In this document: piece after piece, positions 1 to 64,000 of the stretch | How the letters are laid out: each line of letters opens with the position of its first letter | Position numbering within the stretch: the first letter of the stretch is position 1 | NCBI RefSeq assembly: GCF_003319185.1 | Contig: NZ_QOHJ01000001.1 | Location: 806,001 to 870,000 of the forward strand | DNA length: 64,000 nucleotides | Origin: Blastococcus sp. TF02A-30 | GTDB lineage: Bacteria; Actinomycetota; Actinomycetes; Mycobacteriales; Geodermatophilaceae | Direction of reading: 5' to 3' | Translations under genes and position numbers: made by a program | Notes under the pieces: generated by a model | Told to the model about the DNA's origin: nothing | Database searches by the model: none | Seen by the model: only the letters and a program-made list of their open reading frames with translations

Positions 1-2
1 GC

Positions 3-266
3 GGGGCCGCACCCCTGGCCGGCTCGGCCCCGACCACCGTCCGCTCGACGGTGCGCGACGCGGCTCCGGCGGTCGCGCTGTCGATGCGCGAGATGCAGGT
101 GCTCACCGGTATGAGCCAGGGCAAGAGCAACGCCCAGATCGGCCGGGAGCTCTACCTGTCCGAGGACACCATCAAGACCCACGCCCGCCGGCTGTTCCGC
201 AAGCTGGGTGCCAAGGACCGCGCCGAGGCGGTCGCCATCGGCTTCCGCCGCGGCGTCATGAGCTGA
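3..266 (+). CDS. LuxR-type DNA-binding regulator, C-terminal part (cut by window edge)
   Basis: The frame is open from the left edge to the TGA at 264-266, so this is the 3' end of a longer gene. The last 65 residues form a GerE/LuxR helix-turn-helix: a REMQVL core, SNAQIGRELYLSEDTIKTH as the recognition region, then RRLFRKLGAKDRAEAV. The sequence fits actinobacterial NarL/FixJ response regulators that carry an N-terminal receiver domain, but that domain would lie outside the window. A GTG at 51 could start a short stand-alone HTH protein, although the open frame upstream argues against it. A strong hairpin follows 19 bases after the stop. Confidence 0.8.
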   Translation, partial: GAAPLAGSAPTTVRSTVRDAAPAVALSMREMQVLTGMSQGKSNAQIGRELYLSEDTIKTHARRLFRKLGAKDRAEAVAIGFRRGVMS

Positions 267-284
267 GTTCCGGCCAGGACCGGC

Positions 285-318
285 TGAGGGCCCTCTCCCG
301 CTCGGGAGAGGGCCCTCA
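285..318. terminator. Perfect 16-bp hairpin after the LuxR gene
   Basis: Arms 285-300 and 303-318 are exact reverse complements separated by two bases. No T-tract follows, as is common for actinobacterial terminators. It can work in both directions. Confidence 0.75.
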
Positions 319-335
319 GCACGTTCCGGGCGCCC

Positions 336-2658
<2,323 letters not shown>

Positions 2659-2659
<1 letters not shown>

Positions 2660-3795
2660 TGAGCGCGCGCGACACCGTCGAGATCGGGCTCAACCGCTTC
2701 GCCCGCCGCGGCTACGACCTCGACGAGGTCTCGATCGTCCCGTCCCGGCGCACCCGGGACGTCGACGACGTCTCGACCGCCTGGCAGATCGACGCCTTCC
2801 GCTTCGGCATCCCGCTGGTCACCAGCCCGAGCGACGCCGTCGTCAGCCCGGCCACGGCGATCGCCGTCGGCGAGGCCGGCGGCCTGGGCGTGCTCAACGC
2901 CGAGGGCCTGTGGACCCGCTACGACGACCCGGAGCCGGTGTACGCCCGGCTGCGCGCGGCCGCCGGCGACGGGCCGCCCCCGGTGTCGCTGCTGCAGGAG
3001 GTGTACTGCGAGCCGGTCAAGCCGGACCTGATCACCGCCCGCATCAAGGAGATGCGTGACGCCGGGGTGACGACGGCGGTCCGCGTCTCGCCGCAGCACA
3101 CGCTGCAGCTGGCCCCGACCGTGCTGGCCGCGGGCGTCGACCTGCTGGTCATCCAGGGCACGATCGTCTCCGCGGAGCACGTCACCACCCAGGGCGACGC
3201 GCTCAACCTCAAGGAGTTCATCGCCGACCTCGACGTCCCGGTGATCGTGGGCGGCGCGGCGAACTACCAGACCGCGCTGCACCTGATGCGCACCGGCGCG
3301 GCCGGCGTGATCGTCGGCGTCGGCGCCGACAGCTTCTCCGCGAGCGACACGGTCATGGGCATCCGCGTGCCGCTGGCCAGCGCGATCGCCGACGCCGCCG
3401 CGGCCCGCCGCGACTACCTCGACGAGACCGGCGGCCGCTACGTGCACGTCATCGCCAACGGCCGGATCGAGACCAGCGGCGCCATCGCCCGGGCCCTGGC
3501 CTGCGGTGCCGACGCCGTCCAGCTCGGCGAGCCGCTGCGCATCGCGGCCGAGGCCCCCGGCGGCGGCATCTGGTGGGACTCGGTCGCCGCCCACCCGCGG
3601 CTGCCGCGCGGCGCGACCTCGGCCCCGGTCGAGCCGGCCGGCTCGCTGTCGCAGGTGCTGCTCGGCCCGGCCGAGGCCGCCGACGGGCGCACCAACCTGT
3701 TCGGCGCGCTCGCCCGCACGATGGCCAAGACCGGCTACCGCGACCTCAAGGAGTTCCAGCGCGTGGATCTGGTGATCGGCGGGTCCGGCGACTGA
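2659..3795 (+). CDS. guaB3: GuaB3 family IMP dehydrogenase-related protein
   Basis: This 378-residue protein has the IMPDH barrel fold without the CBS insert. It begins with an actinobacterial GuaB3-type N-terminus ([23 protein letters not shown]) and ends with [12 protein letters not shown]. At the position of the catalytic cysteine loop it reads [12 protein letters not shown], with no cysteine, so ordinary IMPDH chemistry is unlikely. Actinobacteria usually carry this paralogue directly after guaB. Its role is unsettled, and GMP reductase-like or regulatory functions have been suggested for relatives. It overlaps both neighbours by one base (TGATG), which indicates tight translational coupling in the guanylate operon. 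Confidence 0.93.
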
Positions 3796-5357
3796 TGGAC
3801 TTCCCCACCGTCCTCGTCGTCGACTTTGGCGCGCAGTACGCCCAGCTCATCGCCCGGCGGATCCGCGAGGCCGGCGTCTACTCCGAGATCGTCTCCTCCG
3901 AGGTGCCGGCCGAGGAGATCGTGGCCCGCAAGCCCGCTGCGATCATCCTGTCCGGCGGCCCGTCCAGCGTGTACGCGCCCGGGGCCCCGCAGGTCGACCC
4001 GACGCTCTTCGAGTCCGGCGTCCCCGCCTTCGGCATCTGCTACGGCTTCCAGGCCATGGCCGCCTCGCTCGGCGGCACGGTCGCCCGCACCGGCGACCGC
4101 GAGTACGGCGGAACGCCGCTCACCGTCACGACGCAGGCGCGCCTGTTCGGCGACCTGCCGATCGAGCAGAACGTGTGGATGAGCCACGGGGACGCCGTCG
4201 CCGCGGCGCCGCCCGGCTTCACCGTCACCGCCACCTCGACCGGTGCGCCGGTGGCCGCGTTCGAGGACGTCGACCGCAAGCTGGCCGGCGTCCAGTTCCA
4301 CCCGGAGGTGCGGCACACCGCGCACGGGCAGACGGTGCTCGAGCACTTCCTGTTCGACATCGCCGGCCTCGAGCCGACCTGGACGATGGCCAACGTCGTC
4401 GAGGAGCAGGTCGAGCGGATCCGCGCGCAGGTCGGCGAGGGGCGGGCGCTGTGCGCGCTGTCCGGGGGAGTGGACTCCGCCGTCGCCGCCGCGCTCGTGC
4501 AGCGCGCCATCGGTGACCGGCTCACCTGCGTCTACGTCGACCACGGGCTGATGCGCGAGGGCGAGACCGAGCAGATCGAGCGCGACTTCGTCGCCGTCAC
4601 CGGCGTCGACCTGCGCGTCGTCGACGCCCGCGAGCAGTTCCTCACCGCGCTGGCCGGGGTCAGCGACCCCGAGGAGAAGCGGAAGATCATCGGCCGCGAG
4701 TTCATCCGGGTCTTCGAGCAGGCCGCGCTGGACGTCGTCGGCGACGCCAAGGCGCACGGCGACACGATCGACTTCCTGGTGCAGGGCACCCTCTACCCCG
4801 ACGTCGTCGAGTCCGGTGGCGGCACCGGGACGGCGAACATCAAGAGCCACCACAACGTCGGCGGGCTGCCCGAGGACCTGCAGTTCACCCTCGTCGAGCC
4901 GCTCCGGACCCTGTTCAAGGACGAGGTCCGCGAGGTCGGCGTCCAGCTCGGCCTGCCCGAGGCGATGGTCTGGCGGCAGCCGTTCCCGGGCCCGGGTCTG
5001 GGCATCCGCATCGTCGGTGAGATCACCCAGGAGCGGCTGGACACGCTGCGCAAGGCCGACGCCATCGTGCGCGCCGAGCTCACCGCCGCCGGCCTGGACC
5101 GGGAAATCTGGCAGTGCCCGGTGGTCCTCCTGGCCGACGTCCGCTCGGTCGGCGTGCAGGGCGACGGCCGCACCTACGGCCACCCGGTCGTGCTGCGGCC
5201 GGTGTCCAGCGAGGACGCCATGACCGCCGACTGGACCCGGCTGCCCTACGACGTGCTGGCCCGGATCTCGACCCGCATCACCAACGAGGTCGAAGAGGTC
5301 AACCGCGTGGTCCTCGACGTCACGAGCAAGCCGCCCGGCACCATCGAGTGGGAGTAA
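3795..5357 (+). CDS. guaA: GMP synthase (glutamine-hydrolysing)
   Basis: GuaA aminates XMP to GMP using glutamine and ATP. The 520-residue chain has an N-terminal class I amidotransferase domain with [15 protein letters not shown], the nucleophile motif FGICYGFQ (Cys about 82) and a distal FHPEV histidine-glutamate pair. The ATP pyrophosphatase domain follows with [13 protein letters not shown] (about residue 223). The C-terminal dimerisation domain has [11 protein letters not shown] and ends KPPGTIEWE, the canonical GuaA terminus. It completes the guaB-guaB3-guaA operon and is followed at once by a structured repeat that can act as a terminator. Confidence 0.97.
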
Positions 5358-5417
5358 GGACCCTCCTGCCCCCCAACCCTCGCTGACGCTCGGGCCGGGT
5401 CCCTGCAGGAGGGCCGC
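5356..5417. repeat. Intergenic repeat family B, copy 1 (terminator-like) after guaA
   Basis: It begins at the guaA stop. The order AGGACCC, CCCTCGC..ACGCTCGGG, GGGnCCC, GGCCGnTC is shared with the copy after mdh at 32883-32944. The outer stem is CCCTCCTGC (5361-5369) with GCAGGAGGG (5405-5413). A second hairpin carrying the same CCCTCGCTGnCGCTCGGG core follows at 5435-5460. Confidence 0.65.
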
Positions 5418-5434
5418 TCCAGCACGTCACCGCC

Positions 5435-5460
5435 TGAGCCCTCGCTGGCGCTCGGGCTCA
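5435..5460. terminator. Hairpin between convergent guaA and WYL regulator
   Basis: TGAGCCC at 5435-5441 pairs with GGGCTCA at 5454-5460. The last three bases are also the regulator's stop codon on the minus strand. Confidence 0.6.
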
Positions 5461-6153
5461 GAGGACCGGGACGCGGACGGCGTGGGCGTCCGGGGGTGGG
5501 GTCCCGAACAGGGCGGGATCCCGCTCGGGCGCCGGCTCGGTGGTCAGATCGGCGGTCTCGATCCGGTCCCAGCGGAACCACCTCGGCGCCTGCCGGTCCT
5601 GGCACCACCCGATGAGGTACCACCGGTCCCCGGTCCGCACGAGCAGGTGCGGCTCCACCCGGCGACGGGACACCGCCCCCTCCCCGTCCCGGTAGCGGAT
5701 GGCCACCACCCGTCCGCGCAGCAGCGCCTCCTCGAGCACCGCCGCGGGAGCGGGCCGCCCGCGACCGCCCCGGACCCACACCCGGCCGCCGAGCCGCTCC
5801 GCCTCCTGCCGCGCGCCGGGCCCCATCACGTCCAGCACCTTCTCGAGCGCCGTCCGGCCGTCGGCGGCGAACGGGGCGTCCGACGCCCCCGCCAGGGCGA
5901 CCGCCACCGCGACGGCCTGGGCGGGCGTGAGGTTCACCGGGGGGAGCGTCGCGGCGGCGTCGAGGACGTAGCCGCCACCCGGCCCGCCGCTGGCCCAGAT
6001 CGGCACACCCGCCTGCTGCAGGGCGGAGACGTCCCGCTTGATCGTCCTCGGCGAGACCTCCAGCCAGTCGGCGAGCCGCTGCGCCGTCCGCCCCCGTGCG
6101 CCCGCGCGGCGCAGCTCCTCGGCGAGGGCGTGCATCCGGTCGGTGCGGTTCAC
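5458..6153 (-). CDS. YafY/DeoR-type HTH regulator with WYL domain
   Basis: A 231-residue transcription regulator. An N-terminal HTH_11-type winged helix covers about residues 1-60: MHALAEELRRAG, RTAQRLADWLEVSPRTIKRDVSALQQAGVP, then a GGPGGGY wing. The C-terminal WYL domain has GRVVAIRYRDGEG, RVEPHLLVRTGDRWYLIGWCQDR and WFRWDRIE. Family members sense small ligands through the WYL fold. The start is taken as the GTG at 6151-6153, which begins just before the HTH. The gene is divergent from a dienelactone hydrolase gene, its likely target, and a perfect inverted repeat at 6174-6193 lies between them. Confidence 0.88.
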   Translation of the reverse strand: MNRTDRMHALAEELRRAGARGRTAQRLADWLEVSPRTIKRDVSALQQAGVPIWASGGPGGGYVLDAAATLPPVNLTPAQAVAVAVALAGASDAPFAADGRTALEKVLDVMGPGARQEAERLGGRVWVRGGRGRPAPAAVLEEALLRGRVVAIRYRDGEGAVSRRRVEPHLLVRTGDRWYLIGWCQDRQAPRWFRWDRIETADLTTEPAPERDPALFGTPPPDAHAVRVPVL

Positions 6154-6173
6154 CGGCAGATCGTCGCAGAAAC

Positions 6174-6193
6174 GGTGACAGGACGGTGTCACC
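6174..6193. promoter_or_regulatory. Perfect inverted repeat GGTGACA-N6-TGTCACC, candidate WYL operator
   Basis: The arms are 6174-6180 and 6187-6193. The element sits in the 62-base gap between the divergent regulator and hydrolase genes, where an autoregulatory operator is expected. Confidence 0.5.
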
Positions 6194-6215
6194 CGACCGG
6201 CCGGACCATGGCCCC

Positions 6216-6805
6216 ATGACTCGATCGCGCTCTTCCACTCCGTCCTCGGCGTCCGTCCGGGGATCATCGACGCCGCCGACCGCCTGCGCACCGCAGGCCA
6301 CCGGGTGCACGTCGTCGACCAGTACGACGGGCTGGTCTTCGACGACTACGCCGAGGCCGGCGCGCACGTGGAGCGCGTCGGGTTCCCTGCCCTCATGGCT
6401 GCCGCCCTCGAGGGGGTCGCCGACCTCCCCGACGGGTTCGTGGCAGCCGGCTTCTCCAACGGTGCCGGCATGGCCGAGCACGTGGCGCTCCAAGGGCGCT
6501 GCGCCGGCGTCCTGATGGTCTCGGGCGCGCTGCCGCTGGCGGTGCTGGGCGCGGCTGCGTGGCCGTTCGCCGTCCGGGTTCAGCTGCACTCCGCGGAGGG
6601 CGACCCGATGCGCCACCGGGAGTGGGACGAGGACTTCCTGGCCGCCGCGCGAGCATCCGGGGCGCCGGTCGAGGTGTTCGAGTACCCGGTGGCCGGCCAC
6701 CTGTTCACCGACCCGAGCCTCCCCGGGGAGCACGACGCGCCGGCGACCGAGCTGCTGTGGACGCGGGCGCTGGCGTTCTGCGCCGCCGTCGAACGTCAGC
6801 CCTGA
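6216..6805 (+). pseudogene. Dienelactone hydrolase family protein with apparent frameshift at the N-terminus
   Basis: From 6218 one frame reads DSIALFHSVLGVRPGIIDAA and continues into a full alpha/beta hydrolase: a nucleophile elbow GFSNGAG, an acidic loop after HSAEGDP, and a C-terminal GHLFTDPSLP with the likely histidine. The only nearby ATGs (6208 and 6216) are out of frame with it. Family members typically begin M-T-S-I-A-L-F-H-S. Here ATGAC is followed directly by TCGATCGCG, as if one base were missing around 6220-6222. The next in-frame start, GTG 6305, would remove the first beta strand. It is either a true frameshift, a sequencing indel or an N-terminally truncated gene. Cys is replaced by Ser at the nucleophile, as in many homologues. 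Confidence 0.55.
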
Positions 6806-6830
6806 GCCGTCCCCGCGCCGGGCCTGGGGT

Positions 6831-6870
6831 CCCACCACCGGTCGTGCGGCTGCGCCCGGCTCGTGGTGGG
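6831..6870. terminator. Hairpin with 8-bp arms after the hydrolase gene
   Basis: CCCACCAC (6831-6838) is complementary to GTGGTGGG (6863-6870), with a 24-base loop. It may end the hydrolase transcript. The long loop makes this tentative. Confidence 0.35.
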
Positions 6871-6905
6871 GTGGGCCAGGTGTCGGCGGCGAGCGGAGAG
6901 CAGCG

Positions 6906-7928
6906 GTGACCGGCGCGCCGTGGCCGCTGCTGCCGAGCTGGCTGGCCCTGGCCGCCACCGCCGTCGTGATCGTCGCGGCCGGGGTGCGGCTGACCCGCGT
7001 CGCCGACTCGCTGTCCGAGCGCACCGGCCTGGGTGACGCCCTCGGCGGCGCGCTGCTGCTCGGCGCGGTGACCTCGCTGCCGGGGATCGTCACCACCGTG
7101 ACCGGATCGCTCGAGGGCGACCCCGGATTCGGCCTGGCCAACCCCATCGGCGGCGTGGCCGTGCAGACGGTGTGGCTGGCGCTCGCCGACCTGGTCTACC
7201 GCCGGGCCAACCTCGAGCACGCGGCCGCCTCGCTGGAGAACCTGCTGCAGGCGCTGATCCTGGTCGCGCTGCTCGCGGTCCCCGTCATCGCCTACGCCAC
7301 GCCGGACCTGCGCCTGGGCTGGATCCACCCCGTCACCCTGCTCATCCCGGTCGCCTACGGGTACGGGCTGCACCTGCTCCGGAGGCTGCAGCGGTCGCCG
7401 ATGTGGGAACCGGTGCTCACGACCGCGACCGAGCGGGCCGGCGAGGGACCCGGCGCCAGCCAGGCCCGGATGTCGTCGTTGTGGCTGCAGCTCGCCGCTC
7501 TCGGGCTGGTGGTCGGCGTGGCCGGGTGGGTCATCGGGCAGGCCGGGCTCGGCGTCATCGCCGCCACCGGTCTGCCCAGCACGCTGGTCGGTTTCACCTT
7601 CACGACCGCGATCACCTCGCTGCCCGAGCTCGTCGTGCTCGTCACCGCCGTCCGGATGGGAACCCCCACGCTGGGGGTCGGCAACATCATCGGCGGCAAC
7701 ACCTTCGACACGCTGATGATCGCGATGGCCGACGTCTTCTACCTGGAGGGCCCGGTCTACCGGGACGCCGGCGACCAGAGCCTGGTGCTGCTCGGCGGCA
7801 CCATGCTCATGACCGCCGTGCTGGCCGGCGGCCTGGTGGTGCGGGACCGGAAGGGCATCGGCTTCGAGGGCCTGGTGCTCCCGCTGGTCTACGCCGGCAC
7901 CGTGGCGCTGATCTTCGCCACGGGCTGA
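6906..7928 (+). CDS. CaCA-type sodium/calcium exchanger family membrane protein
   Basis: A 340-residue integral membrane protein with about ten hydrophobic segments in two inverted halves. Each half carries a recognisable alpha-repeat. The first is GGALLLGAVTSLPGI followed by ANPIGGVAVQT, and the second is TFTTAITSLPELVVL followed by GVGNIIGGNTFDT. The T-S-L-P-E/G and GN.I/GGN signatures are those of the Ca2+:cation antiporter superfamily (YrbG-like). The first repeat has G where E is usual, so ion specificity cannot be predicted. The GTG at 6906 follows GGAGAG at 6895-6900. The gene stands alone, ending at a strong terminator shared with the convergent gene. Confidence 0.8.
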   Translation: MTGAPWPLLPSWLALAATAVVIVAAGVRLTRVADSLSERTGLGDALGGALLLGAVTSLPGIVTTVTGSLEGDPGFGLANPIGGVAVQTVWLALADLVYRRANLEHAAASLENLLQALILVALLAVPVIAYATPDLRLGWIHPVTLLIPVAYGYGLHLLRRLQRSPMWEPVLTTATERAGEGPGASQARMSSLWLQLAALGLVVGVAGWVIGQAGLGVIAATGLPSTLVGFTFTTAITSLPELVVLVTAVRMGTPTLGVGNIIGGNTFDTLMIAMADVFYLEGPVYRDAGDQSLVLLGGTMLMTAVLAGGLVVRDRKGIGFEGLVLPLVYAGTVALIFATG

Positions 7929-7935
7929 GCCGGCA

Positions 7936-7978
7936 CGACGAGAGCCCGGGGAGCGGTGCGCTCCCCGGGCCCTCGTCG
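7936..7978. terminator. Bidirectional terminator hairpin between convergent genes
   Basis: A 19-base arm at 7936-7954 pairs almost perfectly with 7960-7978. It lies between the exchanger stop and the stop of the small minus-strand gene. Confidence 0.8.
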
Positions 7979-7983
7979 TCCGG

Positions 7984-8280
7984 TCAGCGGCGCCGCCGCC
8001 TCGCGCGCCGGAGCTCGCTGACCAGGAGCGCGACGCCGGCGACGATGAGCACGATCCAGGCCAGCCCGCCGTCGAGCAGCTCCTCCGGCAGGTCCACCGG
8101 CGACATCAGCACGACCGCCAGGGCGATGAACATGAGTCCGGGGACCAGCGCGCCGAGGTCGGGACGGCGGCGCTGCGGCCTCCCGTCCTCGGTCTCCAGC
8201 GGCGTGACGGTCTGCCACTCCTCGGCCTGGCGCTCCTGCCAGCCGGTCGGCGTGGTCGGGAACTCGCTGTAGTCAGCCAC
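7984..8280 (-). CDS. Small membrane protein of unknown function
   Basis: A 98-residue protein. The N-terminal 40 residues are polar, then there are two hydrophobic spans (about residues 43-60 and 72-88) and a very basic tail LRRARRRRR. I do not recognise a family. It starts at GTG 8278-8280 and overlaps the end of the PspC gene by eight bases on the same strand, so the two are co-transcribed. Its role is presumably tied to the envelope-stress locus next to it. Confidence 0.7.
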   Translation of the reverse strand: MADYSEFPTTPTGWQERQAEEWQTVTPLETEDGRPQRRRPDLGALVPGLMFIALAVVLMSPVDLPEELLDGGLAWIVLIVAGVALLVSELRRARRRRR

Positions 8281-9214
8281 GGATCACCTCCACGTTGCCC
8301 ATCCCGCCGTCGACGTCCAGGACGATCTCCGGCTCGCCGTCGTCGACCCAGGAACCCGGGCCGGTGCCCTCGAAGGTCCCCTCGGTCAGGCCCCGCGTGC
8401 CGAAGATGCGCGTCTCCCCGAGGCCGCTGTCGATCGTCACGCGGACGTCGGCGTCCCGGGGGATGACCACCTCGAGGTCACCGAGGCCCTGGTCCACCCG
8501 CGTGCGGATCGGCTCGTCCAGGTCGCTGACGTCCACCTCGGACAGGTCGACGGTCATGTTGCCGAGGCCGCCGTCGTAGACCCGGCGCACGTCGTCGGCG
8601 ACGGCGGGTGCGTACCTCCGGTCGCCGACACCACCGGAGGCGCGGTCCCACGGGACGGACTCCGCGGCGATCAGCGCCAGCGAGAGGACGGCGCCGACGG
8701 CGATGAGCCCTCCGCGGGCGGTGCGCCCGGTCGAGAACGCCGCGACCACCAGCGCGGCACCGACGACGATCAGCGCGGCCCCGAGGAAGGGGGTGGCGTC
8801 GGGTTCCCAGCCGGTGAACCGGGAGACCAGCGCCAGCGTGCCCAGCACGATGAGCAGCGCCGCGAGCGTCACGCCCGGTAGCGGCGACCGGGGCCCGGCC
8901 GGCGTCCTGACCCGGACCGGCCGCTCGTCCGGTCCGGCTCCCACCGGGGTGGCCGGCATGAGCAGCCAGAGCAGCAGGTAGACCAGCAGGCCGGTGCCAC
9001 CGGCCAGGGCCAGGGCCACGAAGCCCACGCGCCAGAGCAGGGCGTCGATCCCGCTGTACTCGGCCAGCCCGCCGCTGACGCCGCCGAGCACCTTGTCGGT
9101 GCGGCTGCGCCGCAGCTGCGGCCGCGCGGGCGGACCGGGTGGGGGCGGCGGGGGCTGCCAGGCCGGCGGTTCCAGCGGCGGGGCCGGCGGCGGAGGAGGT
9201 GGTGCCGATGTCAT
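8273..9214 (-). CDS. PspC domain protein with C-terminal LiaF/toastrack-like domain
   Basis: A 313-residue protein with a proline-rich cytoplasmic N-terminus (about 30 residues). The PspC domain follows: RSRTDKVLGGVSGGLAEYSGID, then two membrane spans ending LLLWLLMP. Three further hydrophobic helices cover about residues 110-190. The C-terminal part is polar and beta-rich with repeated GLG/GMGN motifs (GGLGNMTVDLS, QGLGDLEVVIP, SGLGETRIFG, GGMGNVEV), typical of the LiaF/DUF2154 toastrack fold. It is divergent from the PspC-containing histidine kinase and its regulator. By analogy with LiaFSR systems it may modulate the kinase in response to envelope stress. Confidence 0.85.
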   Translation of the reverse strand: MTSAPPPPPPAPPLEPPAWQPPPPPPGPPARPQLRRSRTDKVLGGVSGGLAEYSGIDALLWRVGFVALALAGGTGLLVYLLLWLLMPATPVGAGPDERPVRVRTPAGPRSPLPGVTLAALLIVLGTLALVSRFTGWEPDATPFLGAALIVVGAALVVAAFSTGRTARGGLIAVGAVLSLALIAAESVPWDRASGGVGDRRYAPAVADDVRRVYDGGLGNMTVDLSEVDVSDLDEPIRTRVDQGLGDLEVVIPRDADVRVTIDSGLGETRIFGTRGLTEGTFEGTGPGSWVDDGEPEIVLDVDGGMGNVEVIRG

Positions 9215-9292
9215 GGGACCAAGAGTGCCGACCGGACCGCGGCCGGACCATCAGGGAAGGCCCCCAACCGACCCTGGTTCCTCTTCCGGGGT

Positions 9293-9316
9293 GATCACCG
9301 GTACCGGCCGGTGATC
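9293..9316. promoter_or_regulatory. 24-bp palindrome with perfect 9-bp arms, candidate response-regulator site
   Basis: GATCACCGG (9293-9301) and CCGGTGATC (9308-9316) flank six bases. The element lies in the divergent promoter region between the PspC gene and the kinase gene, 22 bases before the kinase start. The LuxR-type regulator encoded in this operon is the obvious candidate ligand. Confidence 0.55.
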
Positions 9317-9338
9317 GGGCGGTGCGACGATCCCTACC

Positions 9339-10541
9339 GTGACCACGACCGTGCCCGGCGCCGCACCGCGCCCGCCGCTGGCCCGGCCCCGATCGGGGCG
9401 GGCCATCGCCGGTGTCGCCGCGGGAACTGCCGCGCACCTGCGGCAGGACCCGCTCGTGGTCCGGATCGCCTTCATCGTCCTGGCGACGATCGGCATCGGC
9501 ATCGTCGCCTACGCGCTCCTGTGGCTGACCATGCCGGTGGCCGCGCCGGGCGACGAGCCGGAGGCACCCGTCACCCCGGGCTGGCGGCCCCGGGGCGCGC
9601 GGCAGTGGATCGCCACCGTGGTCGTGGCCATCGTGGCGACCAGCCTGCTGGGCCAGCTGACCCAGTGGACGAGCAGCGACGTCGTCCTGCCCCTCGTGCT
9701 GGTCGGCGCCGGGCTGGCGGTGATCTGGCGGCAGCTGGACACCGACCGCACCCTCGCCGTCCCCGGCACGCGGTGGACCCTGTTCGGCGGGGTGCTGCTC
9801 GCCGGGGCCGGGCTGGTGTTCCTCCTGGCGACGACCGGGCAGCTGGCCAACGCGCGCAACGGCTTCGCCGCGACGCTGGCCATCCTCGTCGGCGTGGTGC
9901 TGGCCAGCGCCCCGCTGTGGCGGCGGCTGCTGGACTCGCGGGACGAGGAGCGGGCGGCGCGGGTCCGGTCGGAGGAGCGCGCGGCGGTCGCCGCGCACCT
10001 GCACGACTCGGTGCTGCAGACGCTCGCGCTGATCCAGCGGCACGCCGACGAGCCGCAGGCGGTCGGCCGGCTGGCCCGTTCCCAGGAGCGGGAGCTGCGC
10101 GCCTGGCTGTACGACCCCGAGGTGGTCCGGCGGGGCGGCACCTGGGCCGGCCTGGTGGCCGGCATCGTGGCCGAGGTCGAGGCCGACCACGCACTCGTCG
10201 TCGACCCCGTCGTCGTCGGCGACGCCCCGGTGGACGACGCCCTGGCGGCGCTCGGCGCGGCCACCCGGGAGACGCTGGTCAACGTGGCCAAGCACGCCGG
10301 CGTGACCGGCGCGGACCTGTACACCGAGGTGACCCCCCAGCGGGTCTCGGTGTTCGTCCGCGACCGGGGCAAGGGGTTCGACGTGGACACGGTGCCGTCG
10401 GACCGCCGGGGGCTGCGCGACTCGGTCAGCGGCCGGCTGGCCCGGCTGGGCGGGACCGCGCAGGTGCGGTCGGTCGTGGGGGAGGGGACCGAGGTGGAGC
10501 TGGTGCTCCCGCGGGACGCGGATGTGAGGAGCACGGCATGA
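9339..10541 (+). CDS. PspC-domain sensor histidine kinase
   Basis: A 400-residue membrane kinase. The N-terminal PspC module (RSGRAIAGVAAGTAAHLRQDP, then a hydrophobic span ending LLWLTMPVA) is followed by three to four more membrane helices up to about residue 195. The dimerisation and phosphoacceptor box is VAAHLHDSVLQTLALIQ, a NarL/LiaS-type HisKA_3. The HATPase region has ETLVNVAKHAG (N box), VRDRGKGFD (G1), RRGLRDSVSGR and GEGTEVELVLP. Sensing is probably intramembrane, as there is no large outer domain. The ATGA overlap with the next gene couples it to its cognate response regulator. Confidence 0.92.
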   Translation: MTTTVPGAAPRPPLARPRSGRAIAGVAAGTAAHLRQDPLVVRIAFIVLATIGIGIVAYALLWLTMPVAAPGDEPEAPVTPGWRPRGARQWIATVVVAIVATSLLGQLTQWTSSDVVLPLVLVGAGLAVIWRQLDTDRTLAVPGTRWTLFGGVLLAGAGLVFLLATTGQLANARNGFAATLAILVGVVLASAPLWRRLLDSRDEERAARVRSEERAAVAAHLHDSVLQTLALIQRHADEPQAVGRLARSQERELRAWLYDPEVVRRGGTWAGLVAGIVAEVEADHALVVDPVVVGDAPVDDALAALGAATRETLVNVAKHAGVTGADLYTEVTPQRVSVFVRDRGKGFDVDTVPSDRRGLRDSVSGRLARLGGTAQVRSVVGEGTEVELVLPRDADVRSTA

Positions 10542-11209
10542 GCGGATCGGGAACGCCCCGGGTGTTCGTCGTCGACGACCACGCGATGGTCCGGACCGGC
10601 GTGCGCGCCGAGCTCGGCGACGCGGTCACGGTGGTCGGGGAGGCCCCGGACGCCGACAGCGCGATCGCCGGCATCCGCGCGACCCGGCCCGACGTCGTCC
10701 TGCTCGACGTGCACCTGCCCGGGGGTGGCGGCCGGGCGGTGCTCGAGGCGCTGCGGGCCGAGCTGCCGGACGTGCGCTGGCTGGCGCTGTCGGTGTCCGA
10801 CGCCGCCGAGGACGTCATCGCCGTCATCCGCGCGGGCGCCCGCGGCTACGTCACCAAGACGATCTCCGGGCCCGACCTCCTCGACGCCGTGCGCCGGGTG
10901 GCCGACGGCGACGTCGTCTTCAGCCCCCGGCTGGCCGGGTTCGTCCTGGACGCCTTCGCCGCCGGGGGCGCGGTCGCCCCCGAGCCGGCCGCCGAGGAGG
11001 CGACCGATCCGGGGCTGGACCTGCTCAGCGCCCGCGAGCGCGAGGTGATGCAGCTGCTGGCCCGCGGCTACACCTACCGGGAGATCGGCTCGCGGCTGTT
11101 CATCTCCGTGAAGACCGTCGAGTCCCACGCGTCGAACGTGCTGCGCAAGCTGCAGCTGTCCAACCGCAACGAGCTCACCCGCTGGGCGGCGACCAACCGC
11201 CTGCTCTGA
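10538..11209 (+). CDS. NarL/LuxR family response regulator
   Basis: A 223-residue response regulator. The receiver domain has the acidic pair VVDDH, phospho-acceptor Asp in DVVLLDVHLP, the switch Ser/Thr region and Lys in GYVTKTISGP. A linker rich in A and E leads to the LuxR HTH: LSAREREVMQLLARGYTYREIGSRL followed by SVKTVESHASNVLRKLQLS. It starts at ATG 10538, overlapping the kinase stop. It probably regulates the divergent PspC operon and itself through the palindrome at 9293-9316. The stop abuts the stop of the next, convergent gene with no spacer. Confidence 0.93.
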   Translation: MSGSGTPRVFVVDDHAMVRTGVRAELGDAVTVVGEAPDADSAIAGIRATRPDVVLLDVHLPGGGGRAVLEALRAELPDVRWLALSVSDAAEDVIAVIRAGARGYVTKTISGPDLLDAVRRVADGDVVFSPRLAGFVLDAFAAGGAVAPEPAAEEATDPGLDLLSAREREVMQLLARGYTYREIGSRLFISVKTVESHASNVLRKLQLSNRNELTRWAATNRLL

Positions 11210-11512
11210 CTACCGGGGCTGGGACTCCACCCACGTGCGGGCCTCGCTGACCACCGGGTCCGGGTCGACGGCGCCGGCGAGCACGACCCAGCCGTTCATC
11301 GGCCGGCCCGGCATCGGCTCGAACGGTTCGGCGGCGCCCGCGCCGACGAGCTCGTCCCGCCGCGCGGGCGGCAGCTTCACGACCAGCTGCTCGTGCCACC
11401 GGATCGCGAAGAACCTCCGCCCGGTGCGGAGCCCGACGCAGCCGAACATCGTCCCGGGGGTGACGTCGCCACCGCGGGTGCGCTCGACCAGGTCCTCCCA
11501 GGAGTCCGTCAT
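11210..11512 (-). CDS. TfoX/Sxy N-terminal domain-like protein
   Basis: A 100-residue soluble protein. It has the TfoX_N-like pattern MFGCVGLRTGRRFFAIRWHEQLVVKLP followed by a PFEPMPGRPMNGWVVL block near the C-terminus. Family members are small alpha/beta proteins of unclear biochemical role in actinobacteria, and competence regulation known from Gammaproteobacteria should not be assumed. The ATG at 11510-11512 is preceded on the minus strand by CAGGCT and six bases, resembling the leaderless layout seen elsewhere here. Confidence 0.7.
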   Translation of the reverse strand: MTDSWEDLVERTRGGDVTPGTMFGCVGLRTGRRFFAIRWHEQLVVKLPPARRDELVGAGAAEPFEPMPGRPMNGWVVLAGAVDPDPVVSEARTWVESQPR

Positions 11513-11544
11513 GCGCGCAGCCTGGCAGCGATGCCGGCCGCGAG

Positions 11545-12684
11545 CTAGACCGCGAACGCCGCCGCGCGGAACGCCTCGAACAGCGGCGGTGGCTGGGGGG
11601 AGCTCCACATCTGGTTGGTGAGCAGCACCGCCGTCACCCCGGTGACCGGATCGGTCCACCAGGAGCTGCCCAGACCGCCGTCCCAGCCGTAGGAACCGGC
11701 GTGCCGGCCGCCCGGCTCGTCGGTGGTGCGCACGCCGATACCGAGGCCCCAGCCGCCGCCCTCGTCGTCCACCGGTCCGACCTGCTCGGTGGTCATCGCG
11801 CGCACCGCCCGGGGGCTGAGCACGGGGCCACCTCCGGTCTGCAGCATCCGGGCGAAGGCGGCGAGGTCGTCGACGGTGGACACCAGCCCGTCCCCGCCGT
11901 CCGGGAAGGCGGGCGGCCGCGACCACTGCCCGTCCGCGGGGTCGTAGACCTCGCGCGCGCCCTCCGGACCCGGCGGGGCCCAGTGCGGGCCCAGCCGGTC
12001 CCGGGCGGGGACCGGGACCCCGAAGCCGGTGCTGCCCATGCCCAGCGGCACCAGCACCCGCTCGGCGAGCAGCTCGGGCAGTGGCCGGCCGGCGGCGCGG
12101 GCGACGAGCACGCCGAGCACGCTGGCCCCCGCGTGGTAGAGCCAGCGCTCGCCCGGCTGGTGCGCCAGCGGAACGGTGGCGAGCCGCCGCAGCCACTCGT
12201 CGGGCGGCGGGGCGGACTGCGGGGACGGCGGCCCGACGGGCAGCCCCGCCTCGGCGAGCGCCGTCAGCGTGGGTGACGGCCAGGGCGCGGTGAAGTCGAT
12301 GCCCAGACCCAGCCGGAAGGTGAGCACGTCGCGCACGGTGATCGGCCGCCGGGCGGGCACCGTGCCGGCGCCGGCGTCCGCGGCGTCGACGAGGACCTGC
12401 CGGTCGGCGAGCTCCGGCAGGAGGCCGTCCACCGCCGCCTCCAGGTCGAGGACGCCGTCGTCGACCAGCGCCATCGCCACCGCCGCGACGACCGGCTTGG
12501 TCGTCGACGCGATCCGGAAGACGCTCTCCGGCGTGACCGCGTCCTCCGAGCCGGGGGTGTGCACGCCCGCCGCGCCGCGGGACAGCACGGTGCCGTGGCG
12601 GTCGACCCGCCACGCCGCTCCGGGCACCTGCCCGTCCGCCACCGCCGCGGTCACCGCTGCCGCGATGCGCTCGCCCTGGTCCAC
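11545..12684 (-). CDS. Serine hydrolase of the beta-lactamase (class C/EstB) family
   Basis: A 379-residue cytoplasmic-looking protein with no clear signal peptide. The active-site motif is IASTTKPVVA (SxxK). A YHAG segment corresponds to the YxN position, and HAGSYGWDGG holds the late HxG-type motif near residue 335. The overall pattern matches esterases and peptidases of the Beta-lactamase Pfam family, not true resistance enzymes. Substrate is unknown. The GTG at 12684 is the only plausible start, but AGGAGG lies only one base before it, so the true start could be slightly different. It runs in the same direction as the PIG-L gene upstream. Confidence 0.82.
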   Translation of the reverse strand: MDQGERIAAAVTAAVADGQVPGAAWRVDRHGTVLSRGAAGVHTPGSEDAVTPESVFRIASTTKPVVAAVAMALVDDGVLDLEAAVDGLLPELADRQVLVDAADAGAGTVPARRPITVRDVLTFRLGLGIDFTAPWPSPTLTALAEAGLPVGPPSPQSAPPPDEWLRRLATVPLAHQPGERWLYHAGASVLGVLVARAAGRPLPELLAERVLVPLGMGSTGFGVPVPARDRLGPHWAPPGPEGAREVYDPADGQWSRPPAFPDGGDGLVSTVDDLAAFARMLQTGGGPVLSPRAVRAMTTEQVGPVDDEGGGWGLGIGVRTTDEPGGRHAGSYGWDGGLGSSWWTDPVTGVTAVLLTNQMWSSPQPPPLFEAFRAAAFAV

Positions 12685-12743
12685 GCCGCCTCCTCGTCGT
12701 CCCCGTCCGGGATGGGACCGCGGGCCCGGCCGGAACTGATCGG

Positions 12744-13484
12744 TCAGGCGGTGTGGACGACGTGGAACGCCTCGGCGAGCCGGCCCTCGGGCAACCCGAA
12801 CCGCCGGGCGGTCTCGCGCATCCAGCCGGTGACGAACTCCTCCAGCTGCCCCTCCGGCTGGTGGCTCACCTGGGTGACGTGCGACCTCAGCGCGGCGAAC
12901 TTGCGGTCCGCGACCTCGGTGACGTCGACGGCGTGGTCGGCGCGGGGGCTCGCGCCCAACCACACCTCCGGCACCGTCCAGGCGTCGAGGCCGTCGTCGG
13001 CGAGCAGCTCGGGGAAGGCGAACGGGTTGCGGGCGTCGGGGTACACCGCGCGCAGCGTCGACTCGCCGACGGTCATGTGGTCGGGGTGGCTGGCGCCGAT
13101 CCGCTCCCAGAACCGCTCGGGCGAGCTGGTGAGCACCCGCTGCGGCCGCACCTGGCGGATCACCCGGGTGATGTCGCGGCGCAGGTCCAGGGTCAGCTCC
13201 AGCCGCCCGTCCGGGTAGCCGAGGAACCGCACGTCCTCGACCCCGACCTCCTTCGCGGCGGCGCGCTGCTCCTCCCGGCGCAGCGGTCCCATCCGGTCGC
13301 GGGGCGTCTCGTCGAACCCTCCGGCGTCGCCGTCGGTGACGATGCAGTAGACGACCTCGGTGCCGGCCGCGGTCCACGTGGCCACCGTGCCGGCGGAGCC
13401 GAAGTCGACGTCGTCGGGGTGGGCCAGGACGCAGAGCGCCCGCTCCACGTGCTCGGCGGGGCGGGAGGGCGGCGGGGAGGTCAC
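12744..13484 (-). CDS. PIG-L family zinc-dependent deacetylase
   Basis: A 246-residue enzyme of the LmbE/PIG-L fold. The zinc motif AHPDD lies near residue 22 (VLAHPDDVDFGSAGT), with the second site SHPDHMTVGE around residue 128. The family includes MshB and Mca of mycothiol metabolism and other N-acetylglucosamine deacetylases. The length is shorter than Mca or MshB (about 290-300), so it is probably a related deacetylase of unknown substrate. It starts at GTG 13482-13484. A TAGGCT hexamer six bases upstream points to a leaderless transcript. Confidence 0.88.
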   Translation of the reverse strand: MTSPPPSRPAEHVERALCVLAHPDDVDFGSAGTVATWTAAGTEVVYCIVTDGDAGGFDETPRDRMGPLRREEQRAAAKEVGVEDVRFLGYPDGRLELTLDLRRDITRVIRQVRPQRVLTSSPERFWERIGASHPDHMTVGESTLRAVYPDARNPFAFPELLADDGLDAWTVPEVWLGASPRADHAVDVTEVADRKFAALRSHVTQVSHQPEGQLEEFVTGWMRETARRFGLPEGRLAEAFHVVHTA

Positions 13485-13490
13485 GCGCGG

Positions 13491-13496
13491 AGCCTA
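13491..13496 (-). promoter_or_regulatory. Candidate -10 (TAGGCT) for a leaderless PIG-L transcript
   Basis: On the minus strand TAGGCT is followed by six bases and the GTG start. Confidence 0.45.
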
Positions 13497-13613
13497 GATC
13501 CGGGGGTGCGGACCGGCCGACCGCGGTGCGAGCAGCCGGCCGGCCCGCGCCCGGCAGCGGTGCCGCCCGCGGGATCACGGCGGGGATGGCGCAGCGCTGC
13601 CGGGCAGCTCGGC

Positions 13614-13772
13614 TCAGCCGGGGAGGACGAGCGCGCGGTAGGCGGACCCGCGGTGGCGCTGCAGCCGCCGCAACCGCGACGGGCGCGCGGGCGGTGCGGT
13701 CGCGCGGATCCGCTCGGCGACGTCGGGCGGCAGCGGGTACCGGAACGGGGGCACGGGCGACGGGGCGGACAT
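13614..13772 (-). CDS. Small basic hypothetical protein
   Basis: A possible 52-residue protein from the ATG at 13770-13772. Proline-rich at the start (SAPSPVPPFRYPLPPDVAERIR), then very basic with RLRRLQRHRGSAYRALVLPG. Amphipathic RLRR segments suggest nucleic-acid or membrane contact, but no family is recognised. It is followed by a GC-rich gap of 129 bases before the PIG-L start. It overlaps nothing, so it could be real, but coding evidence is weak. Confidence 0.4.
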   Translation of the reverse strand: MSAPSPVPPFRYPLPPDVAERIRATAPPARPSRLRRLQRHRGSAYRALVLPG

Positions 13773-13839
13773 GTCCCGGAGAGGCGGCACCGACCGGCCC
13801 GGATACAGCGGCGGGGACGCGGTCCGGGACACTCGGCCG

Positions 13840-14133
13840 GTGCCGAGCTTCACGATCTACGCCGCGCTGCGTGCCCGGGCGGCGGTGGACGACGCCGTCG
13901 TCGGCAGGGTGACCGCCGCGCTGCGCCCCGGCGACGACGACATGCGGGTGTGGCGGGAGCCGGACCGCGCCGTGGTGCGGGCGTCGACCGAGGTGACGGC
14001 CGACGACCCGGCGGCGGCGCTGGAGCTCGCCCGCGCCCTCGGCGACGACCTGGCCGGGTGCTGCCCCGGGGACGTCGAGGAGGCCGCGGCGCTCGGCGAC
14101 GACGACTCGCTGGTCTGGCGCGCCTGGCTCTGA
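13840..14133 (+). CDS. Small acidic hypothetical protein
   Basis: A 97-residue acidic alpha/beta protein read from GTG 13840 (PSFTIYAALRARAAVDDAVV). It has a short strand-helix pattern, a DDPAAALELARALGDDLAG helix and ends LVWRAWL. I do not recognise a family. Codon third positions are GC-rich like the neighbours, which supports coding. It is convergent with chorismate mutase, ending 16 bases from it. Confidence 0.6.
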   Translation: MPSFTIYAALRARAAVDDAVVGRVTAALRPGDDDMRVWREPDRAVVRASTEVTADDPAAALELARALGDDLAGCCPGDVEEAAALGDDDSLVWRAWL

Positions 14134-14149
14134 GGCACCGCCGCGCAGC

Positions 14150-14434
14150 TCAGAGCCGGCCGCGGCCCTGGCGGAGCAGCATCATGCCGAGCGCGGCGCC
14201 GTCGTCACCGAGCGCGGCGCGGAACCGGGCGAGCACCTGCTGCTCGCGGGAGAGGTTGAGCCGGGTGCCGCCGCTCGCGGACCGCAGGGCGCCGATCTGA
14301 CGGGAGACGGCGAGCCGCCGCTGCACCAGCGCGATGATCTCGGCGTCGCAGGCGTCGATCTCGGCGCGCAGTTCGGCGATCCGCTCCACGTCGGAACCGG
14401 TGACGGCGACAGGGGCGGGGGTCTGGCTGCTCAT
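14150..14434 (-). CDS. Chorismate mutase (AroQ class)
   Basis: A 94-residue all-helical AroQ mutase that converts chorismate to prephenate for Phe and Tyr synthesis. Visible elements are the first helix ERIAELRAEIDACDAEIIAL, VQRRLAVSRQIGALR with the Arg and Lys-type active-site positions, and SREQQVLARFRAAL. The N-terminal 15 residues are a disordered P/A-rich tail. The ATG at 14432-14434 follows AAGGA seven bases upstream. A 95-base leader upstream holds a hairpin and a short ORF with Phe-Tyr-Tyr codons, suggesting translation-coupled attenuation by aromatic amino acids. Confidence 0.9.
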   Translation of the reverse strand: MSSQTPAPVAVTGSDVERIAELRAEIDACDAEIIALVQRRLAVSRQIGALRSASGGTRLNLSREQQVLARFRAALGDDGAALGMMLLRQGRGRL

Positions 14435-14482
14435 GGGGTGTCCTTCGGGGGCTGGTGGTCCGCAGGGCCCCTGAGACGACGA

Positions 14483-14512
14483 ACGCCCCGGGGCTCTTCG
14501 GGCCCGGGGCGT
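14483..14512 (-). promoter_or_regulatory. Attenuator-type hairpin in the chorismate mutase leader
   Basis: Perfect 10-bp arms at 14483-14492 and 14503-14512 close a ten-base loop. It begins 16 bases after the leader-peptide stop codon and ends 48 bases before the chorismate mutase ATG. A modest T-containing run follows on the minus strand. Confidence 0.55.
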
Positions 14513-14528
14513 CTGTTGCGGCGGTTGC

Positions 14529-14591
14529 TCAGCCAGCGGTGACGGACACCGGATCCCGGTGGCCGTAGTAAAAGCTGACCGTGGCGAGCAC
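14529..14591 (-). CDS. Putative 20-residue Phe/Tyr leader peptide for chorismate mutase
   Basis: Read on the minus strand from GTG (14589-14591) the peptide is MLATVSFYYGHRDPVSVTAG, ending at TGA (14529-14531). Adjacent codons TTT-TAC-TAC encode Phe-Tyr-Tyr, the end products of the pathway. TTT is a very rare codon in this GC-rich genome. A terminator-like hairpin follows after 16 bases, then the mutase gene, which is the organisation of a classical attenuator. CAGACT lies seven bases before the GTG, so the transcript may be leaderless. The peptide is seen directly; the regulatory role is inferred. Confidence 0.6.
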   Translation of the reverse strand: MLATVSFYYGHRDPVSVTAG

Positions 14592-14691
14592 GTGCCGGAG
14601 TCTGCCACAGGCCCGGCCGGAACCGCCACGGGCGCTCTGGGACGGGTGTGGCTGGGGTTCTCCGCCGCCGGGGAGTGTCCCCCGGTCGGCT

Positions 14692-14697
14692 TACAGT
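14692..14697 (+). promoter_or_regulatory. Candidate -10 (TACAGT) for pcrA
   Basis: TACAGT ends nine bases before the ATG at 14707, compatible with leaderless transcription. It lies about 100 bases from the oppositely oriented chorismate mutase leader. Confidence 0.45.
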
Positions 14698-14706
14698 GAT
14701 GTGGTC

Positions 14707-16998
14707 ATGAGCAGCGTCCAGGAAGCCCTGCCGGGTACAGCCGCCCTCCAGCGATCGGCCAAGGGCCAGGTGGGGCGCGAGCTCGACCGCATGCTCGCCG
14801 GCCTCAACGGCCCGCAGCGCCAGGCCGTCGTCCACGAGGGCGGGCCGCTGCTCATCGTCGCCGGCGCCGGATCGGGCAAGACCCGGGTGCTCACCCACCG
14901 CATCGCCTACCTGCTGGGCGCCCGCGGGGTGCAGCCGGGCGAGGTCCTCGCGATCACCTTCACGAACAAGGCCGCGGGGGAGATGAAGGAGCGCGTGGCG
15001 GCGCTGGTCGGCCCGCGCGCCCGCGCGATGTGGGTGTCGACCTTCCACTCGATGTGCGTGCGCATCCTGCGCGCCGAGGCGGCCAAGCTCGGCCTGAAGT
15101 CCTCGTTCACGATCTACGACCAGGGCGACTCGGTCCGGCTGATGACGATGGTCGCCCGCGACCTCGACCTCGACGCGAAGCGGTATCCCGGCAGGAGCCT
15201 GGCCAACCAGGTGTCCAACCTGAAGAACGAGCTGGTCGACGAGGAGTCCTTCAGCCCCCAGACGGCGCCGGAGAAGGTGCTCAAGGAGGCGTACACGCTC
15301 TACCAGCGGCGGCTCCGCGAGGCGCACGCCATGGACTTCGACGACCTGATCATGAACACGGTGCACCTGCTCCAGGCGTTCCCCGACGTCGCCGAGCACT
15401 ACCGCCGCCGGTTCCGGCACGTCCTCGTCGACGAGTACCAGGACACCAACCACGCGCAGTACATGCTGGTCCGCGAGCTGGTGGGCACCGGCGAGGGGCC
15501 GGTGCCGATGGCCGAGCTGTGCGTCGTCGGCGACGCCGACCAGTCGATCTACGCCTTCCGCGGGGCGACCATCCGGAACATCGACGAGTTCGAGCGCGAC
15601 TACCCGCAGGCGACGACGATCCTGCTGGAGCAGAACTACCGCTCCACGCAGCGCATCCTCAAGGCCGCGAACACGGTGATCGCCAGGAACACCGGCCGCC
15701 GGCCGAAGAACCTGTGGACCGACTCGGGCGACGGCGAGCTGATCGAGGGCTACGTCGCCGACAACGAGCACGACGAGGCCGCCTGGGTGGCCGAGCAGAT
15801 CGACGCGCTGGTCGACGAGGGCCAGTTCAGGCCTGCCGACATCGCGGTCTTCTACCGCACGAACAACGCCTCGCGCGTGTTCGAAGAGGTCTTCATCCGC
15901 GTCGGCATGCCCTACAAGGTCGTGGGCGGCGTGCGCTTCTACGAGCGCAAGGAGGTCCGCGACGCGCTGGCCTACCTCAAGGTCGTGGCGAACCCGGCCG
16001 ACGTGGTCAGCCTGCGCCGGGTGATCAACACCCCGAAGCGCGGCATCGGCGAGCGCGCCGAGACGTGCGTCGAGAACTTCGCCGACCGCGAGCGCATCCC
16101 GTTCGCCGCGGCGCTGCGACGCTGCTCCGAGGTCGGCGAGCTCGCCACCCGCTCGCTCAAGGCGATCCAGGAGTTCGTCGCGCTGCTCGAGGAGTTCGAG
16201 CAGCTGGTGGAGACCGGCTCCGGGCCTGCGGCGCTGCTGGAGAGCATCCTCGACCGCACCGGCTACCTGACCGAGCTGCAGGCGAGCACCGATCCGCAGG
16301 ACGAGGGCCGGGTCGACAACCTCAACGAGCTCATCTCGGTGGCCGCCGAGTTCGAGGCGGCCAGCCCGAACGGAACGGTCACCGACTTCCTCGAGCAGGT
16401 GTCGCTGGTCGCCGACGCCGACCAGATCCCGGTCTCCGGTGACGAGGCGGGCGTGGTCACCCTGATGACCCTGCACACGGCGAAGGGGCTGGAGTTCCCG
16501 GTCGTCTTCCTCACCGGCATGGAGGACGGCGTCTTCCCGCACCTGCGGGCGCTCGGTGATCCCCGCGAGCTGGAGGAGGAGCGCCGGCTGGCCTACGTGG
16601 GCATCACCCGGGCCCGGCAGCGGCTGTTCCTGTCGCGGGCCACGGTGCGCACCAGCTGGGGCCAGCCGGCCTACAACCCGCCGTCCCGGTTCCTCGACGA
16701 GCTGCCGGGCGACACCGTGCACTGGGAGCGCAAGGAGGCCGCCCCGCTCACGGGGTACTCCTCCGCGCAGGCGCGGGTCGCCTCGACCGGTCTGTCGACC
16801 GGTGGGCTGCGCGGCGGCGCGGGCAACCGCCCGGTCATCTCCGTCGACGTCGGCGACCGGGTCAGCCACGACGCGTTCGGCCTCGGCACCGTCGTCGAGG
16901 TCAACGGTGCGGGTGACAAGGCCCAGGCGACGGTCGACTTCGGCTCCGGCGGCACCAAGCGCCTCGTTCTCCGCTACGCCCCACTCGTGAAGTTGTAG
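14707..16998 (+). CDS. pcrA: ATP-dependent DNA helicase PcrA/UvrD (SF1)
   Basis: A 763-residue 3'-5' helicase for repair and removal of protein roadblocks. The Q motif LNGPQRQAV is followed by Walker A GAGSGKT (residues 53-59), FTNKAAGEMKER (Ia), VDEYQDTN (Walker B), GDADQSIYAFRGA (III) and LEQNYRST (IV). HTAKGLEFPVVFLTGMEDGVFPH (V) and LAYVGITRARQRL (VI) complete the set. The C-terminus ends with a Tudor-like VGDRVSHDAFGLGTVVEVNG domain, the UvrD/PcrA RNA-polymerase interaction module. The length and all motifs are intact. It is divergent from chorismate mutase and followed by a tandem repeat instead of another gene. Confidence 0.96.
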   Translation: MSSVQEALPGTAALQRSAKGQVGRELDRMLAGLNGPQRQAVVHEGGPLLIVAGAGSGKTRVLTHRIAYLLGARGVQPGEVLAITFTNKAAGEMKERVAALVGPRARAMWVSTFHSMCVRILRAEAAKLGLKSSFTIYDQGDSVRLMTMVARDLDLDAKRYPGRSLANQVSNLKNELVDEESFSPQTAPEKVLKEAYTLYQRRLREAHAMDFDDLIMNTVHLLQAFPDVAEHYRRRFRHVLVDEYQDTNHAQYMLVRELVGTGEGPVPMAELCVVGDADQSIYAFRGATIRNIDEFERDYPQATTILLEQNYRSTQRILKAANTVIARNTGRRPKNLWTDSGDGELIEGYVADNEHDEAAWVAEQIDALVDEGQFRPADIAVFYRTNNASRVFEEVFIRVGMPYKVVGGVRFYERKEVRDALAYLKVVANPADVVSLRRVINTPKRGIGERAETCVENFADRERIPFAAALRRCSEVGELATRSLKAIQEFVALLEEFEQLVETGSGPAALLESILDRTGYLTELQASTDPQDEGRVDNLNELISVAAEFEAASPNGTVTDFLEQVSLVADADQIPVSGDEAGVVTLMTLHTAKGLEFPVVFLTGMEDGVFPHLRALGDPRELEEERRLAYVGITRARQRLFLSRATVRTSWGQPAYNPPSRFLDELPGDTVHWERKEAAPLTGYSSAQARVASTGLSTGGLRGGAGNRPVISVDVGDRVSHDAFGLGTVVEVNGAGDKAQATVDFGSGGTKRLVLRYAPLVKL

Positions 16999-17022
16999 GA
17001 GGACTGGTCCGGTCCCGAGGAG

Positions 17023-17115
17023 TGGGGGCCGGAGGCCTCCGCGATCGAGGGACGAAGCGGCTCAGCGGTGTCGGGACGGCACGTGGCCGCGGTCTTCCGG
17101 AGGACGACGGTGTCA
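17023..17115. repeat. Intergenic repeat family A, copy 2
   Basis: First of two tandem units between the convergent pcrA and M23 genes. It shares GGGACGGCACGTGGCCGCGG and a CCGGAGGACGAC hairpin side with copy 1 at 490-590. Its terminal stem is less perfect than in copies 1 and 3. Confidence 0.6.
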
Positions 17116-17211
17116 GGGCCCGGAGGGTCGCCGACGAGCGAGCAAGCACGGCTCAAAGCAGGAGGGGAACGGCACCTGGCCGCGGTGTCGGCCGGAGGCC
17201 GACAGGAATCA
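17116..17211. repeat. Intergenic repeat family A, copy 3
   Basis: Second tandem unit. It starts GGGCCCGGAGGG and contains ACGGCACCTGGCCGCGGTGT. It ends in a perfect 7-bp hairpin, GTCGGCC (17187-17193), GGA loop, GGCCGAC (17197-17203). Relative to copy 1 the middle T-A pair has become G-C, a compensatory change. The last bases overlap the M23 stop codon. Confidence 0.65.
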
Positions 17212-18033
17212 CAGCCCGACGCCGCGCTCCGCCAGCCACACCTTGGGGTCGGTCGGGCGGCCGTCCATGCCGCCGCGGTGGATCTCGTAGTGCAGGTGCG
17301 GCCCGGTGGACTGGCCCTCGTTGCCGACCTTCGCGATCTGGTCGCCGGCGTGCACGATGTCGCCGGCGGAGACGTTGTAGTAGCGCATGTGCCCGTAGAT
17401 GTGCACGTTGCCGTCGGCGTCCTGGATGTAGACGGCGTTGCCGTAGCCGGAGGCGCGGCCGGCCTTGATGACCACGCCGTCGCTGGCCGCGTAGATCGGG
17501 GTGCCGAGGGGTGCGGCCAGGTCCAGGCCGTAGTGCATGGTTCCCCAGCGCTTGCAGAAGCAGGTGGTGAGGCGGCCGGTGACCGGCAGGACGGTCTTCG
17601 GCGCGCGGGCGGCGCGGGAGGCGGCGAGCTCGCCCAGGCGGGCCTGCGCCTCGGCCTCGGTGATGCCGCGGCGGACGCCGGCGTCGTCGACCCCGCCGCT
17701 GAAGCTGACGTCCGTCGCGACGCCGAGGCCCAGGTCGGAGGCCGACACGGTGACCTCGTCCCCGCCGGTGCCGAGCACGGCGGGCGCGGCGGCCAGCAGG
17801 GCGCCGGCCACGAGCGCGGTGAACCAGAGGTGCGCGCGGCGGCCGGGGGGCTGGGGGAGGCGGAGGCGGCGCGTCCGGGACCCGGTGCTCTCGGGCAGCG
17901 GGGCGGCCTCGGTGGGGGGCTCGGCCTCGGCTGCCGCTGCCGCGGCGCGGGGCCGGGGGATGAGCGGTCGCGCGAGGGCGGCCCGCTCGACCGCAGGACG
18001 GTCGAGCACGTGGGGCGCACTGCTGCGAGACAC
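17209..18033 (-). CDS. M23 family metallopeptidase (peptidoglycan endopeptidase)
   Basis: A 274-residue cell-wall hydrolase. A basic, proline-rich cytoplasmic N-terminus leads to one membrane span (LWFTALVAGALLAAAPAVLG). A short linker with an EAEAQARLGELAASRAARA helix follows, then the LytM domain. Zinc-binding motifs are MHYGLDLAAP (H..D) and HLHYEI, with TPIYAASDGVV and YIQDADGNVHIYGHM between them, so the site appears complete and catalytic. The CFCK pair before the first motif may form a disulphide. The GTG at 18031-18033 follows GGAAGG by a good distance. Its stop is embedded in the repeat tandem. Confidence 0.9.
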   Translation of the reverse strand: MSRSSAPHVLDRPAVERAALARPLIPRPRAAAAAAEAEPPTEAAPLPESTGSRTRRLRLPQPPGRRAHLWFTALVAGALLAAAPAVLGTGGDEVTVSASDLGLGVATDVSFSGGVDDAGVRRGITEAEAQARLGELAASRAARAPKTVLPVTGRLTTCFCKRWGTMHYGLDLAAPLGTPIYAASDGVVIKAGRASGYGNAVYIQDADGNVHIYGHMRYYNVSAGDIVHAGDQIAKVGNEGQSTGPHLHYEIHRGGMDGRPTDPKVWLAERGVGL

Positions 18034-18238
18034 GGCGCACCTTCCCGACGAGCGCTCCCGCGGTCGGGCGCCGGACGGCGTTCCGCCGGGGGAGCGGCGG
18101 CGGCTGGAGGGTGGTCGCCCGCGGGCGGTCACCCGCCGGTGGTCACCGGCGCCGTGATCGAACCGTAACGATGCGTCAGGGCCCGACCAAGCACCTGGCG
18201 CGACGTGTCGCGATGTCTACAGGTCGTGATGACGACCG

Positions 18239-19132
18239 TCAGGCGACGGTGCGGATCGGGGCGGGGGCCGGCGTGCGCTCGGCGCCGGCGAGGGTCATGG
18301 CCACCTCGTCGAGCACCCCGCGGTGGATCGGCAGCGACATGTGCCCCACGCCCCGGACCAGCACGTTGCGCGCCCCGAGGTCGGGGTGGTCGCACCGGCC
18401 CGCGCTGGTGGGCAGGACCATCTGGTCCAGGTCGCTGTAGATCGCCGTCAGCCGGGTGTCGCACCGCTGCACCGGCTCGGCCAGCTCGCGGAGGACGGGC
18501 GATCCGGGTCGGAGCTGGCGGACCATCGGCGTCGGCAGGGCGTGCGCCAGCAGCGATCCGCCGTGCGGCGTGCCGAGGGTGACCAGCGCGTCCACGCGCC
18601 GGTCGCCTCCCTGCCGCTGCACGTAGTGGCGGGCGATCAGGCCGCCGAGGCTGTGCCCGACCACGTGGATGCGGTCGTGCCCGGTCCGGGCGCAGATCTG
18701 CTCGACGTGCTCGCCGAGTTCCTGCGCCCCGCGGGCGACGTCGCGGAGCAGCGGGCTGTAGTTCCACGAGCAGACGGAGCCGAAGCCGCGTCGCCGGAGG
18801 CGGTGGCGCATCACCGCGAAGATCGAGCGGTTGTCGACCAGGCCGTGCACGAGCAGCACGGGGGTGCGGGCGGCCAGCGGATCGGCGGCGAAGAGCGCGC
18901 GGGCGGCGGGGGACTGGCTGCCGGGGCGGGAGCGCGGGTCGGGGCGGAGCTGCTCGGTGCGGGTCCCGAGCGGGTACATGAGGACGTGCGCGCCCACCCA
19001 GGCCAGCTCGGTGAGCCCGCCGGCCAGCGTCGCGGGGCTGCAGAGCGCCCGGAGCACAGCTCGTGGCGCGCCCTCCGCGGAGCCGTCGGTGTGCGACTCT
19101 GGTCGGGAGCCCGGGGTGCTCGATGGGCGCAT
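18239..19132 (-). CDS. Triacylglycerol lipase / alpha-beta hydrolase
   Basis: A 297-residue hydrolase of the lipase (EstA/LipA-like) type. After a polar N-terminus come PVLLVHGLVDNRSIF (oxyanion loop) and the nucleophile elbow VVGHSLGGLIARHYV. TLGTPHGGS, the acid loop AIYSDLDQMVLP and the catalytic histidine in GVGHMSLP follow, so the Ser-Asp-His triad appears complete. No classical signal peptide is visible, although VGAHVLMYPLG could be membrane-associated. The ATG at 19130-19132 follows GGAGGAA. It is divergent from a membrane protein gene, with a CRP-like site in between. Confidence 0.88.
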   Translation of the reverse strand: MRPSSTPGSRPESHTDGSAEGAPRAVLRALCSPATLAGGLTELAWVGAHVLMYPLGTRTEQLRPDPRSRPGSQSPAARALFAADPLAARTPVLLVHGLVDNRSIFAVMRHRLRRRGFGSVCSWNYSPLLRDVARGAQELGEHVEQICARTGHDRIHVVGHSLGGLIARHYVQRQGGDRRVDALVTLGTPHGGSLLAHALPTPMVRQLRPGSPVLRELAEPVQRCDTRLTAIYSDLDQMVLPTSAGRCDHPDLGARNVLVRGVGHMSLPIHRGVLDEVAMTLAGAERTPAPAPIRTVA

Positions 19133-19234
19133 GACGTTCCTCCCCGTCTGTTCCCACCGGCGGTGCCCGGGCTCGACCGTGCCGGTGGCGGATGCACGCT
19201 CCTGTGCTCCGTTCACCCGACGGTAATACCCGTG

Positions 19235-19250
19235 TGTGGCGGGTGTCACA
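19235..19250. promoter_or_regulatory. CRP-like site TGTGG-N6-TCACA
   Basis: TGTGG (19235-19239), six bases, TCACA (19246-19250). This matches the CRP/GlxR consensus TGTGA-N6-TCACA at nine of ten positions. It lies within the larger inverted repeat TGTGTG-N8-CACACA (19233-19252), in the intergenic region between the divergent lipase and membrane-protein genes. Confidence 0.5.
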
Positions 19251-19313
19251 CAGACGCCCCCCGCGGGTCGGCCATCGAGGCCGGTTCGTGATCGAAGGAG
19301 AAGGGGGAACCGC

Positions 19314-20357
19314 GTGGCCGCCCGCGACGCCCGCACCGGGGCCGCCCGCGACCGGGCCCGGTCGTCGCGCACCCGCCCGTCCCCGCGGCCGTCCGGCCGT
19401 GGCGCCGCCGGTCCGGCGCAGCCGCCGGCCGCCCGCGACGGGCTCGTGGTGGGCGCCGTCCCCCCGGCGGCGCGGCTGACCGGCGTCCTGCTGGTCCTCG
19501 CCGGGCTGCTCGGCGCGGCGGCGGCGTTCCCCACGTACCTCGAGGTGGACGGGCGCTCGCTGGCGCACGCGGGCGGGTTCGGCAGCGCCCTCGTCGCGCT
19601 GCTCGCGCCGCTCGTCACCGTCGCGGTGGGCGTCGTGCTCGCCCGGGGCGCGGTTCCGAAGTTCGGGCTCGCCTACGCGGCCGTGGGCGGCGCGCTCGCC
19701 CTCGGCCAGCTGCTCATCGAGTTCTACCGCGGCAGCACGTCGACCTCCCGCCCCGCCGTCGAGGTGCTGGCCGGGGAGCTCGTGCTGACCAGCGGGATCG
19801 CGAGGGGCCCGGGCTGGCTGCTGGGGGTCGCGGCGCTCGGCCTGACCGTGGCGGCGGGCGCGCTGGCCGTCTCCGCCTGGGGGCGGACGGTGATGGACGA
19901 CGGGGGACCGCTCGACCCGGTGCGCGGCGTGCTGGCGGGGGCGGCCGTGCTGCTCGGCGTCGGCACCGTGCTGTGCCTCTCCCTGCCGGCGGCCGACGTC
20001 CCGGACGACCTCGTCACCGACCCGGCCACCGGCCTCGTCGTCGTGGTGACCCGAGAGGGCCCGCAGGCGCTGCTCGAGCGCCCCGGGCTGGCGCTGCTGG
20101 GCGGGCTGCTGCTCGCCGGTGCGGTGGTGCTCTGCTCGGTGGTGGCCCCGTCGCTGCGGCCGCGGCTCGCCGTGGTGGGTGGGCTGCTGGCTCTCTCGGT
20201 GGCGGTGCTGACCGCCGGGCTGACCGGCTGGCGCGACGCGCTCGCCAGCGACGAGCTCGACTGGACGCTGCCCGGCGGGGGACTGGTCGTGGCCGGCCTG
20301 GCCTACGTCGCGCTCACCGCACTCGCCTGGCGGCTCCGGCGTAGCGCAGGTCACTAG
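19314..20357 (+). CDS. Polytopic membrane protein of unknown function
   Basis: A 347-residue protein. The first 55 residues are hydrophilic and rich in R, P, S and A. About eight hydrophobic helices follow, with a polar loop [16 protein letters not shown] after the first and an acidic loop [15 protein letters not shown] near residue 225. No enzymatic motif is seen and I do not recognise a family. The start GTG 19314 follows AAGGAGAAGGGGG, a strong ribosome site. It ends just before the -10 of the next gene. Confidence 0.7.
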
Positions 20358-20360
20358 GCT
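20355..20360 (+). promoter_or_regulatory. Candidate -10 (TAGGCT) for the B12-binding protein gene
   Basis: TAGGCT overlaps the stop of the upstream gene and is followed by seven bases and the GTG at 20368, a leaderless layout. Confidence 0.45.
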
Positions 20361-20367
20361 GCCTGCC

Positions 20368-20775
20368 GTGGACGAACGCATCCGGGTGGTCATCGCCAAG
20401 CCGGGCCTCGACGGGCACGACCGGGGCGCCAAGGTCGTCGCCCGCGCGCTGCGCGACGCGGGCATGGAGGTCGTCTACACCGGCCTCCACCAGACGCCGG
20501 AGCAGATCGTGGAGACCGTGGTGCAGGAGGACGCCGACGCGGTCGGGCTGTCCGTCCTCTCCGGGGCGCACATGACGCTGTTCGCGCGCCTGACCGAGCT
20601 CATGCGCGAGCGCGGCGTCGACGACGTCGTCGTCTTCGGCGGCGGGATCATCCCGGACGAGGACATCCCCGAGCTCGAGCGCCTCGGCGTCACCCGCATC
20701 TTCACGCCGGGGGCCACCACCACCGACATCGTCGACTGGGTGCGGACGCACGTGGGGACCCCCGCCGGCACGTGA
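20368..20775 (+). CDS. Stand-alone cobalamin (B12)-binding domain protein
   Basis: A 135-residue B12-binding domain of the methylmalonyl-CoA mutase C-terminal type. The cobalamin-ligating motif DxHxxG is present as [12 protein letters not shown] near residue 15, followed by SVLSGAHM and [12 protein letters not shown]. Proteins of this size act as the small subunit of acyl-CoA mutases such as methylmalonyl- or 2-hydroxyisobutyryl-CoA mutase. No large subunit gene lies in this window, so the partner must be elsewhere, or this protein serves another B12-dependent role. Confidence 0.85.
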
Positions 20776-20782
20776 ACCCGGC

Positions 20783-22639
20783 CTAGGCGACCGGCACCGT
20801 CAGCGACTGGACGGCGCCGGCCCCGGTGGTGATCGTGACCGGCTGCGGGAGCGTGGCTCCGCGGTAGGCCAGATCGCCGCCGGCGAGCACGACCGCCAGC
20901 CGGTGGCCCGCGGCGAAGCGGTGCACGATGCCCGGCAGCTCGATGGTGACCGGGCGGGTCACGTCCCCGATCCGCACCGGGGAGATCAGCCGGTTCGGCA
21001 GCTCCACGGCGCCGTCGGGCCCGATGTCGTAGACCTTCGCGTACGCGACCAGCTGCCCACCGGGACCACCGAGCTGCGTGGCCGCGACGGCCGGCGAGCC
21101 GAGCTGCACGGTCAGCCGGGGGGAGCCGACGACGTCCAGCGGCCGGGCCAGCGGCTCGGTGGCGAACCGGACGGCCGTCCCGGCCGGGTCGGTGACCGGC
21201 CCGGTCTGGTCGAGGAACGACGTCTCGGTGTAGTTGGGCCCGAACGGCCCCGCGCTGCCGTAGCCGCTCGTGCCACGCCGCACCTGCCGCTGGTCGGGCA
21301 CCAGATCGCCACCGCCCGGCGCGGTGCTGGACAGGTGGTAGGTCAGCTCGCGCCCGAGGGGGTAGGTCGGCGCGACCCCGTAGGCCTCGCTGATCGAGCC
21401 GCCGGCGGCCTGCACCCAGTCGCGGTGGAAGGAGAAGTCCGTCGCCGGCTCCGGGCCGAGGCCGCGCACGTGGTGGTCCAGCCAGGCCAGGGCGCGGGCG
21501 CCGAGGTAGCTGTCCTGCGGGTGGCGCAGGTCCATCTCGCCGGGGGCCGACGTGGAGTCGCTGTGCCCGGAGGACTGCCAGACCAGCGCGGTGGGCGTGC
21601 CCTGCTCCCGCAGCGCCGTGTAGGTGGCGACCGACTCCTGCAGGTTGAACAGCGTGTCGGCCTGACCCTGCACCAGCAGCGCCGGCACCCGCACCTGGTC
21701 CACGTAGCTCGCCACCGAGTTGGAGCGGAGGAAGTCGATCGACGCCTGGCTGGGGTGGCCCTGCAGTGCCACCTCGGCGAGCGCCCGGCACACCTCGGGC
21801 TCGAAGTTCACGCACGTGGTACGGGCGAACGCCTGCCAGCGCGCCGGATCGCGCAGGGCGGCGAGGTCCTGCGCCCCGTTGATCGCGCCGAGCGCGGTGA
21901 ACAACGCCGCCCACTGGTACTTGAAGACGCCGGCCGACGACGACCGCAGCGAGCCGGACGCCGCCGTGCCGCCGGGCAGGCCGCTGTTCTCCGGGGCCAG
22001 CGAGTAGGCCAGGTCGTTCCAGGTGATCGAGGGGACGATGGCGTCCAGGCGGTCGGTCCCCGCCCGGCGCTCGGCCGCCGCGGCCGCGAACTGGATCTGG
22101 CCGCCGTACGAGCCGCCGAGCATGCCGACCTGCGGATCGTGCACCGGTGGGCGGCCCCGGCGCGGCCGGTCCTCCCGGACGACCTGGTCCACCACGACCC
22201 GCTCGCCGGTCGCGTCGTCGACCGCCTCGATCGACGGGTCGCCGCCCAGGAAGCGCAGCAGCTGGCCGGCGGCGGCGCCGTCGTGCTCCACGTCGTCGAG
22301 GGTGATGGGGCACAGGTCGCCGTCGACGAAGCCGAGGCCGGTGTAGGAGAGCGTGACGTAGCCGTGCTCACCGAACCCCTGCGCGAGGTCGGCCTGGTCG
22401 GCCTTCGTGCCGCCGAAGCCGTTGGTCGCCAGCAGCGCGGGCGCCGGGTGCGCGGCGTCCACCCCGGCCGGCACGTACAGGTCGGCGTCGATCCGGCAGG
22501 TCCGGTTCTCCGGCCCCAGCCCGGTGACGGTGATGGTGAGGTCGCGCGGCGCCATGTCGGCGGCGGCCGGTGGGGCGAGGGCGACCGTCCCCCCGGCGGT
22601 CACGGCAGCGCTGAGCAGGGCGGTCGCGGATCGGCGCAC
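20783..22639 (-). CDS. Secreted CocE/NonD (X-Pro dipeptidyl-peptidase, S15-type) hydrolase
   Basis: A 618-residue exported serine hydrolase. The signal peptide has RRSATALLSAAVTAGGTVA followed by a likely cleavage after APPAAADMA. The alpha/beta domain carries the nucleophile GGSYGGQIQF, DTLFNLQES as the acid region and SSGHSD as the histidine region. The C-terminal beta-rich domain (GSPRLTVQLGS, RFAAGHRLAVVLAGGD) is the jelly-roll typical of CocE/NonD. The GTG at 22637-22639 is preferred because GAGGAG precedes it and the signal peptide begins there. The substrate may be a proline peptide or an ester. Confidence 0.88.
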   Translation of the reverse strand: MRRSATALLSAAVTAGGTVALAPPAAADMAPRDLTITVTGLGPENRTCRIDADLYVPAGVDAAHPAPALLATNGFGGTKADQADLAQGFGEHGYVTLSYTGLGFVDGDLCPITLDDVEHDGAAAGQLLRFLGGDPSIEAVDDATGERVVVDQVVREDRPRRGRPPVHDPQVGMLGGSYGGQIQFAAAAAERRAGTDRLDAIVPSITWNDLAYSLAPENSGLPGGTAASGSLRSSSAGVFKYQWAALFTALGAINGAQDLAALRDPARWQAFARTTCVNFEPEVCRALAEVALQGHPSQASIDFLRSNSVASYVDQVRVPALLVQGQADTLFNLQESVATYTALREQGTPTALVWQSSGHSDSTSAPGEMDLRHPQDSYLGARALAWLDHHVRGLGPEPATDFSFHRDWVQAAGGSISEAYGVAPTYPLGRELTYHLSSTAPGGGDLVPDQRQVRRGTSGYGSAGPFGPNYTETSFLDQTGPVTDPAGTAVRFATEPLARPLDVVGSPRLTVQLGSPAVAATQLGGPGGQLVAYAKVYDIGPDGAVELPNRLISPVRIGDVTRPVTIELPGIVHRFAAGHRLAVVLAGGDLAYRGATLPQPVTITTGAGAVQSLTVPVA

Positions 22640-22783
22640 AGGGGCTCCTCGTCGTCGGCGTGCGGCGGCGGTGCGGCGGGTCCGGCGTCCGATCTGCCGC
22701 CATCGGGTGAGGAATCGTGTGATGCCAACCACGACGGGCCCACCACCTCAACGCCCGGAGCGGCGGGCGGGTTACGGCAGGGC

Positions 22784-22789
22784 TACGGT
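22784..22789 (+). promoter_or_regulatory. Candidate -10 (TACGGT) for leaderless sucCD
   Basis: TACGGT is followed by eight bases and the GTG at 22798. Confidence 0.5.
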
Positions 22790-22797
22790 GCCTGTTC

Positions 22798-23958
22798 GTG
22801 GATCTCTTCGAGTACCAGGCCCGTGACCTGTTGGCCTCGCACGGCGTGCCCGTGCTCCCCGGCGGCGTCGCCGAGACCCCCGAGCAGGCGGAGGCGATCG
22901 CCCGCGAGATCGGGACCCAGGTCGTCGTCAAGGCGCAGGTGAAGACCGGCGGCCGCGGCAAGGCCGGCGGCGTCAAGCTGGCGGCCGACGCCGACGAGGC
23001 GCGCGCCCGCGCCCAGGACATCCTGGGGCTGGACATCAAGGGGCACATCACCCACCGCGTGATGGTGGCCCAGGCCAGCGACATCGCCGAGGAGTACTAC
23101 TTCTCCTACCTGCTCGACCGCTCCAACCGCACCTTCCTGGCCATGGCCTCGAAGGAGGGCGGCATGGAGATCGAGCAGCTCGCCGTCGAGCGCCCCGAGG
23201 CCCTGGCCCGGATCCCCGTCGACGCCAGCAAGGGCGTCGACGCCGCCAAGGCCGCCGAGATCGTGGACGCCGCCGGGTTCGCCCCCGAGGTGCGCGACCA
23301 GGTCATCGCGATCGCCGTGCAGCTGTGGGACGTCTTCAGCAAGGAGGACGCCACCCTGGTAGAGGTCAACCCGCTGGCCAAGGCGCCGGACGGCACCGTC
23401 CTGGCCCTCGACGCCAAGGTGACCCTCGACGAGAACGCTGGCTTCCGGCACCCCGAGCACGCCGCCCTGGAGGACAAGGCCGCCGCCGACCCGCTCGAGG
23501 CCGCCGCCAAGGAGAAGGACCTCAACTACGTCAAGCTCGACGGCGAGGTCGGCATCATCGGCAACGGCGCCGGCCTGGTCATGAGCACCCTCGACGTCGT
23601 CGCCTACGCCGGTGAGGAGTTCGGCGGCGTCAAGCCGGCCAACTTCCTCGACATCGGCGGCGGCGCCTCGGCCGAGGTCATGGCCAACGGGCTGCACATC
23701 ATCCTGGGCGACCCGGCCGTGAAGAGCGTGTTCGTCAACGTCTTCGGGGGCATCACCGCCTGCGACGCCGTGGCGAACGGCATCGTCTCCGCGCTGAGCA
23801 TCCTCGGTGACGAGGCCACCAAGCCCCTCGTCGTCCGCCTCGACGGCAACAACGTCGAGGAGGGCCGCCGGATCCTCGCCGAGGCCAACCACCCGCTGGT
23901 GACCGTGGTCGACACGATGGACGGCGCCGCGCGCCGGGCCGCCGAGCTCGCCGCCTGA
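22798..23958 (+). CDS. sucC: Succinyl-CoA synthetase (ADP-forming) beta subunit
   Basis: This TCA-cycle subunit makes ATP or GTP from succinyl-CoA. The 386 residues are full length. The ATP-grasp domain begins [19 protein letters not shown], with [20 protein letters not shown] as the nucleotide-binding loop. VEVNPLA binds the metal. The C-terminal CoA-ligase half has [18 protein letters not shown] and [17 protein letters not shown]. It pairs with sucD 30 bases downstream. This order, followed by Rv0954-like, perM and purN-purH, matches the mycobacterial chromosome. Confidence 0.97.
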
Positions 23959-23988
23959 TCGCCCCGACTCCGGACTAGGACACAGCAG

Positions 23989-24867
23989 ATGTCGATCTTC
24001 CTCAACGAGAACAGCAAGGTCATCGTCCAGGGCATGACCGGCTCGGAGGGCAGCAAGCACACGCAGCGCATGCTCGCCTCCGGCACCGCGATCGTCGGTG
24101 GCGTGAACCCGCGCAAGGCCGGCACGAGCGTCGACTTCGACGGCGCCAGCGTGCCCGTCTTCGGCGGCGTCGCCGAGGCGATGAAGGAGACCGGGGCCGA
24201 CGTCAGCGTCATCTTCGTGCCGCCGCCGTTCGCCAAGGCCGCCGTCATCGAGGCCATCGACGCCCAGATCGGGCTCGCCGTGGTCATCACCGAGGGCATC
24301 CCGGTGCACGACTCGACCTACTTCTGGGCGCACGCCCAGGGTGGCTCGACCCGGATCATCGGCCCGAACTGCCCCGGCCTGATCAGCCCCGGGCGCAGCA
24401 ACGCCGGCATCATCCCGGCCAACATCACCAAGCAGGGCAAGATCGGCCTGGTGTCGAAGTCGGGCACGCTGACCTACCAGATGATGTACGAGCTCCGGGA
24501 CATCGGTTTCTCCACCGCGATCGGCATCGGCGGCGACCCGGTCATCGGGACCACGCACATCGACGCCCTCCAGGCCTTCCAGGAGGACCCGGAGACCGAG
24601 GCCATCGTGATGATCGGCGAGATCGGCGGCGACGCCGAGGAGCGCGCCGCGGACTTCATCAAGGCCAACGTCACCAAGCCGGTCGTCGGCTACGTCGCGG
24701 GCTTCACCGCCCCCGAGGGCAAGACCATGGGCCACGCCGGTGCGATCGTGTCCGGCTCGGCCGGCACGGCGCAGGCGAAGAAGGAGGCCCTCGAGGCCGC
24801 GGGCGTCCGGGTGGGCAAGACCCCCTCGGAGACCGCCACGCTCATGCGCGAGCTCGTCGGCGCCTGA
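23989..24867 (+). CDS. sucD: Succinyl-CoA synthetase alpha subunit
   Basis: A 292-residue partner of SucC. The N-terminal CoA-binding Rossmann domain has [17 protein letters not shown] and [10 protein letters not shown]. The central part has [12 protein letters not shown]. The phosphohistidine loop is [14 protein letters not shown] near residue 248. The sequence is intact to [12 protein letters not shown]. The ATG at 23989 lies 30 bases after sucC. A near-perfect hairpin 18 bases after the stop ends the operon. Confidence 0.97.
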
Positions 24868-24884
24868 CCGCCCGAGCACGTCCA

Positions 24885-24923
24885 CCGCTGCCCGGTACCC
24901 CCTCGCGGGGTGCCGGGCAGCGG
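24885..24923 (+). terminator. 17-bp terminator hairpin after sucCD
   Basis: Arms 24885-24901 and 24907-24923 match except for one position, with a five-base loop. Confidence 0.8.
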
Positions 24924-25024
24924 CGTCCCGCCGGGTGACGAACCCGCCCGGCGCCTTGCGCACCCGGGGACCGCGCCCGACGATGCGCACACCGATCGAA
25001 CGACGAACCGAGGAGCGCCGCGGG

Positions 25025-25942
25025 ATGACCAGCCAGCCGCCACCGGGCGGCTACGACCCGGCGCAGGGGCAGCAGCCCTACGGCCAGCCCTACGGGCAGC
25101 AGCCGTACGGCCAGCAGCCCCACGGCGTTCCTGGGCAGCCGTACGGTGCACCGGCCGGCCGGCCCGGTGGCTGGAACGCGCCCCCGCCGGTGCCGCCGGC
25201 GTCCGCCCGGCGGCGTCCCCGGGTGGTCGACTGGGTGCTCCTGGGCGGCGCGGCGCTCTACCTGCTCTTCGCGCTGCTGCCGTGGATGAGCAGCGACGAG
25301 AGCCCCGTCTCGGTCAACGGCTTCGACAGCTCGGTCTCCTCGGAGTTCTTCGGTTTCCCCTTCGCCGTCTCGATCGGGTACTCGTCCGCGCTGGTGGTGT
25401 GCGCGTGGGTGCTGCTCGTCCTCGCCGCCGTGTGGGCCCTCCTCCCGGCCCTCGGCAAGGGCCACGTGGTCCAGGTGTCGTTCCCGCGGGAGGGCGTCGC
25501 CGTCCTGCTCACCGGCCTGGCCTTCGTGCTCACCTTCACCACCTGGGTCCAGACGCTCACGCTCGACGGGCAGGTCGCCGAGGGCCTCGACGGCGGCTCG
25601 TTCAGCGTCATGGCGTTCCTGACCCTGCTCACGTCGCTCGCGCTGCTGGTGGCCGCGGTGCTGTCGCTGCTGCCGGCGCTGCGGAACCGGGCGAAGGTCC
25701 CCGGTGCGGTCGCGGGTGCGGCGCAGTGGGTCAACCGGCCCGGGCCGGCGTTCGGCCCCCCGGGTCAGGCGGGCCCGCCCCCGACCGGCCCGCAGGAGCC
25801 GTGGCAGCAGGGGTCCTGGCAGCAGCCGCCGTCGCCGCAGCCGTACGGGCAACCCCTCCCACCGCCGCCGCCCGCCCAGGCGCCCCCGCCGGAGGGGCCG
25901 CCGCAGGGACCACCGCCCGCGACCGGCGGCTCCGGCGGCTGA
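25025..25942 (+). CDS. Rv0954-like membrane protein with Gln/Pro/Tyr-rich tails
   Basis: A 305-residue protein. The N-terminal 50 residues carry tandem PYGQ and GQQPYG units. Four membrane spans follow between about residues 70 and 220. The C-terminal tail is rich in P, Q and G and also disordered. Position between sucD and perM and this architecture match mycobacterial Rv0954 (DUF5336-like), a divisome-associated membrane protein. Function here is inferred from that synteny. The ATG at 25025 is preceded by GAGGAG. A short terminator follows at 25948-25967. Confidence 0.75.
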   Translation: MTSQPPPGGYDPAQGQQPYGQPYGQQPYGQQPHGVPGQPYGAPAGRPGGWNAPPPVPPASARRRPRVVDWVLLGGAALYLLFALLPWMSSDESPVSVNGFDSSVSSEFFGFPFAVSIGYSSALVVCAWVLLVLAAVWALLPALGKGHVVQVSFPREGVAVLLTGLAFVLTFTTWVQTLTLDGQVAEGLDGGSFSVMAFLTLLTSLALLVAAVLSLLPALRNRAKVPGAVAGAAQWVNRPGPAFGPPGQAGPPPTGPQEPWQQGSWQQPPSPQPYGQPLPPPPPAQAPPPEGPPQGPPPATGGSGG

Positions 25943-25947
25943 GCGTG

Positions 25948-25967
25948 GCGGGCTGATCACAGCCCGC
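25948..25967 (+). terminator. Small hairpin after the Rv0954-like gene
   Basis: GCGGGCT (25948-25954) pairs with AGCCCGC (25961-25967) around six bases. Confidence 0.55.
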
Positions 25968-26057
25968 TGACGACGTCCGGCCCGCCCGGTGGCGTGGCGC
26001 ACCGGATCGCGTCCGCCCGGCGCGTGCGGCGTCGATCCGCCGCCGGCGCTTGCGACA

Positions 26058-27260
26058 GTGGAGGACGTGGTCTCCCTGCTCGCACGCCTGCCCCGCACGG
26101 GTCCGGACGTCGGGGACGGCCGACGGCTGCCGATGGTCTGGCTGGCCCTCGCCGCGGGAGCCGCCGTGACGCTGGCCGGGCTCGCCGGTCTGTCGCTCGC
26201 CGTCGGCGTCGTCTCGACCCTCGACCCCACCGGCGGTCTCTCGACCGGCAGCTCGATCGCGCTGGCCGGCCGGCTCTGGCTGCTCGCCCAGGGAGCCGGC
26301 ATCACGGTGGCCTCCGGGCCCATCGTGCTGGCGCCGCTGCTGCTCACCCTCGGCATCGCCTGGGGCCTCTCCCGCGCCGGCCGAGCCGTGGTGCAGCTCG
26401 GCGACCTGCACGAGTCCCGGGACGCCGTGCGCGCCGCCGGGGTCCTGGTGACCACGCACGTCGTCCTCACCGTCGGGGTCGCCCTCGCACTCGCCGACCC
26501 CGGAGCCCGCGTCTCGCTCGGCCGCACGCTGGCGGGGTCGGTCCTGCTCGCGCTGGCCGCCGCCGGGTGGGGCGTGTGGCGGGAGTCCGGCCTGCTCGAC
26601 GTCGCCCTGGACCGCCTGCCCGGGGCGGTCCGGCCGCTGCTGCGCGGCGTGCTCGCCGGTCTGCTCGCCGCCCTCGCGCTCTGCACCGCGGTCGTCGCCG
26701 TGGCGCTGGCCGCCGACGCCGACGGCTACGCCGCGCTGTCCGGATCGCTGGGCGGAGCGGGGGCAGGGGCGGTCGGCCTGCTCGGGCTCAGCCTGCTGCT
26801 GCTGCCGAACGCGGCGGCCGCCGTGCTCGGTCTGGCCGCGGGACCGGGGTTCTCCGTCGGCACCGGGACGCTCGTCTCGGTGCACGGGGTGACGCTCGCC
26901 CCCGTGCCCGCCCTGCCGCTGCTGGCGGCGCTGCCCGACACCCAGGCGGTGCCCCTGCTGGCGTTCGCGTCCCAGGCCGTCCCGGCGCTGGCCGGCCTGG
27001 TGGCCGGGGCGACGGTCGGCCGGCGGCTCCGGCCGGAGGACGGCGGCTCGGTGGTGGCCGGCCTGGTCGGGTTGCTCGCCGGGGCCCTGCTCGGCGCAGC
27101 CTCCGGCGTCCTGGTCTGGATCGCGGGCGGCTCGCTGGGCGACGGCGCCCTGGGCACCGTCGGGGCGCCGCCGCTGTCCACCGCCCTCGCGGTGGCCGCC
27201 CAGGCGGGGATCGCCGCGGCCGTGGCGGCCGCGGTCGGCCGGTGGCGCGCTCGCCCCTGA
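26058..27260 (+). CDS. perM: PerM-like (DUF6350) cell-division-associated membrane protein
   Basis: A polytopic membrane protein of about 400 residues with roughly ten hydrophobic helices and few charged loops. It has the length, composition and position (immediately upstream of purN) of the actinobacterial DUF6350 family, whose mycobacterial member PerM (Rv0955) supports cell division. The family assignment rests largely on synteny and topology because the sequence is low in motifs. The start is uncertain: GTG 26058 or GTG 26067 are likely, and an open frame extends upstream to 25989. Confidence 0.75.
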   Translation: MEDVVSLLARLPRTGPDVGDGRRLPMVWLALAAGAAVTLAGLAGLSLAVGVVSTLDPTGGLSTGSSIALAGRLWLLAQGAGITVASGPIVLAPLLLTLGIAWGLSRAGRAVVQLGDLHESRDAVRAAGVLVTTHVVLTVGVALALADPGARVSLGRTLAGSVLLALAAAGWGVWRESGLLDVALDRLPGAVRPLLRGVLAGLLAALALCTAVVAVALAADADGYAALSGSLGGAGAGAVGLLGLSLLLLPNAAAAVLGLAAGPGFSVGTGTLVSVHGVTLAPVPALPLLAALPDTQAVPLLAFASQAVPALAGLVAGATVGRRLRPEDGGSVVAGLVGLLAGALLGAASGVLVWIAGGSLGDGALGTVGAPPLSTALAVAAQAGIAAAVAAAVGRWRARP

Positions 27261-27271
27261 CGGCGTCCTTA

Positions 27272-27277
27272 TAGGGT
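27272..27277 (+). promoter_or_regulatory. Candidate -10 (TAGGGT) for purN-purH
   Basis: TAGGGT lies inside TTATAGGGT, one of the few AT-containing stretches here. It is followed by seven bases and the GTG at 27285, so the transcript is probably leaderless. Confidence 0.5.
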
Positions 27278-27284
27278 CGGCGTC

Positions 27285-27896
27285 GTGCCTGCCCCGCTGC
27301 CTCCTGCGCGGGCCCGGGTCGTCGTGCTGCTGTCCGGCGCCGGTTCGCTGTGCGCCGCCCTGCTGGCCGCCACCGACGATCCCGCGTACCCGGCCGACGT
27401 CGTGGCCGTGGGCGCGGACCGCGAGGCGCCGGGCCTCGAGCACGCCCGGCAGCGCGGCGTCCCGACCTTCGTCGAGCCGCTGCCGGCGCACCCCGACCGC
27501 GCCGCCTGGGACCGGGCGCTGGCGGCCGCCATCGCTGCCTTCGAGCCCGACCTGGTGGTCTCCGCCGGGTTCATGAAGATCGTCGGTCCCGCCGTGCTCG
27601 AGGCGTTCGGCGGCCGGCTGATCAACACCCACCCCGCGCTGCTGCCGGCGTTCCCGGGCGCGCACGCGGTGCGCGACGCGCTGGCCGCGGGCGCGACGGT
27701 CACGGGGTCGACGGTGCACCTGGTCGACGCGGGTGTCGACACCGGGCCGGTGCTGGCCCAGCGCGAGGTACCGGTCCTCCCGGACGACGACGAGGCCCGC
27801 CTGCACGAGCGGATCAAGGACGTGGAGCGCGAGCTCCTGGTGACGACGGTGGCTGCGCTGGTCACCTCCGGACAGACGAGGAAGAGCGACCGATGA
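27285..27896 (+). CDS. purN: Phosphoribosylglycinamide formyltransferase
   Basis: Transfers formyl from 10-formyl-THF to GAR in purine synthesis. The 203 residues are standard. The N-terminal loop [15 protein letters not shown] binds the phosphate. Catalytic residues lie in [17 protein letters not shown] (Asn-x-His) and [13 protein letters not shown] (Asp). The stop overlaps the purH start by four bases (ATGA), giving translational coupling. folD, which supplies the folate cofactor, lies 2.8 kb downstream. Confidence 0.96.
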
Positions 27897-29446
27897 CCGA
27901 GCGCACGCCCATCCGCCGCGCCCTGCTGGGCGTCTACGACAAGAGCGGCATCGAGCACCTGGCCCGCGGGCTGGCCGCCGCCGGGGTGGAGCTGGTCAGC
28001 ACCGGCGCCACCGCCCGCCGGATCGCCGACGCCGGCGTCCCCGTGACGCCCGTCGAGCAGGTCACCGGGTTCCCGGAGTGCCTCGACGGCCGGGTGAAGA
28101 CCCTGCACCCGGCGGTGCACGCCGGCATCCTGGCCGACCGGCGCAAGCCCGAGCACGTGGCTCAGCTGGCCGAGCTCGGCGTCGCGGCCTTCGACCTCGT
28201 CGTCGTCAACCTCTACCCCTTCACCGAGACCGTCGCCTCGGGCGCGAGCCCCGACGAGTGCGTGGAGCAGATCGACATCGGCGGCCCGGCGATGGTCCGC
28301 GCCGCGGCGAAGAACCACCCGTCGGTCGCGGTCGTCGTCGACCCGGCGCGGTACGGCGACGTCCTGGCCGCGGTGGCCGAGGGCGGCTTCACGCTCGCGG
28401 AGCGGCAGCGGCTCGCGGTCGCCGCGTTCCGGCACACCGCCTCCTACGACATCGCCGTCGCCTCCTGGATGGGCAGCGTGCTGGCGCCCGACCCGGGCAG
28501 CGACTTCCCCGAGTGGGTCGCCGGGAGCTGGGAGCGGGCCGACGTGCTGCGCTACGGGGAGAACCCGCACCAGGGCGCGGCGCTGTACCGGGGTGCGGCC
28601 GCGCCCGGCCTGGCGCACGCCGAGCAGCTGCACGGCAAGGCGATGTCCTACAACAACTACGTCGACACCGACGCCGCCTGGCGGGCCGCGCACGACCACG
28701 CCGACCCCTGCGTGGCGATCATCAAGCACGCCAACCCGTGCGGCATCGCCGTCGGCCCCGACATCGCCTCCGCGCACCGCAAGGCGCACGCCTGCGACCC
28801 GCTGTCGGCCTTCGGCGGCGTGATCGCGGCCAACCGCGAGGTCGACCTGACCATGGCCGAGCAGGTGGCCGAGATCTTCACCGAGGTCGTCGTCGCGCCG
28901 TCGTTCACCGACGACGCGCTGGCCGTGCTGACCGGGAAGAAGAACATCCGCCTGCTGCGCCTGCCGCACCTGCCGGGGGCCGGTGCGGAGCTGCGGCCGA
29001 TCAGCGGCGGGTTGCTGCTGCAGACCGCCGACCGGATCGACGCCGCCGGCGACGACCCGACGACGTGGACGCTGGCCACCGGCGAGCCGCTCGACGCCGC
29101 GGGGCTCGACGACCTCGTCTTCGCCTGGCGGGCGGTGCGCGCGGTGAAGAGCAACGCGATCCTGCTGGCCCACGACCGCGCCACCGTGGGCGTGGGCATG
29201 GGCCAGGTCAACCGGGTGGACTCCGCCCGGCTGGCGGTCGCGCGGGCGGGGGAGCGGGCCGCGGGCTCGGTCGCCGCCTCCGACGCCTTCTTCCCCTTCG
29301 CCGACGGGCTCCAGGTGCTGCTCGACGCCGGCGTGCGCGCCGTCGTCCAGCCCGGTGGGTCGGTGCGCGACGAGGAGGTCGTCGCCGCGGCGGCCGCGGC
29401 CGGCGTGCCGCTCTACCTGACCGGCACCCGCCACTTCGCCCATTGA
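27893..29446 (+). CDS. purH: Bifunctional AICAR formyltransferase / IMP cyclohydrolase
   Basis: Performs the last two steps of IMP synthesis. The 517-residue protein has the N-terminal MGS-like cyclohydrolase domain ([33 protein letters not shown]). The C-terminal AICARFT domain has [22 protein letters not shown] with the catalytic Lys-His, and [10 protein letters not shown]. It ends with the typical [10 protein letters not shown]. Its product IMP feeds the guaB operon at the other end of the window. The stop overlaps a possible TTG start of the next gene. Confidence 0.97.
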
Positions 29447-30078
29447 GGCACTCGCCCCGGCCGCACGTGCGGCCGCCGGACCCGGGCGCGCACGTCGAGG
29501 GGGAGGACTTCGCCCGCGTCGACTGGTGGGGCGCCGAGCTCGACGGCGTCACATTCACCCGGTGCCGGTTCGACGACGCCGGGCTGGAGGAGCTGGTCAC
29601 CCGGCGCTGCGTGTTCGAGGAGTGCGTGCTCACCGGCGTCCGGCTCGGCGGCTCCCGGCACCTGGGGACGGCGTTCCTCTCCTGCCGCTTCGACCGCGCT
29701 CGGCTGTTCGACACCACCTTCGACGGCTGCAAGCTCACCGGCTCGCAGTTCCCCGGCGCCCAGCTGCGGCCGATGACCGCGACCGGGTGCGACTGGTCGT
29801 GGACCTCGCTGCGCGGGGTGGACCTGTCCGCGCTGGACCTGTCGCGGCAGCGGTTCCGCGAGGCCGACCTCACCGACGCCGACCTGCGGGGCACCGACCT
29901 CGGCTTCGCCGACCTCGACCGGGCGCGGCTGCAGGGGGCGAAGCTGGCCGGCGCGGACCTGCGCGGCGCCTCCACCGACGAGGTCAACTGGCGCTCGTTC
30001 GAGCTCACGGACGTGCAGCTCGACCTCGCGCAGGCGGTGCAGTTCGCCCGCGCGCACGGGGCCCGCGTCGAGGGCTGA
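29443..30078 (+). CDS. Pentapeptide-repeat protein
   Basis: About 200-211 residues with repeating A(D/N)LxX units forming a right-handed quadrilateral beta helix. Examples are [37 protein letters not shown] near the C-terminus and [18 protein letters not shown] earlier. Relatives include the Qnr/MfpA gyrase-protecting proteins and many of unknown role, and no specific function can be assigned. The start is uncertain. TTG 29443 overlaps the purH stop as TTGA, which would couple translation. GTG 29467 gives 203 residues. Confidence 0.82.
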
Positions 30079-30081
30079 GCG

Positions 30082-30630
30082 CTACCTCGTCGCGTAGCGG
30101 GGGCCGGTGAGCAGCGCCTTGAGGCTGCCGAGCACCCCGAGGACGGCGACGGCCAGCGCGCACCAGAAGCCCGGCCCGAAGAAGCCGAGGTCCCAGTCGG
30201 CGTCCGACAGCGGCACCACGCAGGCGGCGACCACGACGCCGCTCACGACGAGCCCCAGCAGGCCGAGGAAGCGGTGCGTGCGGGCCGGCAGCCACATGAG
30301 GATGCCGAGGACGAGCAGCACGCCGCCGCCCAGCACGACGGCCAGGGGCTGCCAGCCGCCGTCGTCGAAGATGCCGCCGAGGTCGTCGAACGCGTCGCTG
30401 ACGAGGTCCCACCCGGTGACGTCGCGGTCGGCCAGCCACTCCAGCAGCAGGCTGATCGCCGCCGCGATGCCGGCCAGGATGAGCAGCAGCCCGCCCAGGC
30501 TCTCGGGTCCGCGGAAGGCGACCGGCTCGGCGGAGTAGGCGGGCGCGGTCGGGTCCGACGGGGGACCGGCGGGCGGGGGCGCGGCGCCGTAGGGGCTCGC
30601 GCCGGCAGGGGACTGGTCGCGCTCGGTCAT
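30082..30630 (-). CDS. Membrane protein with proline-rich N-terminus, unknown function
   Basis: A 182-residue protein. The first 50 residues are P, A, G and Y-rich and disordered (SPYGAAPPPAGPP). Four hydrophobic spans follow (LGGLLLILAGIAAAISLLL, LAVVLGGGVLLVLGILMWL, GLLGLVVSGVVVAACVVPL, FWCALAVAVLGVLG). Between the first and second span is an acidic loop LVSDAFDDLGGIFDDGG. No family is recognised. The ATG at 30628-30630 follows GGAAGG. It is divergent from folD. Confidence 0.72.
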   Translation of the reverse strand: MTERDQSPAGASPYGAAPPPAGPPSDPTAPAYSAEPVAFRGPESLGGLLLILAGIAAAISLLLEWLADRDVTGWDLVSDAFDDLGGIFDDGGWQPLAVVLGGGVLLVLGILMWLPARTHRFLGLLGLVVSGVVVAACVVPLSDADWDLGFFGPGFWCALAVAVLGVLGSLKALLTGPRYATR

Positions 30631-30707
30631 GGCGCACCTTCCGCGGGGTGACGTGCCGTCAGCACCGAGCGTAGGGCCGCGACGGCGTCTCGGGCACACT
30701 GTCCGGC

Positions 30708-31568
30708 GTGCCCGCGACGATCCTGGACGGCAAGGCGACGGCGGCGGCGATCCGCACCGAGCTCACCGAGCGCGTGACGGCGCTGACCGCGGCCGGTCAC
30801 CGGCCGGGGCTGGGCACCCTGCTCGTGGGCGACGACCCGGGCAGCCGCTGGTACGTGAACGCCAAGCACTCCGACTGCGCGCAGGTCGGCATCGCCAGCA
30901 TCCAGCGCGAGCTGCCGGCGTCCGCGACCCAGGACGAGGTCCTCGCCGTCGTCGCCGAGCTCAACGCCGACCCCGCGTGCACCGGCTACATCGTCCAGCT
31001 GCCGCTGCCCCCGCAGGTGTCGGAGTCGGCCGTCCTCGAGGCGATGGACCCGGCCAAGGACGCCGACGGCCTGCACCCGGTCAACCTCGGCCGGCTGGTG
31101 CTCAACGTGCCCGGGGCGCTGCCGTGCACGCCGGTCGGGATCGTCGAGCTGCTCCGCCGCTACGGGGTGCCGATCGCCGGTGCCGAGGTCGTCGTCGTCG
31201 GCCGCGGGATCACCGTGGGCCGCCCGCTCGGCCTGCTGCTCACCCGGCGGTCGGAGAACGCCACCGTGACGCTGTGCCACACCGGCACCCGCGACCTCGC
31301 GGCGCACGTGCGGCAGGCCGACGTCGTCGTCGCCGCCGCCGGGGTGCCGGGGCTGATCACCGGCGACATGGTCAAGCCGGGCGCCGCCGTCCTGGACGTC
31401 GGCGTCAGCCGGGTCGACGGCAAGATCGCGGGTGACGTGGCGAAGGACGTGCTCGACGTCGCCGGTTTCGTGGCCCCCAACCCGGGCGGCGTCGGTCCGA
31501 TGACGCGGGCGATGCTGCTGCAGAACGTCGTCCTCGCGGCGGAGCGGGCCGCCGCGGCGGCCGGCTGA
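30708..31568 (+). CDS. folD: Methylene-THF dehydrogenase / methenyl-THF cyclohydrolase
   Basis: FolD interconverts 5,10-methylene-, methenyl- and 10-formyl-THF, the formyl donor used by PurN and PurH. The 286 residues contain [14 protein letters not shown] (catalytic Lys region), [19 protein letters not shown], and the Rossmann part [16 protein letters not shown]. It ends in the conserved [13 protein letters not shown]. It starts at GTG 30708; CACACT with seven bases before the start fits a weak leaderless -10. A DUF3017 gene follows by two bases. Confidence 0.96.
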
Positions 31569-31570
31569 CC

Positions 31571-31870
31571 GTGACCCGCCCGCCGCTCTACGTCCGCCGG
31601 CCGTTCCTGGCCGGGCTCGTCCGGCAGCTCCCGCTGCTGGCCGTGCTCGCGGTGGTGGGCCTGGGCCTGTTCCTGGTCACCCTCGAGCGCTGGCGCATGG
31701 GGCTCGTGGTCATGGGGCTGGCGCTGGTGGCCGCGGCGCTGCTGCGGCTGCTGCTCCCGGTCCGACGGCTGGGCTTCCTCGCCGTCCGCAGCCGGCCGGT
31801 GGACGTCGTGCTGCTCGCCGGGGCCGGCGTGGCGCTCACCGGCATCGCCCTCGCCATCCCCGCCGCCTGA
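31571..31870 (+). CDS. DUF3017 family membrane protein
   Basis: A 99-residue protein with three hydrophobic helices (LPLLAVLAVVGLGLFLVTL, MGLVVMGLALVAAALLRLLL, VVLLAGAGVALTGIALAI) separated by basic loops. Its location two bases after folD and its size match DUF3017, which follows folD in many actinobacteria. The function is unknown. It is co-transcribed with folD. The gap to mdh holds an imperfect palindrome GGAAGGGCGCCCTCC near 31895. Confidence 0.85.
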   Translation: MTRPPLYVRRPFLAGLVRQLPLLAVLAVVGLGLFLVTLERWRMGLVVMGLALVAAALLRLLLPVRRLGFLAVRSRPVDVVLLAGAGVALTGIALAIPAA

Positions 31871-31913
31871 CCCCGGCGAGCGACCCGCTGAGGCGGAAGG
31901 GCGCCCTCCGGGC

Positions 31914-31919
31914 TAGGTT
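31914..31919 (+). promoter_or_regulatory. Candidate -10 (TAGGTT) for mdh
   Basis: TAGGTT is followed by seven bases and the ATG at 31927, a leaderless layout. This also argues for the ATG over the TTG at 31918. Confidence 0.5.
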
Positions 31920-31926
31920 GGCGGCC

Positions 31927-32880
31927 ATGGCAGAGAAGTCCAGGAAGGGCAAGGTCACCGTCGTCGGGGCCGGCTTCTATGGCTCCACCACCGCTCTGCG
32001 TCTGGCCGAGTACGACACGTTCAAGACCGTCGTGCTGACCGACATCGTCGAGGGCAAGCCCGAGGGGCTCGCGCTGGACATGAACCAGTCCCGCCCGATC
32101 GAGGGCTTCGAGACCCGCGTGGTCGGTGTCGGCGGCGGCTCCTACGAGGGCACCGAGGGGTCCGACGTCGTCGTCGTCACCGCCGGCCTGCCGCGCAAGC
32201 CCGGCATGAGCCGCATGGACCTCATCGAGACCAACGCGAAGATCGTGCGGGACGTCTCCGAGAACATCGCCCGCACCTCGCCCGACGCCGTCGTCATCGT
32301 CGTCTCGAACCCGCTCGACGAGATGACCGCGCTCGCGCAGCTGGCCACCGGCTTCCCGAAGGAACGGGTCATGGGCCAGGCCGGCATGCTCGACACCGCG
32401 CGCTTCACCAACTTCGTCGCCGAGGAGCTCGGCGTCCCCGTCGCCTCGGTGCAGACGCTGACCCTCGGCTCGCACGGCGACACCATGGTCCCGGTGCCCT
32501 CCCGGTGCACCGTCGACGGGAAGCCGCTGACCGACGTGCTGGCGGCCGACCGCATCGCCCACCTGGTCGACCGCACCCGCAACGGCGGCGCCGAGGTGGT
32601 GGCCCTGCTCAAGACCGGCTCGGCGTACTACGCGCCGTCGGCGGCCGCCGCCCGCATGGCGAAGGCCGTGATGGAGGACTCCGGCGCGGTCATGCCGGTG
32701 TGCGCCTGGGTCGACGGCCAGTACGGCATCTCCGGGGTCTACCTGGGGGTCGAGGCCGAGATCGGGCGCGAGGGCGTGCGCCGGGTCGTCGAAGGAAACC
32801 TGTCCGACAGCGAGCTCGCCGGGCTGCGGGAGGCCGCCGAGGCCGTCCGCGCCAAGCAGGCCGACATCGCAGACCTCTGA
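31927..32880 (+). CDS. mdh: Malate dehydrogenase (LDH-like type)
   Basis: Oxidises malate to oxaloacetate with NAD+ in the TCA cycle. The 317 residues show the Rossmann [14 protein letters not shown], an Asp at the end of strand 2 (VVLTDIVEG) for NAD preference, and the substrate Arg loop [20 protein letters not shown] and the catalytic histidine in [10 protein letters not shown] follow. The arginine-rich loop (R-K-P-G-M-S-R) marks it as an LDH-like MDH. It is followed by repeat family B and then icd. Confidence 0.94.
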
Positions 32881-32882
32881 GG

Positions 32883-32944
32883 AAGGACCCCTTCCTCCCC
32901 GCCCCTCGCACGCTCGGGGTGGGGCCCGGGAAGGGGCCGTTCGA
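32883..32944. repeat. Intergenic repeat family B, copy 2 (terminator-like) after mdh
   Basis: It starts immediately after the mdh stop, as copy 1 does after guaA. The outer stem is CCCCTTCC (32888-32895) with GGAAGGGG (32929-32936). The central CCCTCGC-ACGCTCGGG and GGCCGTTC ends are shared with copy 1 at 5356-5417. Stem bases differ from copy 1 but stay paired. Confidence 0.65.
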
Positions 32945-32977
32945 GGAGATCACCACCGCAGAGAGAGAGCAGTTGAC

Positions 32978-34192
32978 GTGAGCAAGATCAAGGTCGAGGG
33001 CACCGTCGTCGAGCTCGACGGCGACGAGATGACGCGGATCATCTGGCAGTTCATCAAGGACCAGCTGATCCTCCCGTACCTCGACGTGAACCTCGAGTAC
33101 TACGACCTGGGCATCGAGTCGCGCGACGCGACCGACGACCAGATCACCATCGACTCCGCGAACGCCATCAAGAAGCACGGCGTCGGCGTCAAGTGCGCCA
33201 CGATCACGCCGGACGAGGCGCGGGTCGAGGAGTTCGGCCTCAAGAAGATGTGGCGGTCCCCGAACGGGACGATCCGCAACATCCTCGGCGGCGTCATCTT
33301 CCGCGAGCCGATCATCATGCAGAACGTCCCGCGCCTGGTGCCGGGCTGGACCAAGCCGATCGTCGTCGGCCGTCACGCCTTCGGCGACCAGTACCGCGCC
33401 ACCGACTTCCGCTTCCCGGGCGAGGGCACCCTGACGGTGACCTTCACGCCGAAGGACGGCTCGGCCCCCATCGAGCACGAGGTCTTCCAGTCGCCGGGCG
33501 CCGGTGTCGCGCTCGCGATGTACAACCTCGACGAGTCGATCCGCGACTTCGCGCGGGCCTCGATGAACTACGGCCTGCAGCGCGGCTACCCGGTCTACCT
33601 CTCCACCAAGAACACGATCCTCAAGGCCTACGACGGCCGCTTCAAGGACCTGTTCCAGGAGGTCTTCGAGGCCGAGTTCAAGGACAAGTTCGACGCCGCC
33701 GGCATCACCTACGAGCACCGGCTCATCGACGACATGGTCGCGGCCTCGCTCAAGTGGGAGGGCGGCTACGTGTGGGCCGCCAAGAACTACGACGGCGACG
33801 TCCAGTCCGACACCGTCGCGCAGGGCTTCGGCTCGCTGGGCCTCATGACCTCGGTGCTGATGAGCCCCGACGGCCGCACCGTCGAGGCCGAGGCCGCCCA
33901 CGGCACGGTGACCCGCCACTACCGGCAGCACCAGCAGGGCAAGGAGACCTCGACCAACCCGATCGCGTCGATCTTCGCCTGGACGCGGGGCCTGGCCCAC
34001 CGCGGCAAGCTGGACGGCACGCCCGAGGTCACCCGGTTCGCCGAGACCCTCGAGCGGGTCTGCATCGAGACCGTCGAGGGCGGTCAGATGACCAAGGACC
34101 TCGCGCTGCTGATCTCCAAGGACAGCCCGTGGCTGAACACCCAGGACTTCCTGGCGGCCATCGACAGCAACCTGCAGAAGGCCATGGCCTGA
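32978..34192 (+). CDS. icd: NADP-dependent isocitrate dehydrogenase
   Basis: Converts isocitrate to 2-oxoglutarate with NADP+. The 404 residues match the eukaryotic-type homodimeric IDH found in many actinobacteria. Visible elements are [17 protein letters not shown] and [32 protein letters not shown] with the substrate Ser-Asn, and [26 protein letters not shown] carries the metal Asp, and [17 protein letters not shown] binds NADP. The GTG at 32978 lies about 33 bases after the repeat. A hairpin follows the stop. Confidence 0.96.
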
Positions 34193-34210
34193 CGTAGCGA
34201 CTGACGCACG

Positions 34211-34244
34211 GCGGCCCCCGCACCCTCCCGGGTGCCGGGGCCGC
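34211..34244 (+). terminator. 15-bp hairpin after icd
   Basis: GCGGCCCCCGCACCC (34211-34225) pairs with 34230-34244 with a single mismatch and a four-base loop. Confidence 0.75.
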
Positions 34245-34276
34245 TGCGCGTTCCGGGGCCGTCGCCGCACGCCTCG

Positions 34277-34331
34277 TGCGGGGAAGTTGTCCTTCCGCCC
34301 GGCGTCGGAGGCGCAAGTGCCCCGCAGTTGC
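34277..34331. repeat. 55-bp structured repeat, upstream copy flanking the DUF559 gene
   Basis: It is identical to the downstream copy at 35262-35316 at 42 of 55 positions with no gaps. The ends TGCGGGG (34277-34283) and CCCCGCA (34320-34326) form a perfect inverted repeat. It sits between the icd terminator and the GTG start of the DUF559 gene. Confidence 0.65.
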
Positions 34332-34383
34332 TGCCTGTGGACGACGACCGCGGCGACACCGCCCGGTCGGGCACGCTCTTCCG

Positions 34384-35274
34384 GTGCCCGCCGCTCAGCG
34401 CCCGGAAGCCCTGCGTGGCGCCGTGTTCCGCGGGCGTGATGTCGTGGCGGACGGCATCCTGACGCCCGGCGCTCTGCGCAGCTCCGCCTGGCGCCGGTTG
34501 TTCCGGGGCGTGTACGCCGACGCCCGGCTCCCGGACTCCCTGGGCGTCCGCATCCGGGGCGCCCGGCTGCTGCTGCCACCGGGCGCCGTCTTCAGCGGGC
34601 GGACGGCGGCCTACCTGCACGGGGCGACCGGACTGGCCGACCGCGCCGGCCCGGTCGAGGCGACGCTGCCGGCCGGCGAGCGGTGCGGGCCGGTCCAGGG
34701 CATGCGGGTGCGCCGCGTCGTCGTGCCGCCGTCCGAGGTCGTCGAGTCCGACGGCTGGCGGTTCACCACGGGGCTGCGCACGGCGCTCGACATCGCCCGG
34801 TGGGAGCCGCTGCTCGAGGCGGTCCCCGCGCTCGACGTCCTGCTCCGCGCCGGCGTCGTCGGGGACGCCGCGCTGCGCGCTGCGGCCGCGGCGCGCGGCG
34901 GCCGGGGCTCGGTGCAGGCCCGGCGGGCGGTGGAGCTCGCGGACCGGCGGGCGGAGTCGCAGCCGGAGTCCCGGCTCCGCGTGATCCTGACGCTGGCGGG
35001 CCTCCCGCCGGTGCCGCAGCACGTGGTGCGCGGGCCGGGCGGTGAGTTCGCGGGCCGGGTGGACCTGGCCTATCCCGAGCTCCGCCTGGCGATCGAGTAC
35101 GACGGCGCCTGGCACGCCGAGGACGGCCAGTTCGCGGCGGACCGCCGTCGGCTCAACCGGCTGACGGCCGCCGGCTGGACCGTCCTCCACGTGACGGCCG
35201 CCGACCTCCGGGAACCCGTCACGCTGGTCCGGCGGGTGCGGGCGCTGATCCGCGCCGCAACTGCAGGGAAGTAG
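34384..35274 (+). CDS. AbiEi-like / DUF559 endonuclease-fold protein
   Basis: A 296-residue protein. Residues 1-110 resemble the AbiEi-type antitoxin N-terminus: an HTH-like LTPGALRSSAWRRLFRGVYADARL, then LLLPPGAVFSGRTAAYLHG. The C-terminal 110 residues form a DUF559/Vsr-like PD-(D/E)xK fold with Glu about 195 (QPESRLRV), Asp 227 (GRVDLAYP), Glu 238 and Asp 240 in LAIEYDGAWH. These candidate catalytic acids are retained. Such genes are abundant and often multicopy in actinobacteria, with unknown function. GTG 34384 is the most likely start. The last codons (C-terminal AATAGK) are written by the downstream repeat. Confidence 0.8.
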   Translation: MPAAQRPEALRGAVFRGRDVVADGILTPGALRSSAWRRLFRGVYADARLPDSLGVRIRGARLLLPPGAVFSGRTAAYLHGATGLADRAGPVEATLPAGERCGPVQGMRVRRVVVPPSEVVESDGWRFTTGLRTALDIARWEPLLEAVPALDVLLRAGVVGDAALRAAAAARGGRGSVQARRAVELADRRAESQPESRLRVILTLAGLPPVPQHVVRGPGGEFAGRVDLAYPELRLAIEYDGAWHAEDGQFAADRRRLNRLTAAGWTVLHVTAADLREPVTLVRRVRALIRAATAGK

Positions 35275-35318
35275 TCCCTGGCGCCGCTGCCGGAGGGGCA
35301 CGTTCCCCGCAGTTGCGG
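35255..35318. repeat. Structured repeat, downstream copy, forming a 16-bp-arm hairpin over the DUF559 stop
   Basis: Arms CCGCAACTGCAGGGAA (35255-35270) and TTCCCCGCAGTTGCGG (35303-35318) are complementary at 15 of 16 positions. The core 35262-35316 aligns with the upstream copy at 34277-34331. The DUF559 stop codon (35272-35274) lies within it. Confidence 0.7.
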
Positions 35319-35332
35319 CGCGATGGTGCGGG

Positions 35333-36268
35333 TCAGCCGAAGAGCTGGGTCCACCAGGGGCCGCCGCCGCCGTCGGCGATGCCCACACCGAGCCGGGTGA
35401 GGCTGCAGTCGAGGATGTTGGCCCGGTGCCCGGAGCTGTTCATCCAGGCGTCCATCACCGCGGCGGCGTCCGGCTGGCCCTGCGCGATGTTCTCCGCGCG
35501 GGCCGAGAGGCCGGCCGCCCGCGCCCGGTCGAAGGGATCCAGCCCGGACAGGTTCGTGTGGGCGAAGAAGCCGCGGTCGCGCATGTCGGCGCTGTGCGCG
35601 GCGGCGACGCGGGCCAGCCCCGCGTCGGCCGACACGGCCCCGCACCCGACGGCCGCCCGCTCCTGGTTGACCATGGCCAGCACCTGGCTCTCGCGCGCCC
35701 CGCCCGCAGGGACGGCGGCGGCCACCGGAGCCGGCGCGGGCGCGGGCGCCGGCTCGGGGTCGGGAGCAGGCGCGGGTGCGGGTGCGGGGGCCGGCTCCTC
35801 GACCGTCGCGGCCGGCGTCTCGGCCGGAGCCGGCGCGGCGGTGGTCTCGGCCGGGGGCACCGGCGCGCTGGGTGAGCCCGCGCCGGTGTCCGGGTTGGCC
35901 GGTCCCCGGCCGGTGGCCTCGGTGCGGGTGCCCTCGGGGGTCACGGTCACCGACGCGGACGCGCTGGCGAAGTGGGACGACGTCGGCTTGCCGTCGATGC
36001 CCATGACCACCGGCGAGCTGCTGGGCGCCGCGGACGACGACGCGGACGACGACGCGGACGACGACGAGTCGAGGGCGACGTCGGCGTCCTGCGCCCCGGA
36101 GACCACGGGAGCCGCGAGCACCAGACCGGTGACGGCGAGGACGAGCACCAGGCCGAGACCCAGCCGGCCGGCGCGACCGCGCAGCGCGCCGCCGATCAGG
36201 CGCCGGGCGCGGAGGCCCGGGGCGGCCAGGCGCGCGGCGAGCGAGGGGCTGGAAGAACGGTGACGCAC
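35333..36268 (-). CDS. CAP/SCP domain extracellular protein
   Basis: A 311-residue exported protein. A long basic N-terminus leads into one hydrophobic segment LGLGLVLVLAVTGLVLAAPVV (signal or anchor). A low-complexity Ser/Ala tract and a Pro/Ala-rich stalk (repeated PAPAPA) run to about residue 190. The CAP domain at the C-terminus has VLAMVNQERAAVGC, AAHSADMRDRGFFAH, RAENIAQGQ and NSSGHRANILDCSLTRLGVG. The bacterial CAP fold often acts on the cell wall or binds lipids. GTG 36266-36268 is favoured because GGAG lies six bases upstream; a TTG at 36304 would add twelve residues. Confidence 0.87.
   Translation of the reverse strand: MRHRSSSPSLAARLAAPGLRARRLIGGALRGRAGRLGLGLVLVLAVTGLVLAAPVVSGAQDADVALDSSSSASSSASSSAAPSSSPVVMGIDGKPTSSHFASASASVTVTPEGTRTEATGRGPANPDTGAGSPSAPVPPAETTAAPAPAETPAATVEEPAPAPAPAPAPDPEPAPAPAPAPVAAAVPAGGARESQVLAMVNQERAAVGCGAVSADAGLARVAAAHSADMRDRGFFAHTNLSGLDPFDRARAAGLSARAENIAQGQPDAAAVMDAWMNSSGHRANILDCSLTRLGVGIADGGGGPWWTQLFG
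36031..36066. repeat. Three perfect 12-bp tandem repeats inside the CAP gene
   Basis: CGGACGACGACG occurs three times without change (36031-36042, 36043-36054, 36055-36066). On the minus strand it codes for Ser-Ser-Ser-Ala type units in the low-complexity linker. Copy-number change would keep the frame. Confidence 0.85.
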
Positions 36269-36325
36269 AGGGAACTCCACGGCATGATCACTTTTCGTTA
36301 TCAAGTCGAGACCAACCGTAAGGGA

Positions 36326-36343
36326 TGAACTACCGAGAGTTCA
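36326..36343. promoter_or_regulatory. Inverted repeat TGAACT-N6-AGTTCA between CAP and CNNM genes
   Basis: Perfect 6-bp arms at 36326-36331 and 36338-36343. It is in the AT-richest intergenic stretch of the area, between divergent genes, and could be an operator. The sequence alone gives no regulator. Confidence 0.35.
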
Positions 36344-36479
36344 CGAGACCTGAGTCACTTCTCCACCCCGCAGGGTCGTGGAGCGGTGCGCGCCCCGGCC
36401 GGGCGGCGTGCGACCAGGCACCATGGAGGGGCTCCACCCCGTCCACCCGAACCCGGAATCCCCGAGGAGCACGCCGCCG

Positions 36480-37814
36480 GTGAGCGACGTATGGCTCAAC
36501 ATCGTCATGGTCGTCGTCTTCGTGATGATCGGCGGTGCCTTCGCCGGCGCGGAGATCGCCCTGGTCTCCCTGCGCGAGTCCCAGGTGCGCGCCATGGCCG
36601 AGCAGGGCCGCCGGGGGCTGGCGGTCCAGAGGCTGCTCAAGGACCCCAACCAGTTCCTCGCCGCCGTCCAGGTCGGCGTCACCCTCGCCGGCTTCTTCTC
36701 CGCGGCCTTCGGTGCGAGCACGCTCTCCCAGCCGCTGGCCGACTGGCTGCAGACGCGGGGGATGAGCGAGGGGCTGTCCGGCACGCTGGCGCTGGTCCTG
36801 GTCACGATCGCGATCAGCTACGTCTCGCTGGTCGTCGGCGAGCTGACGCCCAAGCGGCTGGCCCTGCAGCGGGCCGAGGGCTTCTCGCTCATCGTCGCCG
36901 CGCCGCTCAACGCGATCGCCAAGCTCTCCCGGCCGGTCATCTGGCTGCTGTCGAAGTCCACCAACGGCCTGGTGCGGCTGCTCGGCGGTGACCCGAAGGC
37001 CAGCGGTGAGTCGATCAGCCAGGAGGAGCTGCGCGACCTCGTGGCCGCGCACGAGTCGCTGAGCAGCGACGAGCGCCGGCTGATCGACGAGGTGTTCCGC
37101 GCCGGCGAGCGGGAGGTGCGCGAGGTGATGACGCCCCGCACCGAGGTCGGCTTCCTCGACGCCTCGATGACCGCCAGCCGGGCGGCCAAGCTGGTCGCGG
37201 ACTCGAACTGGTCGCGCTTCCCGGTGTCCGGCCGCGACGAGGACGACGTCGTCGGCTTCGTGCACGTGCGCGACCTGTTCCTCCCCAGCCACCCGGCCGG
37301 CCGCGCCGCGACCGTCGGGGACCTGGCCCGCGAGGTCAAGCGGCTCCCCGGCACCGCCGCCGTGCTGACCGCGCTGTCCGAGATGCGCCGGGAGAACCAG
37401 CACCTGGCCATCGTCGTGGACGAGTACGGCGGCACCGACGGCATCGTGACCCTCGAGGACCTCATCGAGGAGGTCATCGGGGAGATCTACGACGAGTACG
37501 ACGCCGAGGTCGAGCCCGAGTCCCGTCCCGCGCCCGACGCCCCGCGCGAGGTCGACGGGCTGCTCAACCTCGACGACTTCACCGAGTCCACCGGGCTGGA
37601 GCTGCCCGAGGGCCCCTACGAGACCGCCGCCGGTTTCGTGCTGGCCGAGCTCGGCCGGCTCCCCGAGGTCGGCGACTCGATCGAGGTCGAGGGCCGGCCC
37701 ATCACCGTGCTCGAGCTCGACGGGCGCCGGATCGCACGGCTCCGGGTCGACCCGCCGCCGACGTCGGCCGCGGAGGACGGCGCGGACGAGGACGGCGAGG
37801 CGGCGACCACCTAG
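36480..37814 (+). CDS. CNNM/CorC-type hemolysin family protein with CBS pair
   Basis: A 444-residue membrane protein. The N-terminal DUF21/CNNM domain with about four membrane segments begins SDVWLNIVMVVVFVMIGGAFAGAEIALVSLRESQ and includes GELTPKRLALQRAE. Two CBS domains cover about residues 215-340 (REVMTPRTEVGFLD, VVDEYGGTDGIVTLEDLIEEVIGEI). The C-terminal CorC_HlyC domain is LPEGPYETAAGFVLAELGRLPEVGD. Such proteins are linked to magnesium and cobalt efflux; the hemolysin name is historical. GTG 36480 follows GAGGAG. Its stop overlaps the galE stop by two bases. Confidence 0.93.
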   Translation: MSDVWLNIVMVVVFVMIGGAFAGAEIALVSLRESQVRAMAEQGRRGLAVQRLLKDPNQFLAAVQVGVTLAGFFSAAFGASTLSQPLADWLQTRGMSEGLSGTLALVLVTIAISYVSLVVGELTPKRLALQRAEGFSLIVAAPLNAIAKLSRPVIWLLSKSTNGLVRLLGGDPKASGESISQEELRDLVAAHESLSSDERRLIDEVFRAGEREVREVMTPRTEVGFLDASMTASRAAKLVADSNWSRFPVSGRDEDDVVGFVHVRDLFLPSHPAGRAATVGDLAREVKRLPGTAAVLTALSEMRRENQHLAIVVDEYGGTDGIVTLEDLIEEVIGEIYDEYDAEVEPESRPAPDAPREVDGLLNLDDFTESTGLELPEGPYETAAGFVLAELGRLPEVGDSIEVEGRPITVLELDGRRIARLRVDPPPTSAAEDGADEDGEAATT

Positions 37815-38764
37815 CGGGACCGCGCGACCTCCCAGGCGTCGCGCACGATGCCGACCAGGTCGGTGTGCCGCGACGTCCAGCCGAGGTCGGCGCGGATGCG
37901 GTCGCTGGAGGCCACCAGCTGCGCCGGGTCACCCGGGCGGCGGTCGCCGTCGACCGTCGGGATCTCGTGCCCGGTCACCTCACGGGCGGCGTCGACCACC
38001 TCCTGCACCGAGAAGCCGCGGCCGTTGCCGAGGTTGTAGATCCGGTGCTCGCCGTCCGCCGGGGCCGGCAGGGCCAGCAGGTGGGCGTCGGAGAGGTCCT
38101 CGACGTGCACGTAGTCGCGGATGCAGGTGCCGTCCGGCGTCGGGTAGTCGCGGCCGTAGACGGTGAGCGACTGGCGCTGCCCCGCCGCGACCTGCAGCGC
38201 GAGCGGGATGAGGTGCGTCTCGGTGGCGTGCCGCTCGCCGAGCCCGAACGCGGCGCCGGCCACGTTGAAGTAGCGCAGGCTCACCGCGGCGAACCCGTGG
38301 GCCACGGCGTAGGAGGTCAGCATGTGGTCGACGGCGAGCTTGGAGGCGCCGTAGGTGTTCGTCGGGCGGGTGGGGGAGTCCTCGCGGATGGGGACGACGT
38401 CGGGCTCCCCGTACGTCGCGGCCGTGGAGGAGAAGACGATCCGCCGGCAGCCGGCCGCCCGCATCGCCTCCAGCAGCGCCAGCGACCCACCGACGTTCGT
38501 GTGCCAGTAGTCCTCGGGCTGCTGCTGCGAGACACCGACCAGCGACTTCGCCGCGAAGTGCAGCACCGCGTCCGGCCGGACCTCGGCGAGCACGGGAGCC
38601 GAGTCGTGCAGCGAGACCTCCGCCAGGGTGGCGCCCGACGGCACCGCGTCGGCGTGCCCGGTGGAGAGGTCGTCGAGCACGGTGACGTCGTGACCGCCGG
38701 CCAGCAGGGCGGCCGTCACTACGCTGCCGATGTAGCCGGCCCCACCGGCGACCAGAACGCGCAT
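37811..38764 (-). CDS. galE: UDP-glucose 4-epimerase
   Basis: Interconverts UDP-glucose and UDP-galactose for cell-wall and exopolysaccharide sugars. The 317-residue extended SDR has the NAD loop GGAGYIGS, HFAAKSLVGVS and the catalytic Ser-Tyr-Lys (FSSTAATYGEPD; YGASKLAVDHML). RYFNVAGA, GTCIRDYVHVEDL and YNLGNGRGFSVQEV follow. The ATG at 38762-38764 is preceded by TAGGGT and six bases. The tail overlaps the CNNM stop on the opposite strand. Confidence 0.95.
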   Translation of the reverse strand: MRVLVAGGAGYIGSVVTAALLAGGHDVTVLDDLSTGHADAVPSGATLAEVSLHDSAPVLAEVRPDAVLHFAAKSLVGVSQQQPEDYWHTNVGGSLALLEAMRAAGCRRIVFSSTAATYGEPDVVPIREDSPTRPTNTYGASKLAVDHMLTSYAVAHGFAAVSLRYFNVAGAAFGLGERHATETHLIPLALQVAAGQRQSLTVYGRDYPTPDGTCIRDYVHVEDLSDAHLLALPAPADGEHRIYNLGNGRGFSVQEVVDAAREVTGHEIPTVDGDRRPGDPAQLVASSDRIRADLGWTSRHTDLVGIVRDAWEVARSR

Positions 38765-38770
38765 ACCGCC

Positions 38771-38776
38771 ACCCTA
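38771..38776 (-). promoter_or_regulatory. Candidate -10 (TAGGGT) for leaderless galE
   Basis: On the minus strand TAGGGT is followed by six bases and the ATG. Confidence 0.5.
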
Positions 38777-38805
38777 GGGGTGGCGCGGAGGAGGTCCGAG
38801 GTTCC

Positions 38806-41547
<2,742 letters not shown>

Positions 41548-41564
41548 GGCCCCAGACTCGGGCG

Positions 41565-42494
41565 GTGCGCGCGTGGACGGCCCGGGTCTGGTCGGCGGTG
41601 GAACGGGGGATCACCGACCTGCGCCGCCGCTGGCGGTGGTTCGACCACCTGGCCCGCGCCGGCGGTCGCTACCAGCGCAGCCAGGGCGACCTGCTGGCCG
41701 CCGCCGTCACCTACTTCGCCTTCCTCGGCCTGTTCCCGGTCCTGCTGCTCGTCGCGTCCGTCGTCGGCCTGTTCCTTGCGGGTGACGCGCTCCTGCAGCA
41801 GGAGTTGTACGACTCGATCCGCGAGGCGTTCCCCGGGAGCCTGGGGAGGCGGCTGGCCGAGCAGCTGGACGACGCCATCGACTCCGCGGGGGTCGTCGGG
41901 CTGATCGGCCTGGTGGGCTTCGTCTACGCCGGGCTGCGCACCATCGACAAGCTGCGCATCGGCATGGAGCAGATCTGGAAGGGCCGGGTCGACGAGCCCG
42001 ATGTCCTGCGCGACAACATCGCCGACGTCGTGGCGCTGGTGGCGCTCGGTGCTGTCGGCCTGCTCAGCCTCGGCCTGACCGGGGCGGCCACCCAGGCCAC
42101 CTCGCACGTGCTCGACTGGCTGGGGCTGGCCGATGAGCCCGGCTACGGGCTGCTCACCTGGGTGGTGGGCGTCGCGCTGGCGATCGGGGCCGACGTGGTC
42201 GTCTTCCTGTGGCTGCTGCGGGTGGTGCCCTCGGTGTCCCACCCGCTGCGCGCGCTGCTGCTGGGTGCGCTGTTCGGCGCGGCCGGCTTCGAGGTGCTCA
42301 AGCTGGTCGGCGGCTACTACCTGGCGCTGATCTCCGACAGCGTCACGGCCTCGGCGTTCGGCGGCGCCGTCGGGCTGCTCGTCTGGATCAACGTGGTGGC
42401 GCGGTTCGCCTTCTTCACCGCCGCGTGGACGGCGACCCTGCGGCGGTTCGACGCCGCGCCCACCGCCGCCGCGCCAGAGCCGCTCCCGCGATGA
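41565..42494 (+). CDS. YihY/BrkB family inner membrane protein
   Basis: A 309-residue protein with six hydrophobic spans. It has the family pattern GDLLAAAVTYFAFLGLFPVLLLVAS near the N-terminus, followed by GLIGLVGFVYAGLRTIDKLRIGMEQIW, and AFGGAVGLLVWINVVARFAFFTAAWTA at the end. The family was once annotated as ribonuclease BN, but it is a membrane protein of unknown transport or virulence-related role. GTG 41565 is the best start, 17 bases after the previous stop. The last 80 bases overlap the 3' end of the convergent carboxypeptidase gene. Confidence 0.87.
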   Translation: MRAWTARVWSAVERGITDLRRRWRWFDHLARAGGRYQRSQGDLLAAAVTYFAFLGLFPVLLLVASVVGLFLAGDALLQQELYDSIREAFPGSLGRRLAEQLDDAIDSAGVVGLIGLVGFVYAGLRTIDKLRIGMEQIWKGRVDEPDVLRDNIADVVALVALGAVGLLSLGLTGAATQATSHVLDWLGLADEPGYGLLTWVVGVALAIGADVVVFLWLLRVVPSVSHPLRALLLGALFGAAGFEVLKLVGGYYLALISDSVTASAFGGAVGLLVWINVVARFAFFTAAWTATLRRFDAAPTAAAPEPLPR

Positions 42495-43641
42495 CGACGG
42501 CGCCGCCGGCCAGCCCGGCCAGCAGCGGTGCCGCCCCGTCGTCGTCCTCGGCGGTCGCGGCGGGAGCCGCATCCGGGGTGGGCGCAGCGGACGGCGCGGG
42601 CGCCGGCGTCGACGCGGCGAGGTCGCCGGGGCGCACCAGCCGGCCCACCTCCCGCGCGGAGGCCGGCACGGTGAAGCCCCAGTCGAGCAGCAGCCGCGCC
42701 TGGTCGGCGGCCCGCAGCGGCTCGTTCTCGGTGTCGAGGACGCTGACCACCAGGCGGCGGCCGTCGCGCTCGGCTCCGGTGACGAAGGCGTGCCGGGCGG
42801 CGTCGGTGAAGCCGGTCTTGCCGCCCAGCGTGCCGGGGTAGCCGGCCAGCGGGTTCTGGTTCTGGATCTGGAAGCCGGGAGCGCGGCCGGGCACCTCGGG
42901 GATCTGCGCGGTGGGCGTGGTGAGGACCTCGGCGGTGAGCGGGTCCTCGACGAGGGCGCGGAAGAACAGGGCCAGGTCGTAGGGGGAGGTCGACTGCCCG
43001 GCGACGTCCAGCCCCGACGGGTGGCCGACGACGGTGTCGTAGGCGCCCAGCGACTCGGCGGTGCTCGTCATCGCGGCGACCACGGCGTCGGTCCCGCCGG
43101 CGGCACGCGTCAGCGCCGTGGCCGCATCGTTGCCCGACTGCAGGATCAGCGCCCGGAGGAGCAGCGGTACCGGGTACTCGCCGCCGGTGACCAGCCCGAC
43201 CCGGCTGCCCTCCACCTGCTCCTCCTCGGCGGTGCCGACGACGACGGCGGCCGGGTCCAGCCGGTGCGCCAGGGTGAGCAGGGTCAGCGTCTTGAGCGTG
43301 CTGGCGGGGTAGTAGCGGCCGTGCGGGTCGCGGGCGGCCAGCACCGCCCCGCTGCCGGCGTCGGCGACGAGCCAGCCGGAGGCGGCGAGCCCGTCCGGCA
43401 GCGGTGGCGCGCCGGCGGCCACCACCTGGCCCCGGGTGCCCAGCCGCTCGCCGCCGACGGTGCTGCCGTCCGGCGCCGACCCCTGCGGCGGGGGCGCGGT
43501 CCGCGGCGCGGTGGGGGTGGGTGCTCCGGGATCCGCGGTCGGCCGGGGCTGCTCGGCGTGCGCGCCGGTGGCGGGCAGGACGACGACGCACCCGACCAGC
43601 GCCGCCGTCAGCAGGGCGCGCACCCGGCGCCGTCGTCCCAT
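42415..43641 (-). CDS. D-alanyl-D-alanine carboxypeptidase (S11, low-molecular-weight PBP)
   Basis: Trims peptidoglycan pentapeptides. It has 408 residues with a signal peptide (GRRRRVRALLTAALVGCVVVLPATGAHA). A P/T-rich linker follows. The penicillin-binding domain has YYPASTLKTLTLL (SxxK), LILQSGNDAATAL (SGN) and GGKTGFTDAARHAF (KTG), so the active site is complete. A C-terminal A/P tract and one membrane span (LLAGLAGGAVVIAGAALA) with a basic tail anchor it. The ATG at 43639-43641 begins the signal peptide. Confidence 0.93.
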   Translation of the reverse strand: MGRRRRVRALLTAALVGCVVVLPATGAHAEQPRPTADPGAPTPTAPRTAPPPQGSAPDGSTVGGERLGTRGQVVAAGAPPLPDGLAASGWLVADAGSGAVLAARDPHGRYYPASTLKTLTLLTLAHRLDPAAVVVGTAEEEQVEGSRVGLVTGGEYPVPLLLRALILQSGNDAATALTRAAGGTDAVVAAMTSTAESLGAYDTVVGHPSGLDVAGQSTSPYDLALFFRALVEDPLTAEVLTTPTAQIPEVPGRAPGFQIQNQNPLAGYPGTLGGKTGFTDAARHAFVTGAERDGRRLVVSVLDTENEPLRAADQARLLLDWGFTVPASAREVGRLVRPGDLAASTPAPAPSAAPTPDAAPAATAEDDDGAAPLLAGLAGGAVVIAGAALARRRWARRRTAAGSPSTRR

Positions 43642-43836
43642 GGCTGGCGAACCTAGGCCTCCGGGGGTGACGCCGCCGCCCCGGAGCGCCGTCCCGCGTG
43701 ACGCAGGACACCCACCCGTCACCCGTCCGGACGGCGGCGCCGCGGTGTTCGCAACGATCGTGTCTCAGTCCATGCCGGGGCTGGTGGCCCCGCGCGAGGG
43801 CGCGGTTAGCGTGCTTCGCGTCGTGTGTCGCCGCGT

Positions 43837-43852
43837 ACCGGACCGGTCCGGT
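43837..43852. promoter_or_regulatory. Perfect 16-bp palindrome ahead of the nucleoside transporter operon
   Basis: ACCGGACCGGTCCGGT equals its own reverse complement. It lies 73 bases before the lipoprotein start and 27-40 bases after a TTAGCGT stretch that could be part of a promoter. It is a good operator candidate for repression of nucleoside uptake. Confidence 0.5.
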
Positions 43853-43924
43853 GGTGCACGGGAGGAATTCCACCGGGACGCGCTGGCCCCCGGGCCGGCC
43901 CGTCCCCCCAGAGAGGAGATCGTC

Positions 43925-44983
43925 TTGCGCCGAGCGCGGATGACGAAGGCCGCGGCGCTGCTGCTGGCCGGCGGCCTGGCCCTGTCGGCCTGCGCCAGCG
44001 ACGAGGAGCCGAGCGGCTCCGCCGGCGGCGACGGCGGCGGCAGCAGTGACGAGCTCAAGGTCGGTGTCGCGTACGACACCGGCGGTCGTGGTGACCGCTC
44101 GTTCAACGACTCGGCGATCGCCGGCGTCGAGGCCGCGATCGCGGAGCACGGCGGTGAGGTCCGCGACCTCTCCCCGAACTCCGACGCGTCCAACCGGGCC
44201 GACCTGCTGACCCAGCTGGCCGACGAGGGCTACAACCCCGTCATCGCCGTCGGGTTCGCCTACGGCGACATCATCGGTGACGTGGCCGAGCAGTACCCGG
44301 ACACCACCTTCGCCATCGTCGACTCGTCGGTGGCCGAGCTGGGCCAGGACAACCTGGTCGGCCTGCTGTTCGCCGAGGAGCAGGGCTCCTTCCTGGCCGG
44401 CGTCGCGGCGGCCACCAAGACGACGACCGACCACGTCGGGTTCGTCGGTGGCGTCGAGACCCCGCTGATCCAGAAGTTCGAGGCCGGCTTCGTGGCCGGT
44501 GCCCAGGCGGTCAAGCCCGAGATCGTGATCGACCGGCAGTACATCTCGCCGGCCGGTGACTTCTCCGGCTTCAACGACCCGGCCCGCGGTCAGATCGTGG
44601 CCCAGGGCATGTTCGACGCCGGCGCCGACGTGGTCTACCACGCGGCGGGCGGCTCGGGCATCGGCGTGTTCCAGGCGGCTGCCGCGTCGAACGGTCGCGC
44701 CATCGGCGTCGACTCCGACCAGTACAACACCGTGGACGACCCGGCCCTCCAGGCCGTGATCATGACCTCGATGCTGAAGCGGGTCGACAACGCCGTCCAG
44801 GAGTTCCTGGACAGCTTCGTCGAGGGCAACGTCCAGGGCGGCGAGGACGTCGTCTACGACCTCGAGTCCGAGGGCGTCGGCCTGTCCACCACCGGTGGGT
44901 TCATCGACGACATCCAGGACCAGATCGACCAGTACCGCCAGCAGATCGTGGACGGCGAGATCGAGGTCCCGACCACCCCGTGA
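43925..44983 (+). CDS. BMP family nucleoside-binding lipoprotein
   Basis: Substrate-binding protein of a nucleoside ABC importer (BmpA/PnrA-like). The 352 residues start with a lipoprotein signal AAALLLAGGLALSACAS; the lipobox LSAC is followed by an S/G/E-rich linker. The BMP domain has VGVAYDTGGRGDRSFNDSAI, GYNPVIAVGFAYGD, ATKTTTDHVGFVGGVE and YHAAGGSGIGVFQAA. TTG 43925 is chosen because GAGAGGAG ends six to seven bases upstream; ATG 43940 is an alternative. ATPase and permease genes follow. Confidence 0.92.
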   Translation: MRRARMTKAAALLLAGGLALSACASDEEPSGSAGGDGGGSSDELKVGVAYDTGGRGDRSFNDSAIAGVEAAIAEHGGEVRDLSPNSDASNRADLLTQLADEGYNPVIAVGFAYGDIIGDVAEQYPDTTFAIVDSSVAELGQDNLVGLLFAEEQGSFLAGVAAATKTTTDHVGFVGGVETPLIQKFEAGFVAGAQAVKPEIVIDRQYISPAGDFSGFNDPARGQIVAQGMFDAGADVVYHAAGGSGIGVFQAAAASNGRAIGVDSDQYNTVDDPALQAVIMTSMLKRVDNAVQEFLDSFVEGNVQGGEDVVYDLESEGVGLSTTGGFIDDIQDQIDQYRQQIVDGEIEVPTTP

Positions 44984-44985
44984 TG

Positions 44986-45023
44986 CCTGGGCGCGGGCCG
45001 CAGCGGCGGCCCGCGCCCCCAGG
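44986..45023 (+). terminator. Strong hairpin after the lipoprotein gene
   Basis: CCTGGGCGCGGGCCGC pairs with the downstream GCGGCCCGCGCCCCCAGG with a four-base AGCG loop and one bulge. It lies 3 bases after the lipoprotein stop. It could attenuate read-through so that the binding protein is made in excess over the ATPase and permeases. Confidence 0.7.
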
Positions 45024-45237
45024 ACCACCCCCTCGGCGGGCTCGGGCGCACGTCGCCCGGGCCCGCCGTCGTGGTCCCGACCACCCGCGACCGGGTGACG
45101 ACGACCCCCCAGGGTCCCGTGCGACCCCGAGGTGCGACATCATGCGGCGAGCCCGCGGTCGACCCCGCCGAGGCCCACTCAGACAGCAGAACGTGCACCG
45201 CGCACCCCGTGGTGGCACACGAGGGAGAGGCCGACCC

Positions 45238-46872
45238 ATGGCCGCAACAGCAGGGACCGGCGCGTCCGGGGCCGGCTCCGTCGAGGGAGCCCCGGCGGGT
45301 ACCGCCCCCTACGCGGTGGAGCTGCGTGGGATCACCAAGCGCTTCCCCGGCGTCGTCGCCAACAAGGACATCGAGCTCAGGGTCCGCCGCGGCGAGGTGC
45401 ACGCCATCGTCGGCGAGAACGGCGCCGGCAAGTCCACCCTGATGAAGACGCTCTACGGCATGCACCGGCCGGACGAGGGCTCGATCCTGGTCGACGGCCG
45501 CGAGGTGCACTTCAAGAGCCCGGCCGACGCCATCGAGGCCGGGATCGGCATGGTCCACCAGCACTTCATGCTGGCGGACAACTTCACCGTCCTCGAGAAC
45601 ATCGTCCTGGGCAGCGAGCCGACGAAGGGGGGCCGGCTCGACCGCGCCGAGGCCCGCCGCCGGATCCGCGACATCTCCGCGCGCTACGCGCTCGACCTCG
45701 ACCCCGACGACCTGGTGGAGGACCTCGGCGTCGGTGCCCGCCAGCGGGTCGAGATCGCCAAGGTGCTCTACCGCGGGGCGACGATCCTCATCCTCGACGA
45801 GCCCACCGCCGTGCTGGTGCCGCACGAGGTCGACGAGCTCTTCGGCAACCTCCGGCAGCTGACCGCCGAAGGCCTCACCGTCATCTTCATCTCGCACAAG
45901 CTCGACGAGGTCCGCCGCGTCTGCGACGCGATCACCGTCATCCGGCGCGGCACCACGGTGGGCGAGGCCGATCCGCGCACGACGACGGTGCGCCAGCTCG
46001 CCGAGATGATGGTGGGGGCGGAGCTACCCTCGCCCGAGACCCGCACCTCGACCGTCCGCGACGAGCCGGTCCTGGTCCTGGAGGACCTCACCGTCCTGAC
46101 ACCCGAGGGGCGCGCGCTCGTCGACCACGTCGCCCTGACCGTCCGGGCCGGCGAGGTCGTCGGGCTGGCCGGCGTCGAGGGCAACGGGCAGGCCGAGCTC
46201 GTGGACGCGATCATGGGGCTGCGCCCGCTCGCCTCCGGCACCGTGCGGCTCGACGGCGGCGTGACCGGCGACGGCAGCGCCGACCGGGGCGGTCCCGCGC
46301 TCGAGGACATCACCGCGTGGAGCACGCGCGCCCGTCGCGAGGCCGGCCTCGGCTTCATCCCCGAGGACCGGCACCGCCAGGGCATGCTCCTGGACGCGCC
46401 GCTCTGGGAGAACCGGATCCTCGGCCACCAGACCCGCCCGCCGGCGGCCAAGGGCCTGTTCATCGACCGCCGGGCGGCCCGGACCGACACCGAGCGGATC
46501 ATGCGCGAGTACGACGTCCGAGCGCCGGGGCCGGACACGCTCGCCGTCGCTCTGTCCGGCGGCAACCAGCAGAAGCTGATCGTCGGGCGGGAGATGAGCT
46601 CGAACCCGCGCCTGCTCATCGCAGCGCACCCCACCCGCGGCGTGGACATCGGCGCCCAGGCCGCCATCTGGGAACTGCTCAAGGACGCCCGAGCCGAAGG
46701 GATGGGGATCCTGCTGATCTCCGCGGACCTGGACGAGCTGATCGGCTTGTCGGACACGCTGAAGGTGATGCTCCGGGGCCGGCTCGTCGCCACCCTGGAC
46801 CCGGCTGGGGTCACCCCCGAGGAGCTCGGCGGCTACATGACCGGCGCGCGGACCGCGGAAGGTGCCGCGTGA
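45238..46872 (+). CDS. Nucleoside ABC transporter ATP-binding protein (double domain)
   Basis: A 544-residue CUT2/nucleoside-type ATPase with two fused nucleotide-binding domains. The first has an intact Walker A GENGAGKST, a Q-loop and Walker B TILILDEPTAVL, but a degenerate signature VGARQRVEI. The second has a degenerate P-loop GVEGNGQAELV yet a good signature LSGGNQQKLIVGREM. This asymmetry is typical of the family, including the BmpA-linked importers. The ATG at 45238 follows GGGAGAGG. The stop overlaps the first permease start (GTGA). Confidence 0.93.
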   Translation: MAATAGTGASGAGSVEGAPAGTAPYAVELRGITKRFPGVVANKDIELRVRRGEVHAIVGENGAGKSTLMKTLYGMHRPDEGSILVDGREVHFKSPADAIEAGIGMVHQHFMLADNFTVLENIVLGSEPTKGGRLDRAEARRRIRDISARYALDLDPDDLVEDLGVGARQRVEIAKVLYRGATILILDEPTAVLVPHEVDELFGNLRQLTAEGLTVIFISHKLDEVRRVCDAITVIRRGTTVGEADPRTTTVRQLAEMMVGAELPSPETRTSTVRDEPVLVLEDLTVLTPEGRALVDHVALTVRAGEVVGLAGVEGNGQAELVDAIMGLRPLASGTVRLDGGVTGDGSADRGGPALEDITAWSTRARREAGLGFIPEDRHRQGMLLDAPLWENRILGHQTRPPAAKGLFIDRRAARTDTERIMREYDVRAPGPDTLAVALSGGNQQKLIVGREMSSNPRLLIAAHPTRGVDIGAQAAIWELLKDARAEGMGILLISADLDELIGLSDTLKVMLRGRLVATLDPAGVTPEELGGYMTGARTAEGAA

Positions 46873-48074
46873 GCGCCCTCCGCCGGATCGGCGTCTCGCT
46901 CTTCGCGCCCGTCCTCGCCGTCGTCGTCGCGCTCGTCATCTCCTCACTGGTGATGGCCGCGCTGCAGGTGAACCCGTTCGCGGTCTACGAGGTCATGCTC
47001 GACTTCGGGGACTCCCCGAGCCAGCAGGTGACCGCGCTCGTGGTCGTCCTCAACCGGGCCATCCCGCTCTTCCTCGCCGGTCTCGCCGTGGCCATCGCCT
47101 TCCGGATGGGCCTGTTCAACATCGGCGTCGAGGGGCAGTACCGGCTGGCCACGATCATCGCCGCCGCCGTCGGGGCCGCGGTCGCGCTCCCCGGGTGGCT
47201 GCACATCCTGCTGATCATCGTGGTGGCCATGAGCGTCGGCGCCATCTGGGCGGCGATCGTCGCGGTGCTCAAGGTGACCCGCGGCGTCAGCGAGGTCATC
47301 AGCTCGATCATGCTCAACTTCATCGCGCTGGGGCTGGCGTCCTACCTGCTCACCGGGCCGTTCCGGGGCAGCGAGGAGGGCGCCTCGATCATCGCGACCG
47401 CCGAGATCCCGGCGTCCGGCCAGCTCGGTGGGCTCAACTCCATCTTCTCCGCGATCGGGCTGGCGAGCCCACCGCGGCAGCTCTACGGCTTCCTGCCGAT
47501 CGCGATCGTCGTGGGCGTCGTGATCGCCGTGCTGCTCAACCGCACCCGCTTCGGGTTCGACCTCAAGGCGTCGGGCCTGTCGCCGTCGGCCGCGACCGCC
47601 AGCGGCGTCGACGCCCGCGGGATGGTCATCAAGACCATGCTGCTCTCGGGTGCGGTCGCCGGCCTCATCGGTCTCCCGGACCTGCTGGGGCAGACGCACC
47701 GCTACACGACCGACTTCACCGCCGGGCTGGGCTTCCTCGGCATCGCGGTGGCGCTGCTGGGCCGGAACAAGCCGGTCGGCATCGCCTTCGGCGCGCTGCT
47801 GTTCGCCTTCCTCGACCGGTCGCTCGTCCCGTTGCAGATCGCCGATTACCCGGCGTCGGTGGTGACGATCATCCAGGGCACGATCGTGCTCGCCGTCGTC
47901 GTCGCCAACGAGCTGGCCCGGCGGATCGCCCGGCGTTCGGCCGAGCGCGGTGGCGCCGCGCCGGCCCCGGCACCCGTCGCCGGTGACGGCGGCACCGGTC
48001 CGGCGTCGCAGGCAGCACCTCCGACCACCCCGCCGTCCGGCGGTACCGACCAGCGGCAGGGGGCCCAGGCGTGA
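46869..48074 (+). CDS. Nucleoside ABC transporter permease 1
   Basis: A 401-residue integral membrane protein of the BPD_transp_2 family with about nine spans. Signature parts are RAIPLFLAGLAVAIAFRMGLFNIGVEGQ, VSEVISSIMLNFIALGLASYLL, ASGVDARGMVIKTMLLSGAVAGLIGLP and GLGFLGIAVALLGRNKPVGI. The C-terminal 45 residues are a P/A/G-rich cytoplasmic tail. The GTG at 46869 is coupled to the ATPase, and the stop overlaps permease 2 by four bases. Confidence 0.92.
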   Translation: MSALRRIGVSLFAPVLAVVVALVISSLVMAALQVNPFAVYEVMLDFGDSPSQQVTALVVVLNRAIPLFLAGLAVAIAFRMGLFNIGVEGQYRLATIIAAAVGAAVALPGWLHILLIIVVAMSVGAIWAAIVAVLKVTRGVSEVISSIMLNFIALGLASYLLTGPFRGSEEGASIIATAEIPASGQLGGLNSIFSAIGLASPPRQLYGFLPIAIVVGVVIAVLLNRTRFGFDLKASGLSPSAATASGVDARGMVIKTMLLSGAVAGLIGLPDLLGQTHRYTTDFTAGLGFLGIAVALLGRNKPVGIAFGALLFAFLDRSLVPLQIADYPASVVTIIQGTIVLAVVVANELARRIARRSAERGGAAPAPAPVAGDGGTGPASQAAPPTTPPSGGTDQRQGAQA

Positions 48075-49351
48075 GCAGCGCGCTCAGGACATCGGACGCC
48101 CGACCGGCCCGCGGGCCGGTCGCGGAGCTCTTCCTCGGCGGCGGTACGGCCCGCCGCGTCACCTGGATCCTCGTCGCGATCGTGGTGCTGTTCTCGGCCG
48201 TGCGCGTCATCAGCGGCGAGCAGGCGCTCACCTCGTCGTCGACGATCGCGGCCGCGCTGCTGCTCGCCGTCCCGATCGGGCTGGCCGCGCTCGGTGGTCT
48301 GTTCGCCGAGCGCGCGGGCGTCGTCAACATCGGCCTCGACGGGATGATGACGCTGGGCACCTGGGGAGCCGGGTTCGCCGGCTACCAGTGGGGCTGGGCC
48401 GCCGCGCTGGTGGGCGGCATCCTGTTCGGCGCGCTGGGCGGGCTGCTGCACGCCGTCGCGACGGTCACCTTCGGGGTGGACCACGTCGTCTCCGGCGTCG
48501 CGATCAACATCCTCGCGGCGGGCCTGGTGCGCTTCCTCTCCGAGCTCTTCTACACCGACAACCCGGCCGGCGGTGGTGTCACGCAGTCCCCGGCGCTGTC
48601 CAGCCGGCCGCCGGAGCTCTCGCTGCCGGTGCTCTCCTCAGGGCCCGACCTGCTCGGTGACCTGGAGCGGCAGGGCTGGTTTCTGCTCAGCGACGCGGCC
48701 GGCATCCTGCGCGGCCTCACCAGCGGCGTCGGCGTGCTCACCATCCTGGCGGTGCTGCTCGTGCCGGCGTCCTACCTCCTGCTGTGGCGGACGGCGTTCG
48801 GGCTGCGCCTGCGGTCCTGCGGCGAGAACCCGGCGGCCGCCGACTCCCTCGGCGTCCCGGTCTACCGGCTGAAGTACATCGCGGTCATCGTCTCCGGCGG
48901 GCTCGCCGGCATGGGCGGCGTCTTCCTGGTCTTCATCGCCGGCATCTACCGCGAGGCGCAGACCAACGGGCGCGGGTTCATCGGTCTCGCCGCGCTGATC
49001 TTCGGCAACTGGCGGCCCGGTGGCCTGGCCGCCGGTGCGGGTCTGTTCGGCTACGCCGACGCGCTGCAGCTGCGCAGCCGCAGCGCCGTCGTCGCGCTGC
49101 TCCTGCTGCTGGCCGTGCTCTTGGCGGCCGTCGCAGTCGTGCAGGTGCTGCGCGGCAAGCTGCTGCAGGGCGTGACCGCGGGGATCTTCGCCGTCGGCAG
49201 CCTGATCGCCTACCTGACCATCGACGAGCTGCCCCCGGGCATCGTGTCGTTCACCCCGCACCTGGTCACGCTGCTGGTGCTCTCGCTGGCCTCGCAGCGA
49301 TTGCGGATGCCGAAGGCCGACGGCCTGGTCTACCGGCGAGGGGAGCACTAG
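48071..49351 (+). CDS. Nucleoside ABC transporter permease 2
   Basis: A 426-residue second permease with about ten spans. It has AVPIGLAALGGLFAERAGVVNIGLDGMM, VVSGVAINILAAGLVRFLSE, LRSCGENPAAADSLGVPVYRLKYIAVI and GRGFIGLAALIFGNWRPGGLAAGAGLFGYADALQLR, all characteristic of the NupC/YufQ-like half. The C-terminus has extra helices and ends PKADGLVYRRGEH. The TAG overlaps the cytidine deaminase GTG by one base. Confidence 0.92.
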   Translation: MSSALRTSDARPARGPVAELFLGGGTARRVTWILVAIVVLFSAVRVISGEQALTSSSTIAAALLLAVPIGLAALGGLFAERAGVVNIGLDGMMTLGTWGAGFAGYQWGWAAALVGGILFGALGGLLHAVATVTFGVDHVVSGVAINILAAGLVRFLSELFYTDNPAGGGVTQSPALSSRPPELSLPVLSSGPDLLGDLERQGWFLLSDAAGILRGLTSGVGVLTILAVLLVPASYLLLWRTAFGLRLRSCGENPAAADSLGVPVYRLKYIAVIVSGGLAGMGGVFLVFIAGIYREAQTNGRGFIGLAALIFGNWRPGGLAAGAGLFGYADALQLRSRSAVVALLLLLAVLLAAVAVVQVLRGKLLQGVTAGIFAVGSLIAYLTIDELPPGIVSFTPHLVTLLVLSLASQRLRMPKADGLVYRRGEH

Positions 49352-49794
49352 TGGGTATCGACTGGGACGGCCTGCGTGCCGCCGCCCGCGAGGCGATGAC
49401 CCACGCGTACGCGCCGTACTCGGAGTTCCCCGTGGGCGTCGCGGGCCTGGTCGACGACGGTCGCGTGGTCACCGGGTGCAACGTCGAGAACGCCTCGTAC
49501 GGGCTCGGCTTGTGCGCGGAGTGCGGGATGGTCAGCGACCTGGCCCGCACCGGCGGCGGCCGGCTGGTCGCCGTCGCCTGCGTCGGCGGGGACGGGCAGC
49601 CGCTCATGCCGTGCGGCCGGTGCCGGCAGCTGCTGTGGGAGCACGGCGGCGCGGAGATGCTCATCGAGACCGTCTCGCTCGGCATCGTGCCGATGCGCGA
49701 GGTGCTGCCCGACGCGTTCGGTCCCGACGACCTGACGGCTGCCGCCGCGCGGTCGGCCGACGGTGCAGCGGCGGCGGAGCGGGGGCAGGGCTGA
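49351..49794 (+). CDS. cdd: Cytidine deaminase
   Basis: Deaminates cytidine and deoxycytidine to the uracil nucleosides. The 147-residue homotetrameric type contains AYAPYSEFPVGVAGLV and NVENASYGLGLCAECGM with the Glu and first Cys zinc ligand, then PCGRCRQLLWE with the other two cysteines. The C-terminus is a loose A/G-rich tail. It lies in the nucleoside transporter operon, overlaps both neighbours by one base, and feeds deoxyuridine to the phosphorylase encoded next. Confidence 0.95.
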   Translation: MGIDWDGLRAAAREAMTHAYAPYSEFPVGVAGLVDDGRVVTGCNVENASYGLGLCAECGMVSDLARTGGGRLVAVACVGGDGQPLMPCGRCRQLLWEHGGAEMLIETVSLGIVPMREVLPDAFGPDDLTAAAARSADGAAAAERGQG

Positions 49795-51065
49795 TGGACG
49801 CGATCGACGTCCTCCGGACCAAGCGCGACGGCGGGCAGCTCTCGGCCGAGCAGATCCGCTGGGTCATCGACGCCTACACCCGCGGCGCGGTGCCCGACGA
49901 GCAGATGAGCGCGCTGCTCATGGCCGTCTTCTTCCGGGGCATGGCGCCGGAGGAGCTCGCCGCCTGGACGCAGGCGATGATCGACTCGGGGGAGCGCAAG
50001 GACCTCTCCTCCCTCGGCCGCCCGACCGCCGACAAGCACTCCACCGGCGGCGTGGGCGACAAGATCACCCTGCCGCTGGCGCCGCTCGTGGCCGCCTGCG
50101 GCGTCGCGGTGCCGCAGCTGTCCGGCCGCGGACTCGGGCACACCGGCGGCACGCTGGACAAGCTGGAGGCGATCCCCGGCTGGCGGGCCGACGTGCACGA
50201 GGAGGCCTACCTGGCGCAGCTGCGCGACGTCGGGGCGGTCATCTGCGCCGCGGGGCACGACCTCGCGCCGGCGGACAAGAAGCTCTACGCGCTGCGCGAC
50301 GTCACCGGCACCGTCGAGTCGATCCCGCTGATCGCCAGCTCGATCATGAGCAAGAAGATCGCCGAGGGTGCCGACGCGCTGGTGCTGGACGTCAAGACCG
50401 GTTCGGGTGCGTTCATGAAGGACGTCGCCTCGTCGGTGGAGCTGGCCCGCACGATGGTCGGCCTCGGTGAGGCGGCGGGTGTGCGGACCGTCGCCCTCGT
50501 GACGGCGATGGACCGCCCGCTGGGCCGCGCGGCGGGCAACGCCGTCGAGGTGGCCGAGTCGGTCGAGGTGCTCGCCGGGGGTGGGCCGGCCGACGTCGTC
50601 GAGCTGACCCTCGCGCTGGCACGGGAGATGCTGGCCGGTGCCGGGCGTCCCGACGTCGATCCCGCCGCGGCGCTGGCCGACGGCCGGGCCATGGACGTGT
50701 GGCGCCGCATGATCGCCGCGCAGGGCGGCGACCCCGACGCGCCGCTGCCGCGTCCGGCGGAGACGCACGTGGTCACCGCGCCGGCGACCGGCACGCTCAC
50801 CCGGCTGGACGCCTACGCGCTCGGCGTGGCCGCCTGGCGGCTGGGCGCCGGCCGGGCCCGCAAGGAGGACCCGGTGCAGGCCGCGGCGGGCATCACCTGG
50901 ACGGCCGGGGTGGGGGAGCAGGTGACCGCCGGGCAGCCCCTGCTGGAGCTGCACACCGACGACGCCGACCGCATCCCGCGGGCCCTGGAGGCGCTGGAGG
51001 GCGCGATCGGTGTCGACACCGACGACGAGCCCCTGCCCCTGGTCCTGGAGCGGATCACCGCCTGA
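49794..51065 (+). CDS. deoA: Thymidine (pyrimidine-nucleoside) phosphorylase
   Basis: Splits thymidine or deoxyuridine to base and deoxyribose-1-phosphate. The 423 residues include KRDGGQLSAEQIRWVIDAYTRG and KHSTGGVGDKITLPLAPLVAACG (phosphate and base site). SGRGLGHTGGTLDKLEAIPG, the SIPLIASSIMSKKIAEGADALVLDVKTG block and the C-terminal barrel-sandwich PATGTLTRLDAYALGVAAWRLGAGR follow. It completes the import-deaminate-phosphorolyse operon. DeoC at the right edge would use the downstream deoxyribose-5-phosphate. Confidence 0.96.
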   Translation: MDAIDVLRTKRDGGQLSAEQIRWVIDAYTRGAVPDEQMSALLMAVFFRGMAPEELAAWTQAMIDSGERKDLSSLGRPTADKHSTGGVGDKITLPLAPLVAACGVAVPQLSGRGLGHTGGTLDKLEAIPGWRADVHEEAYLAQLRDVGAVICAAGHDLAPADKKLYALRDVTGTVESIPLIASSIMSKKIAEGADALVLDVKTGSGAFMKDVASSVELARTMVGLGEAAGVRTVALVTAMDRPLGRAAGNAVEVAESVEVLAGGGPADVVELTLALAREMLAGAGRPDVDPAAALADGRAMDVWRRMIAAQGGDPDAPLPRPAETHVVTAPATGTLTRLDAYALGVAAWRLGAGRARKEDPVQAAAGITWTAGVGEQVTAGQPLLELHTDDADRIPRALEALEGAIGVDTDDEPLPLVLERITA

Positions 51066-51123
51066 CCCGATCGCGGGGGGTGCGCGGCAGCGGGCCCGGG
51101 ATCGGAGAGGAGACTGTCCACCC

Positions 51124-52023
51124 GTGACGAGTACTCCCGCGGCCGCCGCGGTGCGGCCCGCGCCCGGTGATCCGCTCGACCCGACCGCCGCGATCTCGAT
51201 CCGCGGCCTGGTGAAGCGGTACGGGGAGTTCACCGCCGTCGACGGCCTGGACCTCGACATCCACCGGGGCGAGATCTTCGCCCTGCTGGGACCCAACGGC
51301 GCCGGCAAGACGACGACCGTGGAGATCTGCGAGGGCTACCGCGGCCGCGACGCCGGGGAGGTGCGCGTGCTGGGCGCCGACCCGGCCGAGGGCAGCCGCC
51401 GGTGGAAGGCCCGGCTCGGCATCGTGCTGCAGAGCGGCGGCGGCGACAGCCAGCTGACCGTCCGCGAGCTGGTCCGGGCGCAGGCGTCGTACTACCCCGA
51501 CCCGCGCGACGCGGACGAGGTCCTCGAGCTGGTGGGGCTGACCGAGAAGGCCGGCGTCCGGGGCCGGGCGCTCTCCGGGGGGCAGCGCCGCCGGCTGGAC
51601 GTGGCGCTGGGCATCGTCGGCCGCCCGGAGCTGCTCTTCCTGGACGAGCCGACCACCGGGTTCGACCCCGAGGCGCGCCGGCAGTTCTGGTCGCTGATCC
51701 GCTCGCTGCGCGACCTGGGCACCACCATGCTGCTCACCACGCACTACCTCGACGAGGCCGAGGCGCTGGCCGACCGGGTCGGCGTCATCGCGCGCGGGCG
51801 GCTGGTCGAGGTCGCCGTCCCCAGCGCCCTGGGCGGGCGGGAGACCGCCCCGGCGGTGGTCAGCTGGACCGAGGACGGCGCCCGCCGCACGGAGGCCACC
51901 GCGACGCCGACGGCCTTCGTCCGCGCGCTCGCCGAGCGCTTCTCCGGCGAGGTGCCCGACCTGGCCGTCGCCCGACCCACCCTCGAGGACGTGTACCTGC
52001 AGATGATCGGCCACGAGCGATGA
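51124..52023 (+). CDS. ABC-2 type exporter ATP-binding protein
   Basis: A 299-residue ATPase of the drug/antibiotic exporter type. It has Walker A GPNGAGKTT, a Q-loop in IVLQSGGGDSQLT, signature ALSGGQRRRLDVAL, Walker B LLFLDEPTTGFD and the H-loop LTTHYLDEAE. The C-terminal 60 residues form the regulatory extension ending RPTLEDVYLQMIG. GTG 51124 follows GAGAGGAG. It overlaps the permease gene (ATGA). Located after deoA by 58 bases, it may be in the same transcript, but no functional link is evident. Confidence 0.92.
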   Translation: MTSTPAAAAVRPAPGDPLDPTAAISIRGLVKRYGEFTAVDGLDLDIHRGEIFALLGPNGAGKTTTVEICEGYRGRDAGEVRVLGADPAEGSRRWKARLGIVLQSGGGDSQLTVRELVRAQASYYPDPRDADEVLELVGLTEKAGVRGRALSGGQRRRLDVALGIVGRPELLFLDEPTTGFDPEARRQFWSLIRSLRDLGTTMLLTTHYLDEAEALADRVGVIARGRLVEVAVPSALGGRETAPAVVSWTEDGARRTEATATPTAFVRALAERFSGEVPDLAVARPTLEDVYLQMIGHER

Positions 52024-52838
52024 GCGCCCCCGCACCCGAGGCGGCGCTGCCGTCCCTGCCGTCGGTCTACCGCTCGCGGGCCACGGTGGAGCTCAAGGAG
52101 TTCTTCCGGCAGCGCGAGTCGGTGGTGTTCACGCTGCTGCTGCCGGTGCTGCTGCTGGTCGTCTTCGGCGCGGTGCTGAACTTCGACCTGGGCTCCGGCG
52201 TCAGCTTCACCCAGTACTTCATGGCCGGGATCATCGCCGCGGGCATCCTCGGCGCCAGCCTGCAGAACATGGCGATCAGCATCGCCACCGAGCGGTCCGA
52301 CGGGACGCTCAAGCACCTGTCCGGTACACCGATGCCGCGCAGCGCCTTCTTCGTCGGCAAGGTGGTGCAGGTCCTCGCGGTGACGGTGGCGATCATCGTC
52401 GTGCTGCTGCTGATCGGCGTGGTCTTCTACGGGATCGACCTGCCCTCGGGCTCCGACTGGCTGGTGTTCGCCTGGGTGTCCGCGCTGGGCGCGGCCGCCT
52501 GCACGCTGCTGGGCATCGCGCTGTCGAGCCTGGCGAAGAACGGCCGGTCGGCGTCGGCGACGGTGACGCCGTTCGCGCTGGTCCTGCAGTTCATCTCCGG
52601 GGTCTTCTTCCAGTTCAGCGAGATCCCGACCTGGATGCAGACCGTCGCCTCGGTCTTCCCGCTGAAGTGGATGGCCCAGGGCCTGCGGTCGGTCTTCCTC
52701 CCCGACGCCCTGGCGGCCGACGAGCCGGCCGGCTCGTGGGAGCTGGGCCGGGTCGCGCTCGTGCTGGCGGTCTGGTGCGTCGTGGGCCTCCTGCTGTGCG
52801 TCAGGACCTTCCGCTGGCAGGACCGCGGCACGGGCTGA
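52020..52838 (+). CDS. ABC-2 type exporter permease
   Basis: A 272-residue permease with six membrane spans. It has SRATVELKEFFRQRESVVFTLLLPVLLLVVFGAVL at the start, FMAGIIAAGILGASLQNMAISIATERSDGTLKHLSGTPMPR in the first cytoplasmic loop (elbow), and FISGVFFQFSEIPTWMQTVASVFPLKWMAQGLR near the end. All are typical of DrrB/ABC2_membrane proteins. With the preceding ATPase it forms a two-gene exporter of unknown substrate. Confidence 0.92.
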   Translation: MSAPAPEAALPSLPSVYRSRATVELKEFFRQRESVVFTLLLPVLLLVVFGAVLNFDLGSGVSFTQYFMAGIIAAGILGASLQNMAISIATERSDGTLKHLSGTPMPRSAFFVGKVVQVLAVTVAIIVVLLLIGVVFYGIDLPSGSDWLVFAWVSALGAAACTLLGIALSSLAKNGRSASATVTPFALVLQFISGVFFQFSEIPTWMQTVASVFPLKWMAQGLRSVFLPDALAADEPAGSWELGRVALVLAVWCVVGLLLCVRTFRWQDRGTG

Positions 52839-52844
52839 GCCGGG

Positions 52845-52866
52845 GGCCGGGGCCTCAGCCCCGGCC
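52845..52866. terminator. Bidirectional 9-bp hairpin between exporter permease and GNAT-like gene
   Basis: GGCCGGGGC (52845-52853) and GCCCCGGCC (52858-52866) flank a four-base loop that contains part of the minus-strand stop codon. Confidence 0.7.
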
Positions 52867-53718
52867 GCTCAGCCGGTAGTACTTGTGCGGGGCGCGGCGG
52901 CGGATGACGGTGGCCGCGCCGGGCAGCATGGACAGCCGCGCGGGCACCCGGTGCACGGGGACGCCGATCATCTCCTTGTACCGGCACAGCCCCTCGTCCT
53001 CGCGGGCGTGCAGCCCGTCGACCACCTCGTGCACCCGGCCGCTGCGCCGGCAGGCCCAGAAGAACTCGTACACCAGCCCCGCGCTGATGCTCGTGTCCAG
53101 CGCCCACGACGCGACGACCATGTCGCGGGCGTAGGCGGTGCCGTCGACGGCGTGGCCGGAGGTGTAGCCGGCCAGCCGCCCGTCGACGAGGCCGGCGATC
53201 ACCAGGCCGTGCTCCGGCCGGCCCACGTGCTCCACCTCGGCGAGGTAGCCCTCTCGGTTCGGCAGGCGCCCCGCCCCCGTGCGCTCGTGGGCGGAGCGCA
53301 GCACCTCGTACCCCTCACGGCGCAGCAGCGCCGGGCCGGTCAGCTCGACGAACCGGACCCGCTCGCGCGCCTTGCGGAGGCTGCGCCGGCGCGACTTGGA
53401 CAGCGCCGGCTCGTCGAAGGCGGCCAGGTCGGTCACCAGGTGGGTGGGGACGGCGGCGTTGGCCCGGCCGGCGTCAGCGGGAGCGAGGCACGCCTGGTAA
53501 CCCCAGGCGGCGCGCACCGGGCGGGTGGCCTCGCGCGCGGAGAGCCGCGCCAGGAGGTGCACCGGCCGGTAGAAGCCGGGCATGGACTGCGTCCAGAGCC
53601 GGCCGCGGTGCTCCACGACCCGCCGGCCCGAGCGCTCCAGGTGGGCGCCCAGCTCCTGCTCGGTCACCACCGGCACCCGGGCCTCGGCGACGTCCCGCAG
53701 CTGATCGAGGTCCTGCAC
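52855..53718 (-). CDS. GNAT/FemAB-like acyltransferase superfamily protein
   Basis: A 287-residue protein. The central region has SKSRRRSLRKARERVRFVELTG, typical of FemAB/BioF2-like GNAT proteins in which a basic helix precedes the acyltransferase core. ERTGAGRLPNREGYLAEV and GLVDGRLAGYTSGHAVDGTAYARDMVVA make up part of that core. It ends with a basic RRRAPHKYYRLSGRG tail. No substrate can be predicted. GTG 53716-53718 is preferred because AAGGAG sits nine bases upstream. It is divergent from adenosine deaminase. Confidence 0.7.
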   Translation of the reverse strand: MQDLDQLRDVAEARVPVVTEQELGAHLERSGRRVVEHRGRLWTQSMPGFYRPVHLLARLSAREATRPVRAAWGYQACLAPADAGRANAAVPTHLVTDLAAFDEPALSKSRRRSLRKARERVRFVELTGPALLRREGYEVLRSAHERTGAGRLPNREGYLAEVEHVGRPEHGLVIAGLVDGRLAGYTSGHAVDGTAYARDMVVASWALDTSISAGLVYEFFWACRRSGRVHEVVDGLHAREDEGLCRYKEMIGVPVHRVPARLSMLPGAATVIRRRAPHKYYRLSGRG

Positions 53719-53824
53719 CCGGGGCGCTCCTTCGTCTCGGCTGGGCGCACCTTGCCACGGAAGGCGGCCGCGGAGCGGAGGATCGGTCGCCGTGGGGGTC
53801 GGCGGGCCGTGCGTCACGGCTCTG

Positions 53825-53830
53825 TAGCGT
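53825..53830 (+). promoter_or_regulatory. Candidate -10 (TAGCGT) for leaderless add
   Basis: TAGCGT is followed by seven bases and the GTG at 53838. Confidence 0.5.
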
Positions 53831-53837
53831 TCCCGGT

Positions 53838-54908
53838 GTGCCTGCACCGCTGAACGCCGAGAACGTCCGCCGCGCCCCGAAGGTCCTGCTGCACGACCAC
53901 CTGGACGGCGGTCTGCGCCCGCAGACGGTGCTCGAGCTGGCCGACGAGATCGGCTACCGCGACCTGCCGGCCGGCGACGCCGAGAGCCTCGGCCGCTGGT
54001 TCCGCCAGGCCGCGGACTCCGGCTCGCTGGTGCAGTACCTGGAGACGTTCGCGCACACGGTCGCGGTCATGCAGACCCCGTCCGCCGTCCAGCGGGTCGC
54101 CCGCGAGTGCGCGCTGGACCTCGCCGCCGACGGCGTCGTGCACGCCGAGGTGCGCATGGCGCCGGAGCTGCTGACCGCGATGCGGATCGAGGAGGCCGTC
54201 GAGGCGATGCTCGACGGCTACGCCCAGGGCAGCCGCGAGGCCGCCGCGGCGGGGACCCCGATCGGCGTCGGCACGCTGCTGTGCGCGATGCGCCAGAACG
54301 ACCGCTGGGAGGAGGTCGCGGGCCTGGTCGTCCGCTACCGGGACGCCGGCGTCGTCGGCTTCGACCTCGCCGGACCGGAGGACGGCTTCCCGCCGGACCG
54401 CATCCCGTCGGCGCTCGCGCTGCTGGACCGCGCCGGCGCCCACCGGACCGTGCACGCCGGCGAGGCGGCCGGTATCGGGTCGATCCGGGGCGCGCTGGAC
54501 GGCGCGCACGCCGAGCGCCTGGGCCACGGCGTCCGGATCGCCGACGAGGTGCCCGAGGACGGCGCCCTCGGGCCGGTGGCGCAGCGCGTCCGCGACCAGC
54601 GGATCCCGCTGGAGGTCGCGCCGTCGTCGAACGTCCAGACCGGCGCCTACCCGTCGCTGGCGGCGCACCCGGTCGACCGGCTGCACCGCGCCGGCTTCGC
54701 CGTCACCCTCAACACCGACAACCGGCTGATGAGCGGCGTCTCGGTCACCAGCGAGGTCACCGACGTGGCGACGACGTTCGGCTGGACGTGGGACGACGTC
54801 CGCACGGTCACCGAGCGCGCGGTCACCGCCGCCTTCCTGCCCGAGGCCGACAAGCAGCGGCTGCTCGACGAGGTCGTCCGGCCGGGGTACGCCGCGCTCG
54901 CCGGCTGA
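53838..54908 (+). CDS. add: Adenosine deaminase
   Basis: Converts adenosine or deoxyadenosine to inosine. The 356-residue TIM-barrel enzyme has the zinc motif LLHDHLDGGL near residue 20, TVHAGEAAG, the LGHGVRIAD histidine and the final catalytic Asp pair in LNTDNRLMSGVS. It belongs with the nucleoside import cluster just upstream, although it is separated by an exporter pair and a divergent gene and has its own promoter. Downstream is a long 5' leader for a helicase gene. Confidence 0.95.
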   Translation: MPAPLNAENVRRAPKVLLHDHLDGGLRPQTVLELADEIGYRDLPAGDAESLGRWFRQAADSGSLVQYLETFAHTVAVMQTPSAVQRVARECALDLAADGVVHAEVRMAPELLTAMRIEEAVEAMLDGYAQGSREAAAAGTPIGVGTLLCAMRQNDRWEEVAGLVVRYRDAGVVGFDLAGPEDGFPPDRIPSALALLDRAGAHRTVHAGEAAGIGSIRGALDGAHAERLGHGVRIADEVPEDGALGPVAQRVRDQRIPLEVAPSSNVQTGAYPSLAAHPVDRLHRAGFAVTLNTDNRLMSGVSVTSEVTDVATTFGWTWDDVRTVTERAVTAAFLPEADKQRLLDEVVRPGYAALAG

Positions 54909-54961
54909 CCGGGTGCCGACGGTCACCCCCGTTCGCGGGAATCACCGCCGCGTTCCCGCTG

Positions 54962-55149
54962 CTACGGTGGGAGTACCGGCACAAGGCCGGTCATCCTCCC
55001 GGACGGTTTGTCCGGGCATGAGCGCATCCGTGCAGATCCCGCGTTCCACTTCTGGGCGCTAGCGATCGCCAAGTGAGGACGCCGGCAGTCCGCGGCACTC
55101 CTCCTCTTCCACGGGACGCGCTCCGAGCAGTATCGGAGCCCCACCCCGC
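54962..55149 (+). promoter_or_regulatory. Promoter and long structured 5' leader of the DEAD-box helicase gene
   Basis: TACGGT (54962-54967) is a candidate -10, giving a leader of about 175 bases. It contains the hairpin CCCGGAC-GGTTT-GTCCGGG (about 54998-55015) directly before an ATG. The reading frame from ATG 55017 to TAG 55061 would encode a 14-residue peptide, MSASVQIPRSTSGR. Cold-shock RNA helicases often have long leaders. Nothing else is visible in this 241-base gap. Confidence 0.4.
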
Positions 55150-56607
55150 ATGACGTTGGTCAACCCTGTGTCGTTCGAGTCGAACAACGCTGAGAACACC
55201 TCTGAGAACAGCAACACCGTCGTCGAGGCGCCCGCCGAGCCGACCGGACCCACCTTCGGCCAGCTGGGCCTGCCCCAGCAGCTCGTGACCGCCCTCGAGC
55301 GGCGCGGCATCCACCGCCCGTTCGCCATCCAGACCTCCGCGCTGCCCGACGCCCTCGCCGGGCGCGACGTGCTCGGCAAGGCTGCCACCGGCTCGGGCAA
55401 GACCCTGGCCTTCGGCCTGCCGCTGCTCGCCCGCATCGGCGCCGAGCTCGGCCGCGGACCGCGCGCCCCGCGCGGCCTGGTGCTCGTGCCCACCCGTGAG
55501 CTCGCCCAGCAGGTCGCCGACAACCTGGCCCCGCTCGGGCAGGCCATCGGCGTGCACGTCGCCACCGTCTACGGCGGCGCCCCGATGTACCGCCAGATCC
55601 AGCAGCTGCGCCGCGGCGTCGACGTCGTCATCGCCACCCCCGGCCGGCTGCAGGACCTGATCAGCCAGGGCGAGGCCACCCTCGACCAGGTCGTGGTCAC
55701 CGTCCTCGACGAGGCCGACTTCATGGCCGACCTCGGCTTCCTGCCGGTCGTGCAGGAGCTGCTCGACCAGACCGCCCCCGACGCCCAGCGGCTGCTGTTC
55801 TCGGCCACGCTGGACGGCGAGGTCGACTCGCTGGTGCGCCGCTACCTCAAGGACCCGGCGCGGCACGAGGTCAAGCGCCCCGGGGACGACGCCCCGCCGG
55901 CCGAGCACCGCGCCTACACCCTGGCCTTCCGCGACAAGGTCGCGCTAACCAAGGAGCTGGCCCGGCGTCCCGGCCGGACGATCATCTTCGTCCGCACCCA
56001 GCTGGGGGCCGACCGGCTGACCGAGCACCTGCTCGAGGCCGGCATCAAGGCCGCCGCGATCCACGGCGGTCTGCCGCAGTCGGCGCGCAAGCGCGCGCTG
56101 GAGGCGTTCACCGACGCGCGCTCGCCGGTGCTCGTCGCCACCGACGTCGCCGCCCGTGGCATCCACGTCGACGACGTCTCGCTGGTCCTGCACTACGACC
56201 CGCCGGCGGACTCCAAGACCTACCTGCACCGCTCGGGCCGCACCGCCCGCGCCGGTGCGGCGGGTGTGGTCGTGTCGCTGCTGCTGCCCGACCAGGTCGG
56301 CCAGTCCAAGCGCCGCTTCCGCCAGGCCAAGGTCGACCCGGCGCTGCGCCGGATCACCCCCGGCGACCAGGAGATCGCGGACCTCGTCGCCAGCGGCGTG
56401 CACGTGGAGCCGGTCGAGCGCCCGGTGCGCGACTCGCGTCGCTCCGGTGGCCCGGGTGGGCGTCCGCGCCGCGACGGTGACCGCCCCGGCGGCGGCCACC
56501 GCGGTGGCCCGCGCCGCTCCTACGGCGACCGGGGCCCGCGCTCCGGTGGCGGCGAGCGGCGGTTCGGCGGCGAGCGCTCCGGGCGCCCGCCGCGGCACAG
56601 CAGCTGA
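55150..56607 (+). CDS. DEAD-box RNA helicase
   Basis: A 485-residue ATP-dependent RNA helicase. After a 30-residue Asn/Ser/Glu-rich start come the Q motif region FGQLGLPQQLVTALERRGI, motif I KAATGSGKTLAF, Ia VPTRELAQQVAD, Ib TPGRL, II DEAD and III SAT. In the second RecA domain are RTQLGADRLTEHL, VATDVAARGIHVDDV and HRSGRTARAG. The last 80 residues are Arg/Gly-rich (GGRPRRDGDRPGGG), typical for RNA contact in cold-shock helicases. The ATG at 55150 is used. A strong terminator follows. Confidence 0.95.
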   Translation: MTLVNPVSFESNNAENTSENSNTVVEAPAEPTGPTFGQLGLPQQLVTALERRGIHRPFAIQTSALPDALAGRDVLGKAATGSGKTLAFGLPLLARIGAELGRGPRAPRGLVLVPTRELAQQVADNLAPLGQAIGVHVATVYGGAPMYRQIQQLRRGVDVVIATPGRLQDLISQGEATLDQVVVTVLDEADFMADLGFLPVVQELLDQTAPDAQRLLFSATLDGEVDSLVRRYLKDPARHEVKRPGDDAPPAEHRAYTLAFRDKVALTKELARRPGRTIIFVRTQLGADRLTEHLLEAGIKAAAIHGGLPQSARKRALEAFTDARSPVLVATDVAARGIHVDDVSLVLHYDPPADSKTYLHRSGRTARAGAAGVVVSLLLPDQVGQSKRRFRQAKVDPALRRITPGDQEIADLVASGVHVEPVERPVRDSRRSGGPGGRPRRDGDRPGGGHRGGPRRSYGDRGPRSGGGERRFGGERSGRPPRHSS

Positions 56608-56618
56608 GCTGAACGGCA

Positions 56619-56654
56619 GAACGGCCGGTCCGGGACTCCCCGGGCCGGCCGTTC
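56619..56654. terminator. 16-bp hairpin between convergent helicase and acidic-protein genes
   Basis: GAACGGCCGGTCCGGG (56619-56634) pairs with CCCGGGCCGGCCGTTC ending at 56654, with a short loop. It can serve both genes. Confidence 0.8.
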
Positions 56655-56673
56655 GGCGTCTGACGGGGTCCGC

Positions 56674-58047
56674 TCAGTCGCGGAAGACGAGCTTCCCGCT
56701 GACCAGGCCCACGACCTCGTCCCACGCCGGGCGCAGGACGGCGGCGTCCTCGGCCCGGAGCGCGGCCGACGGGTCCCGCTCGGCGCGCGCCACGGCCCGG
56801 CCCAGCGGCTCGGCTGGGGAGAGGAGCTCCTCGACGCGGGCCAGGCCGGTGTACTCGGCCAGGTCGCGGACGCCCTCGACCGGCTGGACGAAGGCCCGGT
56901 GGTCGACCAGCCCCGCGGCGCCGTCGGCGACCTCGGCGAGCACCTCCGACAGCTCGGTCAGGTCGTAGCGGTCCTGCTCGGCCGGCAGGGGCAGCGTGCC
57001 GGTGTCGACCACCTCGGGCCAGGAGGCGATCTCGGTGAGGTCGTGCGGCTCGGTGCCCGCGCAGAAGCGGGCCAGGTCGGTGGGGGAGGCGAAGAGGAAC
57101 ACCTCGCCGTCGCGGCCCAGGAACCGGGCGACGTCCTCCACGTAGCAGCGCAGGGTGACCCCGGCGCCCTCGGGGACCACGACCTCCACGGGCAGGATGC
57201 CGACGCCCTCCCAGAAGGCGGCGGCCGCGGCGACCGCGGCCGGGTCGTGGCTCAGCCGGCTGCCCCGGGCGATGGTGCGCACCGGCGCGGCGACGGCGTC
57301 GTCGTCCAGCGCCTCCTCGTCCTCGTCCGGCAGGTCGACGATGTCGGGCTCGGCCTCGGCGACCGACGGGTAGTCGTCCAGCGAGGCGGTGCCGGCGCCG
57401 GTCCAGTCCAGGTGCGCCGAGAGCTCCTCGACGACGTCCTCCCACAGGTCGTCGAAGGCGCTGCCCACGCCGATCCAGGCGTCCTCGCCGGAGCGGCCGG
57501 CGAAGGCGTCCACACCCAGGCCCAGCGAGCCGATCTCGGGCTTGGCGACCAGCTCGGCCACCGCCTCGAACTCGGTCTCGTCCTCGTCGAACTCGTCGTC
57601 GTCCTCGTCGCCACCGGCGTCCAGGCACTCGGCGAGCCGGCTGACGATGTCGACGGTCGCCGCCAGCTCCTCGACCGCCCAGCGGTCGGGGTTCTCGGCG
57701 GCGATGTCGTACACGCCGTCGAAGTCGTAGCGGTGGTCGTCGTCGGGGGTCAGGTCGGCGGCGCCGAGCCCGGCCACGACCGGCCACACCGGGTGGTCGG
57801 CGAGGTCGTGGTCGGTGCTGGACCGGCAGAACGCGGCGAGCGCGGCCGGCGACGGGAAGAGGTGGACGACGGCCGTCGACGTCGGCGGTTCAGGGTCGTC
57901 GTCGTTGATGTCGGCCCGGACCTCGACGGTGGTGCCGAGGAACGCCTGCCACTCCTCGCCGTCCTCTTCCCACGGCGGGGCCCACAGGGTGTACCCGGTG
58001 CGGTCGTCGAGGGTCAGTGCGATGGGAACGATGCTCGGCCTGGCCAC
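56674..58047 (-). CDS. Conserved acidic actinobacterial protein with internal duplication
   Basis: A 457-residue soluble protein, very acidic in the middle (GGDEDDDEFDEDETEF near 145-160; DLPDEDEEALDDD near 238-250). It contains a clear internal duplication. HLFPSPAALAAFCR (from 62) with HPVWPVVAGL and DDDHRYDFDGV corresponds to FLFASPTDLARFCA (from 317) with ASWPEVVDTG and EQDRYDLTELS. Between the copies is GVDAFAGRSGEDAW. Orthologues occur in other actinobacteria and are sometimes labelled primosomal protein without evidence. No enzymatic motif is visible. GTG 58045-58047 starts the conserved part. A terminator hairpin lies just upstream. Confidence 0.75.
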   Translation of the reverse strand: MARPSIVPIALTLDDRTGYTLWAPPWEEDGEEWQAFLGTTVEVRADINDDDPEPPTSTAVVHLFPSPAALAAFCRSSTDHDLADHPVWPVVAGLGAADLTPDDDHRYDFDGVYDIAAENPDRWAVEELAATVDIVSRLAECLDAGGDEDDDEFDEDETEFEAVAELVAKPEIGSLGLGVDAFAGRSGEDAWIGVGSAFDDLWEDVVEELSAHLDWTGAGTASLDDYPSVAEAEPDIVDLPDEDEEALDDDAVAAPVRTIARGSRLSHDPAAVAAAAAFWEGVGILPVEVVVPEGAGVTLRCYVEDVARFLGRDGEVFLFASPTDLARFCAGTEPHDLTEIASWPEVVDTGTLPLPAEQDRYDLTELSEVLAEVADGAAGLVDHRAFVQPVEGVRDLAEYTGLARVEELLSPAEPLGRAVARAERDPSAALRAEDAAVLRPAWDEVVGLVSGKLVFRD

Positions 58048-58065
58048 GGGCACACCCTGCCAGAT

Positions 58066-58107
58066 GGGCCGCCCGTCCTCCCTGGGTGCGGGGAGGACGG
58101 GCGGCCC
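58066..58107 (-). terminator. Perfect 17-bp terminator hairpin after codB
   Basis: GGGCCGCCCGTCCTCCC (58066-58082) and its exact reverse complement (58091-58107) enclose an eight-base loop. It ends the codA-like/codB operon and separates it from the acidic-protein gene. Confidence 0.85.
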
Positions 58108-58115
58108 ACCGCGGG

Positions 58116-59405
58116 TCACGCCGCGGTTGCCGCCGTGCGACCGGTTCGCTGGACGGCCAGCACCCCCGCGATCGCGACCACGACGCCGACGACCGGCGGG
58201 ATGAACCACTCCGCCTCGTTGCTCCACCACGCGGCGACCGCGGCCACCGCGTACACGGCGAGGTTGCGCCACTCGACGGCCGGCAGCCGGTCCGCGGCGA
58301 CGGTCATGCCGCCGCGCCACCGGGCGAGGAAGTCACCGATCACGACGCCGCCCAGCGGCGGGACGAGGATGCCCAGCCACACCAGGTACTCGATGAGGTT
58401 GTCGTAGATCCCGGTGACGGCCAGGAGCGTCCCCAGCACCACGCCGCCGACGACGAAGGGCTTCTTGGACCGGGAGTTGGCGATCTCCGCGCCCGCGACG
58501 CCGAAGTTGTAGGCGGTGTTGTCGTTCGTGGTCCACAGGTTGGCCACCAGGAACACCAGGCCCCAGCCGACCAGGCCCAGCTGGTACAGCACGAGCACGA
58601 AGTCGCCCTCGCCGAAGGACAGCGCCCCGATCGCGCCGAAGAAGAGCATCAGGAACTCGCCGATGAGGAAGGCGACCAGGCAGGCCCAGAAGCCGGCTGC
58701 CGGGGTCCGCGCGAAGCGGGTCCAGTTGGGCGCCTGGGTGCCACCGGAGGCGAACGTCCCGACCACGACGGTGACCGCGACGGCGATCGTCATGGAGCTC
58801 GTGGGCTCGATCGCGCTCAGCCCGCTCCAGCCGCCGACCTCGTCCAGCGAGCGCCAGGTCACCCAGCCGGCCAGCACCAGCATCAGCGGTACCGAGACCA
58901 CGGACAGGGCGTACATGCCCTTGTAGCCGTAGTAGGCGGTCACGCCCATCACCGCGCCCCCGGCCAGCATGAGCCCGACCTCGGCGGCCCGGCCCTCCCA
59001 CTCCAGCGCGCTGGCGGTGAGCCCGGCGAAGGTGGCGACCGTGACGCCGTACCAGCCGACCTGCGTGCCGCCCAGCAGCAGCGAGGCGAGCTTCGAGCCC
59101 GTCGTCCCGAGGGAGTAGCGGCACATCATCACCGTGGTGAGCCCGGTGCGGGCGCCGATGCCGCCGATCGCGGCCACGTAGATCCCCAGGACGACGCTGC
59201 CCAGCAGCAGCACCCAGAACAGCGTGCCGGCGGAGAACGCCGTGCCCACCTGGGCGCCGGCCAGCATGGTGGGCGTGAAGAAGGTGAACCCGAGCAGCAC
59301 GATCGCCAGGGAGAACAGCGACTTCCGCGCCGCCGACGGCACGGGATCGATGGGGTAGTCGGGGTCGACCTCGCCGACCGGGTCGTTCCGCACGCTGCTG
59401 CTCAT
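58116..59405 (-). CDS. codB: NCS1 family cytosine permease
   Basis: A 429-residue nucleobase transporter with about twelve spans. Family features include SLFSLAIVLLGFTFFTPTMLAGAQVG in helix 1, GIGARTGLTTVMMCRYSLGTTGSK, the helix with GGTQVGWYGVTVATFA, and FASGGTQAPNWTRFARTPAAGF. The later NLWTTNDNTAYNFGVAG contains Asn/Asp residues that contact the base in CodB and Mhp1 relatives. It is coupled by ATGA to the deaminase gene upstream, which supports cytosine as substrate. A strong terminator follows. Confidence 0.92.
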   Translation of the reverse strand: MSSSVRNDPVGEVDPDYPIDPVPSAARKSLFSLAIVLLGFTFFTPTMLAGAQVGTAFSAGTLFWVLLLGSVVLGIYVAAIGGIGARTGLTTVMMCRYSLGTTGSKLASLLLGGTQVGWYGVTVATFAGLTASALEWEGRAAEVGLMLAGGAVMGVTAYYGYKGMYALSVVSVPLMLVLAGWVTWRSLDEVGGWSGLSAIEPTSSMTIAVAVTVVVGTFASGGTQAPNWTRFARTPAAGFWACLVAFLIGEFLMLFFGAIGALSFGEGDFVLVLYQLGLVGWGLVFLVANLWTTNDNTAYNFGVAGAEIANSRSKKPFVVGGVVLGTLLAVTGIYDNLIEYLVWLGILVPPLGGVVIGDFLARWRGGMTVAADRLPAVEWRNLAVYAVAAVAAWWSNEAEWFIPPVVGVVVAIAGVLAVQRTGRTAATAA

Positions 59406-59902
59406 CGGGTGCTCGCCTCGTACTCGTCGTGGTCGGAACCGATGTCCTCGTGCCAGAGCTCGGGGTGCTCCTCGATGAAGGCGGTCATGAGCGCCGTGCA
59501 GTCGGGGTCGTCGAGGACGACGACCTCGACGCCGTGCTGCGCGAGCCAGTCGTGGCCACCGCTGAAGTTCGTCGCCTCGCCGATCACGAGGCGGGAGATG
59601 CCGAACTGGCGCACCAGCCCGCTGCAGTACCAGCAGGGCGAGAGGGTGGTGACCATCGTGGTGCCGCGGTAGCTGCGCTGGCGGCCCGCGGCCTTGAACG
59701 CGGCGGTCTCCGCGTGCACCGAGGGGTCGCCGTCCTGGACCCTCCGGTTGTGACCGCGCCCCAGCACGGTGCCGTCGGGGGCGATCAGCGCGGCGCCGAT
59801 GGGCACGCCCCCGGAGGCGCCCCCCGCCCGCGCTTCCTCCAGGGCGACGGCGAGCCAGCTGCGCGCCGTCGACGGGTCCAGTGGTGGGTGCGGTGCGCTC
59901 AC
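59402..59902 (-). CDS. Cytosine deaminase of the small (yeast FCY1-like) type
   Basis: A 166-residue zinc deaminase of the CMP/dCMP-deaminase superfamily. Zinc ligands and catalytic Glu are in SVHAETAAFKAAG and LSPCWYCSGLVRQF. NRRVQDGDPSVHAE and FSGGHDWLAQHGVEVVVLDDPDC match fungal-type cytosine deaminases rather than E. coli CodA. It turns cytosine into uracil. It starts at GTG 59900-59902 after GGAGGA and is coupled to codB. It is divergent from a PucR regulator. Confidence 0.88.
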   Translation of the reverse strand: MSAPHPPLDPSTARSWLAVALEEARAGGASGGVPIGAALIAPDGTVLGRGHNRRVQDGDPSVHAETAAFKAAGRQRSYRGTTMVTTLSPCWYCSGLVRQFGISRLVIGEATNFSGGHDWLAQHGVEVVVLDDPDCTALMTAFIEEHPELWHEDIGSDHDEYEASTR

Positions 59903-60049
59903 GCGTGTCCTCCCGGGTGCGGACGCGGGCCGGTTCCCGCGCCGATGGCCTAGGAGGCTGTTGCAGCGGGCGCCGAGCCGCAATGCTCAGGACGTTCCGG
60001 ATCGGCCCTGCGGTCCTGGACGGATCGTCAGTCGAAGACGGAGGCGCCC

Positions 60050-61567
60050 GTGCTCACCCTCGCCCGGTTCCTGGAGCTCCCCGCCGTCCGCGACGCCGCG
60101 CCCGAGCCCGCGGTCACCCCGCGCGCCGACGACGTCCCCGTCCGGTGGGTGCACTCGAGCGAGATCTACGAGATCGGACCGCTGCTCTCGGCGGGGGACC
60201 TGCTGCTCACGACCGGCCTGGGGCTGGCCGGCGTCGACGCCGGCGCGCGCCGGCACTGGGTGCGCGAGCTGGCCGCCCGCGGGGTGGCGGCCGTCGCGCT
60301 GGAGCTCGGCCGCTCGTTGCCGACGCTGCCCGACGAGCTGCTCGACGAGGCACGCCGGGCCGGCGTCCCCCTGTACGTCCTGCACCGGGTGGTGCCGTTC
60401 ATCCGCGTCTGCGAGGAGGCGAACGGGGCGATCCTGCAGGCCGACGCCGGCCGGCTGCGCCTGGTCGACGCCGTGCTGGGCCGCGTCCACGCCGCCCTGG
60501 CCGGTGGGGGAGGGACGCCGGGGCTGGTCGCCGTCGCCGCCGAGGCCACCGGCGGTCCGGCGGCGCTGGTGACCAGGTCCGGTCAGGTGGTGGCCGCAGC
60601 CGGCATGCGGGACCAGCGGGCGACCGACCGGCTGCTGCGCCGGCCCGCTGCCGCTGCGCCCGTGCGGCTCTGGGACCTGGACTGGGGTGCCGTCCTGCTC
60701 GGCAGCGGGCCGGGGACCGACCTGCCCGGGCTGGAACTGCTCGCCGATCGGCTCGCCGGGGTGGCCGCGGTGGCGGTGGGCCAGTCCGGCACCGGCACGG
60801 ACGGCGATCCCGCCGCGCCGCTGCTGGCCGACCTCCTCGCGGGGACCGTGCCCGGAACGCGTGAGCTGCTGCTGCGGGCGGGACTGGCCGACTTCCACCC
60901 GTCGCCGTCCGCGCGCGTGCTGGGGCTGGCCGCGACGGCGCCCGACCCGCGGCAGGTCATCGCCGCCTGGGCGCACGTCGCGCACGCGCACCGGCTGGAG
61001 CTGCTCGCCGACCGGGTGCGCGGAGAGCCGCTGGGGCTGGTCGCCGTCCCGGTCGGCCCGGATCGGAGCGACCCGGCCGGGTGGCTCGCGGAGGTGCTCG
61101 CCCTCGACGGGGTGCTGACCGCGATCGGGCCGGCGGTGCCGATGGCGGAGGCCGGTCACTCGCTGCGCGAGGCGCACGCGGCGCTGCCCACGGCAGCGGT
61201 GCTCGGCCGGGGCACGGTTCCCACCCGCGAGCTCACCCTGCCCCGGCTGCTCGGCGAGCTGGACGACGCGGCGCTGGTGCGGCTCGTCGACGACGCGCTC
61301 GCGCCGCTGGTGGCCTGGGACCGGGCCCACGGGAGCGACCTCGTGCACACCCTCGCCGTGCACCTGCGCCACGGCAGCCGGGTGCGGTCCGCGGGGGCGC
61401 TGCACGTGCACCGCCAGTCGCTGTACCAGCGGCTCGAGCGGATCGAGGCGCTCCTGGGGCACTCGGTCGACGACCCCGCGGCGCACGAGCACCTCGTCGT
61501 CGCCACCGCGGCGGCGCTGCTGCTGCACGCGCGCGGCCGGTCGGGCGACCGGCCGCGCGGGCGGTGA
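60050..61567 (+). CDS. PucR family transcription regulator
   Basis: A 505-residue regulator. The N-terminal PucR domain starts MLTLARFLELPAVRDAAPE and has VRWVHSSEIYEIGPLLSAGDLLLTTGLGL. A central GGDEF-like regulatory part follows. The C-terminal HTH_30 has LVHTLAVHLRHGSRVRSAGALHVHRQSLYQRLERIEALLGHSV. PucR proteins control purine and pyrimidine catabolic genes. Here it is divergent from the cytosine deaminase-permease pair, its likely target. GTG 60050 follows GGAGG. It is convergent with the truncated aldehyde dehydrogenase gene, with only a three-base gap. Confidence 0.9.
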   Translation: MLTLARFLELPAVRDAAPEPAVTPRADDVPVRWVHSSEIYEIGPLLSAGDLLLTTGLGLAGVDAGARRHWVRELAARGVAAVALELGRSLPTLPDELLDEARRAGVPLYVLHRVVPFIRVCEEANGAILQADAGRLRLVDAVLGRVHAALAGGGGTPGLVAVAAEATGGPAALVTRSGQVVAAAGMRDQRATDRLLRRPAAAAPVRLWDLDWGAVLLGSGPGTDLPGLELLADRLAGVAAVAVGQSGTGTDGDPAAPLLADLLAGTVPGTRELLLRAGLADFHPSPSARVLGLAATAPDPRQVIAAWAHVAHAHRLELLADRVRGEPLGLVAVPVGPDRSDPAGWLAEVLALDGVLTAIGPAVPMAEAGHSLREAHAALPTAAVLGRGTVPTRELTLPRLLGELDDAALVRLVDDALAPLVAWDRAHGSDLVHTLAVHLRHGSRVRSAGALHVHRQSLYQRLERIEALLGHSVDDPAAHEHLVVATAAALLLHARGRSGDRPRGR

Positions 61568-61570
61568 GGC

Positions 61571-62446
61571 CTACAGCCCCATCGGGTGCCAGACCGTCTT
61601 GGTCTCCAGGAACGGGGTCATGCGGGTGATGCCCGGGTCGGCGGCCCAGTCGGGCTCGCCGCCGGCCGGTGCGCGCACGACCCGCTTGATGGTCCCGGCC
61701 GCCTCCCGCTCGAACTCCATCGCCCGGCCGGCGGGGGCGCCGGTGAGGTCGATGGCGTCGACGTCGGCGTGCTCGGCCAGCCACGGCCCGAGCTCCTCGG
61801 CGTCGCCGGTGAGCAGGTTGACCACCCCGCCGGGGACGTCGCTGGTGGCCAGCACCTCGCCGAGGGTCACGGCCGGCAGCGGGCGCTCCTTGGAGCTGAC
61901 GACCACCGCGGTGTTGCCGGTGGCGAGCACCGGCGCGAACACGCTGACCAGGCCCAGGAGGCTGGACTGCTGCGGGGCGAGGACGGCGACGACGCCGGTC
62001 GGCTCGGGGAGGCTGAAGTCGAAGTACGGGCCGGCGACGGGGTTGGACCCACCGAGGACGGCGCCGAGCTTGTCGGTCCACCCGGCGTACCAGACCCAGC
62101 GGTCGATGGCGGCGTCGACGGCGGCCCGCGCCTTGGACGACGACAGCCCTTCGCCGGCGGCGACCTCCTCGCAGAACTGCGCGTGCCGGCCCTCCATCAC
62201 CTCGGCGACGCGGTAGAGCACCTGGCCGCGGTTGTAGGCGGTGGCCCCGGACCACTTCGCGAAGGCGCCACGGGCGGCGACGACCGCGTCGCGGGCGTCC
62301 TTGCGGCTGGCCCACGCGGCGTTGGCCAGGAAGTGGCCCTTCGCGTCGGTGACCTCGTAGGTGCGGCCGGACTCCGAGCGCGGGAAGGCGCCGTTCACGT
62401 AGAGCTTGTAGGTCTTGCGGACGGCGAGCCGGTCGTTGCCGATCAC
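61571..62446 (-). CDS. Short aldehyde-dehydrogenase-like protein lacking the catalytic half
   Basis: A 291-residue protein aligned to the N-terminal NAD-binding half of aldehyde dehydrogenases: KTYKLYVNGAFPRSESGRTYEV, WSGATAYNRGQVLYRVAEVM, LAPQQSSLLGLVSVFAPVLATGN and NLLTGDAEELGPWLAEHADVDAIDLTGA. Full-length members are about 480 residues. The catalytic Cys motif and C-terminal half are absent, and the C-terminus WHPMGL ends cleanly. It is coupled by GTGA to the complete ALDH gene and occurs as a deoC-ALDH-ALDH' set. Its role is probably structural or regulatory with its full-length partner; this is inference. Confidence 0.8.
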   Translation of the reverse strand: MIGNDRLAVRKTYKLYVNGAFPRSESGRTYEVTDAKGHFLANAAWASRKDARDAVVAARGAFAKWSGATAYNRGQVLYRVAEVMEGRHAQFCEEVAAGEGLSSSKARAAVDAAIDRWVWYAGWTDKLGAVLGGSNPVAGPYFDFSLPEPTGVVAVLAPQQSSLLGLVSVFAPVLATGNTAVVVSSKERPLPAVTLGEVLATSDVPGGVVNLLTGDAEELGPWLAEHADVDAIDLTGAPAGRAMEFEREAAGTIKRVVRAPAGGEPDWAADPGITRMTPFLETKTVWHPMGL

Positions 62447-63891
62447 TGGTCAGCACCCTTCAGGTACGCGGCCAGGCCGTGGCGGCCGCCCTCACGCCCG
62501 TAGCCGGACTGCTTGTAGCCGCCGAAGGGCGACGTCGGGTCGAACTTGTTGAAGGTGTTGGCCCACACCACGCCGGCGCGCAGCTGGTCGGCGATCTTCA
62601 GGATGCGGGAGCCCTTCTCGCTCCAGATGCCGGCCGACAGCCCGTACGTGGTGTTGTTCGCCTTGGCGACGGCCTCGTCGGGCGTCCGGAAGGTGAGCAC
62701 GCTCAGGACCGGCCCGAAGATCTCGTCGCGGGCGATGCGGTGCGCGGGGGAGACGTCGGTGAAGACGGTCGGCGGGTACCAGAAGCCCTTGGCCGGCAGC
62801 TCGCACGCCGGCTGCCAGCGCTGCGCGCCCTCGGCCTCGCCGATGTCCGACAGCTCGCGGATGCGGGCCAGCTGCTCGGCGGAGTTGATGGCGCCGATGT
62901 CGGTGTTCTTGTCCAGCGGGTCGCCGACGCGCAGCGTGCCGATCCGCCGCTGCAGGCTGGCGATCACCTCGTCGTGGATCGACTCCTGCACCAGCAGCCG
63001 GGAACCGGCGCAGCAGACGTGCCCCTGGTTGAAGAAGATGCCCTGCACGATGCCCTCGACGGCCTGGTCGATCGGGGCGTCGTCGCACACGATGTTCGCC
63101 GCCTTGCCGCCGAGCTCCAGGGTGAGCTTCTTGCGGGTGCCGGCGACGGCGCGGGCGATGGAGCGGCCGACGTCCGTCGATCCGGTGAAGGCCACCTTGT
63201 CGACGTCCGGGTGCTCGACGACCGCGCGGCCGGTGTCGCCGGCGCCGGTGACGATGTTGACCACGCCGGCCGGGAGGTCGGCCTGGCGGCAGATCTCGGC
63301 GAACAGCAGCGCGCTCAGCGGCGTGGTCTCGGCGGGCTTGAGGACGACGGTGTTGCCGGCGGCCAGGGCGGGGGCGACCTTCCACGCCAGCATGAGCAGC
63401 GGGAAGTTCCACGGGATGACCTGCCCGGCGACGCCGAGCGGGCGGGGCTGCGTGCCCAGGCCGACGTGCTCGAGCTTGTCGGCCCAGCCGGCGTAGTAGA
63501 AGAAGTGGGCCGCGGCGAGCGGGACGTCGACGTCGCGGGACTCGCGGATCGGCTTGCCGTTGTCCAGGGACTCGAGCACCGCGAACTCGCGGGCCCGCTC
63601 CTGCAGCAGCCGGGCGATGCGGAACAGGTACTTGCCGCGGTCGGCGGGGCGCATCGGGCCCCAGGTCTTCTCGAAGGCGCGACGAGCGGCGCGGACGGCG
63701 CGGTCGACGTCGGCCTCGCTGCCGGAGGCCACCTCGGAGAGGACCTCCTCGGTGGCCGGGTTGACGCTCTTGAACGCCTCACCGGTGCCGTCGACGAACT
63801 CGCCGTCGATGAACAGCCCGTAGGAGGGGGCGATGTCGACGATGGACCGCGACTCGGGGGCGGGGGCGTACTCGAAAGGCGTGCTGGTCAT
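62443..63891 (-). CDS. Aldehyde dehydrogenase (NAD-dependent, full length)
   Basis: A 482-residue ALDH. NAD-site elements are GQVIPWNFPLLMLAWKVAPAL, KPAETTPLSALLFAE and FTGSTDVGRSIARA. The catalytic Glu lies in LELGGKAANIV and the nucleophile Cys in FFNQGHVCCAGSRL. The C-terminus shows EIFGPVLSVLTFRTPDEAVAKANNTTYGL and PFGGYKQSGYGREGG. In the deoC operon the natural substrate is likely acetaldehyde released from deoxyribose-5-phosphate. The ATG lies seven bases from the deoC stop. Confidence 0.93.
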   Translation of the reverse strand: MTSTPFEYAPAPESRSIVDIAPSYGLFIDGEFVDGTGEAFKSVNPATEEVLSEVASGSEADVDRAVRAARRAFEKTWGPMRPADRGKYLFRIARLLQERAREFAVLESLDNGKPIRESRDVDVPLAAAHFFYYAGWADKLEHVGLGTQPRPLGVAGQVIPWNFPLLMLAWKVAPALAAGNTVVLKPAETTPLSALLFAEICRQADLPAGVVNIVTGAGDTGRAVVEHPDVDKVAFTGSTDVGRSIARAVAGTRKKLTLELGGKAANIVCDDAPIDQAVEGIVQGIFFNQGHVCCAGSRLLVQESIHDEVIASLQRRIGTLRVGDPLDKNTDIGAINSAEQLARIRELSDIGEAEGAQRWQPACELPAKGFWYPPTVFTDVSPAHRIARDEIFGPVLSVLTFRTPDEAVAKANNTTYGLSAGIWSEKGSRILKIADQLRAGVVWANTFNKFDPTSPFGGYKQSGYGREGGRHGLAAYLKGADQ

Positions 63892-63897
63892 CTGCGG

Positions 63898-64000
63898 TCA
63901 GTCCACCGTGACGTAGTCGGGGCCGGAGTAGTGGCCGGTGCGCAGCTTCTGCCGCTGCAGCAGGAGGTCGTTGAGCAGGCTGGAGGCGCCGAAGCGGAAC
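63898..64000 (-). CDS. deoC: Deoxyribose-phosphate aldolase, C-terminal end (cut by window edge)
   Basis: Thirty-three residues remain before the TGA (plus TCA at 63898-63900). The tail FRFGASSLLNDLLLQRQKLRTG and HYSGPDYVTVD match the DeoC C-terminus of actinobacteria. DeoC splits deoxyribose-5-phosphate to glyceraldehyde-3-phosphate and acetaldehyde. The aldehyde dehydrogenase pair follows at once in the same direction, and deoA lies 13 kb away, so the pathway of deoxyribonucleoside use is complete except for a phosphopentomutase. Confidence 0.8.
   Translation of the reverse strand, partial: FRFGASSLLNDLLLQRQKLRTGHYSGPDYVTVD

Follow-up and report, generated by a model that had tools for sequence, protein, structure and literature searches.

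The gene for chorismate mutase in the analysed stretch of Blastococcus DNA, referred to here as the window (64,000 nucleotides), is preceded by a short frame with clustered aromatic codons and by a hairpin, which raises the question of whether this arrangement is accidental or whether it adjusts the expression of the enzyme to the supply of phenylalanine and tyrosine. An earlier note had read it as an aromatic amino-acid attenuator. Our analysis shows that the Phe-Tyr-Tyr frame and the hairpin before aroQ are genuine and not due to chance, and that they follow the known plan of leader-peptide attenuators, here on a chorismate mutase gene.

The gene itself, aroQ (14150..14434, minus strand), encodes a protein of 94 amino acids with the Pfam domain CM_2, which scored above the cut-off with the NCBIfam models NF005894 (103.7 bits, cut-off 73) and TIGR01808 (76.3 bits, cut-off 52.15). 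The closest solved structure is 2QBV; among proteins of solved structure, the product comes nearest to the short intracellular Rv0948c enzyme. Judged by its sequence, aroQ is the short monofunctional AroQ chorismate mutase of the high-GC Gram-positives, in agreement with what had been claimed for the downstream gene. The motif GAAGGA (14441..14446, minus strand), named by eye, is its probable ribosome-binding site and lies outside both hairpins described below. On the far side, a gene for a UvrD/PcrA-type helicase runs in the opposite direction to aroQ from about 14707, with a start chosen by eye. A chorismate mutase was present in all 60 genomes examined, including the genome of the window; 36 of them belong to the same family.

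The leader frame (14529..14591, minus strand) comprises 20 codons from a GTG start (14591-14589) to a TGA stop (14531-14529), encodes the peptide VLATVSFYYGHRDPVSVTAG and is probably translated from a leaderless mRNA. Its position and its codons TTT TAC TAC (14565..14573, minus strand) are as first reported, and the claim that such codons are rare in this DNA was borne out: TTT accounts for none of the 41 Phe codons in four genes of the window, and in a census of the short frames of the window (10-40 codons with ATG or GTG starts; 653 starts including nested ones, 361 distinct frames) no frame other than that of VLATVSFYYGHRDPVSVTAG had three F/Y codons in a row.

In the Geodermatophilaceae, an F-x-Y-G core was found before aroQ in all 91 loci that were read with upstream sequence. 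These are made up of 86 loci from a first reading, which covered loci of 30 of 36 same-family genomes as well as 60 loci located on named genome contigs, and of five family members fetched later; L081 (cut off before the region) and L087-L089 (other phyla) were left out of the 86, and G014, where the gene lies at a contig end, is not in the count. As several genomes were reached twice, the loci correspond to 74 unique leaders, in every one of which codon 1 encodes Phe and codon 3 encodes Tyr. Codon 2 is variable (Y 38, F 17, S 11, A 5, P 2, L 1), which means that no Tyr is needed at the middle position and leaves a single Phe and a single Tyr codon as the sensor. The proposed Phe-Tyr-Tyr sensor therefore holds for its invariant outer codons, but not for the middle one. 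Synonymous exchanges between TTT and TTC and between TAC and TAT are present among the leaders of relatives. In the codon counts, from which L101, L108, L110, L113 and L114 were dropped, 81 of 92 unique leaders use TTT as the first sensor codon (14571-14573 in the window), against its complete absence from the four window genes. The same leader also stands in a contig titled Bacillus sp. AZ43 and marked unverified (L036), before a chorismate mutase 80% identical to that of the window; given this identity and the shared leader, the contig is probably a mislabelled member of the Geodermatophilaceae.

Beyond the family, 24 genomes representing 15 other families of the order were read, and in 23 of them an aromatic leader precedes the gene; the exception is the genome of L097, which has no such leader there. 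A recognisable [F/L/Y/E][F/Y/L][Y/F]G core is present in 19 of these 23 leaders; the other four (L091, L101, L113 and L114) are loosely similar, and some of them could be chance frames. The leader is also found at L096, in a genome where the enzyme aligns very closely with Rv0948c. Run over 200 genomes of the order at E ≤ 0.01, a covariance model of the element gave matches in 184 and none in 16, and the weakest of the matches may be ordinary terminators. When 20 further order-level matches were read, picked from the stronger ones among the matches listed, all 20 had aroQ directly downstream and an aromatic leader.

Two hairpins accompany the frame. The first, P1 (1:2, protector; 14543..14565, minus strand), pairs 14565-14556 with 14552-14543 around a loop at 14555-14553, lies inside the leader frame and has the wobble base of the Tyr codon as its first position; in the window its stem has one C-U mismatch. 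The second is a terminator-like hairpin (3:4; 14482..14513, minus strand) in which 14513-14503 pairs with 14492-14482, with a predicted energy of -23.5 kcal/mol and a weakly U-rich tail. Its core ACGCCCCGGG is separated from the leader stop by 16 bases (14528-14513), and the covarying stem has 11 pairs, the outermost a G-U. The earlier note had thus correctly placed a hairpin 16 bases behind the frame and ahead of the AroQ gene, and this hairpin is real and covaries, but P1 within the leader had been missed.

Covariation was evaluated for nine P1 pairs and 11 terminator pairs in an alignment (A1) of 44 representative sequences. Here the Geodermatophilaceae were thinned to representatives, and L110, the divergent L091, L094, L101, L108, L113 and L114 and the leaderless L097 were left out. 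Ten pairs had changed on both sides as opposed to 4.9 in shuffles, with 55 cells against 19.1, counts that are inflated by related rows and refer to a structure read from the same sequences. Standard pairs occupied 92.9% of the cells compared with 86.8% in shuffles, none of 500 shuffles reached the observed value on any of five measures, and sliding the partners lowered every measure. Folding of the alignment by itself predicted both hairpins and added a pair between the Tyr-codon wobble base and its partner (12-34 of A1), which is C-G in 37, U-G in four and U-A in three sequences; of the seven sequences with U at this wobble position, three are compensated by A and four retain a U-G pair. The conservation of the residues that follow the sensor codons is largely explained by this RNA pairing. 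A consensus promoter and terminator scan called neither at the leader region, and single-sequence folding of the region was unremarkable (z -1.67); the signal for the element comes from comparison. Conserved Phe and Tyr codons, synonymous change and a covarying hairpin, the features for which a comparison of relatives had been suggested, were all found, and together with the conserved frame they support the attenuator layout. A small dyad at the leader stop (14537-14518; of the GTCTG..CAGAC type) is seen in several relatives and is weak in the window; as an extra element it reached a mean z of -1.39 in 21 sequences yet -0.34 in the window, and it is not claimed.

The start of the leader message was considered next to a predicted promoter, the -10-like hexamer CAGACT (14599..14604, minus strand), which lies 7 nt upstream of the GTG and had, like P1, escaped the earlier note. 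A -10-like box and a start codon were located in 90 of 97 unique loci, with CAGACT in 52, CACACT in 25 and other hexamers in 13. The spacing between box and start is 6-7 nt in 86 of the 90 loci, the base preceding the start is C in 88, and 87 of the promoter-anchored starts share the reading frame of the core, at distances of 15, 18, 21, 33 and 36 nt in the in-frame loci printed. In the three out-of-frame loci (L014, L057 and L113), the script had picked an extra ATG 2 nt past the box, and an in-frame GTG is visible. These figures are descriptive, because the box score favours this shape and the sequences are related. The conserved spacing suggests a leaderless mRNA that would begin at the leader start codon.

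An attenuator of this kind further calls for an alternative pairing, for which two segments are proposed. Segment 2 (14541..14552, minus strand; CCGG at 14552-14549 and CGTC at 14544-14541) is formed by P1's 3' arm together with the next bases, and it can pair with segment 3 (14504..14513, minus strand; GACG at 14513-14510 and CCGG at 14507-14504) in the 5' arm of the terminator, which is common to antiterminator and terminator. In a swap test with 20 diverse sequences of the 44, the native 2:3 duplexes exceeded between-species swaps in mean strength in each of six settings; among 2000 permutations, a fraction of 0 to 0.01 was as strong, and for 13 to 17 of the 20 sequences the native duplex beat the sequence's own swaps. 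Constrained folding gave at least four expected 2:3 pairs in 44/44 sequences with the ribosome placed at the Phe codon, in 43/44 at the Tyr codon and in 0/44 at the stop. Column by column, the 2:3 pairing showed no covariation beyond shuffles save a slight excess of paired cells. The duplex gained little over those formed with shuffled versions of segment 2 (mean z -0.74; -0.3 in the window), and a shuffled segment 3 still gave at least four pairs in 82% of trials, so that much of the pairing is explained by GC-richness. The antiterminator is therefore plausible and supported in part. Without a ribosome, equilibrium folding lets 2:3 outweigh P1, with a mean of 5.3 versus 2.9 expected pairs (3.8 versus 0.5 in the window) and at least four 2:3 pairs in 27 of the 44 sequences; P1 as the default state would accordingly need kinetic folding, i.e., an effect of folding order.

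Taken as a whole, the element is real and widely conserved, and its anatomy and the comparison with relatives indicate that it is very probably a ribosome-mediated transcription attenuator of aroQ that works through the leader-peptide frame and senses charged tRNA-Phe and tRNA-Tyr. Transcription would begin at the GTG or close to it; a ribosome would load on the leaderless 5' end and trail the polymerase. With both charged tRNAs plentiful, the ribosome would reach the stop and cover segment 2, the 3:4 hairpin would form and transcription would end before aroQ. If either tRNA is scarce, the ribosome would halt at the corresponding codon, Phe or Tyr, covering P1's 5' arm; segments 2 and 3 could then pair with each other, the terminator would be blocked and aroQ would be transcribed. 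In the absence of a ribosome, P1 might form first and termination would be favoured, which is the least supported step of the scheme. Sensor codons are few, only two, which counts against the attenuator reading, as do the weak U-tract of the window and the negative terminator scan. Because the same arrangement occurs in many soil-dwelling relatives, these cells probably gauge their own protein synthesis to time the production of the enzyme.

An explanation that we consider unlikely is that translation or coupling, and not an intrinsic terminator, mediates the effect of the leader, whose translation would either deliver ribosomes to aroQ or govern Rho-dependent termination. This would fit the weak U-tract of the window, where the first 10 bases behind the 3:4 hairpin contain four T, and the negative terminator scan; there are also precedents, as the available part of one source describes mycobacterial cysteine leaders without a conserved terminator (PMC1262725) and that of another states translation attenuation for cysteine leaders in Mycobacterium smegmatis (PMC13236596). 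However, a strong conserved hairpin covaries at a fixed place, at least five T occur in the 10 bases after it in 34 of the 44 aligned sequences (a run of at least four T in 11 of 44), and the hairpin ends about 35 nt ahead of the probable aroQ ribosome-binding site and does not include it. It is highly improbable that the peptide itself is the signal, as a nascent-chain arrest peptide with the conserved sequence F-x-Y-G-x-R-x-P-V; residues past the sensor codons are indeed conserved within the order, but the codons concerned form the arms of P1 and change with compensation, and in other families the peptide after the R differs (e.g., RPTGCHGRAA), yet the model still pairs the stem. Finally, a chance frame before an ordinary intergenic terminator, although GC-rich DNA contains many short frames and the covariance model also matches ordinary terminator-like hairpins such as that of groES-groEL in the same genome, is hardly conceivable in view of the conservation, the kept frame, the covariation and the sole F/Y triple in the census.

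Ribosome-mediated attenuation of aroQ can be compared with several known systems. The pheL leader of Escherichia coli contains seven Phe codons and has a bifunctional enzyme downstream. It resembles the aroQ leader as a Phe-codon leader ahead of a chorismate mutase activity, whereas before aroQ a single Phe codon is combined with a single Tyr codon, the start is probably leaderless and the enzyme is monofunctional. The pheL-pheA attenuator is named in PMC11802643, the available part of which also describes aroR-aroF of Corynebacterium glutamicum, where a Phe-Tyr-Phe leader controls DAHP synthase (Neshat et al., 2014, as described in PMC11802643) and answers to Phe limitation, not to Tyr availability. 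As far as this description goes, aroR-aroF is likewise an actinobacterial aromatic leader peptide controlling the aromatic pathway, but its target is the DAHP synthase gene aroF and not chorismate mutase. The actinobacterial ilvB, leu and trp attenuators share an often leaderless leader and the terminator and antiterminator hairpins, and differ in their branched-chain or Trp codons as opposed to Phe and Tyr before aroQ, according to the available parts of the sources (PMC1262725, PMC8079986, PMC13236596, PMC5784534, PMC11857589). In the part available, Seliverstov and others report no conserved structures upstream of other amino-acid pathway genes in actinobacteria (PMC1262725), and no Phe or Tyr leader is among the eight named for Streptomyces lividans in the available part of PMC8079986. 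Neither a leader on aroQ nor RNA-level control of an actinomycete chorismate mutase was found described in the literature searched (that outside subscription papers), and Rfam 15, including its T-box and riboswitch models, gave no match at the gathering score in the window or in eight loci that include that of the window.

The aroQ leader would thus add an RNA family that is missing from Rfam 15. The Actinomycetes include major producers of drugs derived from aromatic compounds, and a conserved, easily deleted leader would explain a response of chorismate mutase to the supply of Phe and Tyr and offer a direct handle for engineering aromatic flux.

At the level of the class, the covariance model matched 165 of 296 genomes at E ≤ 0.001, with many of the weak matches likely to be ordinary terminators. 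Reading of 44 matches, picked among the matches listed, placed 24 before chorismate mutase and 13 before DAHP synthase and showed seven to be something else; two of the DAHP synthase calls were checked with NCBIfam and the rest were made by similarity to one of those. The first 20 matches comprised eight before aroQ, six before DAHP synthase and six at unrelated terminators or gene ends (L166, L170, L172-L175), four more (L185-L188) all preceded DAHP synthase, and the next 20 comprised 16 before aroQ, three before DAHP synthase and one with nothing recognised (L223). A multi-species genus, probably Streptomyces, carries leaders such as MLTHPTFLFTYGNRPTGCHGRAA before aroQ; six of eight plasmid records matching the gene of this genus are from Streptomyces. 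The DAHP synthase leader of another family, MQRNFWRFYGYRPDTPVACRALR, contains Trp codons beside those for Phe and Tyr, and leaders with Trp, Phe and Tyr were found before DAHP synthase at 13 loci of this one family (L163, L165, L167, L168, L169, L176, L185, L186, L187, L188, L224, L228 and L229).

DAHP synthase catalyses the step that feeds Phe, Tyr and Trp alike, and for the proposal that one ancient leader family of the Actinomycetes governs entry into aromatic amino-acid synthesis, with sensor codons matching the end products, we see the chances as evenly balanced. The shared plan would consist of aromatic codons followed by Y-G-x-R or a relative of it, a hairpin starting from the Tyr codon and probably a leaderless mRNA, and the codons would correspond to the end products in both cases, i.e., Phe and Tyr for chorismate mutase and Trp, Phe and Tyr for DAHP synthase. 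The Trp-containing version would permit a natural test of this matching of codon to product. In the genome of the window, no separate aromatic short frame was found just upstream of the class II DAHP synthase gene. Besides aroQ, the model search of this genome gave 12 matches at E 0.006 or worse, among them two (L123 and L124) on the opposite strand of the aroQ-leader site. The best of the others (L121, 1540-1590) is a GC-rich terminator-like hairpin between groES and groEL, both named by eye, and is possibly a partial terminator. A match of a Streptomyces plasmid to the leader region was rejected, as it is merely a terminator-like hairpin. Of the eight plasmid-borne chorismate mutases found, three were read (L231-L233), those of two Streptomyces and of Tsukamurella, and none of the three has the leader. 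The Streptomyces plasmid copies adjoin a gene for a non-ribosomal peptide synthetase or amino-acid adenylation protein and one for an LmbU-family regulator.
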